Shown here piece after piece: positions 1-64,000 of a DNA stretch of 64,000 bases. Position numbers and translations under genes: made by a program. The stretch comes from Isoetes taiwanensis (lineage: Eukaryota > Streptophyta > Lycopodiopsida > Isoetales > Isoetaceae): positions 3,050,350 through 3,114,349 of the forward strand of contig JAJEKV010000108.1 of NCBI GenBank assembly GCA_021234155.1. Reading direction: 5' to 3'. Under the pieces are notes generated by a model that saw nothing but the letters and a program-made list of their open reading frames with translations, did no database searches and was not told the DNA's origin. Each line of letters opens with the position of its first letter. The first letter of the stretch is position 1.

Positions 1-637
1 TGAGTACTTAGAAACAATAGCATGTGCACTTAGAAAAGGGGGTTGGAAAGAAGAGGAAGTCCAGGAGATGGTACATGGATGATTGATGCATGCATACCAT
101 TATCTCTTGGATATTGTTTTGTTGTACGACCTAGATGTGGGGCTAGGAATTATGGAGGAGCAGAATATGATGCAATATTCTAATACCTGCTTCTAGAGGG
201 AGCTTAACTAATTATCCAATGATTAGGCATTTGGGTGAAAAGATGCTATGGTACCATTTTTGCAACCCTCAAAAGTACCTATACTAGATACTTTTAAAAC
301 TAGTACTTTCTGTTTTTTGCTATCATCAAAATCATTAGAAACAATTTAAGATAAAAGTCAATTTATTAGTATTAAGATGATAACAACACTATTAGAGACC
401 GAAATGAATGAATCAATTTTTAAGCTTTGCGATATTTATGCAAGTTCTCAATACCAGTGCGGGGTACTTTTTGGGCACTTTTTTGGTTGCTAAAAAACAC
501 TTTAGATGGTAAATCGTAGCATGCTTTTATCCATTTTTAGATGATTACTACATGCACACAATATGACTTTCGTAATAAGAGGTGCTATGCGCATTGATTC
601 GGTTCTAGTTTAGTATCGCACCGCTGCTATTCTCCTT
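1..637 (+). repeat. Dispersed repeat, copy 1 (cut by window edge)
   Basis: This stretch aligns along its length with 35,713-36,320, in the same orientation. Shared landmarks are ggttggaaagaagaggaagt near 41, the block around ttgttgtacgacctagatgtgg near 120, and a 3' part ending near ttcagtatc/tttagtatc. Differences are scattered substitutions and short indels, so the copies are old. In the second copy the left end reads as the end of a coding region that stops just after a basic stretch and YMDD. Here the same codons are frameshifted. I read it as the 3' end and trailer of an unrecognised gene family or transposon. The family name and the true left edge are not visible because the window starts inside the repeat. 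Confidence 0.8.
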
Positions 638-697
638 ATTCTCTATCCTACTAGTTTCATTGAGTTGCTTTGTGCCCTATAGCATCTCATCCTGGTT

Positions 698-750
698 CTT
701 GAGAGAGAGAGAGAGAGGGACGGAGAGAGGGAGGGAGGGGGAAGGGAGCT
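698..750. repeat. GA-rich simple sequence
   Basis: Purine-only tract: (GA)n followed by GGGA and GGAG variants. No coding content. Confidence 0.85.
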
Positions 751-909
751 TTTGGTTTTACAAAACAAAATTCAATTGAGGCCATTCAAAGCTCTTAGCA
801 CCACTTAATCTCAACCCTCCATTGGACCACTTAATCAACACCTTCCATCTCCACCATACCCTCCATTTTCACCACTTAATCTATACCTTCCATCTTAATC
901 ATACAAATT

Positions 910-1205
910 TAACCATTGCCCAAACAATTAAATATGTGGTCTCTCAACATTATGGTGTCACTATTGACATAAGGTCTAATCTCCCCATGTTCCCTCTTGC
1001 AACTGGTCTAACTTTCACCATAAACATTAAACCATTTATCACGATTACTTACCATTGCCCAAATCGTATACCATTATGATGTCAACGTTGACAAGTTGCC
1101 TTCAACCCAAGGTCTAATCTCCCCTGCAACTACATTTGCAATTGGTCTAACTTTCACCGTAAAATCTTAGACTATTACCTTATTACATTGCCCAAACAAA
1201 TAAAT
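910..1205. repeat. Imperfect tandem duplication, period about 138 bp
   Basis: The words accattgccca, aaggtctaatctcccc and ggtctaactttcacc recur in the same order starting at about 912 and 1,051, and a third partial start (acattgcccaaacaaataaatata) lies at 1,184. Flanking sequence at 800-900 repeats caccttccatct/accttccatct. The open reading frame crossing this (822-1,079) is low-complexity and unlikely to be a gene. Confidence 0.65.
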
Positions 1206-3140
1206 ATACTTATTTTTATCACATTACGTTGACCATTCTAGACAACCTCTAATTCGAGACACTCTTATTGTAAGACTAATGTGTTACCACTAGACCGAAG
1301 CCAACAAATATAATTAAGTTACATTTTTTGTCTACTGATAAATTCCATGAATCGACTAGATACGAGTCCTACTTTTTGATGTACGACCTTTATTTATTGA
1401 GCGTAGTGCTTGCTACGGAAATTGAAGAAACCATGATGACTCAACATGAACCTTGGGCTTGTATCCCTTCTATTTTCTAAAGTCTGAATCACCCTAACAC
1501 AATGTTATTGATGGAGAAGAAGACTACACTACAATCTTTTTTCTTGATTGATCACCATCCTTTAAGGATGTAGAGATAGCCTCAAAAACCTTCTAGCACA
1601 TGGTTAATTAAAAAGGAACAACCTTAGCAGATCAACCTCATCTTTTGAAGTTTGTATCTCCCCTGATATCTTCCTGCATGCATCTTCTAAAGGATGTCAC
1701 CAGGAGGTTCACTTTACAAATATGGATCTAATTAACTACATAAATAATTGCTTCAAATAATCTCTTTCTAGCTCTGATTAGAAAATCTCCACAAGATGTA
1801 TGGAGCAACATTAAAATTTTGGCCTCTAAAGTAGCAGCCTTGACCAAAAGTTTCAAGTCACGCATAATTTCTTCCAAAAGGCGAAAGAGAACTTCCATGG
1901 TTAGTGTCTTTTCATCAACTACTATAGTTGATATCTTCCAACCATGAACGCTTCTCTTAAAAGCATTCCATCAATGAGGTATTTAACATATGTAATCGGG
2001 GCCAGTGCAAACTTCAAACTTAATGCTAACATCCTGACCAATAGTTGCACCTATTTGTTCAGCAACACGTCAGGATACTGACATTGCAACCATCCATCAT
2101 AGTTGCCTACATGCAATTGCTTCTTTGGTGTAACTAGTTTCTACATTGAGCAGAGGTAGTTTTTTATGTGTTAGAGCATAAGAAATCAAACCTTGGCTCA
2201 AATATTACGACTTTCCTAATTGGCTTACTTGTGTTATTGGTTCGGTAATTGGCATCTCTTAGTGCTTAGCTTTTGGTATTCTAAAATTTATGTTGGCAAT
2301 GCCTCATCTTATAGTAAATTCCATTGCTTGCATTTGAACATAACAAAAAGGGAAGGTAAATTCCATTGGTTGCATTTGAACATAATAGCAAAACGAATCT
2401 TCACAAAATGTTGGAGAATCTAATAGAGTCAGAGAGAATAAATGATTGCTAAGGAAATTTTGGTGGAATACTAGACAACACACCTTCTTTGTCTTCAGAC
2501 AATCTAACAAAATCTTCATGGAATCTAAGCGAATAGCGTAGGTTGGCCATTATTGGAGCAGTTGCCGGTTTTGCACCGCCGCATGGCCCCATTGTGTCGA
2601 CCACGTCAGCACCATTTACGGCTCCAACGAAACCCTAGTCTGGATCATCCCGACCTAATACGATTCACAGGGCGGCTGGATTTGGCGCTCGAAGTGGCAA
2701 AATGCTGTCCTGTGTATGGACGATTCGTGGAGCAGCTGATCTCCTTTGATGGCTCACTGAAGTTATGGCTTTTGGTGCATGATATATCCATGTGGTGCAG
2801 TTCTTTACCTTATTTAGAATAGTGGTTAACCGTTTTTGGATGCTTCTAACAATGGTTTAAATGTTCTTGCATGATTTTGGAGCCTGCTACAACCATTCCA
2901 ATGGTCATTTGCATACAATTTGAAGCCGTTAACTCTTCAATGCTTCAAATTTCTTGCTGTATTTTCGGATTTGTGGGCTATGCAACCCATTTTCCCTCCA
3001 AGAAAAGCTTTCCCTCCTACTTACAGACGCTAGAGATGCATTCTGAGGAGGATTGCTGCTGTGGCATGCTATCTAACCACATGATCAATGATTTTGATTT
3101 TGTTTTCCCTCTCTTTTCAATATTTCCCTCTTCTTTACAG
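1206..3140. other. No recognisable gene
   Basis: AT-rich, stop-dense sequence. A 28-bp near-duplicate (aattccattgnttgcatttg and flank) occurs at about 2,315 and 2,358. A GC-richer patch at 2,540-2,760 contains short frames with no domain I recognise. It may be the upstream part of the transposon whose transposase follows. Confidence 0.6.
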
Positions 3141-3151
3141 CTTATATAAGG
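3141..3151 (+). promoter_or_regulatory. Probable TATA box of the pogo-like transposase
   Basis: cttatataagg lies about 75 bp before the first in-frame ATG of the transposase pseudogene, a sensible distance for a core promoter plus short leader. Inferred from motif and spacing only. Confidence 0.45.
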
Positions 3152-3221
3152 TTGCAGCTTCGTCTCTTTCCTCAGAGTTCAAGCTTTTCTTGATTCCTTT
3201 GCCATCATCCCCCTGAGCACC

Positions 3222-5482
3222 ATGTTGTTTAGAAATGTTAGGAAGCGTGTCATTCCTTCTGTTGATCATGTTGATGATCCCCAAATTGAGCCTATGCCTC
3301 AATGGCCTCGATCAGGTGTAAGAAATCGTGTGCAAGCAGCTCCACCTTCTGTTACAGCCACAAAGAAAGTCAGAAACATGAAGAGAGGGTCATGGACCAA
3401 AGAGCAACTGGATGCAGCAATTTTAGAGGCAGATGAGGGCTATCTTTCTATAAGAAAAGTAGCTAAGAAGCATGGAATACCTCATACAACCCTCAGGAAC
3501 TATCTATTTGACATCTCAAAGGTAAAGAATGGTAAGAAACCTAAAGTTCACTTCGTGGAAGAAGATAATCTTGTCACATGGTGCTTGCGGATGATGGTGG
3601 CGTATGGAACAGTGTTACAGTTCGGATGCTAAGGGAGAGGGTTGCGAGATATGTGCGGCGCGTAATTACACCTTTCACGGGTGGTATGCCAGGTATGAAA
3701 TGGTGGAAATGTTTTAAAGGGAGGCATCCCGAATTGGCATTAAGGAGAGCTCAAGTTGTTGATAATGCAAGGGCTATTGCAATATCACCAATGAATTTAG
3801 AAGCATTTTATCATGATCCGCGTAAACATATAAGAGCTTTAACTTTGATGCATCGCACATATGGAATGTGGATGAATCTGAATTCAAGCGAGGGAAAGAA
3901 ACAGTGTTAGAGTAATAGGTCAAGAGGAGAAAGGCAAATTCTCAAAGAACAATGAAAAATAGGGAGTGGTTAACCGTTTGCTGTTGTGTTTTTCGCCCGC
4001 GTCAAATTGCCTTCTCTTTATGTTTTGAAAGGGAAGAGGGCTCGAGAGGATTACATTGATGGTTGTGAGCCTGATGCTGTAATGGCAATGCAACCAAAGG
4101 CTTGGATGGCCAATGCCCTTTTTCGAGATTGGCTGGATCATTTCAAAAGTAAGGTTCCAGGAGGTGTATCATTGGAAAATCCTCATTTGATTATTTTGGA
4201 TGGACATGGAAGCCACTTAGCAGTTGAAACTCTGAGGTATGCATCTTCAATTGGTATTCAAATTTTAAAGTTGCCTGCTCATACTAGTCATAGGCTTCAG
4301 CCCCTTGATGTTTCGTGCTTTAGACCCTTTAAGCAAGCATTTAGAAATTGTAGGCACAAATATACACTGCAGCATCTTCATGCAGAGCCTCATAAAGCAG
4401 ATTTGACTGCAATTGTTAGTGAAGCCCTTGAATTAGCATTAACCCCCAGCAACATCATCTCTGGATTTAAAAAAACTGGCATTTGGCCATGGAATCCTGG
4501 CATGGTACAACCTGAATTAGCAGGAAGACATTTTGTGTTCAATGACACTAGTGGCACACCATTAGATCAGCTGGCAGAAGCTGTTTCTGATGCAGCAGCA
4601 GCAGATGAAGCAAATGAAGAATCAGGTGATGCTAGCAATCCAAATACTGCAGCAGGAGATGACATAAGTGCAACAGGTAATCCAAGAGTAAATTTATCTC
4701 AGGAATCTAATTCTATTGCTTGTTCTAATGCAGCTCCTTCAAATGCAGGTACTTCTAATGTAGGCCCTTCAAATGCAAGTTTAAGAAGAAGGACATTCCT
4801 TCCAAAAGACATCAAAGGTACTTTGTTGGTTACAAAAGCTGAAATTATAGCTAAGCTTCATGAAGAAGAATTGAAGAAAAAAGAGAAAAAAAGGGCTAGA
4901 GAGGAAGCTGAGGAGAAAAAAAAGAAACAAATGGAAGAGAAAAAGAAAATTAAAGGAAAAAGAGGAAAAGCAGAAGGAGAGGGAGGTTGCAAAGGAGCGA
5001 AAGAGGAGAGAATTGGAAGCTAAGAAAGCAAAGGGGAAACGGGGCAAGGGAAGAGTCCAGGTAAAATTGCAATGCTTTGCCATGCTACATTTGATTTGTG
5101 CTGATATGTTTGTGTTGCAATGCAGGTTGAAGAGGCAGCAGAATGTCATGAAGCAGAATGTCATGAAGTTGATGGTGACAAAGATCCAGCAGAAGATACT
5201 GACATTGTTGTTGTTCCTGAAGTTGTTATTGTTCCTGAACATGAGGTAGAACTTACTATTCAATTGCCCATGTGCAATGACGAATGTTTTGCTGAAGCTA
5301 TGGAAGACTTCCAAGATGAGCAACCTGAGCAACTTGAATCTGATTCCCAAAATGAAACACTTGATGGTCAAGCAAATGACAGTGCTGCTGCACAAGTTAA
5401 ATGTTTTGAACCATGTGATAGACCAGCTAAAAGATTAAGGTCTATAAATTCTTTATATTCACAAGATTATGTCATGAACTGA
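3222..5482 (+). pseudogene. Pogo/Tigger-like (DDE_1) transposase pseudogene
   Basis: This is a decayed transposase of the Tc1/mariner pogo lineage. An N-terminal psq/CENP-B helix-turn-helix lies at 3,370-3,560 (SWTKEQLDAAILEADEG, IRKVAKKHGIPHTTLRNYL). A CENP-B-type second DNA-binding domain follows in another frame at 3,625-3,850 (MPGMKWWKCFKGRHPELAL). The first catalytic Asp sits in WNVDES (about 3,862-3,879, third frame). The catalytic core resumes at 3,990-4,500, with LIILDGHGSHLAVET giving the second Asp and HRLQPLDVSCFRPFK the third. A Lys/Glu-rich coiled-coil-like tail follows, then a 65-nt GT-AG intron, then an acidic C-terminus ending at 5,482. At least four frameshifts (about 3,615, 3,855, 3,975, 4,960) and adjacent TAA-TAG stops at 3,914 make it non-functional. 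It is nearly full length. Terminal repeats were not identified. The domain assignment is secure; exact subfamily is not. Confidence 0.88.
5061..5125 (+). other. Small GT-AG intron in the pogo-like pseudogene
   Basis: The sequence ccag|gtaaaattg ... ttgcaatgcag|gttgaag gives a 65-nt intron. Splicing it out keeps the frame open from the Lys-rich exon (ending at 5,060, phase 0) into the acidic exon 5,126-5,482. Reading through it meets a stop. Confidence 0.65.
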
Positions 5483-5778
5483 AAAGTATAGTGGCTGAAA
5501 TTCTAGCTTCCTGTTTACTGTGTTGCAGAATGGAAATGATTGTTCTTCATCAACTTGTAACAGGATTTTGAGTTGTTTCAATTGTTTGATTATGTTAGTT
5601 TTAAAATTGTTTACTAATGCTCGATCTCTGTGATGCAGGTTTGGTTGTTGGAACTTGGTGGTAACACCAATTGGGGTTCAATTCCCTGAAATCAGACTTT
5701 ATTTGTTTATTTATGTGTACTAAAAACAGTAAGTTGTTGAAGCATTTTAGGGAAAGATGTGAACTACAGGGGCAATAC

Positions 5779-6047
5779 GTGGACCAATTTAGGTGAGTTT
5801 GTGAACCAAATCTGCACTATTATAGGTCAATATGTGGACAAAAAATCAGGGCCTAAGTGTGGACCAAATTTGTCAAGAAATGCATAATTTTTGGAAGACT
5901 ACATCTTGAGTTAGAGAAGCCAGAATGCTCCAATTCAAATAGTTTTGGATTGCACACAATGTAAGCTTTCATTTCAATCTGATTTTGTAAAATTTGGACT
6001 TAAGAAGGTAAGGATATGGCCTTGCAAAGTCTTAAGTGGACCAACTC
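5779..6047 (+). repeat. Recurrent GTGGACCAA-like motif downstream of the transposase
   Basis: Five related direct copies occur: gtggaccaattt (5,779), gtgaaccaaatc (5,801), gtggacaaaaaa (5,834), gtggaccaaatt (5,859) and gtggaccaactc (6,036). They lie 300-570 bp beyond the transposase stop, where subterminal transposase-binding repeats would be expected. Function is inferred; no matching cluster was seen on the left side. Confidence 0.45.
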
Positions 6048-6354
6048 TGGGGGGTACACTCTATCTAGAAATCTGAAAGTAATATTAAGAAATTTGGAAG
6101 AAACTCTATAATCTTCATTGTAGCAGGCTAAGGTTTTGGATGGGCGTGTTATGAACAGGGGGGAGTTGAGGATGGAAAAAGTAGGGAGGAAATGTTGGTG
6201 GAGGGGGAGATGGAGGGATTTTTGGATGGTAAATTATATAGATTCGATGGCGATGTAGAGGGTAGATAATTCTTTGGATTTAGAATTGGAGAGGGAAAAT
6301 TTATTGCCAAAGGCAAGGCCGATAATCTGGATGGAGTAGCTGGAAGAAATGGAA

Positions 6355-8500
6355 AGGAAGGAAGGAAGGTATTTTTATCGTCCACGGAGACCAATCGGTC
6401 TATGGGACCCAATACAAAAAGCGACAAGCGGATTACTACCGGATTAAAACACCCCCCCCCCTGGGGTTCGAGGAAAACTGCGGCAACAATCAGCTCCAAC
6501 ACAAACCTGCTTTAATATATAAAATGCAAAAACACACAAATATATACACTCATGCACTGCACTTAGTAGTGCCTAATCGGCGAACAAAGCGGGGCAAAGG
6601 TGAGCTTCCAAGTCCAATTACCTCGTAATGATATCTTCTGTGGCACGCATCGACTTGGGCGGTGTTCATCGGCAAATGTAGGGGCAAGTCCCGCCATTTA
6701 AAGGAGCGATTTTGGCCCGTGATCCGATCAACGCTTCGGCAACTCGAAAGTGTGAGACTCATCCTCAATGGCACCCGCTTGACAAAGATCGACAGCGTCT
6801 CTAGCGGGGCTCCCCAATCCACCGCGCCTGCCTCGATGCTAAGATGGTGGGCACTTCTGTGTGAATGGAGGCAATGAGTCCGCTTTGTCGTGGGGGAGGC
6901 TGGGAACGCAGGTAGAGCTGCGGCCCCGAGAGCTAACACCGGTTGATGTGCTCCTTATAATGGGTCGCTTTGACCTACTCTAGAGCCGGTCCCGTGAGCT
7001 TGCCAAGGAAGCAAGCCGCCACGATAAGCCTCTGTGTCCACCGCGACGCACTTTTGCTCTGCCGCGTTCCATCTGGGCGAACCATCGATCTCTTTACCCC
7101 TCCAATAGGCCCCTAACAGCTGCGGGCCCATTGCCACGGTAGTAAGCGGAGTGGGGCCCGAGCATCACCCATTCTTGAAAATAGGCGATGTGTCTATCAA
7201 GGGCTGCGTGAAGCGGCAAGAATCCGGTTCTGCGGCCCGAGAATCGATAGGGGATCGGGGTTTCACCCGAAGTGCCTGCAAAAATGCCTTACGCACCGCT
7301 CCAAGTCATTCCAGGTCGCCAAAGAGCGACCGGGCCCAAACCTCGACCGGCATGGAAGGAGGGCCGGGCGCCGGGGTTCAAACGGATGTGGATCGATGGC
7401 CCCAATCATAGAGCTCTGCACGGTGGTTGTTCTCAGATGGCATAAAAGCGCTTTCCACTGGGCTGTCACCCGCCGGATAGATGCCTCCCCAACAGAGGCG
7501 AGGGAGGGAACTCCACCCCTAGGTACATGTAGGTGGGCGTCCACCTCCACAAGCCGGCCCCCCGATATGTGAGTGCGGGAGGCGGGGGGGCATGAAGAGG
7601 ATATGAGAACCACCCCGGTCTTGGCCGTTTCACGCCAGCATGTCCAGAGCTTGACGTAATGTGTCTAGGGCATCCGTGATGAGATCGCATAGCTTCGGTA
7701 AAATGAAGGTCAACATCATCCCATAGATGAGCCGGGCGGATGACCCGTGCAAAAGTCGTGATGCTATCCCCCATGCTCATGTAGCCGTGGCTCTAACTAG
7801 AGGCCAAAAGTGTTGGTGAGAGGGGGCAACCTCACCGACCTCGATACCACCGGGTGAATGCTTGGTCTCCCGGGCCGCATCCCGCCAAAACAACTCTCAT
7901 ACAACCCGGTGATATAGCATTCTCGCATGTGCAGCCCCAGCTGACGCCAGCTTCAGCCCATAGCTTTTCCCGAGGGACCGTGTATCAAAAGCCTTCACAA
8001 AGTCCACAAAGCAAATACAAAGTCCTCCGGCCGATGGTTCCTAATTGCCTTCAATCGCCCTTGGCAAAGTGTAAAGATATGGTCAATCGTTGAGTGGCGG
8101 GGTCTAAAGCCTCGCTTGTGTGAGGGCTCGCACATCTGGCGCCTACGCCCAACAGGTCAACCGGCCGCCGAGAATGCCGATAACAGTTTGGCAAATCTTG
8201 AACTAACCATGATCGTCCGTAATTGGTCGGACGGTGTGGGTCGCCTACCAGAATGGGAACAACCCCCGCCAGGTCCATTGTCGTAAACCTTCCGCAATGC
8301 TCATTGAACAGTAGCGGCGGATCGGCACCCGGTTTGCCCGCCCATTTGAGTAACTTCGCCTGCATACCATCGAGGTCACCGCCTTCCCATTAGCCCCATA
8401 GTTGCGGGCCTCCACAACATCCTCCTCCGCGAGAACCAATGGGGGGCCATCCTGTGGGGGTATGGGCGTACGCATCCTGTGGGGGAATAGGCGAGAGAGG
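6355..8500 (-). mobile_element. 5'-truncated LINE (non-LTR retrotransposon), GC-rich, minus strand
   Basis: This is a degraded reverse-transcriptase region read right to left. Near 8,400-8,440 the minus strand encodes PPLVLAEEDVVEARNYG. At 8,220-8,290 it has GVVPILVGDPHRPTNYG, the LINE RT opening motif (normally VVPI..GDP..P.NYR). After the palm, GLWRWTPTYMYLGVEF at about 7,500-7,560 matches the post-YADD YLGV region. The 3' end at 6,367-6,420 carries the terminal sequence shared with other LINEs here (cgtccacggagaccaatcgg on plus) and a (GGAA)n tail at 6,355-6,366. Frames break every 100-300 bp. No endonuclease portion is present, so the copy is 5'-truncated near 8,500. It is related to LINE A. 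Confidence 0.75.
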
Positions 8501-8509
8501 AGTGAATGT

Positions 8510-10080
8510 TTTTTTAGCGGTAGAAGAAAAACGGTATTACAGTTAGAAGAATACCTGCATTGGAAAAATGACGATGGCATTCTTTATTCTTACTGGAGGT
8601 TCTTGCGTTACGCTTCGCACTGTTGGATGGGACTCGCAAGAGTTCCTTATCATCATACTCTTTATAGAATCTCAATGAATATAAATATAACAAAGGTTTA
8701 CTAATGCAATATAAAATTGATCCCATACAGTCCTTAAATAATAAGGGACTTGTATATGATATAGCTATTAAATATCAAGAGATAAAGCACAAAGGCATAT
8801 TCAAGGGCACATGTGTCCATGTAAACCGGGCAACAAAATAGGGTTGTCCATGATATAGCATCATGAACAAACATTAGATTGCAAAACACTTGTGATTGAG
8901 CAAATCACTTTTGCAGTTCCAGAACTAATCTGACATCTTATCTTTGAGCATATGCCTTGATTTGACATTGGCAGTCCCATCATCTTTATTCATACAGCTA
9001 CATCCCTAAATAAATTGGCCTACATATTTATTATCATCAAGCATGCTTCCACCTGTAACTTTATTTGACATCATGCCCTCAAGTTGCATGCTATAGAATA
9101 GATCGAGGCCTTCAATCTTGTATTCATCTTGAATGTATGTTATGATTCCGAGATGCGAATTGTTTTGCTGACTTTATCACATTCAACCTCACCTTTAAAT
9201 AGACTTGAAGGTTAACTTCCAATATGCTGGTCAGGCACATCTGACTAACAGATCTTTGGGAGGTTTAAGCTTAAATTCCATACAAGGTGCACAATGTTTT
9301 TGAATATAATTTAAAGCGGAACGTTGGGTTGGTGAATGAACAGTGTGGAAGATTGTTTTATGACATCTTTAGATATAGATTCATGAAACTGAATATTTGA
9401 AAAAACACTTTATTTTAAAAAATGTTCTCACCAGTCTTCACATAGAGAGTCACAATGGTTGGACATCCAAAAGAAGCTTATTGAAATTTGTTCTTCTCTA
9501 GGTCTTGTTCAATCGTTATTCTTAGCAGCCAAATTTCCTTGTAGGGTTGAAACGAACAGTTGCACTTTCTGCCTTAGTGCTAGATAAAGCAGTGAGTTGC
9601 TTTATGGTTCTTCAATGAGCACCAAGCATCAATATATAAACCAGATGTTGACTTTAGAACCTCCCCATTGTCTGCCGAACGGCATCATCAGAGTATGCAA
9701 ACTACTTCCAAGATTGTAAAAGTATCTTTTCTCTGGTACAATAAGAAGCTTAAACGATGATCTCTTTCTCCTTCGCCCCCTACCATTTCTCTGCTGCGAT
9801 GAGAGGCTTAAAATATGAACACTTACTGAGGCATAGCTTAAACTTTTATTCTACCAGTGTATAGCAGTCCTTACAACGCTAGGTTAGGAAAATTAAGTGA
9901 AGCCAGTTAGTGCTCATGACATGGCTATATAAGATCTAATTCATGTCTTTCTTAAAGAAAACTTTTCTGCTCCCCATAATACCACCTCTCCATCATATTG
10001 AACCTGTAATCAGAAACTGCAGCGCTAGTACTATGTCACATTGATGCAATGATGCATGTCACAAGCCATAATTAACGGAT
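8510..10080. other. No recognisable gene
   Basis: AT-rich, stop-dense sequence with no domain, repeat or RNA gene that I can support. Confidence 0.55.
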
Positions 10081-10082
10081 TT

Positions 10083-10940
10083 TCAATCCTCTTCTCCCAT
10101 TGTTTCTACTTCAATATTGCACCTTAGATATCCAGCATAGATGCTGGATAATAGGATGGGGCTCAAGGTATTCTCAGGTTCAATCTTGAGAATAATTTCT
10201 GTGATCTCCTTTGCTAGCCCAACGCAGCATGGATTCTACAGACACCCAGAAGAGACATCCACATGACAACATCTGATTCAAAAGGTATTATACTTGCAAC
10301 ATCAACTGCCTCGTCAAGGAATCCTGAGCACCCAAGGATATCAATAATGCATGCAAAGAGTTGCATCCTAGGCAGAAGAGACCATTGCTGGTTCATCAAT
10401 AAGAAACAATAGCATCCTTCAATCACAAGATTTGAGTGACTAAAGGGGAACATAACAGATATAAAAGTCACATCATTTGGTCTTAACACCCATTTGCCCC
10501 ATGTACTCAAACAGCTTAAAGGCCTTCCATCACCATGTTGAGCATACCCAGAAATCATTATATTCCATGTTGTGCTAGTTGGTTCAAGAATTCGGCTGAA
10601 GACAAAAGAAGCATCCATCATGCTTCCCCATCTAACATACATATCAATTAGGCTACAGTTCACAAGGATATCAGAATTGAATTCAGTTCTCAATATCTTA
10701 GCACGAATCTGCTTGACATCTTTTAACACTGCTGAGTTGGCACATGCACTTAAGATGTTAATATATGTTCCTTCATTTGGTTTTATGCCTTCTTCTTGCA
10801 TCTGCATAACAAAAGATACAGAATTCTGAACATTCTCTTATAAAACGTCTGCTGAAGTGATAGCATTCCATGATGCATCATTTCGATAAGGCATCAAGTA
10901 CAGGCATCCTTCAAATTCCCGCACTTGCCATACATGTCAA
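10083..10940 (-). pseudogene. PLS-class pentatricopeptide-repeat protein, 3' fragment with E motif
   Basis: The minus strand encodes tandem PPR motifs: degenerate DMYGKCGNLKDAC at about 10,900-10,940; then EEGIKPNEGTYINILSACAN (about 10,735-10,800); then DILVNCSLIDMYVRWGSM; then TTWNIMISGYAQHGDG; then RPNDVTFISVM. These are the P, L and S spacings typical of organelle RNA-editing PPR proteins. Past the stop near 10,213, an adjacent frame continues as an E-type tail (LKIEPENTLSPILLSSIYAG) and stops near 10,083. Stops and frameshifts at about 10,213, 10,500 and 10,830 break it, and the upstream PPRs and any mitochondrial or chloroplast targeting peptide are absent. Family members bind organellar transcripts; this copy cannot. 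Confidence 0.82.
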
Positions 10941-11176
10941 TATCCCGGCAAATAAACCCGGCGAGGGAAAATAAAACACAGCGCTGTGTTTTTACTCACA
11001 AAGAAACAAAGGCCCAGAAAAACTGTGCATGGGCAGAACAGAGCAGGTATTCTGGCTATGGAGGACGATGAAGAGGCTCCTAGGTAATGGAGGATTTTAG
11101 CAGCATACTGAACCTGTAGCTCTCTCGCTATGGCGGATTGCCTTTGCATCTCGATCTTAGCACAAAATCCTCCTCC

Positions 11177-11448
11177 ATGTTATTATTCTTCCTCATCCTT
11201 TTGCCCCTGCAGCCCAACGGACTGAAATTGAAATCCTGCTGGATATGAAGTCCGTTCTTGATCCTAACGGATTGATGCTTGAATCTTGGGTTCAAGGCAC
11301 TGATCCTTGTGGGGGCGACTTCGTTCGTGTGGCTTGTGACGAGGAAGGAAGAATTACAAACATTTCTTTGCAGGGTAGATGGCTTACCGGAACCATTCCA
11401 CAGAGTTTCATACACACAGGGGGTTTGAGAACTTGGGCCTGGGGCTGA
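11177..11448 (+). pseudogene. LRR receptor-like kinase, N-terminal fragment
   Basis: A short hydrophobic leader (MLLFFLILL, from 11,177) is followed, after a one-base frame change, by an LRR N-terminal cap. This cap has TEIEILLDMKSVLDPNG, LESWVQGTDPCGGDFV and then RITNISLQGRWLTGTIP. This is the LRRNT_2 plus first-repeat arrangement seen in plant LRR receptor-like kinases, with the paired Cys expected in that cap. After TGTIP the similarity stops and the frame ends within about 17 codons. No further LRRs, transmembrane helix or kinase domain follow. It could be an isolated first exon if the rest lies beyond a very long intron, but nothing downstream supports that. Confidence 0.7.
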
Positions 11449-11468
11449 ATTTTTTTTCCACAAATTAA

Positions 11469-11973
11469 TTACTTGACAATCATGGAAGCAATCTCAAGAT
11501 TATTTCCTCCCGCAATAAGCTTCTGAAGAATCAAAATCTTTTTGCTGGCCTTTTTTTCGCCTTTCTCTGGCCACAATGCTCTGTGGTTGTTTTCGTTTGT
11601 TAATAATCTGCAATAAGCCCGAAGAGCTGCAAAATATGTCCATCCACATTCCCAGGGCATAATAGAAACTGAAGTGCAGCCATAGCCAGAAAGAAGGGGA
11701 CGGATGCAGGCAGCTTCTGTTGACAGATCCACTGCATCAGGAAAGGTCATTGAGCCAAGAAACTGTCGACAGAGAAGCAAAACGCCCAAATCACGGCCAA
11801 AATGCAAGAAGCTTGTCTTCGATGGCCGCCATAGCTTTGTCGGATTGTTCACCGCTGTAGAAAACTCCATCTAATAAGTTCTGGCACTGCCAAACACATA
11901 CGAAGGAGAGCTCTTTGGCCTTCTCGCCGAAAAATGTGGCTTCATATGACGTCACTTTTCTTTTTAATCCCAA
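11469..11973 (-). other. Two overlapping open frames, unrecognised
   Basis: Minus-strand frames of 60 codons (11,973-11,791) and 133 codons (11,870-11,469) overlap in different registers and have normal amino-acid composition, which may mark one frameshifted coding remnant. I recognise no domain. The first contains FFGEKAKELSFVCVWQCQNL; the second ends in a Lys-rich stretch. They run opposite to the LRR-kinase fragment. Chance frames remain possible. Confidence 0.25.
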
Positions 11974-12095
11974 TTATTATTTTCTAGGGAAATATTACAT
12001 CAAACAAAAAATCAAGCTGACTTTATATATGTGAAAACAAGGCCTTGAGATTCTATATCTTCTTTATTAAAATGAGATGGTGTTGGGTTGCGTGC

Positions 12096-12130
12096 CCGGA
12101 ACGCCGCATGTGCAGACGCATGCGGCGTTC
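12096..12130. other. Perfect GC-rich hairpin
   Basis: ggaacgccgcatg and catgcggcgttcc form a 13-bp perfect stem with an 8-9-nt loop. There is no poly-T or gene end beside it, so it is probably a relic of a foldback element rather than a terminator. Confidence 0.6.
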
Positions 12131-12312
12131 CCTTTCCCCCTTGCGGGAGAATTTTCCTGATACTGGGCGGGAGCGTTTTTGAGCTACAGTACTTTACATT
12201 TTCTTTTCTGGTAATGAGCTCCGACATAGCCAGGTCCAGCAAATTTTCGAGCTTTCTAAGCTTCTGTAGCACAAGAGGGAAGTCGATTATATTCTGGAGA
12301 TATATTTGCTGC

Positions 12313-12402
12313 AGGATAATCCCGCTTTTGTGAGATATTATGGTGACGAGGAGCCGAGGGGAATCCCGCTTTTGCGAGATATGGTGACGAGGAGCTGAGG
12401 GG
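12313..12402. repeat. Tandem duplication, about 42 bp
   Basis: aatcccgcttttgtgagata...gtgacgaggagc is followed directly by a second copy (aatcccgcttttgcgagata...). The two copies differ by a few bases and a 3-bp indel. Confidence 0.8.
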
Positions 12403-12479
12403 AATGGAAAAATTGCACAAATAATGGGCTTTGGGAAGGTAATGGGCTTCATATGTAAACTTCATTGAAAGGGCTTTAT

Positions 12480-15405
12480 AGCAGGGTGTGAAACTTCAGG
12501 TTTGTTCCAGAGGCAGTACTTCTATCTAGGCCATTTGAAATATCCATCTAAACCTTCTTTCATCTCAATCTGGCATTGTTAACTCATTCTTAGGTTAGAT
12601 TTGTGTGCAAGCCTTCTGTTTAGCAATATTTTCTTTGCCATCTTCTGATTAGCAGAACCTTCTGGTGCACTTCAGCTTTTGAATGTCCAAGCTTTTAGCT
12701 GCCGTATTGAGTTGTATCCAAAAGCATTAGGTTGCCATTATACTGCATAAATGTAAAGCTTGGCAAACGTACTTTTAAATGATCTTTTCGTCCACGAGCT
12801 ATAAGTGCATTTCACAAAAGAACATTCCTGCTAACTTTCATTGTTTTTTAACAATCTCTTCTAACTTTTAAACAATGATCTCTTTGTACATTTGACCACT
12901 TTGTACATATGCCTCTGCTATCACACGAATATTTCAGTTACGACAAATGTGGTGCTACAGGTTTGAGCATGGATTATTTCACAAGCCACATTTGAAAACG
13001 ACGTGGTATGGCACATTTTCTTTTCTGAAAAGAAGTAGGTAACCTCCTCACCTTAGTATTTCAGGTTTTCTTGGCATTCAAGTGATTGGAACTATCGATT
13101 GAACCCATATCTATTGCAGGTGCATAGATGAGAAATGGCAGCTATAGATCTCATGGATCTTGGTCTATTCTTCTTATTTACATATTTGGACATTTTTTGG
13201 TGCAGGCTTCTTGTCTGGCTGTTGATTGTATCAGGTAACCCATGTTCAGCTCATTATAGCCACCAAGGCCTTCCTGCACCCCAGTATGGGGACGAACTAA
13301 TGTCCATATTTATCCTGTTAGTAAATTGCCTGGAGCCTTTCCAGTCCTAAATGCCAAGGTTGTTGAATTTGCAGCTAAGCTTGGCTTGGCATTGCAATGT
13401 GAAATTGCATTGAAATCCAAATTTGATTAAAACCAATATTTTTATGCTGATCTTTAGAAAGGCCACCAGATTTCGCAATTTGATTTGCTTCGTCCATGAA
13501 AAGGTCCAAGGCAAGGGGTTATAGATAGCCAAGCTAAAAACTTGCATTCCTGGTCTACGTTCTGAGAAACAATCAAGTTACTGGTAAATGCTATTGAAGC
13601 AGTTTTCAAGGCATATACATCTTAGCTTTCCTCTAAAAAATTTGTCTCTAGGTAAGCCTATATTTGCTGTCTACTGTTTTCAGTGATTTGTTAAAAGCAT
13701 TTGAGTCTTCTTGCAAAATATGTATCATTGGCAACACGATGTCCTAATATTGCCAAAGTTCCGTTGCAGGTAGGATTTGGACCATTTTCTAAGTTTGGCA
13801 TTTGTTCGGCGGCATATAAAAGAGTTGAACTAAGGTATGATGCCAATTTGATGGTTATACTTCCTCCTTTATCCTGACGCTTCGATAGGCTTTATGAACA
13901 TGTAGGTTATTCGAGTTTTTGACTTGATGTGGCATTATTTACAAGCTTATTATGTGCAGCAATAATATTCTCACTTAACGTTGAAGAGACTTGCTATGAT
14001 CATTGCTTAAGAGACTTATGATGCACCATACATTTGGTCAGTCTAACGTTTCTATACAGCTTTATCTTACCTTTTGTTTTTGTGCATTTTCCAGGGTCTA
14101 CATTTATTCTTTTAGCATTTGTAATGGCATTTTCTATGCAGCAATTATCTGTAGAAAGTTTCAGAAAGTTCTATTTCTGTTTTCCACTGGCTATTTAATG
14201 ACTCTACAAGGCATGCATGTTGACATACTTCATGCAATTTTTTTTCTTCTCATGCCTATATTGGAACAGAACTGTCATTTCACAATCTCATTCCACGCAG
14301 CTTATTGTTGATAATTTATTAGGAGTCGATGGTCTCACAAACAAAGCAATTATGATATATCTATCTATACATTAACGGATGATAGAGGCAGGAAGACCAT
14401 ATTCTCTTTGTAATGCATCTGTAGCTCCTTGACATGTTTGCACTATGAGCCATGCCTATTTGCTAATGCATACTCTTCATAGCTCTATCTTGCAGATCAT
14501 GCTTAATTTTATTTACGTGTTCATTTAGTCACAAGCTAATATGGCGCAGCTATGATTGGATTCTTTTTTAAGATGAACCTTTAATCTATTTGGTTTCTAC
14601 CATAGCGGTGTAGTGGCTACTACAGTAAGTGAATGGTTCTCATATTTCAATATGGTAGGCTGCTCAATTGTGCACAGTGAATGAAGTTGTGACTATACCA
14701 GCTAATAATTGATCAAAAAAATAGATGCATGTTTTTGCATTTGCTTATAACTAGGATTTGGATGGAGAAAGCCACTGTAGAATCATCTTTATAACATCTT
14801 AGTTCAGGCAATTGCCAGTTAATTGGAAACGCGTGGTGACTATGTTGCAGCAGAATGTGCCTTGGAGCTCCCACATAGGTATTTGAAATTACAAAGTACA
14901 AACATTTATTTCTTTTGGAGTTGGGTCTGTTTTGTAAAATGGGGCCAATACCAACACAGTGTATGCATATGTCAAAAGAAATAAAAGAAATAATCTATGC
15001 ATAGGATCCTTTTAACTATTCTGATGGATACAACAATTTGATGTATTTGCTGATGCATTCATGTCATTATGTGCCAACAACATAGAACTGCATTATAGAC
15101 CTTAAAATCCCTGTTATAACATGTGATTTAATGTGTTTGCAAATTAAAAGCATTGGTTGCATCTTCATTGGCCCCTCCCACCGTCATATCTTTGAACAAA
15201 ATATAAGAATCCTCCTTACAACTAAAACGAAGCCATTGGCTTGATTGTACAAAAGGCCTCCCAAGGTGTTGACTTAAATGCAAAAAATCAAGATCAATCT
15301 TTTTTGACATTTTTTAAGCATCATTATGTTGCACCTCATTTATTGTAAATAATGATTTGTAGTCAACGATTAAAACAAAAACTTGGCACAATTGTAACTG
15401 TTATC
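12480..15405. other. No recognisable gene
   Basis: AT- and T-rich sequence with frequent stops and many tgcag/gtatg words, intron-like in texture. No exon, RNA gene or transposon domain can be supported. Confidence 0.5.
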
Positions 15406-15413
15406 TAATAAAT

Positions 15414-16482
15414 CCCATCGATCCGAGACATCGGATCGAAATTCTAGAATGGGGCGAGCATGCATGTCTTGCATGCATGCATGCGGCGCATGCCTTCTCT
15501 GGTTGGGAGATCACTATATTAGGCGCAGTTCTGCATCAATGTCTCATCGGCGCTTCCTCTTCTCTCTCAGCAGTACCTTATTCTCTTTTCTTCTTTGAAC
15601 CCATGCAGGGGAGGGGCTTCTCCCTGCTTGGTTGCCAATTTGGCGTTTCTTTCATGCTGTGGCATGTCCTTTCTCGGCCTTGCCTCTTCTTAGCCTTAAT
15701 CCTTTGACCTTCGTCCTCGATCCCGTCTAATAAGGAAGTTCTCTTCTATTCGGGAGGTTTTTGGTGTTTTCATGCGAGACCCATTCTAGAATCCCATCGA
15801 TCCGAGACATCGGATCGAAATTCTAGAATGGGGCGAGCATGCATGTCTTGCATGCATGCATGCGACGCATGCCTTCTCTGGTTGGGAGATCACTATATTA
15901 GGCGCAGTTCTGCATCAATGTCTCATCGGCGCTTCCTCTTCTCTCTCAGCAGTACCTTATTCTCTTTTCTTCTTTGAACCCGCCCTCCCCCCCTTCTTTG
16001 TTTAATGTATTTGTCGCTTTTGCGGCTGTGACCCCCCTCTATTTGAAGAGGTTTTGTTTTATTGTCGCTATGGGCACGCCGTGATCAACCCTCCACTTTG
16101 GGAGGTTTGTTTTGTCACATTTGTTTCTAGTGTTGGTGATGTGCAGGTACAGGTTGGCGAGCGGCAACAGCTTCGACTTCTCCATTCGTGGGTTTTGGGA
16201 GCGATTTCTCTGCCTTATGTTTGTGCAAGCCCCTTGCCGAAGGCTTATCACTAGGGTTTTTCCTCGAAAACCCGAAAGGGCGGGGTTTTTTAATCCCGGT
16301 ACACAAGCCAAACATCTATTAGCATTGTATTTTATGGGGTCCAAATTATATAATTGGACATTCCCTTTATTTTTTCGTGGGTAGTTCGCATGTGTGCGGC
16401 TACCCACTATCCACCATTGTAGAAAATCTGCTGAGATGAATGAGAAGCCTATAGGTTTTTGGTGTTTTCATGCGAGCCCCAT
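15414..16482. mobile_element. Unclassified element with internally duplicated 5' part
   Basis: The block 15,411-15,602 is repeated at 15,790-15,981 with essentially one difference (gcggcgc/gcgacgc). The phrase ggtttttggtgttttcatgc followed by gag(a)cccatt closes each half, at about 15,757 and 16,453. Terminal motifs atggggcgagcatg and catgcgagccccat are imperfect inverted mates, and taataaat flanks the whole on both sides (15,406-15,413 and 16,483-16,490), a plausible 8-bp target duplication. The linker between halves is palindromic (cgatccgagacatcggatcg). No protein is encoded. It looks like a tandem or composite non-autonomous DNA element; the superfamily is unknown. Confidence 0.5.
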
Positions 16483-16490
16483 TAATAAAT

Positions 16491-16911
16491 AGAAACTTCA
16501 ACTATTGTTTGAACAATTTGTTGTACGGATCTCATTTTTATCCCCTTAGGCAAACGAACAAACATGTCAAACATTTACTAGAGTCTGGCATCAATAATCA
16601 TACTATACTTACCCACTTCCCAAATTGAACAAAATACCTTATGACTATGAAAGACGATTGGCTATAACATGCCAAATTCATAATGCAGTTGAACGCAAAG
16701 CATAGATATTAATGTATTGGCCATGTTATAGCCACTGGAGCTTGCATTCATGTGATAGTATGTTGACGCATAGCCCTACATTTAGTAACACAAATGCATT
16801 ATATTGTGGCATCATTTGACATCAATTGACCACATGTTTTCTACTACAACATTTCTTGACTACAATCATATTGCACAACTTTTTGATCCCACTAGATTAG
16901 GTTTTTGTGCC
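16491..16911. other. No recognisable gene
   Basis: AT-rich spacer between the composite element and the LINE A 3' tail. Nothing identifiable. Confidence 0.5.
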
Positions 16912-16963
16912 CTCCCCCCCCCCCCCCCCCACCCCACCCCCACCCCCAAAAAAAAAAAAAAAT
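16912..16963. repeat. Poly-C/poly-A homopolymer run
   Basis: A long C run with occasional A, then about 15 A. Such runs are prone to sequencing-length error. Confidence 0.85.
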
Positions 16964-16983
16964 TCCCAAAAAGTAGATAGTTT

Positions 16984-19287
16984 AGAAGGAAGGAAGGAAG
17001 GAAGTTTATTTTAACGCCCACGGAGGACGAGAGGCCTATGAGGCGGTACATGTAGAGAACACAAAAAAGCCAAAACCCCAACACCAAAAACAAACAATGT
17101 AATCATGCCAGTGGAACCCTACTAACGGATGAAAAAAACCCCCATTTGGGAGGAAAAACCCTAATAGTAGGCTCTCAAATACCATGCCCCAAGAGCAAGT
17201 CCGGACGCCCGAAATCAGAGGGGATGTAAGCTCCCGCTACCATAGGTGATGCGAGTAATCGATGTAGCGGTGTGTCGAGCATCTAAGATCGCCAGTGCAT
17301 TGCTTTCGGACATGGGCATATCTTTGCAATCACCGGAGGGCATGGTGCTCATCCTCTATCACGTGCATCTCACAACACACCTACATATCCTCTCCTCCCC
17401 GGGATCCCGTGCCCGCCATTCACCCCCTAGCGCCGACTGCTTCAATTGCGAGGTAATGGGAACCCATCCTTACGGCAGCAATAGCTCTCCTCGCTTTCTT
17501 CACAAAGATGTGTGCTTTCAAGTACCGGATGGGGTCCATGCTCAAGGCCGAGGATTAATGAAAGTGTGATAGTGCTCGCCTTTGGGCTTTGCAAAGAGTA
17601 GAGGCATCCCACGGGGTGGCAAAGATAGCCCGCGTCCAATTGCCCATTCTCGCTGCGATCGGACCGCGGTGCCACCATCCGTTGGTAATCCATAGACCAC
17701 CTCCTAAACCATCCCTTACAATTGCTTTCGTGCCATACCCTCTTCAAATACTGGGGCCTGCGTTAACAACACGGCCGGTGGGGGCAAGCTTGTTCATCCA
17801 TCCCATCCACCTTATGGAAGCAAGTAAGATGCCCCGCGCGATAGCGTATCGTCAGAAAAGGCGAACCCCCTCATACAACAAAATCCGATACTGCATTGTC
17901 CACTCCCAAGCTATATGTCAAGAAAGTTTTCTCGCACCCTTTCCAACCTATCCCACGTGTTTTCGCTTAACCGGGCCCCAAACCTCCACCCCATATAGCA
18001 GCAGAACCGCTTGACCAAAGCCCTAAATGTGTGTGCTCTCCTCGCCCAATCCACGGAGATCTATCCCAGCAACGCTGCGTTTTGCACCGTGCATATAAAG
18101 CCTTCCATTTGACCGGCTCTCCTCTCCACACACTCATCCCACGACATGTTAGTAGTGAAATCAATTCCCGTGATACTTGAAGCTCGCGACCATCTCCACT
18201 TCGTCCCTCGTAATATAACTCCGGATAGGGTGTTGCGAGGACATGATCATGAAGAAGCTTAGTTTTGTGCAAGTTCACCATCATTCCCGTTGCCCCGCGA
18301 ACCCACCCCATGAGGGCATCCAAATGTTCGCCAAGATACCGCTGGCGTGTGGGCTAGCAAAGCTACATCATCCGCGCATATGGTAACCGCTCCACAGAGG
18401 TCGCCTGATAATTGCACCCCTCGGGCTTCCCCATGGTGCCGTGATCCACGCCTCCAAGCTATCAATGTACAACCCAAAAGCGTTGGAGACAACGGGCAGC
18501 TCGCTTAACTCCCATAGTGCTAGCTACCCGCCGATCTTCATAAAGGCGGTCGCGGCATAAATCCCATCATAAAGCCGGGTGCACCCCGTTTCGCAACTCC
18601 TGTGGAACTCGCGAATTTTGCAACCTCCGCCACAATATGTCTCTCGGGGGTGATCATATGCAGCCTTTAAAATATACAAAGCGGCAATACAAGTCCTCGG
18701 CTTATTCCTTGCCTCCATCAACACTCTCAAAGTGAAGATATGGTCGGTCCGCGGGAGTGAGTTTTGAAGTAAAGCTTTTGCCGCCAATTGCCACTTCCAC
18801 CCTCCTCGGCCCACTTAGTGAGTTTCTTCTCCGCCACCCCCGCCCGGGGAGCTTTGCAAACAAATGGCTTACATTATAATCATCATTGGTAATTCGCTGC
18901 CGACCATCCGGTATTACCCGGCATGCCACCGGGAACAACCTTACTAACCATCCACTCGGGGAGCCCTCGCTCGAGCTGGTTAATGATCACCGCCGAGGGG
19001 GCCCTACCACAGATGGGCCACCCATTTCAATAGCTCGGCCTGCAGCCCCTGTAAATCCTTTGCCTTGCCATTCTCCGGATGCGAGACCTCGGGCTGACAT
19101 CCTCCCGCGTGAGTCGCAAACATCCTCTACCTGATCCGGGACCACGGCATTAGCTCACAGGGGATCATATAACTCCCGCCCGGTGCATCCATTGCTCCAC
19201 ACTTACATTACCGGCCACGGCGGGAGAACACCTTACGCCAAAAGCTTTTGGCTCGCCATGAGCATGTCAAACAAAGCCTCCCCGGTT
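16984..19287 (-). mobile_element. LINE A, 3' half (reverse transcriptase)
   Basis: Minus-strand LINE reverse transcriptase in several frames. Near 18,640-18,720 it has TDHIFTLRVLMEARNK followed by a stretch matching the palm (AALYILKAAYDH.PRET). The catalytic box reads CADDVALLAHT (about 18,345-18,380), with Cys in place of the usual Tyr. It is followed by MMVNLHKTKLL at about 18,260. The 3' terminus near 17,003-17,045 (plus: acgcccacggagg, gaggcctatgagg) matches the ends of the other LINEs, and a (GGAA)n tail lies at 16,984-17,002. The element is interrupted exactly at 19,288 by the CACTA-like element, and its 5' half continues at 32,263. Many indels make it non-functional. Confidence 0.82.
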
Positions 19288-19563
19288 CACAACAAGATAA
19301 TGGACATTTAGCGGCGTGGGCTTACGATGCCTGCGGCGACGCGGATCGCCGCGAAATAACGCCACCATGCGACGCCAATGCGACGCGTCGCGCTTCACCG
19401 CCGCCTGAGCGGCGTGTGATGCGACGTCGTCGATACCGACGTGGCGTGGCAGATCGTCGCGCCAGGTCGCACACGTCTACGACCCGCGTCGCATCGTATG
19501 TCACTTTTGTGCGACGCGTCGGCGTCGCGCGGCGCGGCGTCGCGCGGGACGCCTATTGACGCC
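19288..19563 (+). repeat. Left terminal inverted repeat and GCGACG-rich subterminal zone
   Basis: After the roughly 29-bp terminal repeat come about 250 bp at very high GC with tgcgacg/gcgacgc words in both orientations. In CACTA elements, clustered short subterminal motifs of this kind bind the element's own protein; the same role here is inferred. Confidence 0.7.
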
Positions 19564-19573
19564 TAGTGTACTT

Positions 19574-22500
19574 TTGTTCTTTTGGAGAACAAGGGTGGTC
19601 TTCGGCCACGAAAGTTGGTCCCCAGGGTAATGTCGATATTCGAGTCCATTGGAAGAGCCAAATCATGGTTTTGAGAGGGAATATTGCTCGCCCATTGCCG
19701 GGCCTTCGTGAAGAGAACTTTTGTGGCAAAGATGTGAGCTCTGAAGACTCGAGCTATTTCATCGTGCACCAACACCGCATATCCTAGTGAAATGTTTTTT
19801 GTCCGCGACCGCAAGACGTTGCACCGCTTGTCAAAATTCCACCTTTTTCGATGATGCGTAATTTTAGTTATGCGTTCTTTTGCATTCATGCTTCATAAAT
19901 TCGTAATTAATGCATGGTATGGAATTAAATTCTGATTTTTTTGTCGGGCTATTTCCTAGGTCATCCCAAAATATAGGCAAATTTTTTAGAATTTTCTGAT
20001 AAAGTTCTGATCAAATAGGTAGCATTGAACGGTCTAGGCGAAATGTTGTTGGGCAAGAAGAAGACATGCATAGTACGGAATTAAATTCTGATTTTTTGTC
20101 GGCAGGGCTTCCTAAGTCATCGCCAACGCATACATGCCAAAAATTTCCGCATAAGGTTTAGATCAAAGTGTTTGCATTAGTATGGTCCGGGGCCTGTTGT
20201 TGGGCGGTAGCCGCACACTTGCCCAAGTCAAACAAGGCCGGGACCTTGCAAGGTCAGCCTCATTAGAGGGAGAGTCCGAACCCCAAGAGGCGAGCCACAA
20301 AAGTTTCCCCGAGGCAGTTCCTTTCCTGGCAACTCCCGAGGGGCCGTGACGCTAAAAGACCACACTCCCGGATCTCGTTCCCCTATCCGGCCGCTGAATC
20401 CTTCGCTCAAGGGCCCCGGCTCGATAAGGTCCAAAAAATCCAACATCCGTCTGGGAGAACTTATCAAACCCGCCGCCCCCGCTGGCCGATCGTGGTAGAA
20501 ACCAAAGTGTTTTGTCGTTCGACATTGCGGGAGGCCCGAATGGCGATCGACTTCTCGCCACATCATCCGGAGGCTGAAATCACCCTAGAGACCAAGTTGC
20601 AATCGTCGGTTTGCAAAAGAAAGAAACACTTACGCCTACGTTGCGAAGATTCGACCCACCTCCTACATTAGGGTTTTTGAGATTAAAAAGGGCCTTCAAA
20701 ACATGCCAACTAAGCCAAATGAAGATAAATGAACTACCAATCGTAATCGGAGCTCGACGGGTCCAAAGAAACTGTTATAACTAACTCAGACTGGATCACA
20801 TTTTCTAGCATAACTATTGATAGAAAAGTCCAAATCAACTCCTTCGCTTAGTGCAATAGATAGATCTCGTTGAGATCTTTCCAATCTTAGGTGCTTTGCA
20901 TATATTTTAACCACTTATGATTGTCAAAACTCCAAAAAATATGGTTTTACCATTTTTTTACTATTCTTCTGGACTAAAAGATATGAAAAACCACCCAAGG
21001 TTAGAAAGATCTCAATGAGATCTATCTATTGCACCAAACAAGAGCTCATTTGGACTTTCCTATCAATACTTATGCTAGAAAATGTGATCCAAAGGAGTTA
21101 GTTATAATCGCTTTTGGCCGACCGGATTACCGCCTGCTTTTTTTGATTGGTAGTTCATATAGCTTAGTCAGCAATTCTTAGAAGGCCCTTTTATGATCTC
21201 AAAAAATCCCTAATGGGCCAATTGACTACGAGTGTGTTGGACATGAGATAGTTTGACGCTTCCTCGAGAAGGGTGGTCTTCCGCCACGAAACTTGGTCAC
21301 CGTGACAATGTCGACATTCCGGTCCATTGGCGAGCCAAATCACGATTCGGAGAGGGAAGTTGCCTGTCCGTCGCCCGGCCTTCTTATAGAGGACTTTTAG
21401 GGCAAGCCGCCTTCGTGTGGTTTTAGGGTCTGTTAACTCGCGTCAACACCACCCCTCTACGCCAAGACATCGCAAGGTCCTAGTCGACCGACAAGGATAG
21501 AGCCTCAAAACGTAAACCCTATGAGTTGCCGTTCTAGCGGGGTTTGCGTTTTGGGTGCCGAAGTTTGGTCTTTTGCACTTGGGACTTGGCCGATAAGATG
21601 CGATTGAGAACATGCGAAGCAAGGGAACCCGGCGAATGGAGTTTGGATCTCAGCATACTCCTCCCGTTGTGGCGGTTAGAAGTAAAGGCGCTTTGCAAAG
21701 AGCAAGACATTCATAAATTCATAATTAATGCATAGTAACGGAATTAAATTTTGATTTTTGTCGGCGAGGCTTCCTAAGTCATCGCCAACATACGTGCCGG
21801 TTTTCAAAATTTCGGACAAGGTTTAGATCAAAGTGTTTGCATTAGAACGGTCCGGCAGCTTTGTTGTTGGGCAACCAGCCGCACACTTGCCCAAGTCAAA
21901 CAAGGCCAGGACCTTGCAAGGCCACCTCATTAGAGGAGAGAGGACCCCAAGAGGCGAGCCCCAAAAAGTTTCCCGAGGCAGCCTTTCCTGGCAGCGCTCC
22001 CCCGGGGGCCGTACGCTAAAGACCACACTCCCGGATCTCGGTTCCCCTATCCGACCGTTGAATCCTTCGTTCAAGGGCCCTGTCTCGATAAGGTCCAAAA
22101 AAATCCAACATCCGTCCGGGAGAACTTATCAAACCGCGAAGCGTCCTGCGGTCGACCGTGTAGAAACCAAAGTGTTTTGTCGTTCAGACATTGCGGAGGC
22201 TCCGGAATGGCGATTCGACTTCGCCACATCGTCCGGGAGGCCGAAATTACCCTAGAGACCAAGTTGCACGGTCATTTTTGCAAAAGAAAGAAACACTTAC
22301 GCCCTACGTTGCAGTATTCGACAGCCACCTCCTAGGCCAATTGACTACGAGTGTGTTGGACATGAGATAGTTTGACGCTTCCTCGAGAAGGGGTGGTCTT
22401 CTGGCCATGAAACTTGGTCCCCAGGGCAATGTCGACGTTTCGAGTCCATTGGCAGAGCCGAATCATGATTCCGGAGAGGGGAAGTTGCCCGTCCGTCGCC

Positions 22501-25500
22501 AGGGCCTTCGGGAGAGGACTTTTGGGGCAAGCTGCTTCCGGATGGTTTTTAGGGTCCCTGCTCTGGTGTCAACACCCCCCTCTACGTCAAGACACGGCGC
22601 AAGGTCCTAGTCGAATCTGACAAGGATAGAGCCTCCGAAATGTAAACCCTATGAGTTGCCAGGTTCTAGCAGGGTTTGCGTTTTGGGTGCCGAGTTTTGG
22701 TCTTTTGCACTTGGGACTTGGCCGATAAGATGCAGTTGAGAACGCGAAGCAAGGGGCCCCGACGAATCGAGTTTGGATCCATACTCCTCCCGTTGTGGCG
22801 GTTAGAAGTAAAGGGCGCTTTTGCGCAGAGCAAGACATTCATAAATTCGTAATTAATGCATAGTACGGAATTAAATTCTGATTTTTTGTCGGCCAGGCTT
22901 CCTAAGTCATCGCCAACATACAGGCCAGTTTTCAAAATTCCGGACAAGGTTTAGATCAAAGTGTTTGCATTAGAACGGTCCCAAGGCTGTTGTTGGGCAG
23001 CCGGGCACACTTGCCCAAGTCAAACAAGGCCAGGACCTTGCAAGGCCGTCTCATTAGAGGGGAGAGTCTCAACCCCAAGAGGCGAGCCCCAAAAAGTTTC
23101 CCGGTAGCCTTTCTGGCGGCAGCGCCTCCCGGGGCGACGCTAAAGACCACACTCCCCGATCTCGGGTTCCCCTATCCGGAACGCTGAATCCTTCGCTCAA
23201 GGGCCCCGCCTCGATAAGGTCCAACAAAATCCAACATCCGTCCGAGAACTTATCAAATCGCTAAGCGTCCCGCGGTCGGCCGTGTAGAAACCAAAGTGTT
23301 TTGTCGTTCAGAACGTTGCGGAGGCTCCGAATGGCGATTCGACTCGCCACATCGTCCGGAGGCGAAATTACCCTAGAGACCAAGTTGTGCGGTCGGGCTT
23401 TGTAAAAGAAAGAAACACTTACGCCCTACGTTGCAAAGATTCGACGGCCACCTCCTAGGCCAATTGACTACGAGTGTGTTGGACATGAGATAGTTTGACG
23501 CTACCTCGAGAAGGGGTGGTCTTTTGGCCATGAAACTTGGTCCCCAGGGCAATGTCAATGTTCCGAGTCCATTGGCAGAGCCGAATCACGATTACGGAGA
23601 GGGGAAGTTGCCCGTCCGTCGCAAGGGCCTTCAAGGAGAACTTTTGGGGCAAGCCGCTTCCAGTGGTTTTAGGGTCCGTGCTCAAGGCCAACACCCCCCC
23701 CCTCTACGCCAAGACACGGGCGCAAGGTCCTAGTCGAATCCGACATGGATAGAGCCTCCGAAACGTAAACCCTATGAGTTGCCAGGTTCTAGCAGGGTTT
23801 GCGTTTTGGATGCCGAGTTTTGGTCCTTTGTACTTGGGACTTGGCCGATAAGATGCTGTTGAGAACGCAAAGCAAGGGGAACTGACGGAATGGAGTTTGG
23901 ATCTCAGACTCCTCCGTTGTGGCGCTTAGAAGTAAAGGGCGACTTTTGCAAAAGAGCAAGACATTCATAAATTCTTAATTAATGCATAGTACGGAATTAA
24001 ATTTTGATTTTTGTCGCCAGGCTTCCTAAGTCATCGCCAACATACGCCCAGTTTTCAAAATTTCTGGACAAGGTTTAGATCAAAGTGTTTGCATTAGAAC
24101 GGTCCGGCAGCCTGTTGTTGGGCCGAGCGAAGCAGGCACACTTGCCCAAGTCAAACAAGGCCAGGACCTTGCAAGGCCACCTCATTAGAGGGAGAGTCCG
24201 GACCCCAAGAGGCGAGCCCCAAAAGTTTCCTCGAGGCAGCCTTTCCGGCAAATCCCGGGGCCGTGACGCTAAAGACCACACTCCCGGATCTCGGTTCCCC
24301 TATCCCGACCGCTGAATCCTTCGCTCAAGGGCCCTGCCTCGATAAGGTCCAAAAATCCAACATCCGTCCGAGAACTTATCAAACCGCCTGGCGCCCCGCC
24401 ACGACCGTAGAAACCAAAGTGTTTTGTCGCTCGGACATTCGGAGGTTCCGGAATGGCGATTCGACTTCGCCACATCGTCCCGAGGCCGAAATTACCCTAG
24501 AGACCAAGTTGCAAGGTCATTTTGCAAAAGAAAGAAACACTTACGCCCTACGTTCGCGATTCGGCGCCCACCTCCTAGGCCCAATTGACTACTGAGTGTG
24601 TTGGACATGAGATAGTTTGACGCTTCCTAGAGAAGGGTGGTCTTCTCGCCATGAAACTTGGTCCTCGTGGCAATGTCGACGCTTTCTGAGTCCATTGGCG
24701 AGCGAATCATGATTCCCGGAGAGGGAAGTTGCCCGTCCGTCGCCGGGGCCTTCGGGAGAGGACTTTTGGGGCAAGCCGCTTCCTGATGGTTTTAGGGTCC
24801 CCGCCTCGTGTCAACACCCCCTACGCCAAGACACGCCAAGGTCCTAGTCGAATCGACAAGGATAGAGCCTCCGAAATGTAAACCCTATGAGTTGCCGTGT
24901 TCTAGCAGGGTTTTCGTTTTTGGGTGCCGAAGTTTTGGTCTTTTGCACTTGGGACTTGGCCGATAAGATGCACGATTGAGAACGCTGAAGCAAGGGGACC
25001 GACGGAATAGAGTTTGGATCTGTACTCCTCCCATTATGGCGCTTAGAAGTAAAGGGCGGCTTTTGCAAGTAGCAAGACATTCATAAATTCGTAATTAATG
25101 CATAGTACGGAATTAAATTCTGATTTTTTTGTCGTGAGGCTTCCTAAGTCATCGCCAACATACAGCCGTTTTCAAAATTTCCCGGACAAGGTTTAGATCA
25201 AAGTGTTTGCATTAGAACGGTCCGGGCAGCCTTTGTTGTTGGGGCAGCCGAGTCGGCACACTTGCCCAAGTCAAACAAGGCCGTGACCTTGCAAGGCCGC
25301 TCTCATTAGAGGGGAGAGTCCGAACTCCAAGAGGCGAGCCCCAAAAGTTTCAAAGGTAGCCTTTCTGGCGGCTCCCCCCGGCGTGACGCTAAAGACCACA
25401 CTCCCGGGATCTCGGTTCCCTATCCGACCGTTGAATCCTTCGTTCAAGGGCCCCCCGCCTCGATAAGGTCCAACAAAATCCAACATCCGTCCGGAGAACT

Positions 25501-28500
25501 TATCAAACCGCGCCCTGCGGTCGGCCAGGTGTAGAAACCAAAGTGTTTTGTCGTTCGGACATTAAGGAGGCTCCGGAATGGCGATTCGACTTCCACATCG
25601 TCCGGAGGCCGAAATTACCCTAGAGACCAAGTTGCAAGGTCATTTTTGCAAAAGAAAGAAACACTTACGCCCCACGTTGCGGTGATAAATGACCACCTCC
25701 TAGGCCAATTGACTACGAAGTGTGTTGGACATGAGATAGTTTGACGCTTCCTAGAGAAGGGTGGTCTTCCGCCATGAAACTTGGTCCTCGAGGGCAATGT
25801 CGACGCTTTTGAGTCCATTGGCAGAGCCGAATCATGATTCCCAGAGAGGGAAGTTGCCCGTCCGTCGCCGGGCCTTCGGGAGGACTTTTGGGGCAAGCGC
25901 TCCGGATGGTTTTTAGGGTCCCCTCGTGTCAACACCCCCTCTACGTCAAGACACGGCAAGGGTCCTAGTCGAATCGACAAGGATAGAGCCTCCTAAATGT
26001 AAACCCCTATGAGTTGCCGTGTTCTAGCGGGGTTTGGCGCTTTTGGGTGCCGAAGTTTTGGTCTTTTGCACTTGGGACTTGGCCGATAAGATGCGATTGA
26101 GAACGCCAAGCAAGGGGAACCCGACGGAATAGAGTTTGGATCTGTACTCCTCCGTTGTGGCGGTTAGAAGTAAAGGGCGCTTTTGCGGTAGCAAGACATT
26201 CATAAATTCGTAATTAATGCATAGTACGGAATTAAATTCTGATTTTTGTCCAGGCTTCCTAAGTCATCGCCAACATACGAGGCCGTTTTCAAAATTTCGG
26301 ACAAGGTTTAGATCAAAGTGTTTGCATTAGAACGGTCCGGGCAACCTGTTGTTGGGCAGCCGAGCTGGCACACTTGCCCAAGTCAAACAAGGCCAGGACC
26401 TTGCAAGGCCGTCTCATTAGAGGGGAGAGTCTGAACCCCAAGAGGCGAGCCCCAAAAGTTTCCCCGAGGTAGCCTTTCTGGCAGCTCCCAAAAAAGACGC
26501 TAAAGACCACACTCCCGGATCTCGGTTCCCCTATCCGACCGTTGAATCCTTCGCTCAAGGGCCCCGCTCGATAAGGGTCCAACAAAATCCAACATCCGTC
26601 CGAGAACTTATCAAACCGCGAAGCGTCTGCGGTCGACCGTGTAGAAACCAAAGTGTTTTGTCGTTCGGACATTGCGGAGGCTCCGGAATGGCGATTCGAC
26701 TTCGCCACATCGTCCGGGGGACCGAAATTACCCTAGAGACCAAGTTGTACGCGGTCGGTTTTGTAAAAGAAAGAAACACTTACACGCCCTACGCTGCGAA
26801 GATTCGGCGGCCACCTCCTAGGCCAATTGACTACGAAAGTGTGTTGGACATGAGATAGTTTGACGCTACCTCGAGAAGGGGTGGTCTTTTTTGCCATGAA
26901 ACTTGGTCCCTGTGGCAATGTCAATGTTCCGAGTCCATTGGCGAGCCGGAATCAATGATTCGAGGAGGGGGAAGTTGCCCGTCCGTCCGCAAGGGGCCTT
27001 CAAGGAGAACTTTTGGGGCAAGCCGCTTCTGGTGGTTTTTAGGGTCCGTGCTCGGCGCCAACACCCCCCTCTACGCCAAGACGGCAAGGTCCTAGTCGAA
27101 TCGACAAGGATAGAGCCTCAAACGTAAACCCTATGAGTTGCCGTGTTCTAGCGGGTTTTTGCGTTTTTGATGCCGAAGTTTTGGTCCTTTGTACTTGGGA
27201 CTTGGCCGATAAGATGTTTGTTGAGAACGCAAAAGCAAGGGGAACCGGACGGAATGGAGTTTGGATCTGTACTCCTCCCGCTTGTGGCGCTTAGAAGTAA
27301 AGGGCGCTTTTGCAAGAGTAAGACATTCATAAATTCGTAATTAATGCATAGTACGGAATTAAATTCTGATTTTTGTCAGCAGGCTTCCTAAGTCATCGCC
27401 AACATACGTGCCAGTTTTTTCAAAATTTCCGGGACAAGGTTTAGATCAAAGTGTTTGCATTAGAACGGTCCCGCAGCCTGTTGTTGGGCAGCCGAAATGG
27501 CACACTTGCCCAAGTCAAACAAGGCCAGGACCTTGCAAGGCCGCCTCATTAGAGGGGAGAGTCCGAACCCCAAGAGGCGAGCCCCAAAAAGTTTCCCCGA
27601 GGCGACCTTTCTCGGTAGCTCCCGGGTCGCTAAAGACCACACTCCCTCTCGGTTCCCCTATCCGGACCGCTGAATCCTTCGTTCAAGGGCCCCCGCCTCG
27701 ATAAGGTCCAAAAAATCCAACATCCGTCCGGGAGAACTTATCAAACCGCTGAAGCGCCCCGCGGTCGGCCAGTGTAGAAACCAAAGTGTTTTGTCGTCGG
27801 ACATTGCGAGGTTCCGAATGGCGATTTGACTTCGCCACATCATCCGAGGGAGGCGAAATTACCCTAGAGACCAAGTTTCCGCGGTCGGTTTTGCAAAAAG
27901 AAAGAAACACTTACGCCCTACGTTGCGATTCGATATAGCCACGCCCTAGGCCAATTGAGTACGAAAGTGTGTTGGACATGAGATAGTTTGACGCTTCCTC
28001 GAGAAGGGGTGGTCTTCGGCCACGCGAAACTTGGTCACCGTGGACAATGTCGACATTCCGAGTCCATTGGCGAGCGAATCACGATTCCCGAGAGGGAAGT
28101 TGCCCGTCCGTCGCCAGGCCTTCGGGAGAGGACTTTTGGGGCAAGCCGCTTCCGTGTGGTTTTAGGGTCCGTGCTCAAGGGCGTCAACACCACCCCTCTA
28201 CGCCAAGACACGGCGCAAGGTCCTAGTCGACCGACAAGGGTAGAGCCTCCAAACGTAAACCCTATGAGTTGCCGTGTTCTAGCGGGTTTGCATTTTGGGT
28301 GCCGAAGTTTTGGTCTTTTGCACTTGGGACTTGGCCGATAAGATGCGCTTGAGAACGCTGGCAAGGGGAACCGACGGAATGGAGTTTGGATCTGCACTCC
28401 TCCCGTTGTGGCGCTTAGAATTAAAGGGCGTTTTGCAAGTAGCAAGACATTCATAAATTGTAATTAATGCATAGTACGGAATTAAATTCTGATTTTTTGT

Positions 28501-30005
28501 GTCACAGGCTTCCTAAGTCATCGCCAACATAACATACAGCCCGTTTTCAAAATTTCCTGGACAAGGTTTAGATCAAAGTGTTTGCATTAGAACGGTCCCG
28601 GGCTGACTGTTGTTGGGCACCGAGCCGCACACTTGCCCAAGTCAAACAAGGCCCGACCTTGCAAGGCCACCTCATTAGAGGGGAGAGTCCGGACCCCAAG
28701 AGGCGAGCCCCAAAAGTTTCCCCGAGGCGACCTTTCCCCGGCAGCTCCCGGGGCCGTGCGCTAAAGACCACACTCCCGGGATCTCGGTTCCCCTATCCGG
28801 CCGTTGAATCCTTCGTTCAAGGGCCCCGCCTCGATAAGGTCCAAAAAAATCCAACATCCGTCCGGAGAACTTATCAAACCGCTGGCGCCCCCGGGTCGGC
28901 CGTAGAAACCAAAGTGTTTTGTCGTTCGGACATTGCGGAGGCTCCGGAATGGCGATTCGACTTCGCCACATCGTCCGGGAGGCCGAAATTACCCTAGAGA
29001 CCAAGTTGCACGGTCATTTTGCAAAGAAAGAAACACTTACGCCCTACGCTTCAAAGATTCGGCCCACCCACCTCCTAGGCCAATTGACTACGAAAGTGTG
29101 TTGGACATGAGATAGTTTGACGCTTCCTAGAGAAGGGGTGGTCTTCGGCCATGAAACTTGGTCCCTCGTGGCAATGTCGACGTTTTGAGTCCATTGGCAG
29201 AGCCGAATCATGATTCCGGAGAGGGGAAGTTGCCCGTCCGTCGCCAGGGCCTTCGGAAGAGGACTTTTGGGGCAAGCTGCTTCCGGATGGTTTTTAGGGT
29301 CCCTGCTCTGGTGTCAACACCCCCTCTATGTCAAGACACGCGGTAGGTCCTAGTCGACCGACAAGGATAGAGCCTCCAAATGTAAACCCTATGAGTTGCC
29401 GGGTTCTAGCGGTGGTTTGCGTTTTGGGTGCCGAAGTTTTGGTCTTTTACACTTGGGACTTGGCCGATAAGATGCGCTTGAGAACGCTGGCAAGGGGAAC
29501 CCGACGGAATAGAGTTTGATCTGTACTCCTCCGTTGTGGCGGTTAGAAGTAAAGGGCGCTTTTGCGTAAGAAGACATTCATAAATTCGTAATTAATGCAT
29601 AGTACGGAATTAAATTCTGATTTTTTGTCAGCAGGCTTCCTAAGTCATCGCCAACATACAGGCCAGTTTTCAAAATTTCCGGACAAGGTTTAGATCAAAG
29701 TGTTTGCATTAGAACAAATCCGGGCAGCTGTTGTTGGGCAGCCGAAATGGCACACTTGCCCAAGTCAAACAAGGCCAGGACCTTGCAAGGCCGCCTCATT
29801 AGAGGGGAGAGTCTGAACCCCAAGAGGCGAGCCCCAAAAAGTTTCCCGGTAGCCTTTCTCGGCGGCTCCCACGGGGCCGTCGCGCCAAAGACCACACTCC
29901 CGGATCTCGGTTCCCCTATCCGACCATTGAATCCTTTCGCTCAAGGGCCCTCGCTCGATAAGGGCCAAAAAAATCCAACATCCGTCCGGAGAACTTATCA
30001 AACCG
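19574..30005. repeat. Tandem satellite array, unit about 1.12 kb, roughly 8.8 units
   Basis: The phase marker gacatgagatagtttgacgc occurs at 21,240, 22,359, 23,482, 24,604, 25,728, 26,847, 27,975 and 29,104, giving spacings of 1,119-1,129 bp. An edge unit starts near 19,574. It lacks the marker, is the most divergent and has a local internal duplication (19,892-20,063 and 20,066-20,215). The final unit stops about 900 bp in, near 30,005. Each unit alternates AT-rich blocks (ttaatgcatagtacggaatt) with GC-rich blocks. Short frames recur between units but are repeatedly frameshifted, so I do not call genes. Central copies are closely alike, suggesting homogenisation by unequal exchange. Confidence 0.9.
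20666..21215. mobile_element. Foldback (MITE-like) element in the first satellite unit
   Basis: A 550-bp segment has long imperfect inverted arms of about 230-250 bp. It begins CATTAGGGTTTTTGAGAT and ends ATCTCAAAAAATCCCTAATG. Inner landmarks include gatagatctcgttgagatct on the left and agatctcaatgagatctatc on the right. Other units read cctcctaggccaattg without it, so the insertion site is defined and the unit returns to about 1.12 kb once it is removed. No clear target duplication is visible. No coding capacity. Confidence 0.75.
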
Positions 30006-30486
30006 CCACCCCGTGCTCAAACATGCCACCCCGTGCTCAAACATTCGTAAGTAGTAGCAATAGAAGATTGGTTAAATCCGAATGCGATTTTGATCGCATA
30101 TATGGCTCGGGGAATGTCCAAATTAGCATAAGGACAAACTTTCATGACCATCGATGAAAAAAGGCACCAAAAAATAAAAAAAAGTGTTAGACGTCGCTAT
30201 AACAAAATATCGTCATGGACCGTGCCGTCGTCACGACGTTAAAACAGATATATCGATTTTGAAATCGTATATCACGATTTCAAATTACGCCGCATGCGAC
30301 GCCCGTGGTTTTTTTACAACCCGCTGGCCGCCTTTTCCGGGACCATTCCTAGGCTTCCTTCTATCGACTATTTTGGGCGATCTTCTACGCTTACGACCTT
30401 GAATGACTTGCAAGCACTCTTTTTTAAGGTTAGTAGATCATGGTTTTGGATTGAATGGTTTTTTGGATTGAATGATTTAGTGTAGA
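30006..30486. other. CACTA-like element interior after the array
   Basis: A short duplication (ccaccccgtgctcaaacat, twice at 30,008-30,045) is followed by a patch at 30,185-30,305. That patch reuses subterminal words (tagacgtcgctata, gcatgcgacgcc) and small palindromes (gatttcaaatt, cgattttgaaatcg). It may be an internal remnant of another element end. Confidence 0.45.
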
Positions 30487-30800
30487 TTTCAAATTTTTTT
30501 TTTCTATTTCTTTTTCTTCTTCTTGTTTCTTCATTCTTCTTCTTTTTCCTTCTTTCCTCATTTCTTTCTTCGATTCTTCCCTTATTTCACTCTTCCATTC
30601 TTCCATTCTTCTATCTTCTTCCATTTCATTCTATTATTTCTTCCATTCTTCTCTTTCTTCCCCCTAATTTCTTTTTTTTCTCCTCTTTCCCCTTCTCTTC
30701 TTTCTCCCACCCTTCTCTTCTTCTTTGATTCATTCATTTTTTTTTTCTTTCTTGTTTTACTATTTCTTCATCTTTTTTTTTTTTTTTTTTTTTTTTTTTG
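30487..30800. repeat. Polypyrimidine (TTC/T-rich) low-complexity tract
   Basis: Almost pure C/T with runs of T, including one of about 30. Frames reading as Phe/Ser strings are compositional artefacts. Confidence 0.85.
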
Positions 30801-30967
30801 TTTCTTCTTCGATCTTTTTTTCCGTTGTTCTTATTCTTCTAACTCTTTGGTGCTTTCTATTTCGATTTGGACCCATCAGGATCTTGTTACACACGTCCTT
30901 CTTTTGGTAAGTTGATCGCGCTTGCATTTTATTTTTATAATTTTAAGCAGGTTAAAAAAAATTGATG

Positions 30968-31249
30968 GAGTGGCTTGTTCAAGGGCACGGGCCTGGCTCC
31001 ACCTAGAGTGGGGGGACCATGTACCCTGGTTCAAGTCCACTTCACTACGATCATATATTTTTCCTAGGTTAAGGAGTGGCTTGTTCAAGGGCACGCGGCC
31101 CCACCTAGAGTGGAGAGGGCCACGTGCAGGGTTCAAGTCCACGACCACTTGTTATTTTTTGGTTTAAAATAAAATTGTAGTGGCTTGTTCAAGGGCATGG
31201 TAGGCTCCACTACGAGTGGAGACGACCAGGTGTTCGGGTCCAAGTCGAC
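30968..31249 (+). repeat. Three tRNA-like SINE heads in tandem
   Basis: Three related units of about 70 bp start gtggcttgttcaagggca (30,968, 31,074, 31,178) and end in a pol III B-box-like ggttcaagtcc (31,028 and 31,130; ggtccaagtcg at 31,237). The start resembles a tRNA A box. This is the organisation of tRNA-derived SINE promoters. The units are separated by AT-rich spacers of about 30 bp. They do not fold as full tRNAs by eye, so I do not call tRNA genes. Confidence 0.5.
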
Positions 31250-32018
31250 TTTTCTTGTAATTCTTAGGTAGAGATGGCCAAATCTAGCTTATAACCCTAA
31301 AGCGTATGTTAGCCAACTCTAGCTTTTAATCCGACTAATCCAGTTTTGGAAGGGGCTCATTTCGATGATGGGGAGTCGCTTGAAAAAAGAAGGTACATGA
31401 CCTAGTCATAGTCTTATTTTTATTCTTTTGTTTTGTGTTAATCTATCAATTTATAGAAAAGGCAAAGAGTGGTTGCAAAATTGAAGTCGAATGCCAAAAA
31501 TTGGGAGGCGATTGGTCAAAGGTCCCTAAACCACTTAATCATCCATAAGGAAGATATCAAGGTATTTGTTATTTGTTGCCATTCGCTCAATTCAAATAAG
31601 ACATTTAACTTGTCATGTTGTATTCCTTGCAATCGATCACTTTCAATTATGCGTCTGCAAAAGGATTCCAAGAAAAACATCCGCCTTCGAAATGAGACAT
31701 TTAACGCCAAGGCAACTTCAAGCAAAACGAATTCGGCCTCACTTGGGTTCTTAAAGTCAAAAGGCTTTTACATAGATTCGTAAGTGCTATAAACTCTTAG
31801 TTCACGTTAACTTTCAATGTCATTGTCTAATATTGGTCGTATTGTCTAATATTGGTCGTCAATGTCATTGTCTAATATTGGTCTGTTAGGGTTTTCCCCT
31901 AACAGGGAACACGTAAAGATAGCCACTACTCGCCTCTTGCCTCTTGTATATGATATTGTAACTAACTATTAAAATTCTTTCCTTTTTTTTTAATTTTTTT
32001 TTTTAATTTTTTTTTTAA
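31250..32018. other. CACTA-like element interior, no recognised gene
   Basis: Contains a short triple repeat of attgtctaatattggtc (31,822, 31,840, 31,867) and T-rich homopolymers at 31,980-32,025. A 104-codon plus frame (31,469-31,783) matches nothing I know. The position next to the right end is where a transposase exon could lie, but no DDE-type motif is visible. Confidence 0.45.
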
Positions 32019-32262
32019 TTTTTTTCAGACACCACGCGTCGCCGCAGCGACGTCCGTCTATCACATGCGACGCCGGAAGGCGACGCCCGAAGTCCGCGCC
32101 CGAGTCACGCGTCATAGCGGCGCCCGAAAGGATGCCGCCGACGCGTCGATGCGACGACGCGTCGATGCGACGATTCCAGAACGACGACGTGCGGCGACGG
32201 CCAAGTCCGACATCGCATAGACGTCGCTATAGACGTCGCTAAATGACCCTTTTCTTGTTGTG
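32019..32262 (-). repeat. Right subterminal zone and terminal inverted repeat
   Basis: Dense gcgacg, gacgtcgctat and cgcgtcgatgcgacgac words lead into a terminal repeat that mirrors the left end (cttgttgtg at 32,254-32,262). The motif density and length, about 240 bp, parallel the left side. Confidence 0.7.
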
Positions 32263-34735
32263 GTTTCTGCCATGTATCTCCCCTTCTTGGCTTTTAGGAA
32301 GAGCTTATAGTCTTGAAGGGCCTGTGGTCGCAACTATGGATCTATGACTGCCGCAAATGGTGACTCTTTAGAGCCTTGCAATCGCATCAAACCACGGGTT
32401 CTCGTGAAAATGCGCGGTGGTCCCTCCTTGTAGGGCCCTTCACCGCAAAGGAAGCCCCGGCGAATGCAAGGGCCTCACCAGCCCATGCACACCGCCTTGC
32501 GGTGGTGTAGAAGCTATCAAACCCCTCGTAACTCCCCGCACCAACACCGATTCATACCGCCCCTCGCCGATAGGCGTGGGATGTATGGTAACCCTCCATG
32601 CCCCTTTGCGGTGTCTCCACTATTGAGTGCTCCCAATTCAACGTGACATAAAGCGGGTAGTGATCCGACAAAGCCTCCTCATCCCCCGCGTGCTTGTGCC
32701 AATGGAGAAGTGTGTAACCATGTCAAGTCTTTCTGGGGAGCGAGATGGTAATCTAACACACTAGCTTCGCCCATCCCGCCTATCACTCACCGCAAGTAAC
32801 ACCCCGAGTGTGGCCATCGCCGCATACCATTACAAATTACCATGTCAAAAACTCGGCGGTTTGGACCATTTGCCGCCAAATGGTTTAGCCACCATATCTG
32901 GGAGTGTCGTGGTTCTGCCGAATAGCGGGCCGTCTCAAGCCAAAGCGGATCGACATTAGCGCCACCTTGGAAGGTCACCGACCGCGCTGCATCGTCACGA
33001 GCATTGAAATCTCCTAGCAAAACACACGCCCCCTGGCCGTCTATAGCGGTCTATGTCATCATACGCTTCCTATACGGCATCACGGACATCCGTAATTCGT
33101 CATGTACTGGTAGAACTTAGAGCACGCATGGGAAATGTAGCGACTAGCAAGAAACAATGGGACATGACCAGGGCTCTAATACCATTACCCACATGTAGCG
33201 GTTAAATGCATCGGACTTACGAAGTGTGATCTTGCATGCTAAAGCGTCCCTAAAGTAGCAAAGCCACTCCACCGTATTCGCCACGCCATGGCGCTCATTA
33301 GCAAGTGAGAAATGCCGATATCCTCGAATGGATGGCGGTCGATGCCCTTCATACTCCCATGTCTCCCCGCAGGAAGACGATGTCCATGTACTGTCGCGAT
33401 CCCATTCAAGCCCGCTTCCTTTACGCCGAAGCCCCTACAATTCCGAAACAATGCGAAGACACTTTCCCTATGCCGACCGCGCCGTGGGACCCATCTCGAG
33501 TGCCCGAGGGGGCCGTTGTGGTTGGAATAACTTCGGGCAGCCTGCTCACGAGACCCCGATGGATGTGCCGCGGTTGTGGAAGGCCTCAATCCGCCCTCTC
33601 CCCCGGCACCCGCTGGCCTGATGCCCCCGGGCGCTCGCCCCCTCGCGCCCGCAATTGTTCGTGGGAGTCTTTGCCTCAACTAGCTGTCGACGAGGGAGGC
33701 ACATAAACCTTCATCTTGCCATTAACCAAACCAGCAGCCCCTCCGCAGCCGAATCTCTCTTATCTTGACCAACTCTTGGCTTCTTTCCCGTTGTTGCGGT
33801 GGCGTGAGATCCGGATCGGTGTATATGGGCGTACCTTTCAAGCGGCGAGGTGCAACAACAAAGATTTTGCCTCCCAATCCAAGACTGCAAACTTAACTAG
33901 CCGAGGTCTAATGCTCGGTCCTCCAACCCCTCGATTGGACTCTTGATAACCAAATACTGTAATTGGAGCTTTGCAAGTACCAGAATGGTAAGCTTACCTG
34001 GCAAATCCTCGCCTTGCTCCTCCCAAGCAATCCCCGCACAATAAGGTTGAGGCGGCATGTCCGGATGTCTTGCTCCTCACGGCGGTAGTACCGATGATTC
34101 CCGAGCCACCTCGGCCTCGGTATGGGTGGTCTTTGTGCGGGCGACCGTGGTGCACTCCGACTCGTTGCACCTCCATTCGAGGTCCCGCATCTCTTCTTTG
34201 TAAGTGGGCCATATGGTTCTCTATATGTGAGCATCTTCCCCGACATCTCCTGCTGTCATGCGCCTTTGCTTCATCAAGGAATTGGAGCCCGTCCCCGCAC
34301 CGCTTCCACATCCTTTTCCTTAGCATCTATCCGACCAGCCATGCTTGTGACTTGTACAATCTGGCCGCGGCAACCCCTTCATGTCGGCCCGTTAACGCGC
34401 CATGTCTTCCATCCATCAAGGTGGACCTTATCCAAGCGGTGCCCCATCTCCGTGACTAGTCAGCGTTGTTGCTTGTATCTCCCCTCTTATCGGTCATTAG
34501 CCTTTTGGGCTCCCCGCAATCATAATCCCCGGGCGAACTTCCACAAGGGAAATTCGCTCCTTCGCTGGAGAAAGCCGCTTCTTCTTGCGCAGCCCCCGGG
34601 CGGATGGTCCCTGATGCCTCAAAGCTTGCCGGCTTAGCTCGAGGGAACCGGCCTGTTCTGTACAACCCCGATTGCCTCACCGTGATACCTGCCTCACGAT
34701 GGGGACGAGGTATCCAAATTAAGGGGTTCTTTTCT
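32263..34735 (-). mobile_element. LINE A, 5' half (ORF1-like region and endonuclease)
   Basis: On the minus strand the apurinic-type endonuclease is recognisable. NCRGFGVKEAGLNGIATVHG (about 33,400-33,450) is a degraded N-terminal part. MLGDFNARD at 32,995-33,020 is the conserved GD.NAR box, and DMVICNGMRRWPHSG follows at 32,800-32,860. The region 33,700-34,735 upstream is an Arg-, Gly- and Cys-rich ORF1-like stretch with no confident domain. Frames are broken many times. The order of endonuclease here and reverse transcriptase at 16,984-19,287 is as expected for one LINE of about 4.8 kb once the CACTA-like insertion is removed. Confidence 0.75.
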
Positions 34736-35419
34736 TCAACGCATGCATGCTGTCAGGGGTTGCCATAGAGGGCCGGGACTATCAGGTGGATTCCGTCGAC
34801 TAAAACGGAGGAAACACCATACAAATCATACACCGATGGAAAGCTCGTTCGATAAGCTTTCCAACGAGAACATACATTGCAACAATGATTTTATTGTAGT
34901 AAAATATGTGCTTTCACACCGAACCATCCCGCTTATTCAATATAAATGCACATAATGCGCAAGATGCCACCTAAATCTTCCACCCACATTCCACACATAC
35001 ATAAAACAATTTATACATGCCCAACATCCATCTCATCCCGCTCCTCCTTCCATCAACCGATTCTATCAACTATTGCAACTAATCATTCCATGCGTCGATT
35101 AATGCTCGGCATCGCCGGGCACACGTTTCTAGTATAATGTACAAAAGTTATGTCTACACTAACATGTATCCTCGGAAAAGAACATTGGCGCAGTAGCAAT
35201 TGCCCTACTAGGTTAACATCTTCCCATGGGCATTTTCCTTTTTTCTCTTTCGGTGTTGATCCTCTCGCTCTAATTTGTCTTCAATTATCTCTCTTTAGTC
35301 CTATGCATGTGCATGCATGGCACTATAAGAAGGGCTACACTATTGCGTCACAAAATATTTTCCTTTTCCTAATTACAAAGTGAACCCTTTTTGTTATCAA
35401 TTTAGCATCTCGTCATGAG
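34736..35419. other. No recognisable gene
   Basis: AT-rich flank upstream of LINE A. No feature supported. Confidence 0.5.
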
Positions 35420-35760
35420 TTGAAAAAATGTGGCCTAGCAGCTAGGCTTTATGTGAGAAGGAAAATTGCCCAACCAAAAAACGGCAGGCCTCCAGTGCAT
35501 TTTAGAAGCCTCCGGATGGACGGCTTCAAATACAATAAGGACAATAATTTGAAGACAATCTCCCAAAAAAGTTTGGAGAGCTTCATAGTTATCGTGCTAT
35601 TGCAAAATGGAAGAGAGATAGAATTGGGGAGTCATGTTTTAGAAGTTGGGGAAGTAGCATAAGCTTATAATGATGATCTTGTTCATGATGAATCATATCA
35701 AGATTCAGCTTTACGTGAGTATTTAAAAACTATAAAGGGGGTTGGAAAGAAGAGGAAGTT
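35420..35760 (+). pseudogene. Decayed coding end of an unrecognised family
   Basis: An 80-codon frame (35,420-35,662: CGLAARLYVRRKIAQPKNGR near its start) ends at TAA. Past the stop the same register stays open as AYNDDLVHDESYQDSALREY to a basic stretch and a stop after YMDD at about 35,783. The second half corresponds to the start of the repeat also present at position 1, where it is frameshifted. Composition is protein-like, but I recognise no domain. It could be the end of a transposon ORF or a duplicated host gene. Confidence 0.4.
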
Positions 35761-36320
35761 CAGGAGACGGTACATGGATGATTGATGCATGCATACCATT
35801 ATCTCTAGGATACTCTTTTGTTGTACGACCTAGATGTGGTGCTAAGAATTATGGAGGTGCAGAATATGATGCAATATTCTAATACCTGCTTCTACATGAA
35901 GCTTAATTTATTATCTGAAGATTTAGTTGAAAGCGTGCTACAGTGTATCACTTTTGGGACCCTAATATTAGGTACTTTTGAAACTAGTACTTTCTATTTT
36001 TTTTTTCCATCAAAATCATTAGAAACAATCTAAAATAAAAGTCATTTTATTAGTAGTAACATGATAACTATACTATTAGAGGCTAAAATGAATGAATCAA
36101 TTTTTAAACTTATTATTTATCATGATATTTATGCAAGTTGTCAATACCGAGTGAGGGGTACTTTTTGGACACTTTTTTTGTTGCAAAAATACCTTAAATG
36201 GGACATCGTAGTGCTCTTATCCATTTTTCTTATGATTGCTACATAAATACAATATATGTTTCACGATCGAAGCCATGTGCACTAATTCTATTCTAGTTCA
36301 GTATCATACCACTACTATAA
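35713..36320 (+). repeat. Dispersed repeat, copy 2
   Basis: Collinear with 1-637 in the same orientation, with scattered substitutions and small indels. Similarity fades after ttctagttcagtatcatacc. Copy 2 extends left into the decayed frame at 35,420-35,760, which is missing from copy 1 only because the window starts there. Confidence 0.8.
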
Positions 36321-37083
36321 TAATGTTTTCAACCTCTATAAACTGGCTATCGACTGCTTTTAATCCCATTTATGAATTCGTGCGTAAATCTTAGTAGCAC
36401 ATCACAGTCTAAACTGGATTTAGTATAAGCCACAACACGATATTGCTATGATCCTGGTTTCAAGTGAACGTGAAGTTGTTTCATGGCTTTTGATTGAGCC
36501 ACAAAACGGATGCAAGGTATTGGTGTTCCCACCTTAATAAGCAACGATGTCCCAATGGTAATTCCACACTGAGGGACCAACTAGACTTGACAAGACCTCC
36601 TTTCTAAGCCATGATCGGGCAAGCTCTTATGCTCAAGCCAAATCTAATGGGAATTAATGAGTTATACTATTAGAGTCATCTCTACATATGTCTCTTAGGA
36701 CTCTATCCCCCTTCCCCAAGCACAAAAGGTATAACAGAGAGCACATTCATGATCTTACAACAGAATCCAAATAGAACAAGAGTTTGGACCTAACTTATCT
36801 AATCATACATAATATAAAGATTAAGGTCGATTAGTCAGTCTTATTTTGAGATTAGAGCCCTTAGGTCAGAAAGGATCTAAGGCTAACAAGAGATAATAAT
36901 CCATCCACAGTTCCTTTTAGATGAATCTTTGTTGTAGTCTTGCTTGGAGCAGACGTGCTTTCGCTTGAACGTAAAATTCTTGAAGGATGCAAACTCCAAA
37001 GAAGCTTGCATAGGCATTTGGATTGTTGTCTTTAATTCACATTGAGGGGTGGCCGACATAGTGGACGCATTCACAAGGGCCTT
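36321..37083. other. No recognisable gene
   Basis: AT-rich sequence upstream of the gypsy integrase remnant. It may include decayed retroelement sequence; no motif was identified. Confidence 0.45.
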
Positions 37084-37905
37084 CCAAGGACAGCAAGGGG
37101 CTTTGATGCCTTGATGGCTGTGGTAAATAACTTATCTAAATTGACACATTTCTTGCAATGCCGCACCACAGACTCAGCTTTGGATACAACATTGATTATT
37201 TATCAAAGGGCTTTTTAGATTGCATGGAATACCTAGGGCCATCGTCTCCAATAGAGATCCTAAGTTCATTAGCGCCTTTTAGTAGGACTTCTTCAATATG
37301 ATTCGCACCAAGTTGTGGCTGAGTTATGCTTATCATCTGCAGATATATGGGCAACACCAACAGACTCTTAGAGGACATGTTGAAAAACTATGTTTGGAAC
37401 AAGCAATCCAAATGGGTCGATTACATCCATCTAAGTCAAGTTTTTATATAATAGTACGAAGCAAGAATCATTTGAAGATGTCTCCCTTCATGATTAATTA
37501 CGATATCAATGCTTGACCCCAGATACGTGGCACAATCCAGTGTCCAAGGTGGAAGTTTCTCAACAACTTCTATTAGATATGCAGCAGCTTGTAGTAGGAG
37601 TGTGAGAATATTTTTTAGCAGCAAGGGCACGTCAGAAGAGTCTAGCAAATAGACATAGAACTCCCCGAGAGTTCGTGGAAGATAAAATTTGGCTCAAGAT
37701 AAAGGTGAAGCAAGTGACGCTCCACATTACCAATTGTAAGAAACTTGCTCCAAGATGGGCGGGACCTTTTAATATTGTCAAGCGAATAGGGAGACAGTCA
37801 TATAAGCTTGACTTACCCGGTCATCTAAAAGTTCATAAGGTCTTCCACATAAGCTTATTAAAGAAACATAATCTAAACCCGGAGGAAGTTTTGGAGACTC
37901 CAGTG
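37084..37905 (+). pseudogene. Ty3/gypsy integrase, 3' fragment
   Basis: Frameshifted integrase sequence. The first part (37,095-37,330) reads in pieces with the spacing of a gypsy core: ALMAVVNNLSKLTHFL, then a broken stretch around a Phe-Ile-Ser-rich block, then MIRTKLWLSYAYH before the DGQ-type region. The last part, 37,675-37,905, is open and encodes the C-terminal end typical of gypsy integrases (KLAPRWAGPFNIVKRIG, YKLDLPGHLKVHKVFHIS). Similarity ends abruptly at about 37,905 where LINE B begins. No LTR was identified on either side. Confidence 0.78.
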
Positions 37906-38855
37906 CACCCCCCGGTGTCTTATTATCATCTCTTTTATAGCTTTCGCTACATCTGTGAGTGTCTCTTCTTTGTCCATCAGAGCTGGGAGTGGGAGATCCC
38001 ACCTAACCTTGTTAAATTTAGACCTTATGTCTGTGTAGACCGGGCAATCCTTGACCATATGTACTTCGTCTTCTATTTTTTCTGAGTCACATAGTCGACA
38101 TATTCGCTCTGCTCTATCTATTTTTCTCCATCTATCTTTCTCAATTCGGAGGTCGTGGCTCCCCATTCTGAACCTAGCCAGCGTTCCTCTGTTGCTCCTA
38201 TTCAACATGTTGCTTTTGTATGTAATATGTCCTATCTGTCCCACTGGGTTGAAGATTCCCAATAGCCAGTCTGCTTTAGGCCCTGTGTGCTGTGCTAGCC
38301 AGCTCCTCATTGCCCTGCCTGTCCATTCTTCGTCCCATCCATCCGCTTGTATAATATGGTTTAGTTGCATCCCCATGCTTGCCGTCCACCTCGCCACGTC
38401 GTTAAACCATCCCTTGCCTATTACTATGTGTTGTTTTGCTGATTCATCTATTGCCAATGACGATAGTTTGTCCTCTTTTCCATAACTGTTGTCCTTTATT
38501 AGGTACCTGATTGTTCTTTCCCATGCTCTCACCTCCATTGGCTTTTCCCCTGTTTCATATATGATTGTTGCTAGTGATGTACCTGCCTTCACCTGGAAAA
38601 CCTGTCCGTGCCCTTGCCTCAGTATTCCTTCCTGTTTTTCCCATTTCTTCTCTAATAGACCTGGCCCCCATGTTTCACATCCATACAGTTGTGTTGATGC
38701 TACTAATGTGCTAAATAGGTATGTTTTGATTTCCCAGTTGGTGATCCTGCTGTTGTTACAGTAATTCATCATGATGTAATAATTGCCTATCGCTGCTTGG
38801 AATCTGTTGTCTGCCCCTTTTGACGACTTCCCCCCACCATGCACCAACACCATGC
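37906..38855 (-). pseudogene. LINE B C-terminal region with zinc knuckle
   Basis: One long frame, 326 codons, starts at 38,853, ends at 37,873 and is uninterrupted. It begins just after the expected YLG region (AIGNYYIMMNYCNNSRITNW), includes STQLYGCETWGPGLLEKKWE (the thumb-like CETW region common in these LINEs) and ends with ICRLCDSEKIEDEVHMVKDC, a C-x2-C...H-x4-C zinc knuckle. The last 11 codons or so read into gypsy DNA. It lacks its own start; the upstream palm is missing. Confidence 0.8.
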
Positions 38856-40387
38856 TGATTTATTATCCATGCCCTACTTTGCATTTCACTTAGACTCTAA
38901 CCTTTGTGTGCAGTTCATCTTATTTGGGTCTAAGTTTTTGTATTAGTTTGAAGTTCTTGTAGTACTGACCCAGGTAAACACTTGGAGGGATGAGCACTTG
39001 TTTTATGATGCATCAATATTGGTTGTACATCTGTGGTTGGAGGTGCTTTACGTGCTTCGTTGGCCTTTTTGGCACTATAGATGCAGAGGCATGTATAGTC
39101 TTAATTGTCCTCTCTGTTTTATGCGACTTGTTGCTCTCAAGCCATGCATAATTTTGCTTTTTCCCTTGGTCAGTCTAGAGGTTTGTTAAATTTCTAAATT
39201 CGTTTGGTTGTTTTCCAACAGTGTTAACTTACTTCTATGGTTCTTTAGGCCTAATTTTGCTAGCATGAGATGGTTCTTGCAGTTTTTTTTGCACTTGTTG
39301 ATTTCAAGCTTTGTTCATGTTCTCTCATGATTGCTTTCGAATACCATTTTACTTTGGTTCATAGTTATTCCAGTTGTGTGGTGGTTCATGTAAGATCTCT
39401 CAGACTAGTTGTCTTTTGAGCCTTGCTTTCACCTTTGTTCATTTCCTTTTCTTGTGGGCTAGACTACCTATTATAAGGGTTGACGGTCGTGCATGGTTGG
39501 GTCCTGCTTTCAATCATTCCATAGTCATATCATTGTTTAATCATTTCTTTGTTCGATTTGGGTAGGGCAGAGTTGTTGAACCTTCTTGACTCTAACATGC
39601 TTCTATTCTAGGTGGCTTACATCTTTACATAGTTGTTGGTTGCATTTATTCGTTTGGATGAGTTAGGATATTGTTTTACCGGTCATACCCTTGTTCGTTG
39701 TTAAAGTTTGCCAGTCTCATGGTCGCAATTTTATGAGATTTGGCATCGCTTTGCCCTCATGCCTTGGATGTTGTTGCCAAGATTGTTAGGTTTGCTGACA
39801 TGACTTTCCTTGCCTTCTTGTTTCTTTATAGGAGTTGATTGTTACATGCTTAGTTTGGGAGGGTATGTATTGGTGCTTTGGGAATAGCATTCCTTATGGT
39901 ATTGTTTGGTGTTTTTAAAACGTATTTGTGAGTTTTATGTTTGGCATGCGTCTTCAATTGGCATTGCTTAGCCAGGGTTTGGGGAGTGAATTGCATTTTG
40001 TAGTGCTTCTCGGAGGGTCTCTTTTGTAGGTGAATTTCTTCAATTTGACTTGAGTCGTTGGATTTTTTCGATTCTTGTTTCAGTCTCCTATCCTTTTATT
40101 TTCTCTGCTCCCCTTGCATTAAGTGTGGCATTGAACCCTTACTTTCTCTTGCAGGCTCTATATGGTTATTCGTCTTGGTGTTTTAATCTTCTTGACGACC
40201 CTTGGGTCGTTTCTTTCTTGCTTAGATTTGGTCGTCAGGCTTCATTTAGCTTTAGAGTTTAGAAACCTTTGTTGTATCGTTTCCCCGTTGCTAAGGTTGC
40301 GTCATAGCCTTGTAGTTGTAGCGATGTAGTCACCATTTAGTAGATTCTTTTGCTATTTTCTGCCTCTTTGTTCAGCATGGTGTTGGT
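38843..40387. mobile_element. 1.5-kb T-rich segment bounded by 15-bp inverted repeats
   Basis: accaacaccatgctg at 38,843-38,857 is matched by its exact reverse complement at 40,373-40,387. The segment replaces the LINE B palm and downstream region that should lie between the RT fragment and the C-terminal fragment. The interior is T-rich and noncoding with intron-like texture. No target duplication was seen and no transposase found. It could be a non-autonomous DNA element or the product of an inversion or deletion. Confidence 0.4.
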
Positions 40388-40420
40388 CTATGTTTGGAGT
40401 CCAACTAGACTCTAGAAGTA

Positions 40421-40581
40421 CGATTTATCTGCGTTTTGAGATAAGCAGATAAATACGCTTCTTGAGGCTAGTTGTGATAACGACAAAGGAGAAGGCACCA
40501 GACATAAATACTGTAGAGGGAACATGTCAACTAGCCTCAAGAAGCGGATTTATCTGCTTATCTCAAAACACAGATAAATCG
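40421..40581. mobile_element. 161-bp foldback MITE with TA flanks
   Basis: The 54-bp arms 40,421-40,474 and 40,528-40,581 are inverted copies with about two mismatches (start CGATTTATCTG). The loop is 53 nt, and TA lies immediately outside both ends (40,419-40,420 and 40,582-40,583), as for Tc1/mariner-type MITEs. It abuts the LINE B reverse transcriptase where the frame reads VPIMLY, directly before the catalytic Asp pair would be expected. Confidence 0.7.
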
Positions 40582-40583
40582 TA

Positions 40584-41240
40584 CATATAGCATTATTGGA
40601 ACTTTTGTTCTCCCTATCATTGGTGCTTCCCTGTCTCCCTCTCTTTCCTTGAAAAATTCCTGTAGAACATCTATGTATATCCCAAAAAGTGTGGGTGATA
40701 GTGGGCATCCTTGCTTTACTCCCGTGTCGCAATCTATTGCTTCCCCTTCCCCCTCTATTTTGGCATATACCTTTTGATATAGCCTTGCAATTGATCCTAC
40801 TAACCCTTCTGGTGCTCTTAGTCCTATTAGTCTTAGGAGTTTATCTCTGGGTACTGTGTCAAAGGCTTTTTTAAAGTCCACGAAGCAGCATATGATCTTC
40901 TTGTTACTCTCCTTTGCCTGTTCTATCATTATCCTTAGAGTCACCAGATGGTCCGTAGTCGAGTACTCCGGTCGAAAACCAGCCTGGCCTTGTGCTCTGA
41001 GTTTCCATGTTTCTGCCCAAATTTTCAGTTTCTGATCTAATGCTTCCCCGAACCATTTCGCGAATACTGAACAGACCATGATGGTCCTATAATTACTCGG
41101 TTCTTCTCTCAAGCTCCCCTTTATGGAGCGGAATTACTTTATTAAACCGCCATCTTTACGGTAGGCCCGAGTGTATTACCTCATTGAATATTTACGTCAT
41201 GATCCCTACTATCATCGTGTTTCACGCATTTCAACATCTC
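40584..41240 (-). pseudogene. LINE B reverse transcriptase, N-terminal half
   Basis: A minus-strand frame of 184 codons (41,112-40,558) has SNYRTIMVCSVFAKWFGEAL, RAQGQAGFRPEYSTTDHL, IICCFVDFKKAFDTVPRDKL and GVKQGCPLSPTLFGIYID, all canonical LINE RT blocks in order, including the first catalytic Asp in FVDF. It ends at VPIMLY. The Asp-Asp of the active site is lost to the adjoining insertion. Upstream to about 41,240 the homology continues in another frame. Confidence 0.9.
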
Positions 41241-41332
41241 CTTTGTTAGCCCATATAAATCCGGTTGCCTTGTTATTTGCCATCTTGTTTTGTGCCCATG
41301 TCACCTCTTCCTTGGAGAAGGAAGGTTTGTGT

Positions 41333-41787
41333 CTACCTGCGGAGCCATGATTGGTGCAGCCCCATTTTTGTATAGGCGTTCGGTATCTTGTCCAGTCTAT
41401 TTCTATTTCTGTTTCTCCCCCTCCTCTCTCCTTTCTTTGTACCGCTTTTGTTTTGAGCCTTTTTCATATTGTTCCGGGAATTTCTTAGGCCGTTTTTCAA
41501 GTCCTCGGCTAGTCCCCATTGGTGGTTTTTCGGTCCCGAACTTTCTTTCTTTTCAGTACCTTCACATATTTGTTCGTTCCTCGTGGTATGCCCGATTCCT
41601 TTTGCTGTTTGACTTTCCTTCTCTGTTCCATGCATGCCTCGTCCGAACCATCTTGGGACCTTCTAAATGCTATAGCCCTTCTTCCTCTTTTCTTTTCTCC
41701 CGAATCTTTTTTTCTTTTCTTCTTCAAGATGTCATTCATGTCGTTCCCTCGTCCTTCAGTTCCTCTCCCCCACTCTTTGTCTCTCAT
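41333..41787 (-). pseudogene. LINE B linker between endonuclease and RT
   Basis: Lys/Arg/Glu-rich overlapping frames on the minus strand (41,635-41,333 and 41,787-41,509), in the position of the charged linker preceding LINE RT domains. Frameshifted; no domain motif of its own. Confidence 0.45.
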
Positions 41788-41856
41788 TTTCTTTTTTTAC
41801 CCGCGTTTATGAATGCTCTCACTCATTTTCTCTTTTTGACTACCGGTTTGAACATT

Positions 41857-42710
41857 TTACCTCTTCTTTACTTTGTCTTCTTTTCTTCCCCTTGTCGCAT
41901 TTATCTTGAGCGTGATGGGTCTGTGGCCCTCCCTTCCTCCTAACGGCCATTCTCCTAACTCCATCTTTCCAATTTCCCTTATTGCTTCCTCATTTGCTAT
42001 CACATAGTCTACTATCTTTGCTCTGTGAGCATTTGTACTTTTGTGAACTGGCCCGAGGCTTGCCACCTTCTTAGGCCATTGCATATAACCATATCTGTAG
42101 CTGTACATACCTCTATCAGGGTTTCTCCTCTCGCTGTCACCTCCATTTCGTCTACTGTGTTCCTTTGCCATTCTTCCCCCCCTTCCGGTCTGTGTCCACT
42201 GTCCATCCTCCTTGTCTATCCCTACTTTCTGTACCTGTTCCTGCCCCGTCCTTGCATTGATATCTCCTACTATGATCAACGATCCCTTATCTCTGTGTTT
42301 CATGACGATTTTCCCCATGCCTAGTAGTTCCAGTTTGTCACATTGAGGTGGGTAATACACTATTAGTAAATATAACTTTCTATAGTCAAGCATTACAATA
42401 TTTATAAGCATATATCTTTTATTAATGTCGGTTTCTAGAATACATTCTTTTTTGACATCGCTATTCCTAATGTAGCAGGCTAGCCCTGCACTTCCTCTTC
42501 CTGCTTTGTAGTTCTTTTCCATCCAACATGTAAACAGTGTGTATCCTGGTTCGTCTGGTAGCCTCTTTGATCTGTGCTCCCATGTCTCCACTAGGCATAT
42601 GATATCCTGGTCCCTTGCTGTGTGTAAGCGTTCTCCGTCATCCCAAGGATATCCCGTGCAGTTCTAGTACCAGATCACTATTTCTTCCTTCCTTTCTGTG
42701 CCCCCCTGCC
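41857..42710 (-). pseudogene. LINE B endonuclease domain
   Basis: Apurinic/apyrimidinic-type endonuclease that nicks target DNA in LINE retrotransposition. The minus strand shows DIICLVETWEHR (metal-binding Glu box) near 42,580, SAGLACYIRNSD, LLIVYYPPQ, then LIIVGDINARTG (GD.NAR box) near 42,265, ADYVIAN-like VDYVIANEEAI near 41,990, and a terminal GHRPITLKI where SDH.P is usual. A 244-codon frame (42,591-41,857) covers most of it. Catalytic boxes are largely present, but the final His box is altered in its first residue. Confidence 0.85.
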
Positions 42711-42820
42711 TCCCTGATGATCTAGTTCGTGTCCTTTCTTTACCTGTCTCCTCGTCTTTGCTCCCTGGTCCCCCCTGTCTCCCTTGTCGGGGTTATGTTT
42801 TGGTCTAGGTCTCTTCCGGC

Positions 42821-43903
42821 CAGGGTAAATTTTAACGGCCCTAAATGTTTTTCTATTCAAATTAAGGTTGGCTAAACCTATGAAAACAAAAGTTCTTAGA
42901 TTTTTTTCTTGGCGAAATTTGATAAAATAAAGCCCTTTAATTATCTTCCCACTTGGCTAAAATGTAAAATTTATATGACATAAAATTCTGATGTTGGCGA
43001 ATTTTTCTTGGTCCCCAGCTAAAGTGCAACTATTTAACTTCAAACTTTGAGCACTGATTAGTACATGAATGACATTGATTTAATATGCTTCTTTTACAAA
43101 ACGATAACAAAGTTGTTCAAAGTACAATTCATAAGGAACAAACAATATCGTTTGAAGGAACATGCATGTTTACATTGCGGTCAAATGCATCCAAATGGTG
43201 AATTTTGTGACGTTCCATGTATTTATACGGTATACGCATAAATAAGCTGACACGTCACCCAATAAAGGTACGCCACCATGGAGTATCTTAACCTAAGGGG
43301 TTGACCTAAAGGGATGAATTTAAACTTATGGTACTTTAGGGTTAAAGTACCATAAGTTTAAATTCATCCCTTTTAGGTCAACCCCTTAGGTTAAGATACT
43401 CCATGGTGGCGTACCTTTATTGGGTGACGTGTCAGCTTATTTATGCGTATACCGTATAAATACATGGAACGTCACAAATTTGGTGATAAAGCCCTTTAGG
43501 GTCAATAATTGCAAGAAGGGAGCACTACTATTTTAAGCTTAAAATGCACATCATGTAACATTCTTCATAGCATTTAACCTAAACAACTTATAGATTCAAA
43601 TTCAAAATATGATTGAGGTAGCTAATGGCAATTCCTAAATGAAAGAGGTCCCTGAATAGAATTTGGCATGGCTATTTGAATTGATCAGGGTTCTTCTAAT
43701 CAACTTTAGAGAAGGCGATTCAAGACACCATCATCGACAAACAATCCCCGCTAAACTCTAAAGCTGCTCGAATTTACCCCCTTTGGAGTGGCTAAATTAT
43801 GCTTTTTCTAAAAAAATTGCCTTTATAAACTTTAGCCATGAAATTTGACTAAAGGTCTAAAAAATCGCCATTTGGCGAATTTTAGCCACTCTTTATTACC
43901 CTG
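42821..43903. mobile_element. hAT-like non-autonomous element, 1,083 bp
   Basis: It begins CAGGGTAAAT and ends ATTACCCTG, and it is flanked by a perfect 8-bp duplication CTTCCGGC (42,813-42,820 and 43,904-43,911). An 8-bp target duplication plus CAGGG...CCCTG ends is the signature of hAT elements. Subterminal sequence on both sides uses ggctaaa/tttagcc words. No transposase is encoded. It sits inside the ORF1-to-endonuclease part of LINE B and contains the palindrome at 43,206-43,476. Confidence 0.82.
43206..43476. mobile_element. Near-perfect 271-bp palindrome (foldback element)
   Basis: The arms run from TGTGACGTTCCATG to CATGGAACGTCACA and meet at gtactttagggttaaagtac (about 43,331). Over about 130 bp per arm I see only a single-base indel (ctaaaggg/ccctttta). 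AATTT lies on both outer sides (43,201-43,205 and 43,477-43,481), a possible 5-bp target duplication. The near identity of the arms means recent origin or active gene conversion. If transcribed it would form a long hairpin RNA. Confidence 0.85.
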
Positions 43904-43911
43904 CTTCCGGC

Positions 43912-46600
43912 CTCTTTCGCTTCCCCACCCTAGTTGTGTCTGCGTTAGGATCTTGGGGACTGTTCCCCGGTCCATTGATCCAGATGGTACTCTTTCCCTT
44001 ATCTGTATCTGCTGTCCCTGTCCCTTCGTTGCTTCCAATTCGAGATTCCCACCTTTCTTCAGATCCTGTGGGTCCATCACATCTCTTTGCGTTGCCTGTT
44101 CCTGTGGTGTGTTCTCTCGTCCTCTTTTAAGGTAGAGTTTCCCATTTTTTACCCCCTTTTTGTACTCCCCCGACTCAATTCTCGCGACTTTTGCCCGTTC
44201 CTGTGCCCTTGTCTTTCCATGGCTGTTAGAGCCTCTTGTACTTTGAGTCCGTTCCTGAGCTTGAAACCTGCGCGGATGATTCTTTCCTTGGCTGCCATGT
44301 CCCTCGAGTCATATTTATGTGCCTCCCCTTCCTCTCCATGCCGCCCGTCTTTGCTTTCACTATCACATTCACGTGCTCACGGAAAACGTTCTCGGTATTT
44401 TCGCGCGGACCCGGCGAACGTGTCCTCGTTAGGCCTTTTCGGCTACCCTATCAATCTTCGTCATGCTTTATCCTTTTCTGTTCCTTGAATTCCGGTATAT
44501 GAGGTTTTATCCTATCAAAACTTCGCCCGCATCTAGATCTATTTGTTTCTTTTCTAATGTCACCAACCTTTGTATGATTTCTGCTTTTTCTTTCTCCACC
44601 TCGTCCATCCTCTTCCGAATTTCTACCTCCGTCTCTTCCACCACCTGCACCCGATCCTCCACTTTCCCTATCGCCTCTTTGTTTTGTTGCACCGCGTTCG
44701 CCAGTGTGTTGAGCGCTTCCATCCTCGGTACCCTGGTCTCCAATCTTACTTCCATCTATGCCAGGAAGTCTTGCAGATCCTGTTGGAGTTCCTGCCTGCT
44801 GGCTCCCACCGCTCCTGTTTGGCTAGCCATTCCTCCCTCCTTTGCTGTGGCTATTCTGCTTCGTCGAATCCCTTTCCCGCCGTTTGCTCTCTTCTGTGTT
44901 TTCCTGTATCTTGCTTCTCTTCCGTGAGCTTGTTATATTATGTTCCCTCATTTATCCGTTCAGGCGTTTCCCTTCACCGCCTTTCAGGATTTGAATTTCA
45001 AATTTCAAAATTTCCCCCATCCAGGATATGATTAACGGCTGCTTGTGTCCGCCCATTTCTATCGGCGCCTGTTTTATTGGGACTCCGATTTGTATGTATT
45101 TCCATGGTTTCCGTGATTTCCATAGTTACATGTAATATCTTGTTTTGTTGTATCCTTTTAATAGTGGGTTTGTGACTTTGGTGCACCAATCGGAGGATTA
45201 GATCCTCACTGTCTTGGTGTACGGTTGGGGAGTTGTCTCCCACTATCCCGTACTTGGCAACCTCCGTTTTTTCACTTTCATTTTATGGGGCCGGAGAAGT
45301 TGGTGTCTGTTGCTTAGAGGTAGGCACCAGCCGGTGGGCTATTTCCCACTCTGTCCTGGTGTATGGCGGAGACGTCCGTCTCTCTGTCCCATAGCTTTGC
45401 CTCCCCCTATTTGCACCATCTACTCCTGTTTCCCTTGTTTATTCGTTTCCTTTCGTCCATCCTTTGTGGTTGTTGTATCTGCGTTCGTATATAGCATATA
45501 TACATCTCTACTCCATACTTTCTGTTTATCATACCTTTCTTGTATCTTTTTTGCGTTCCGCTGTGATTGAACTCCCGTGTTTTTGTTAGCGTACGCATGC
45601 GTCCCCTTTCTATGTTGGTCACGTTCATATTCATGCCTAACGTTTTCCTTAACTTACATATGTTCGACTCCTTACCTGTTTTTACTTTCCCCTCTTTACA
45701 TGCCCTACAATATATTATTATTTATTTATTTATTTATTATGCGTTAGCTCCTATTTGTTCGCCACCCGTTGAAACGTTGTGCCATCCTTTATCCACCTTG
45801 TCTGACTTTCGTTCATATTTCCTCTAAGTTGTTATGTATATCCCCTTTATTTCATATAACTGTTTTTACTTTCGCTCGCATTATGTATATCCCCTTTTGT
45901 TCCCTATTCGGCTATATATCAAAATTGTTTCCATTCATTTCCAAAATGCTTCCTTACATTTTTACAAAATTTTTACAAAATTTAGAGCAGGCTCAGTTCT
46001 GCTCTTGTCCTATATTCTCTTCCACTCGGTATATCTCCCCTTCTTCTATATTTTCTTTTTCCCATACAGAATCCGCCCATGCAACCTGTAGCTGCTCACA
46101 CAATACTACCGTTTTCCTTGATTTAAAACTAATCTTAAGACTAAGTGCGACCCGAGTTTAAACATAAAGAAAGCAATTAAAAATTAGAAAACCAGAGGTT
46201 GGGACTGTAACCAAACGTTCCTGCTGCTGTACCCGTTGCCTGTCCATTTTTGTATAGCACAGGTCAGTTCTTCTTCATTGTTGCCGAGGTCTCCCCCATC
46301 TTCCTTTTTTCTACATTCCTGGCCATAAGAGCCCTGCAAAGGTATTCTGTTGGATTTTTTTCAGCGCAATTGATGTATACCTTACCAAAATCCGTGACAA
46401 TCAGATCATGCTGATAACTGGTTGATTTCTGCATCTCCCCATCCATCTGCAACCGGTTAAAGCATCGGAGAACCCTCAGCTTATCAGCTTTCCTGGTTGC
46501 ATCATCCTTGTCCGCCAGGACCCCCATAACTTCCAGCAATTTCAGGCTGTATCCTATATCCTTCATGGCCTGCATGTGATGCACCCGATTACAAAATAGG
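43912..46600 (-). pseudogene. LINE B ORF1-like region with coiled coil
   Basis: Minus-strand coding pieces upstream of the endonuclease. At 44,755-44,507 there is a heptad-rich stretch (VEDRVQVVEETEVEIRKRMD). At 44,080-43,912 a Gln/Gly/Lys-rich linker is cut by the hAT-like element. At 46,584-46,264 (HHMQAMKDIGYSLKLLEVMG) a helical segment with nearby Cys residues upstream (about 46,620) may be a zinc-binding N-terminus. The overall arrangement fits a nucleic-acid-binding ORF1 protein. The domain identity of the N-terminal part is inferred from position. Confidence 0.5.
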
Positions 46601-46640
46601 CAGTGTACCCGCCCACAACTTATACACGACCCCAGCCCTT

Positions 46641-47983
46641 TTTCCAGACACGTGCAGTTATCCTCCTATATACACCATGGTCCGAGCTCCTCAAGCTCTG
46701 GATTCCATGGCACTGTAACGTTGCCGGGAGCTCCAGATCTTGGGCGCTTTCTTGGAGTGGCCCCATCCTGCTCCGAGCCTTCCATAGTTTTCTTGCCTTT
46801 GTCCATGTTATGCGGATGCTCGGCGCTAAACCCTTATCTATCTTCTAGAGCTAAAAAACTACCGGAATCCTCCAGGCGCTTCCGTCTCCGTTCGGGGTCC
46901 CGAGCTTCTGTTACTTTTTATAGTCGTATGTTTAACTAGGGTTACTTTGTGTAATTCCCGCCATCTTCTCGGATACGCTGTATTCTTACGACTGGTCCCA
47001 TCCGCAGTGTCTAATTAATTTTCGTAATTAAATGCTACCGGTATATTTTGTTTATATGTGGGTTGTCCTTTACCGCCTATCCTTAATATCTGTCTTATCT
47101 CTCTTTATTTTTATTATTATTATTTATTATTATTATTGTTATTTTCTTAGAGATTAAGTCTATTCTGTACATCTGCCGTGAGATTTTAATGCCGTGTACG
47201 TGCCCTTCTCCTTTATGTTCCTGCATCACTGTCCGACCACGTCATACTGCCATATATTAATCATTATTGATATTTCTAAATTTCTAGCCCGTGTGCTGCG
47301 TTAGTTATTGACATGTATATTTGCATGTATATGTGCAGGACAGATTTCTGTTTTCAACCATTAAATGGGATCTGCTCTCAATGAAATTAAATTAAATTTT
47401 TAAATTAGGGGGGGTCGACCAATAATGGATCAAGTTAACATTCCCTTAAAAAAATGAAGGGTGCTAAGTTCTTATGATAGAACCAAGTACTTAACCATAC
47501 CGGTTATATATCAGGCTATATTAGAAACTTTTTTTGAAAGAAATTGGATGAGTTGTAATGGTCAAACTTTGAAGTAAACTTGTACTCCTGAAATGCTCAT
47601 GTAATCACAAAAAACTCCATTTGTGGATCATGCGAGAAATGCATCTTGATCCAAATAGAGAATTGTGGCAAGCCAAATTATTCAAAACAATAACCACTAT
47701 TATGACTAAAGTTGGACACCATAGAAATCAGTCTGATCTAGAACAGGAATTGAAACCCCTATTTTGGCTCACAACTCTTTCCATTTTGGCTCGCAACTCT
47801 TCCTAATTATAGTTGGCAACTCTTCCCAATTAGAATCAAGCTAATAACCTAAACAAGGTTCGCATTGCAACTTATATTTGAGTAAATGCTCCCTTCCTGT
47901 CTCTCTTCCCTCTCTTCCCTCTCTCCTCCCTGTTCTCTATTTTGAGCATTTGCAAAGTTTCAAAAAACTTCTATTTTTAGATA
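46641..47983. other. No recognisable gene
   Basis: AT-rich sequence with an (ATT)n-type microsatellite at about 47,108-47,147. The CDS-like frames here are short and unlike any known family. Confidence 0.5.
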
Positions 47984-48079
47984 TTCTAGAAGGTTCTAGA
48001 AGATTCTAGAACATTTTAGAAGATTCTAGGACATCTAGAAGCTTCTAGAGCCATCTAGAACATTCTAGAACATCTTAGA
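47984..48079. promoter_or_regulatory. Decamer array resembling clustered heat-shock elements
   Basis: ttctagaagg-type decamers repeat about ten times with strict 10-bp periodicity. The array alternates TTC and GAA at the spacing bound by plant heat-shock factors (nTTCnnGAAn). It lies about 270 bp before the gypsy pol remnant. The match to the consensus is direct; regulatory activity is inferred, and it could be an unselected minisatellite. Confidence 0.5.
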
Positions 48080-48145
48080 CCATCCCTGAATTATTTGGCC
48101 CTCACCCTTAACTATATGTGAACTTTTATTTTTTTTTAAGAAACC

Positions 48146-48320
48146 AATGCTTGATCTAGTGGTAAGGGTGGGGGGTTTGGGAGGCAATGTCCAGGGTTCG
48201 AGTCCGTGGTAAACCAAAAAAAATTTGTCCACCAAACTTGGGAGCTTTTGAGAGGCCAAGGCCCACGGACGGCCCAGATCGCGCCACGTGGCGCATCCTT
48301 TACCGTCGATGGGGGTGGAG
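48146..48320 (+). mobile_element. tRNA-derived SINE-like head
   Basis: ttgatctagtggtaaggg (A-box-like, 48,151-48,168) and gggttcgagtccgtgg (B box, 48,194-48,209) are spaced as in a tRNA internal promoter and followed by an A-rich segment. The 3' boundary and target duplication are not clear. The tRNA acceptor stem does not pair, so it is not a tRNA gene. Confidence 0.5.
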
Positions 48321-48355
48321 TTACTCACTCACTCACTAACTAACGGACACTATTT

Positions 48356-51246
48356 CTTTATCAGTCACCACATTCAGTCAAGAACATCAATATTTCTCAA
48401 GGAAATCAAGAAGAATTGGTTACTATTGGAGGAGATCTTACTCAAGAGGAGGAACGCGATTTGATATCTTTATTAAGAGAATTCAGGGATGTTTTGGCAA
48501 GAAATTACAAAGAATTGAAAGGCATTCCATCAGAAAACCAGTCCTTCAGGGATGTTTTGGCAAGAAATTACAAAGAATTGAAAGGCATTCCACCAGAGGT
48601 TGTGGTGCATACCATTGATTTGAAACAAGGATCAAAACCACCCAACAAGCTCAAAGGCGAATGAGTCCAAAGAATAGAGGAGCAAGTAAAGGCTGAAGTT
48701 ATGAAGCTTTTGGAGGCGGGATATTGTACCAAAGCCAAATTCAGATTGGATCAGTTCTATTGTCCCAAAGAGAAAGCCAAATAACTCAATCCGGTATGCA
48801 TTGATTACTGTGGATCTCAATAAAGCTACCAAAAGAGATCATTTTCCTACACCATTCATAGACACTTTATTGGATATTGTTGCGAAATCAGGCCTATTCT
48901 TTCTTGGATGGGTACTTTCGGGATACAATCGGATCCAAATCTATCCACCACATCAAGCAATGACTGCTCTTGAACACCTTTTGGCATTTATGCTTATAAG
49001 GTATTACCTTTTGGCCTTACAAATGCTCTAGCCACATTTCAAATGAAGCTATGACATATGCTTTTCATGACATTTTGGACCTGCTTGAGAGTCTTTATAG
49101 ATGATCTAACAAGAGCGAATCCAAGAAGGGATCACTTGGATCACTTCGAAAAAGTTCTTGAAAGATGCCGATTGTATGGCATAAGTTTGAATCCTGCTAA
49201 GTGTATTTTCTTCACTAGAGGAGGAAAACTATTGGGCAATTATGTTTCAGAAAAGGGATTAGAAGTGGATCATGGTAAGATTGCAGCCTTGGAGAAAGTC
49301 AAACCACCTACAAATGTATCTCAAGTGAGAAGCTTATATGGCCAACTCAGTTTTAGTAGGAGGTATTTGCACAATTTTGCTAAAGTAACCCAACCACTTG
49401 TGGATTGTATGAAGCCAGGGCAGAATTTTAGATGGAAGGAGGATGCTCAAGAAGCATTTGAATGGTGCCTTGGACAATTGAAAGAAAGAACTTTGCTGAT
49501 TCCTCCAAGAATGAGTGAGCCGTTTCATTTATTCTTTACAGTTTGGGAGCAAGCTTTGGCTGTCACACTATGTCAGAAAAATCAGCAAAAGCATTATGAT
49601 GTGAATTACTATGCTAGCAGGTTGTTAACTCCACAAGAGCAGAAATGGACTCATGTGGAGCATCTTGGGTTGGCATTGAAGTGGGCCTTGAATAAATTTA
49701 CACATTATCTTCTTCCTTCACAATGGAATTCAGTACATTCATATGGATGTGAACCCATTGCCATGCATTTACAACAAGACTTGTCCAAGATCCTAAGTTT
49801 ACAAGATGGGCTCTTATCATACAAGAATTTGAGTTGAAGTATGTTAAAATGGCTCAAGGAGCTCATAATCCAAGTGCCTATTTGAGTAGTGGTGCTGAAA
49901 TAGAAGAGGAAACAGACCAGTCAGTAGCAGTTCCGGATAATGGCGTATTACAAGGGTTCATTGAGACCGTGGATCTTTGGTATGCCAATATATATAGGTA
50001 TTTACAAGATCAGACTTATCCTTCATCATTTTCGAAGCAACAAAAGCATGCTCTTAGAGTACAAGCAGCTGGTTATGTGGTGCATGAGGCTATTCTTTAT
50101 AAGAGGACTATGGAAGGTCTCTTATTAAGATGTGTTGCTGGTCAGCAAACTCAGGATTTGTTGCAGCAAGCACATGTTTGCCAGGGGCATTTTGCAGCCA
50201 GAACCACAGCTAGGAAGATCCTTCATTGGGGATATTATTGGCCAACTCTTTAAAAGGATACTAGAGACTTTGTTAGCAAATGTGAAAAGTGTCAAAGGCA
50301 CAAGCAGTTAACAGGCCATAATAATATGCCATTCCATCCTATTTTAAGTGTTGGTCCGTTTCATATGTGGGGATTGGATTACATTGGGCCTATCAAACCT
50401 CCATCTTCCAAAGGTCATAAATATATCTTGGCAGCCACATGTATGTTTACGAAGTGGATAGAAGCAATTCCAAAGAAAGCATGCTACGAGAAAATACCAC
50501 AAGCTTTCTTTATCACAATTTGATTTCTGGTTTGGTGTTCCAACCATTCTTTTGTCCGACGGGAACTCATTTTATGGGGAAAGTAGTAGCTCGCGGCCAA
50601 CGTAAAAGATTGGTGTTCAACATGTGCAAGCTTCGCTTATTATCCACAGGGCAATGGGCAAGCCGAAGTCTACTAACAAAATTCGAAAGCTATCTTGGCC
50701 AAAAACAAAGTGAAGGATAATCAAAGAAATTGGCATGAAGCTTTGACAGGTGCCTTATGGAGTTTCAGATGTACTTACAAGTTGGCTACAGGATTTACAC
50801 CATTTGAATTGGTTTATGGAGTGCAAGTTGTGATGCCTATTCATTTGGACATTCCTTTATGTTCATTTGTGGAGCTACCTTATTATGAGAATTTGGGAGA
50901 AGTTCCAACTCCAAATCAAGTGCATAATAGGATGGATGATTTGTTGCAATTGCAAGAGATGAGACAAGAAGCAGCAGACTTCAATATGAGGCATAAACAG
51001 AAAGTAAAACTTATCAAAGATAAGTTACAGGTTGTCAATCCATTTGAGGAAGGGCAATTGGTGTTGTGCAGGACCACTAAGAAGCATCTATCCAAATTTC
51101 AAAGCCCATGGGAAGGCCCATTTCTGATTGATAAAGAGATACCAGGTGGGGCTTTCTACTTGATGACTCCAGAAGGGGAATTGTTGCCTAATCCCAGAAT
51201 TGGCAAGGATCTCAGGCCTTATTTTGAAAGAGAAGTGCTATTCTAA
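48356..51246 (+). pseudogene. Ty3/gypsy pol remnant (RT, RNase H, integrase)
   Basis: The 5' part (48,416-48,664) is the pre-RT segment (LKGIPPEVVVHTIDLKQGSK) with an internal 63-bp in-frame duplication. RT follows in broken frames to VFIDDL at about 49,090. An open frame at 49,058-49,837 covers the RT thumb (FFTRGGKLLGNYVSEKGLEV) and RNase H (YDVNYYASRLLTPQEQKWTH). The integrase starts near 50,040, with a His-rich zinc-binding part (QQAHVCQGHFAARTTARKIL then CEKCQRHK), then the core (GPFHMWGLDYIGPIKPPSSK, TKWIEAIPKKA), then a frameshifted middle. A long open C-terminal frame (50,695-51,246) ends in FEREVLF. Gag and protease are missing, stops are frequent, and no LTR pair is recognised. The RT-RNaseH-INT order excludes copia. 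Lineage resembles Tat/Athila, weakly. Confidence 0.88.
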
Positions 51247-51670
51247 AGGATTCAGATTTGGTATAGCTCCAATTACAGAGAATTTGTGGAGAACTTTTGG
51301 GTTACAGCAGGTCATTTTTCTGTAAAAACAGACGGTGACTGCTCAATAATACACAATCTATCCTACATCAAAAGATGCGTTTCGCCGATACGAATCCAAC
51401 GAGCTATGGCGCAGGTCAAACGGAGGTCTGGAACTCAAGATATCAGCTTTCAAAGTTTGCCACAGTTACAGAGGCTCTGTTTCGTCACTGTCATTTTGGA
51501 CCAGGTTGTTTGTATTAGTCATTTGGATTTGAGGAGGGTATTTTCTTTCTAAACATACATGTAAATGTGTCATTTGGGGACATGTCCCAAGGACCATAGT
51601 AGTATGTTTTGTTGTGGGTTCTACGCCACGGAGTGGCATATTTTCCCACTGTGGTCGCCACTGTTGGGGT
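51247..51670. other. Sequence 3' of the gypsy pol, no gene recognised
   Basis: An 88-codon frame (51,286-51,552) matches nothing I know. The region could be the element's 3' untranslated part or LTR, but no polypurine tract or LTR boundary can be fixed. Confidence 0.4.
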
Positions 51671-51795
51671 GATCACCACTCACCACCGTCACCACTCACC
51701 ACATTTGTCACCACTTACCACACTCATTACTACACTCGTCACCACTCACCACATTTGTCACCACTCACCACACTTGTCACCACATTCACCACTAT
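51671..51795. repeat. CACCACT/TTGTCAC minisatellite
   Basis: Irregular repeats of caccactcaccaca(tt)tgt occur across about 125 bp. Frames rich in His/Thr here are artefacts of the repeat. Confidence 0.85.
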
Positions 51796-52049
51796 TGAGG
51801 TGGTATAGAAGATAGTATACCGTATATGGAGTGATGTACGTACATGCACGCGTGCAGGATATTTGCACGTATCCATGATGAGCACAGTATTATCTGAGCA
51901 GATAGGGAGAGAGACGGTGTATTGAGAGAGAGGATTTTGCTTGATCTAGCTATGGAGATGATGAATTTTTGTGTTGTGCATTGCCTTGATTTGATAGATT
52001 GAGCTTGGATTGTTGGGTTTTTCATCCTTCTTGCAAGGTTAGAGTTCAG

Positions 52050-52345
52050 GCTCTAACATTGACTCTAATGTTGATGCAATTCTAACTCTAATTCTGAGGC
52101 AAATTTTGACTTTTATTCTGACTCTAATTCTGGTGCTCATTCTGACTCTAATCTATGTCTAATTCTGACGCATATTCTTACTCTAATCTGTCTCTATTCT
52201 GGCGCACGTTCTGACTCTTATTCTGACTTTAATTCTGACGCACATTCCGACTCTAATTTCGACGCATATTCCGACGCACATTTTGACTCTAATTTTGACG
52301 CATATTCCGACTTTATCTCTGACAATAAATTCTAACGCTAATTCT
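52050..52345. repeat. ATTCTGACTCTA / ATTCTGACGCAC minisatellite
   Basis: About two dozen degenerate copies of a 12-bp word (attctgactcta, attctgacgcac, attccgacgcat) in tandem. Confidence 0.85.
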
Positions 52346-53988
52346 GACGTTTAAACGACAGAACGTAGAGTCAGTTGTAGCGTCAGCCATAATGTCAGTT
52401 TCAGGGCTTTTTCTCATTTTCTTCAGTTTAAATTTATAACTAAGCTCTGACTCTAATACTGACTCTAATACCCCCTTCCTCTTGTATTGGAAGTTAGATT
52501 AGATTCCAAATGAGTTAGCATCTCGTATCTCTAGTAAAGCCATTCTAGAACCTTCAGTTGGATCTCTTACCCTAACCAATGAACCCTAACTGTAAGTTAG
52601 AAGCATGTGATTAGGATTGGTTATTCTTATCATTTATCATATGGATATACGATGTTAGTTGATCATGTTTGCACCTCTTATATTGGAAAGGCAGGTAGAG
52701 ATCTAGTAGCCTTGTGTAGATGATACTTATAGTTTAGACCCTTTAGTTCCTATTATATGGGCACGTGCATAGAGCCCACTAAGCTATGGAGGTTATGGAG
52801 TGACTAAGCACCACATAACAGAGGCAGTGGCAAGATAGAGGGAGGTCCCTCCTGAGCGTGACTACTGGGGACCGGCCACTTCGAGAGGGCCGGGTATGGG
52901 TTCGACACTTCCTGGATCAATGGTGTCGCCCTGACTCTCAAGAGTTGCAGGTGTTGATCTGACTCTTGTTTTGGGGAGTTCAGTGGGGAAGGACGTGTGT
53001 CGCCACAATCCTCTAGTCGCCTATTGAGCCACTGCACTCTCGGAAGGGGAGATGCAACCCTTCCTACCTCATCGGACCCGGGAGATGCAACCCAGAGTAG
53101 TCTCCTTGGGTGGCACCACAAGATTACATATCCGGCAGGTTACAGTCATGCATAGCCTGATTTAGTCCATCTGCATAATATGCACATGAGGGGCAACTGA
53201 TTTAGCCCATCTGCATAGTATGCACAGGAGGGGCAAATGGAGCGGTCAACCCTAGCCATTGTCTACTGCCAGCCCAAGTCATTGCCATAACTCGGTCTGC
53301 TCTATCTTGAGACCCCAGCCATCAGTCTACTCTCCCACGAGTCTGAGCCCAGGTAAGAGTTCGTCTGATGGATAATGTATTGATGCATATGGACGATCTA
53401 TGGATGGATGGTGCTACCCTTCATAGTAGCTGATTGTATTGTTGTTGCTAGTGTTGATGCTTGTATATGCTTCCACGGTTATAGGAGCCTATAGGGGAAG
53501 GGCGCGCAAGACACTTTCATGTCCCCTTTCCACGCCCTAGACATTTCATGAGACAGACAGACGGAGGGACCATGTGGCGAATGTCGCTGGATGGGGGATT
53601 TCCCGCGAGACGTCCGAGGGGGGATCATATATTTGGTGGCACAAAGAGCGAAATATATCTGAACCCATATGTTGAAAATGCAGTACAGCACCGGTGGTCA
53701 AGAAAGAGATCTAAAAAAGGAGAAGGAATAACTTATGGTCGAGAAAAAAAGACTAGCTAATTTACTCGACATTTTCTAATTTTGACCTTAGGTGCAAAAA
53801 GTGCAAGATCTAACGGCATAGCTCAAATTTAGTTGTATCCAGCCACGTGGATAGGCTAGAATAGCATCAATCGTTCTACCTCAGAAAGGGCAAGCCTGTT
53901 AATAAAATAGAACTGAATAAAAAAATTCTACTGAATCAAGAAAATGGCCTTGAGCATTGACAAAATGCTCCGTGGACCTTAAAAACCC
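52346..53988. other. No recognisable gene; one 46-bp direct duplication
   Basis: ctgatttagtccatctgcat... (53,158) is repeated immediately at about 53,204 with few changes. Frames at 52,804-53,121 (minus) and 53,548-53,760 (plus) have no recognised domain. Confidence 0.5.
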
Positions 53989-54017
53989 TCCTCCTCCTCC
54001 TCCTCCTCCTCCTCCAA
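53989..54017. repeat. (CTC)n microsatellite
   Basis: Nine to ten CTC triplets. Confidence 0.9.
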
Positions 54018-54741
54018 TATTTAGTCCAGTAGATATTAGTTTGTAATTTGGACTTCTCGACTGGCAGGGACATAGGACAAAACAAAACAAGGTGTCGTAG
54101 ATCTCAGGGGTGGGGGAGTGCAAGTTTCCTAAGGTAGGGAATGTATAGGGCAGAAATTTTACGTCTTTTGCTTTTTTTTTTTTTTAATTTTGGAACAAAG
54201 GTATAGGTTTTTCTTGTTATGTACGTTGGTATTCTATTCTGGATTTATGCTTTAATAAAAAAAAAAAGTGAAAATAAATCGTTTCAAAGATACAAAAGAT
54301 TAGTTGAATAGGAATACACCAATGTCAAGCATATATGGACTTAAGCTTATAAACAATGGTTTCGAAAGGGAATTTGAACCGTACTACACCACCTTATTTG
54401 TTTTTATGTTAGTGTAACAGCAAAAGAAGTGTACGATGTTGATTTCCGGGCGCAAATAAGGACCTAGAGAGAGGGACATGTATTTATTTCATTGTTGGAA
54501 ATGGAATAAAGTAAAGAAATCACGGACCCATTATCAGCCGTGCCTGAAAGAAACAGCTGGAATTGGAAAATAATTCTTCCTTTAGAAGCTTCTATTTTGT
54601 TCCTAGTTCTTGATTGCGCCATTATGCACAGAGGGACGTTTACACGCATATCAATATGGCAGGTACTGAGTAATGCTAAGTAGTGCAAATTAGTATATTA
54701 GTATTTAGACATTAAATTTATAACAATACAAATACAGTAGA

Positions 54742-54774
54742 ATATATATGCTGAGGCCAGGAGGTACTATAAAG
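54742..54774 (+). promoter_or_regulatory. Candidate TATA boxes of the glycosyltransferase gene
   Basis: atatatatg at 54,742 and actataaag at 54,766 lie about 70 and 45 bp before the ATG at 54,812. Either would give a short 5' leader. Which one is used cannot be told from sequence. Confidence 0.4.
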
Positions 54775-54811
54775 ACTCAGTTCTATTCTATTCTGTCCTA
54801 AGCTCTAAGCT

Positions 54812-56453
54812 ATGGAGATGTCTAAGAAGCCTCATATTGTGGCATTTCCTTTCCCAACACAGGGACACATTAATCCAATGCTAGTTCTGTGCCAACGTTT
54901 AAGCAGCTCATTTGGTTTTTGCATTACATTTGTGAACAGCAATGTAAATCATGCTAAGCTGCTGGAAAAAAGAGACCCTGATTTAGATGCAGAGCAGAAT
55001 CTGAAGATCAGATTTGTTGGAATTCCTGATGGTTTAGATTGTTTGTCTCCAGGAATGGACGGAGTGAGGGAAGCCATAGCTGCTTCTAACAGCATGAAGG
55101 GGCCTTTTCAGGAGCTGGTTGATAACATGATCCGTGATGGACCAGGGGTATGCTGTATATTATGTGATGCCATGGTTGGATGGACTCAAGATGTTGCAAA
55201 TGAGTTTGGAATACCTTTGGCTGCCTATTCTACAACCTGTGCTACCAATGATCTCATAGCTTCTTCATTGCCTCAACTTATGGACCAAGGATACGTTCCT
55301 CTCAATTTCAAAGGTAATTTCATGCCTTCTTCCTTCATACGCTGGTCTATTTTGGTTGGAAAAATTTCAACACTTTTACTCCTTTCATAAAGACTTTGTT
55401 TCTGCCCTTTTGACAAACGATCACCTTTATTCTGACACAAGCATTTTTTTTCCTGTGTTTTCAGCTGACTATATGGAACCTAACCATCGCATTGGCTGTA
55501 TTTCTGGCATCAGACCTCTGCATCCTATGCAGCTTCCATTTGCATGCCGTATGAAGCATCAGATCAACTCACATGTCTGTGACACATATACCAGGTTGCC
55601 AGAGGCAGATTTTGTTCTGGTGAACTCCATATCAGAACTGGAAGAGAATGCTGTTGAAGCCATGAGAAATATTGCCTCTAACTATCTCCCCGTCGGTCCA
55701 GTTCTACCCATTGTCTACACTGATTCCAAACAAAGGCATTTATCTCCTGAAGAAGCCAAGTGTTTAGAATGGTTAGATGCTCAAGACCCTAACTCTGTAC
55801 TATATGTCTCATTTGGTTCCATAGCCTGCCTGTCAAAGCTTCAAATAGAGCACCTTTTGTCAGGTCTAAGGGCAGCAGAGCAGCCCTTTTTGTTGGTAAT
55901 GAGGGATTCGTTAGTATTTGGACTGTGTGGAGATTTCTATGCAGATTTTCTCGATGCAACGAAAGATTTTGGTTATATAACATCTTGGGCTCCTCAGATG
56001 GAGGTGCTGGGACACTCTGCTGTAGGGGGATTTTTGAGTCACTGTGGATGGAATTCTACACTGGAAAGCATATATAATGGAGTGCCAATGCTGGGATGGC
56101 CATGTATTGCAGAGCAGAATCTGAACTGCATGTTATTGGTGGAAGAATGGGGGGTTGCATATGGATTCAAGGAAAGGGAAGAGAGACTTATAGAGCAGAA
56201 GGAGGTGGAAGAAAAAGTGAGGAAGCTAATGCAGGCAGCAGAGGGCTTGGAATTGAGGAAAAAAATGTGGGAAATGAGAGACAAGGTTAGACAGGCAGTC
56301 CAAGAAGGGGGTTCCTCTAGATCAAATTTAGAAACTTTTGCCAATGCACTTAAAGCTAACACTGCAAGACAGTATGCCAGAAGCAAAAATGGAGAGAGCA
56401 TCTCAACTACTTTTGTTCTGCAGCAATTGCTGCAAGTTGCTGACCTATATTGA
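54812..56453 (+). CDS. UDP-dependent glycosyltransferase, family 1 (plant UGT)
   Basis: Transfers a sugar, probably glucose from UDP-glucose, to a small hydrophobic acceptor in the cytosol; the acceptor cannot be predicted. Exons 54,812-55,313 and 55,465-56,453 join in phase 1 to a 496-residue protein, normal for the family. The N-terminal domain has FPFPTQGHINP with the catalytic His19. CDAMVGWTQD carries the charge-relay Asp119. The C-terminal PSPG box spans residues about 342-385 (starts WAPQMEVLGH, core HCGWNSTLES), and its last residue is Gln, usually associated with UDP-glucose. No signal peptide or membrane anchor. ATG context and both TATA candidates fit. No in-frame stop or frameshift is visible, unlike everything around it. 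The nearest relatives by eye are UGT85-like or non-seed-plant UGTs; subfamily uncertain. Confidence 0.93.
55314..55464 (+). other. Intron of the glycosyltransferase gene
   Basis: Donor aaag|gtaatttc and acceptor ttttcag|ctgac. The 151-nt length is typical of plants, and T-richness rises toward the acceptor. Splicing joins ...LNFK to the split Ala codon then DYMEPN and keeps the frame. Without splicing the first exon frame stops at 55,390. Confidence 0.85.
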
Positions 56454-56463
56454 CTGCTATATC

Positions 56464-56469
56464 AATAAA
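56464..56469 (+). terminator. Polyadenylation signal AATAAA
   Basis: aataaa lies 11 nt after the glycosyltransferase stop codon. This is close but workable for a plant near-upstream element; more distal sites may also be used. Confidence 0.4.
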
Positions 56470-56639
56470 AATAATGCTGACATGAAGAGAACGTTTTTGT
56501 CTCATATAGGAAATTTACATTTTGTTGGAATATGCTTGTGTACCTTCTCTGTGGTCCTTGAAAAGGGAATGCTAAACTATTTGCATTGCAACCTCACTAC
56601 CCCTTCCATTCTGGAAGCATCTGGCATTTAATAACCTTT

Positions 56640-57239
56640 AAAGTACATTCTCAAGATGTTGTGGTGGTTGTGGTTGTTGACCCTCATCTTGAAGGGTAGG
56701 TCAACATTGTGATTGCCCCTAGATAATCAAGCACATTCATGTTAATAATACTTACTTCCAATCTCACCAATAGTTAATTCCCCCCCTAGCAGTCTCCCTA
56801 GGGCCCTCCCTCTAGCGCCCTGGTGTCCTCCCCCTAGCTTTTATGAGACACTCATCTCTACGCTTTTGCACCGGCCACGTTCTTCTACAAAGGTGAGCCA
56901 GATTTAAAATTTGTTTGTCTCTCGTCGACAAAAATTATACAGTATAGCTCGAGAGAAGATCAGAGATGAGCTTCTCTCAAGCCTTAACAGCGGCCGTTTC
57001 GAGCAGTTTTCTACCTCCCCGTCGGTTTTTTTCTCTCCAATTCGATTCCGGCTGGCCATCCATATGGGATAATTCGTTCTTCATTCAATCTTCAAAATGA
57101 ATGATATGGGATATTTCGAGTTCGCCCACACAGACTTCCCGCGTCTCATTTCAAGCCGATTTCTGTAAAAAATCCATTCCTTACACCATTGAGGCAGGAA
57201 GTCATCACCGACGGCTGCATTCAAGCATAGATCCGGTCA
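56640..57239. other. No recognisable gene
   Basis: Contains a short gtggttgtggttgttg run (about 56,660) and a C-rich patch (56,780-56,835). Nothing else identified. Confidence 0.5.
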
Positions 57240-57593
57240 TTTTAGGTATGATTGCAATGCTTCTTAGGGCTATTGTGCTAGGTTTAGCAATGCAGAAATC
57301 TTGCTTGAACCTGATCCAAGAAAATGAGCTCGAGGATCCTATGGCAATAGTGGATGAAGAAGATTTTCAAGAAGACAACACTAGTTTTCCATGTGCATCT
57401 CCATCTTACTCCTGGCTGCAACATCTCCATTAAAAAGACCACCGAGAAGATTCTGGGTTTGTCCTAGACAAACCACTCAATGGGATAACATTGACAATCA
57501 TGCCTGGAATTGCCTTCCCTCATTCGAAGATGATATGTGGCATTAGTTTTATAGAATGACGAGAGGGTCATTTGAGAGTCCTATTATAAAAGA
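57240..57593 (+). pseudogene. PIF/Harbinger-like transposase, N-terminal fragment
   Basis: The frame 57,101-57,433 ends in an acidic linker. A shifted frame from about 57,430 encodes KRPPRRFWVCPRQTTQWDN and then LPSFEDDMWH, a stop, and FYRMTRGSFES. The order of R-P-R-R-x-W-V, Trp, then F-R-M-(S/T)-R-x-(T/S)-F is that of the region before the DDE core in plant HARBI1/ALP1-type proteins. The catalytic core is absent because the sequence passes directly into LINE DNA. One frameshift and one stop. Recognition rests on this short motif, so confidence is moderate. Confidence 0.45.
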
Positions 57594-57809
57594 CGCATGA
57601 TATGTAGGATGCGATTGAGTTCACACCACTTGAGAGTGGAGGTCGGAAGATGGGGGAATGTGCCTAGAGAGAGAGGAACATGCACAGTATGCAGGATGGA
57701 TGAGATAGAGGATGAAGAGCATTTAATATTACAGTTCCCAGCATATCAAAACTTGAGACGGAGATTTTTTATATCCCAAGAATCACACTGGGAAGTCGTA
57801 TTTAATTAA
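57594..57809 (+). pseudogene. LINE C-terminal zinc-knuckle fragment
   Basis: MICRMRLSSHHLRVEVGRWG matches the corresponding part of the LINE at 63,510-63,570 (ICRMRLSSHRLGVELGRW). It is followed by CTVCRMDEIEDEEHLILQF, where the last knuckle Cys has become Phe. It starts immediately after the PIF/Harbinger-like fragment and has no RT. It is a 5'-truncated LINE tail lacking the usual 3' terminal sequence. Confidence 0.8.
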
Positions 57810-57817
57810 AGTGGGAC
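57792..57817 (+). repeat. Inverted repeat, left copy
   Basis: gaagtcgtatttaattaaag followed by tgggac. The reverse complement, with one extra T, lies at 61,614-61,639. The sequence overlaps the end of the LINE fragment and contains the inner palindrome tttaattaaa. Confidence 0.7.
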
Positions 57818-58336
57818 TCATTCCATTCCCATTTTTTTTCGGAACCCTGTTAATTTACATGAAAAAGAGCACCCCGACCCGAAAACTATCCTTAATTCGA
57901 TTTTTTGTCTAGAACTCTGCATCGAAGCTTTCCTCCAGTTTTCCCTGATTAGCGAGTCGAGAACAAGAACAATGCAACTGAAACAAAGGAAATTCATTAA
58001 AGATTGAAATCAAAGTTCTAGATTGAAACCAAAGTTTACAATGGTTGAAGATACCATGATGGTCGGTGACACAAATATTACATCATCTTCGCTTGCACGC
58101 ACCACCTCCATCGGGAACAACATACGAGCAAAGGTCCGGTTCCAAGCCACAAGAGCAACTTGAAGAGAATAGAAATCACGAACACGCTTAGCGACATGGC
58201 TCCCCATCATGTCCTTTTCTGCTTCGCGATTTGTGCTTGGGAAAGGCAAAATCAAGTTAGTGCAAGTGATGCTACAGACAATACAAATAAGAAAACAACC
58301 CGGTTCTAAGGGCCATTTCTCAAGAATGTAGGTATG

Positions 58337-59025
58337 GGGCCTTTCTCGACTCATGAAGTCGAGAAAGGCCCTCCGATGTAACTTAGAGCCCAAAAACAAA
58401 AACAAGGAAAAAAAAAATCCTTCTTTTTTTAAGTAGGCAAAAAAAATTTTTTTTTGAGGGGCCTTTCTCGACTTCAGCGAAGTCGAAAAGACCCTCAAAA
58501 CCCTAATGGCCTTTCTCGACTCACGCCAGTCGAAACGTAGCTTCGAGCAAAAAAAAATTTTTTTTTTTTTTTTTTAACTAGGAAAAAAAGTTTTTTTTCA
58601 AGAAAATTTTTAAGGGCCTTTCTCGACTTCGTGGGTCGAGAAAAGCATCTGAGTAAAAAACGCAGTTTTGGGGGTTGAGAAAGGAAGCTCAAAGTGAAAA
58701 ACGAGTTAAAGGTCGAGAAACGCATCCACGAGGACCTTTCGACCGACTTCGAAAAGGCAAAAAGGAAAGCTTAAAAAACGCAGGTTTTAGGGGTTAGAAG
58801 GTCTTTCTCCGACTTCGCGAGTCGAAAAGGCGGCTCAAAGCGAAAAAACGCAGGTTTTAGGGTTAGAAGGCCTTTCTCGACTGAAGTCGAAAGGCGTAAA
58901 AGCTAAAAACGCAGTTTTGGGGTCAAAGACCTTTCTCGACTCAGCGAAGTCGAAAGGCGGCTCAAAGCAAAAAACACGAGGTTTGAGGGTCTTTCTCAAC
59001 TCGCGCTGAGTCGAGAAAGGCGGTT
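58337..59025. repeat. Cluster of about nine TTTCTCGACT/AGTCGAGAAA hairpins
   Basis: Palindromes built on cctttctcgact...agtcgagaaagg recur at about 58,337, 58,458, 58,505, 58,614, 58,730, 58,798, 58,868, 58,926 and 58,986. The first is perfect (15-bp stem, 5-nt loop, 58,337-58,371). Others are imperfect with loops such as tcagcga, tcgcg and tcgtg. Spacers often contain gctcaaagcgaaaaacgcag followed by ttttagggtt. Spacing is irregular (47-121 bp). A further zone at 59,026-59,170 repeats ctaaggcccttcaa. The minus-strand frames here are repeat artefacts. Confidence 0.8.
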
Positions 59026-59537
59026 CTAAGGCCCCTTCAAAGTAAAAATATAGGTCCAGGTGGAAAAACATAGTTCTAAGGCCCTTCAAAATAAAAAAAC
59101 GCAGTCTAAGGCCCTTCAAGATGAAAAACACCGGTCTAAGGCCATTTGGAGTGAAAAAACACAACAAGTCCGAGAAGGTCGAAAATGAATAACCTTCAAA
59201 CATCATATCATATTACTATACCTTTGTTCACATGTGATCAAACATACAACAAATGTGGCGAACCTACTTGCCTACTTGTCTCCCTTTTTTAATATGTCAA
59301 TGTTTATCTATAGCTTTATTCAAAGATAGCTTTCTAAAATGAAACAAGATATACTATGTATTTTCTAATAAGACAATATCCTATACTATGTATTTTCAAT
59401 AAACACAATATCCTATGTATTTTCTATGAAAAATACCCTCCCCATAAATTTCCTATGTATTTTCCAAGAATGCCTAATGCACATGTAAATAGCAACATAT
59501 GCATGCACCTATAATACACATTATAACTTAAAATAAT

Positions 59538-59617
59538 TTACCCTTATAACTAATAATAATGCACCATATAAATATACTTACCCTTATAACTAATAATAAT
59601 GCACCATATAAATATTA
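59538..59617. repeat. 40-bp tandem duplication
   Basis: ttacccttataactaataat and the following 20 bases occur twice in tandem. Nearby, gacttattttcaagactc occurs at about 59,627 and 59,664. Confidence 0.85.
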
Positions 59618-59699
59618 TGCCCACGTGACTTATTTTCAAGACTCACTTTACTCTACTCTACGGGACTTATTTTCAAGACTCTTATACCCCGCCTTTTTT

Positions 59700-61160
59700 T
59701 CCCCCCAATATTTGAATTTTGAAATTTGGTACACACCTTTGTGCCGCAGATGCTTTTTGTACCACCGGCAGATGCAACCAAGAATTGTCACGAGAATCCA
59801 TCTAAGGAGAACGCGGCCCGGTCGTAAGGATTTCTTCAATATCTCACCGATTTTTCTCAACAATACCGGTAAGGATTTCATCAATATCTCACCGATTTCG
59901 GATAGAAGCCATTGGGGCATAAAATATTCAAAGAAGAATGAAGGATCCCAGTTGAAAACGGGGGACTCTGTAAACCATTTACGTGGAGTTAGCATGTGGC
60001 AATGCGCAAAACACGGGGAGCCCTTTTTGATTCGGCCGAGTAATAACCGCGAAGACGAAAATCTGGTGGCCGAAGTCATTCATTACGATCGAATTTTTGT
60101 AACAAGAAGTGTCCGAGAATGGCGGATATGGCTATATAAGCACCCCTTTCACGCGGCAACTCCCCACCGGCTATGGCTTCGTGCATTTCCCAAAGGCAAG
60201 CTTGTGTCGCTCCTCAAATTTGTGTCTCGCTTCAGCCGAGCCGGCTATGGCTGCAGACCGGCAAAGTGCTTCAAATCCACTAGCGCCAACAATGCGTTGC
60301 GGCCCAATATGGCTACCGTGGTTCCACATCCGAATCTTCTTTGCTCGGGCCTCCACCAATGTAATGCTTCGGCTTAACATTTTCACTTTTGGGGCATGGC
60401 TACATCTCTATTTCTCGTTTTATTTGAGCCGAGAATGAGAAAAGCCATATCGAGAGACCCTCGTCATCGCCACGTGAGAAAGAGATTTGTTTGCATCTTC
60501 GGTAGCATTTTAAGAGCATTCATTCCGAGAATAAGGCTGCAGCCATGGCGCCCGAGGAACAAAATGCTATGCTTTTCCAAGAGAAATGCTATATTTAACA
60601 TTTTCTAGTGAGGCTCCCTGTTCCTCTGCGGGCCCCTGCGATGTTCGCGGTGAAGATCGGCTATGGAAATGAAGGTCGGCTATGGTCTGGGCGTCCTCTT
60701 AGTATTGCTCTCGTTTGCTTTGCTAATCATTGCCTTTGCTTTGCGAGATCTTCAAAATACTCTAAAAGCAGCCAATTTGAAGATCTTCAAGCCCTCAAAA
60801 AGCGAGCCCCACCGGAAGATCCAACTCGGTTTTGGGAGGTCAAGCTAGACCAAATGTGTTCCATCGCCAAGCATCCGTTAGCCAAGCCAAGCCGGGCCAT
60901 CTTTTGCCATGCTTAAGCTCTTTTAAGCCATGCTTACGCTTTCTGTTTGGCAAAGCATTGAACAAAGCCAAGCCAAGTCCTGCGCGCTTGGCATTCTTTG
61001 CTTGGAAAAACCGCGGCATTCTTTTGCTCTCGATTGGAAAAAGCGGATCATTCTTTTGCTCCGGCAAAAGAGAGTTAGGGAACTCAACATTCTTTGTTTC
61101 GGCAAGCCCATATGTTTGAGCCCATTCTCATACTTGTGGCGAAAGAAAAAATTATTTAAT
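59700..61160. other. GC-richer noncoding segment, no gene recognised
   Basis: A 272-codon plus frame (59,559-60,377) spans the 40-bp duplication and a second short duplication (aaggatttcttcaatatctcaccgattt at about 59,836 and 59,870). Repeats also occur for ggctatggct and for caagccaagcc/attcttttgctc (60,890-61,060). Repetition within the frame and absence of a domain argue against a gene, although MWQCAKHGEPFLIRPSNNRE looks protein-like. It could be a captured fragment in the element bounded by the inverted repeats. Confidence 0.4.
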
Positions 61161-61560
61161 TAATGATGTTTATTTGTATTTATTAAATCATTTAATGTAT
61201 TTTAATTGTATTATTATTTATTATATTATATTTTATTATTTTATTATTTACAAGCCTTCTCTCCTCCTTTTCCCCTCCCTTGCCATCTCCTCTCTCCTCT
61301 TAACCCATTTGCCATCTCATTTTGCCATCTTCATCCCATTTGCCATCTCCCTCCCCTTTGCCCATCCTCCTTATCACGTTTGCCCTTTGCCCTTTCACCC
61401 CTTTCCGAACTCACCTCGCCTTTGCCCCCTCTTCTCACCCCTTCCGAACTCACCTCCCCCCTTGCACCCTCTTCTCACCTCCCCTTGCCCCTCTTCTCAC
61501 CCCCTTTTTGAACTTCCTCCCCAACTTCTCTCAACTTCTCCCCAACTTCCCCTTCCCCTA
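61161..61560. repeat. AT-rich then C/T-rich low-complexity tract
   Basis: (TTATT)n-like sequence to 61,250, then a pyrimidine-rich stretch with ttctcacccc and ttgccatct repeats. Confidence 0.75.
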
Positions 61561-61613
61561 AATCAAGATTATGAGTCCCATTTTTCGGTCCAGGAGTCCC
61601 AAAATTCAGATTT

Positions 61614-61639
61614 GTCCCACTTTTAATTAAATACGACTT
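61614..61639 (-). repeat. Inverted repeat, right copy
   Basis: gtcccacttttaattaaata followed by cgactt, the inverted mate of 57,792-57,817 with a single T insertion. Confidence 0.7.
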
Positions 61640-61761
61640 TGGGGGACTTTTTCAGATTACCAGCACTACGCATTAGTAATTATTATCTAATTGAAGCATT
61701 GAGGGTTAGAGAAAGCCATGTACAAAATTATAAGTTCCTGTTGAACATTTATGACATAGAG

Positions 61762-61842
61762 GAATAGAATAGAATAGAATAGAATAGAATAGAATAGAAT
61801 AGAATAGAATAGAATAGAATAGAATAGAATAGAATAGAATAG
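61762..61842. repeat. (GAATA)n microsatellite, tail of a minus-strand LINE
   Basis: Sixteen perfect pentamers sit directly against a LINE 3' terminal sequence in minus orientation, so the array is that LINE's tail. Confidence 0.85.
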
Positions 61843-61910
61843 GTTTTTTATCGTCCACGGAGACCAATTGGCCTATGGGACCCAAACAGGAGGCGCAACA
61901 AGCGTATTAC
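61843..61910 (-). mobile_element. LINE 3' end fragment, minus strand
   Basis: ttatcgtccacggagaccaa followed by ttggcctatgggaccc is nearly identical to 6,370-6,413 and similar to 17,004-17,045. It contains only the terminal LINE sequence. Confidence 0.7.
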
Positions 61911-61984
61911 ATAGAGGGGAGTGAGCCTAATGCTGTCAACATAGATGACAAATTAGGATGAAGGAATTGGTTATTTCTTTGATG

Positions 61985-63923
<1,939 letters not shown>

Positions 63924-63995
<72 letters not shown>
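63924..63995. repeat. (CT)n tail of the terminal LINE
   Basis: A 72-bp dinucleotide run directly following the LINE 3' terminal sequence, ending 5 bp before the window edge. Confidence 0.95.
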
Positions 63996-63996
<1 letters not shown>

Positions 63997-64000
63997 ACGA

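Follow-up and report, generated by a model that had tools for sequence, protein, structure and literature searches.

A non-autonomous CACTA-like element with CACAA termini and a seemingly native tandem array in the genome of Isoetes taiwanensis

How satellite arrays get to new loci is an old question, and it is raised again by a stretch of 64,000 nucleotides from Isoetes taiwanensis (contig JAJEKV010000108.1, positions 3,050,350 to 3,114,349), referred to here as the window. A sequence-only reading of the window had described a CACTA-like transposon that packages a satellite as cargo and lies inserted in a LINE. Satellite-like arrays inside transposons are already known from published accounts of Chenopodium CACTA elements and oyster Helentrons, and the point at issue is whether the array of this locus is a passenger or belongs to the element that carries it.

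The ends of the element were borne out on re-examination of the window. It is complete, CACTA-like and spans 19288-32262, with inverted ends (CACAACAAGATAATGGACATTTAGCGGCG against the reverse-complemented CACAACAAGAAAAGGGTCATTTAGCGACG) that are identical at 25 of 29 positions. The left terminal inverted repeat, CACAACAAGA..., occupies 19288..19316 on the plus strand, and all 40 scored genome matches start at its first base. It opens a left subterminal zone rich in GCGACG/CGTCGC (19288..19560, plus strand), delimited by the motif positions, and across this zone the other 39 scored matches show 74-81% identity; the right subterminal zone (32013..32262, plus strand) includes the right terminal inverted repeat at 32234-32262. 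Each terminal 320 bp is dense in the motif, with 10 occurrences on the left and 9 on the right, against 11 in the intervening 12.3 kb. GTT flanks the element on both sides (19285..19287 and 32263..32265) as the two copies of a target site duplication.

The interior is, as had been claimed, mostly a tandem array of a unit of about 1.12 kb, and repeat units account for 72% of the element. The array (20085..30007, plus strand) holds about 8.3 units of approximately 1.13 kb, seven of them full units of about 1128 bp (pairwise identity 87-93%) accompanied by partial ones, and exits at unit phase ~388. A diverged, rearranged first unit (19570..20085, plus strand) links it to the left end; on the family left consensus, this unit matches unit positions 611-789 (79%) and 1079-1263 (83%). 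The sole break in the array is a 549-bp insertion inside one unit (20666..21214), with inverted ends and MITE-like by eye, for which no match was listed in 20 other family copies. To the right of the array (30008..32012, plus strand), a GCGACG island, a pyrimidine-rich stretch and a triple GGCTTGTTCAAGGGCACGG-type repeat form an interior that is 82-92% identical in family copies. No RNA family of Rfam was found at gathering thresholds in window positions 17000-36000. The element itself lacks a transposase and is thus non-autonomous: a Pfam search of seven consensus frames, drawn from its left part, repeat unit and right part, yielded just two matches, both below threshold (E 0.11 and 0.2) and neither to a transposase. 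A coding role of the unit was rejected, since four candidate frames showed no consistent excess of substitutions at third positions; in one frame of 92 amino acids, the substitution rate even declines across codon positions (0.053, 0.040, 0.028), and 4 of 65 units retain an intact longest consensus frame (at least 190 amino acids). The unit also has imperfect inverted repeats at 460-736 and 854-983, with a fold below that of mononucleotide shuffles. Permuting the partners leaves pairing across 65 units at least as good: the first region scores 0.921, against a mean of 0.923 for permuted partners, with 23 double changes against 24.8, and the second 0.949 against 0.949, with 0 against 2.4. These values give no support for a functional hairpin.

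The element belongs to a family with a terminus of its own. Exact ends in the 1.66-Gb genome of the plant amount to 605 of the CACAA type and 4 of the CACTA type (0 in a reversed-pattern control), so that CACAA is the terminus of the family and the variant suspected from the window is real. Instead of the conserved CACTA start of CACTA/EnSpm elements, the inverted repeats thus begin with CACAA, and the element is therefore named CACTA-like; its assignment to the superfamily is supported by 3-bp duplications, a clustered subterminal motif and TNP2-bearing relatives. Transposon searches demanding CACTA or CACTG ends would overlook such a lineage. Among 40 left-end and 40 right-end matches, other loci with both ends were found as 14 correctly ordered pairs, 5.3-17.9 kb apart, together with one reversed pair 38.7 kb apart, and separately inserted copies of the family probably number in the hundreds. 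The array was present in all 20 further copies read. It exits at phase 390 in 14 of the 16 copies whose array end fell in the sequence stretch read and at 334-346 in the other two. Eleven complete copies, of 4.6-13 kb, differ mainly in unit number (1.39-8.27 units), in line with the expected copy-number differences; their non-repeat part measures 2937-3084 bp in seven of them and deviates in four (the window element, L016, L027 and L028). The 3-bp duplication is exact in nine of the eleven, that is, in eight of the ten besides the window, and inexact in L011 (CTA/TAA) and L016 (GGT/GAT). No 3-bp duplication is expected of Helentrons. In these eleven copies, the left 320 bp contain GCGACG/CGTCGC 6-17 times and the right 320 bp 6-14 times. 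Repeat units of one copy resemble one another more closely than they resemble those of other copies.

The anticipated TNP2 relatives were found in part. Two loci with Transposase_21 (TNP2) have the left end of the element, 79% and 84% identical over about 240 bp (at L030, Transposase_21 has an E value of 1.8e-62 and DUF4218 one of 2.6e-21), and at both of them repeat units follow downstream of TNP2, with 84.6% identity at C723 and 85-89% at C908. The ends are shared on the left side; a right end turned up at neither locus within the 20 kb and 33 kb covered, and the two are thus at most putative complete elements. The triple GGCTTGTTCAAGGGCACGG-type repeat also occurs upstream of TNP2 in the relatives, 63-65% identical. 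Very probably, then, the locus is a non-autonomous deletion derivative of a CACTA (En/Spm) lineage with CACAA termini and a native tandem array. Larger relatives would run from the left end through the TNP2 transposase gene to the array of ~1.13-kb units, and an internal deletion would have taken out the gene and brought the left end up to the array, probably between GCGACG-type motifs of the left subterminal zone and of the island just before the array. The diverged left join contains a stretch, at about 436-587 of the left consensus, without a listed match in the TNP2 relatives, and the event was accordingly not a simple two-point deletion. The resulting form, with end, array, right interior of about 2 kb and end, would have lost TNP2 and kept the array. 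It may be mobilised in trans by a CACTA transposase whose targets would be the terminal repeats and the GCGACG motif, moving by cut-and-paste with 3-bp duplications, and its unit number would shift between copies through unequal exchange or replication slippage. Every jump would in this manner deliver a short satellite-like array. The dSpm-type derivatives of En/Spm also arise by internal deletion and keep both ends; the Isoetes derivatives keep in addition a long tandem array and can thus equal ordinary elements in length.

Transposition of the array to new loci, as the sequence-only reading had supposed, is upheld by the many copies and by one paralogous empty site. When the flanks of copy L017 are joined with a single ATA, they align over 302 bp with sequence next to L012 (96.7% identity, one 2-base gap away from the junction), whereas joins with both ATA or none score lower and need 3 more gap bases. 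The matching flank of L017 and L012 is a repeat that holds the empty site. For the window insertion, the joined flanks gave no match among the other loci compared. That the copies arose instead by segmental or tandem duplication is highly improbable. At both TNP2 loci another left end does follow in tandem, after 24.0 and 31.9 kb, and the one at C908 repeats the same outer flank; however, the exact duplications of the eight complete copies differ in sequence, and the joined flanks of the eleven complete copies yielded only two matches among the loci compared, L017-L012 and L027-L025 (73 bp, 71%). Even less credence, practically none, is due to a coincidental association in which unrelated CACTA ends were inserted in or around a genomic satellite. 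Nested insertions are common here and several copies are interrupted (L012, L020, L023 and L026), but two array borders stay constant in most judgeable copies despite different flanking DNA and separate 3-bp duplications, and the paralogous empty site lacks the array; constant borders and empty site speak strongly against coincidence.

A single capture of a free genomic satellite by a CACTA element, with spread from there, is unlikely, though less so than these two readings. It has a published precedent in Chenopodium quinoa, where satellite DNA is described inside CACTA elements (PMC8978399). Two observations also speak for it: the unit, for which a derivation from TNP2 was rejected, resembles nothing in the relatives' TNP2 half at the sensitivity used, and at C529 the array start adjoins 1.6 kb matching no part of the element. 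On the other hand, a search with the repeat unit scored 11 of its 6125 first-look candidates, and each of these loci shows some sign of element context, with the diverged left unit listed in 9 of 11 and a stop at phase 385-389 in 9 of 11; C914 is identical with copy L026, which has a left end. An element end is also correctly placed at 15 of the 32 array clusters among the first 100 entries of a unit-word scan. Of five clusters viewed among the other 17, three have element sequence beside the array, one runs off its contig and one runs past the stretch read. Classical satellite DNA forms long free arrays that are typically heterochromatic; no free array of the unit appeared among the arrays examined, namely the 11 scored loci and the clusters described, including these 5 of the other 17. 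With the same borders in most judgeable copies, the array behind TNP2 at both loci and no free array in this limited sample, the array looks native, and its description as packaged cargo is not supported. Since the array was kept at transposase loss, its borders were kept and units of one copy resemble each other more than those of different copies, it might even be a maintained working part of the lineage and not a passenger, serving for instance as a long spacer or to bait host factors of silencing or repair; this is a tentative idea and on balance improbable. Were it right, the family would be a mobile, length-variable satellite sowing potential satellite seeds genome-wide.

The seemingly native array of the Isoetes lineage can be set beside several described systems. 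The C. quinoa element is Jozin-like, with a 171-bp satellite array of 32.5 copies that was read as captured, and in C. sosnowskyi a related satellite is reported without connection to CACTA (PMC8978399). Common to both plants are elements of the CACTA superfamily with a Transposase_21/DUF4218 coding part, a 3' tandem array and several carrier elements per genome; by contrast, the C. quinoa account gives CACTA termini, a 171-bp monomer and an array in transposase-bearing elements (PMC8978399), while the Isoetes family has CACAA termini, a unit of ~1.13 kb and many transposase-less derivatives whose body is mainly array. Cg_HINE Helentrons of the Pacific oyster are likewise described as non-autonomous DNA transposons with a satellite-like central array, dispersed genome-wide (PMC7492417), but they belong to the Helentron superfamily, occur in an animal and do not have CACTA-type ends. 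Tetris of Drosophila virilis also supplies satellite building blocks; unlike the Isoetes element, it is presented as a foldback element whose satellite comes from its terminal inverted repeats (PMC4079207, PMC9659126). The satellite CficCl-61-40 is similarly linked to a CACTA lineage through Jozin tnp2 fragments, its start monomer being given as a transposase-gene fragment of ~40 bp (PMC7320549), whereas the Isoetes unit has no TNP2 match at the sensitivity used. In the literature, no paper combining CACTA, CACAA and terminal inverted repeats was found, nor an array of ~1.1 kb inside a CACTA family; the latter is weak evidence of absence, as the search covered titles and abstract starts, with most subscription journals outside its coverage. 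Separately inserted copies from one source, each datable by its own sequence, make the growth, shrinkage and homogenisation of arrays after insertion measurable.

As for the host of the insertion, an open LINE frame across the join had been put forward. About 40 open codons are present there, but they carry no weight as evidence, because chance alone would leave a stretch of about this length open across any chosen point and all six frames of the joined flanks hold 51-78 stops. A six-frame search with the entire flanks hit no LINE family and gave a single match, to an unrelated family (E 0.089); three other flank pieces gave nothing against Pfam, and a genome search with the reverse-transcriptase family (150 of 46109 candidates scored) gave nothing on the host. 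The proposed insertion in a LINE keeps two faint traces, both on the minus strand: an RT-like motif remnant, PLSPTL...CADD, at 18262..18504, seen by eye without a Pfam match, and an endonuclease-like remnant at 32790..33050 (Exo_endo_phos, E 0.0052, 17 bits against a curated cut-off of 24.5). On these weak indications, the host is plausibly a decayed LINE that the element split between endonuclease and RT.

The complete CACTA-like element that the sequence-only reading had placed at 19288-32262 is present, with inverted ends, GTT flanks, motif-rich ends and array all seen. Its inverted-repeat ends start with CACAACAAGA and are identical at 25 of 29 bases, GTT lies on each side, and GCGACG/CGTCGC occurs 10 and 9 times in the outer 320 bp of the two ends and 11 times elsewhere. 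Comparison of the element with itself gives chief repeat spacings of ~1110-1133 bp, and the array (20085-30007) is built from seven full units plus several incomplete copies, with a single 549-bp interruption, repeat units accounting for 9391 of the 12975 bp. The 549-bp insertion (20666-21214) sits within one repeat unit and is MITE-like, with inverted ends CATTAGGG...CCCTAATG recognized by eye; no clear target duplication was seen around it. Regarding the host site, which had been read as a LINE, the element splits a weak endonuclease-like remnant from an RT-like motif (by eye), both on the minus strand and in the order expected for LINE ORF2. No LINE family model reached threshold on the insertion flanks, so a LINE host is no more than weakly indicated.

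The search of the 1.66-Gb genome for other loci with both ends was successful. The left 273 bp of the window element gave 447 first-look candidates, of which 40 were scored, all aligning from base 1, and the right 250 bp gave 478, of which 40 were also scored. These ends combine into 14 correctly ordered and oriented left-right pairs with spacings of 5.3-17.9 kb, plus a single reversed pair with a spacing of 38.7 kb. Genome-wide there are 605 matches to a 29-base end pattern with CACAA and none to its reversed-pattern control. Among 100 of these matches listed, adjacent ones less than 40 kb apart are convergent in 12 cases, divergent in one and tandem in six. Since the CACTA version of the pattern, broader at two other positions, occurs only four times genome-wide, CACAA is the settled terminus of the family and not a mutation of a single copy. 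The sole convergent pair among the four CACTA-ended matches (contig C1051:8062285-8072149, 9.9 kb apart) may connect the family with ordinary CACTA elements.

The content of other copies was read from 20 of the other 39 left-end matches, each fetched with 9.7 kb of interior. In all 20 the repeat unit follows a diverged left unit, partly missing in copy L028. Leaving out L022, L023, L025 and L026, the array ends inside the fetched stretch in 16 copies and exits at unit phase 390 in 14 of them, the exceptions being L019 (phase 346) and L027 (phase 334). The right end was reached in 10 of the 20, giving with the window copy 11 complete elements of 4579-12975 bp; the copy-number differences looked for between them range from 1.39 to 8.27 units (repeat share 35-72%). 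Without repeats, seven of the 11 measure 2937-3084 bp; among the others, the window copy carries its 549-bp insertion, L016 has a right-interior piece inside its array, L027 is without 887 bp of right interior, and no cause was found for L028. End-pair coordinates alone suggest longer elements, up to 22.8 kb, and one 35.7-kb pair may hold nested DNA.

Exact 3-bp duplications flank nine of the 11 complete copies, the window copy included, where matching flanks would be expected by chance in about 1 in 64; the matched flanks anticipated at other copies thus held except at L011 (CTA/TAA) and L016 (GGT/GAT). One empty site was found, for L017: its joined flanks, with a single ATA retained, align at 96.7% identity to 302 bp adjacent to copy L012. 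The alignment is ungapped across the junction, its only gap being one of 2 bases elsewhere. Joining with both ATA or none introduces three more gap bases (486 and 481 versus 501 bits). Because this flank, which contains short internal repeats, occurs at both loci, the empty site is paralogous, not allelic. The L012 locus also contains, at L012:2138-4703, long arrays with a ~19-bp unit (GGCTCAAACATGCC-like); they are similar to the short repeat with which the right interior begins, but run opposite to L012's element.

Whether the repeat also exists as a free satellite was approached from the unit itself. One unit as query gave 6125 candidates, and all 11 loci scored show some element context: the diverged left unit is listed at nine, the array ends at phase 385-389 in nine, and five also have a family end in the end searches; one of the 11, on contig C914, is copy L026. 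A 24-base word found in 57 of 65 units compared has 962 genomic occurrences, against none for its reversed-pattern control, which would correspond to at least ~1100 units, or ~1.2 Mb. By eye, the 100 occurrences listed first fall into 32 clusters, of which 15 have a correctly placed element end. Five of the remaining 17 were looked at: element sequence adjoins the array on contigs C99, C411 and C529, the array reaches the contig edge on C565, and it extends beyond the fetched stretch on C282. On C529, 14 listed unit words spread over 15.7 kb, and the array is bordered on its left by sequence that does not belong to the element. This limited sample, 11 scored loci and 20 of the 32 listed clusters, revealed no free array.

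A genome search with Transposase_21 reported 167 matches; among those listed, at least three, at two loci (C723:346707 and C908:23262757), lie by eye less than 10 kb inside a family left end in the right orientation. Over ~240 bp, the left ends of these TNP2 loci show 79% and 84% identity to the family consensus. The 20 bp that flank them on the outside are different, and most of the TNP2 part is 91-94% identical between the two loci. The C908 locus has matches to Transposase_21 (E 1.8e-62), DUF4218 (E 2.6e-21) and, below threshold, a transposase-associated domain, and stops interrupt its transposase frame. Behind the coding part follow 0.65 kb of family repeat (84.6%) at C723 and 6.3 kb (85-89%) at C908. 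Of the autonomous TNP2 relative that was to be looked for, a transposase region and a left end are present, but no family right end was found in the 20 kb read at C723 and the 33 kb read at C908 (L030 with L032-L034, C908:23262500-23295499), so both are only candidates for complete elements. Two kb past the first C908 array, a second one (L033:4754-8402) has units only 76-79% like the family unit, which indicates divergent sublineages of the repeat. Both loci have another family-type left end in tandem, 31.9 kb on at C908, where the outer 45 bp shown are also repeated, and 24.0 kb on at C723 (L029), where 1.8 kb of the TNP2 region is present twice, at 96.6% identity. A triple ~110-bp repeat (GGCTTGTTCAAGGGCACGG...GGTTCAAGTCC) at ~30970-31280, in the right interior of the window element, recurs upstream of TNP2 at both loci (L029:963-1274 and, at C908, L030:4729-5039) and contains a tRNA B-box-like sequence (by eye).

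Classical defective En/Spm elements arise by internal deletion, and the array elements may have formed in the same way. Their left consensus matches the C723 left end to base 244 and, from base 241, the stretch directly before the C723 array, and the motif CGTCGCATGCGACGT is found at both places. This fits an internal deletion between the motif copies, which would have removed the transposase gene and joined the left end to the array. Bases ~436-587 of the consensus, in mid-join, have no match listed in the TNP2 relatives, and therefore more than one event was involved.

The principle is already known, since published work describes arrays inside CACTA elements of Chenopodium quinoa, read as captured satellites (PMC8978399), and non-autonomous oyster Helentrons with central satellite-like arrays (PMC7492417). 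As far as the literature searches go, the CACAA lineage with its ~1.13-kb unit, the presence of this repeat behind TNP2 in relatives and a large deletion-derivative family made mostly of array are new. Neither a coding signal in the unit nor covariation in its inverted repeats was detected. Units diverge by 9.2% within copies (107 pairs) and 10.7% between them (1973 pairs), a difference that beats all 2000 label permutations, so there has been some homogenisation within copies or copies have inherited different unit sets; adjacent units are no more similar than non-adjacent ones. Units lie 2-11% from their consensus, with CpG positions changed twice as much as others, and this divergence, combined with plant substitution rates, roughly points to insertions some millions of years old.
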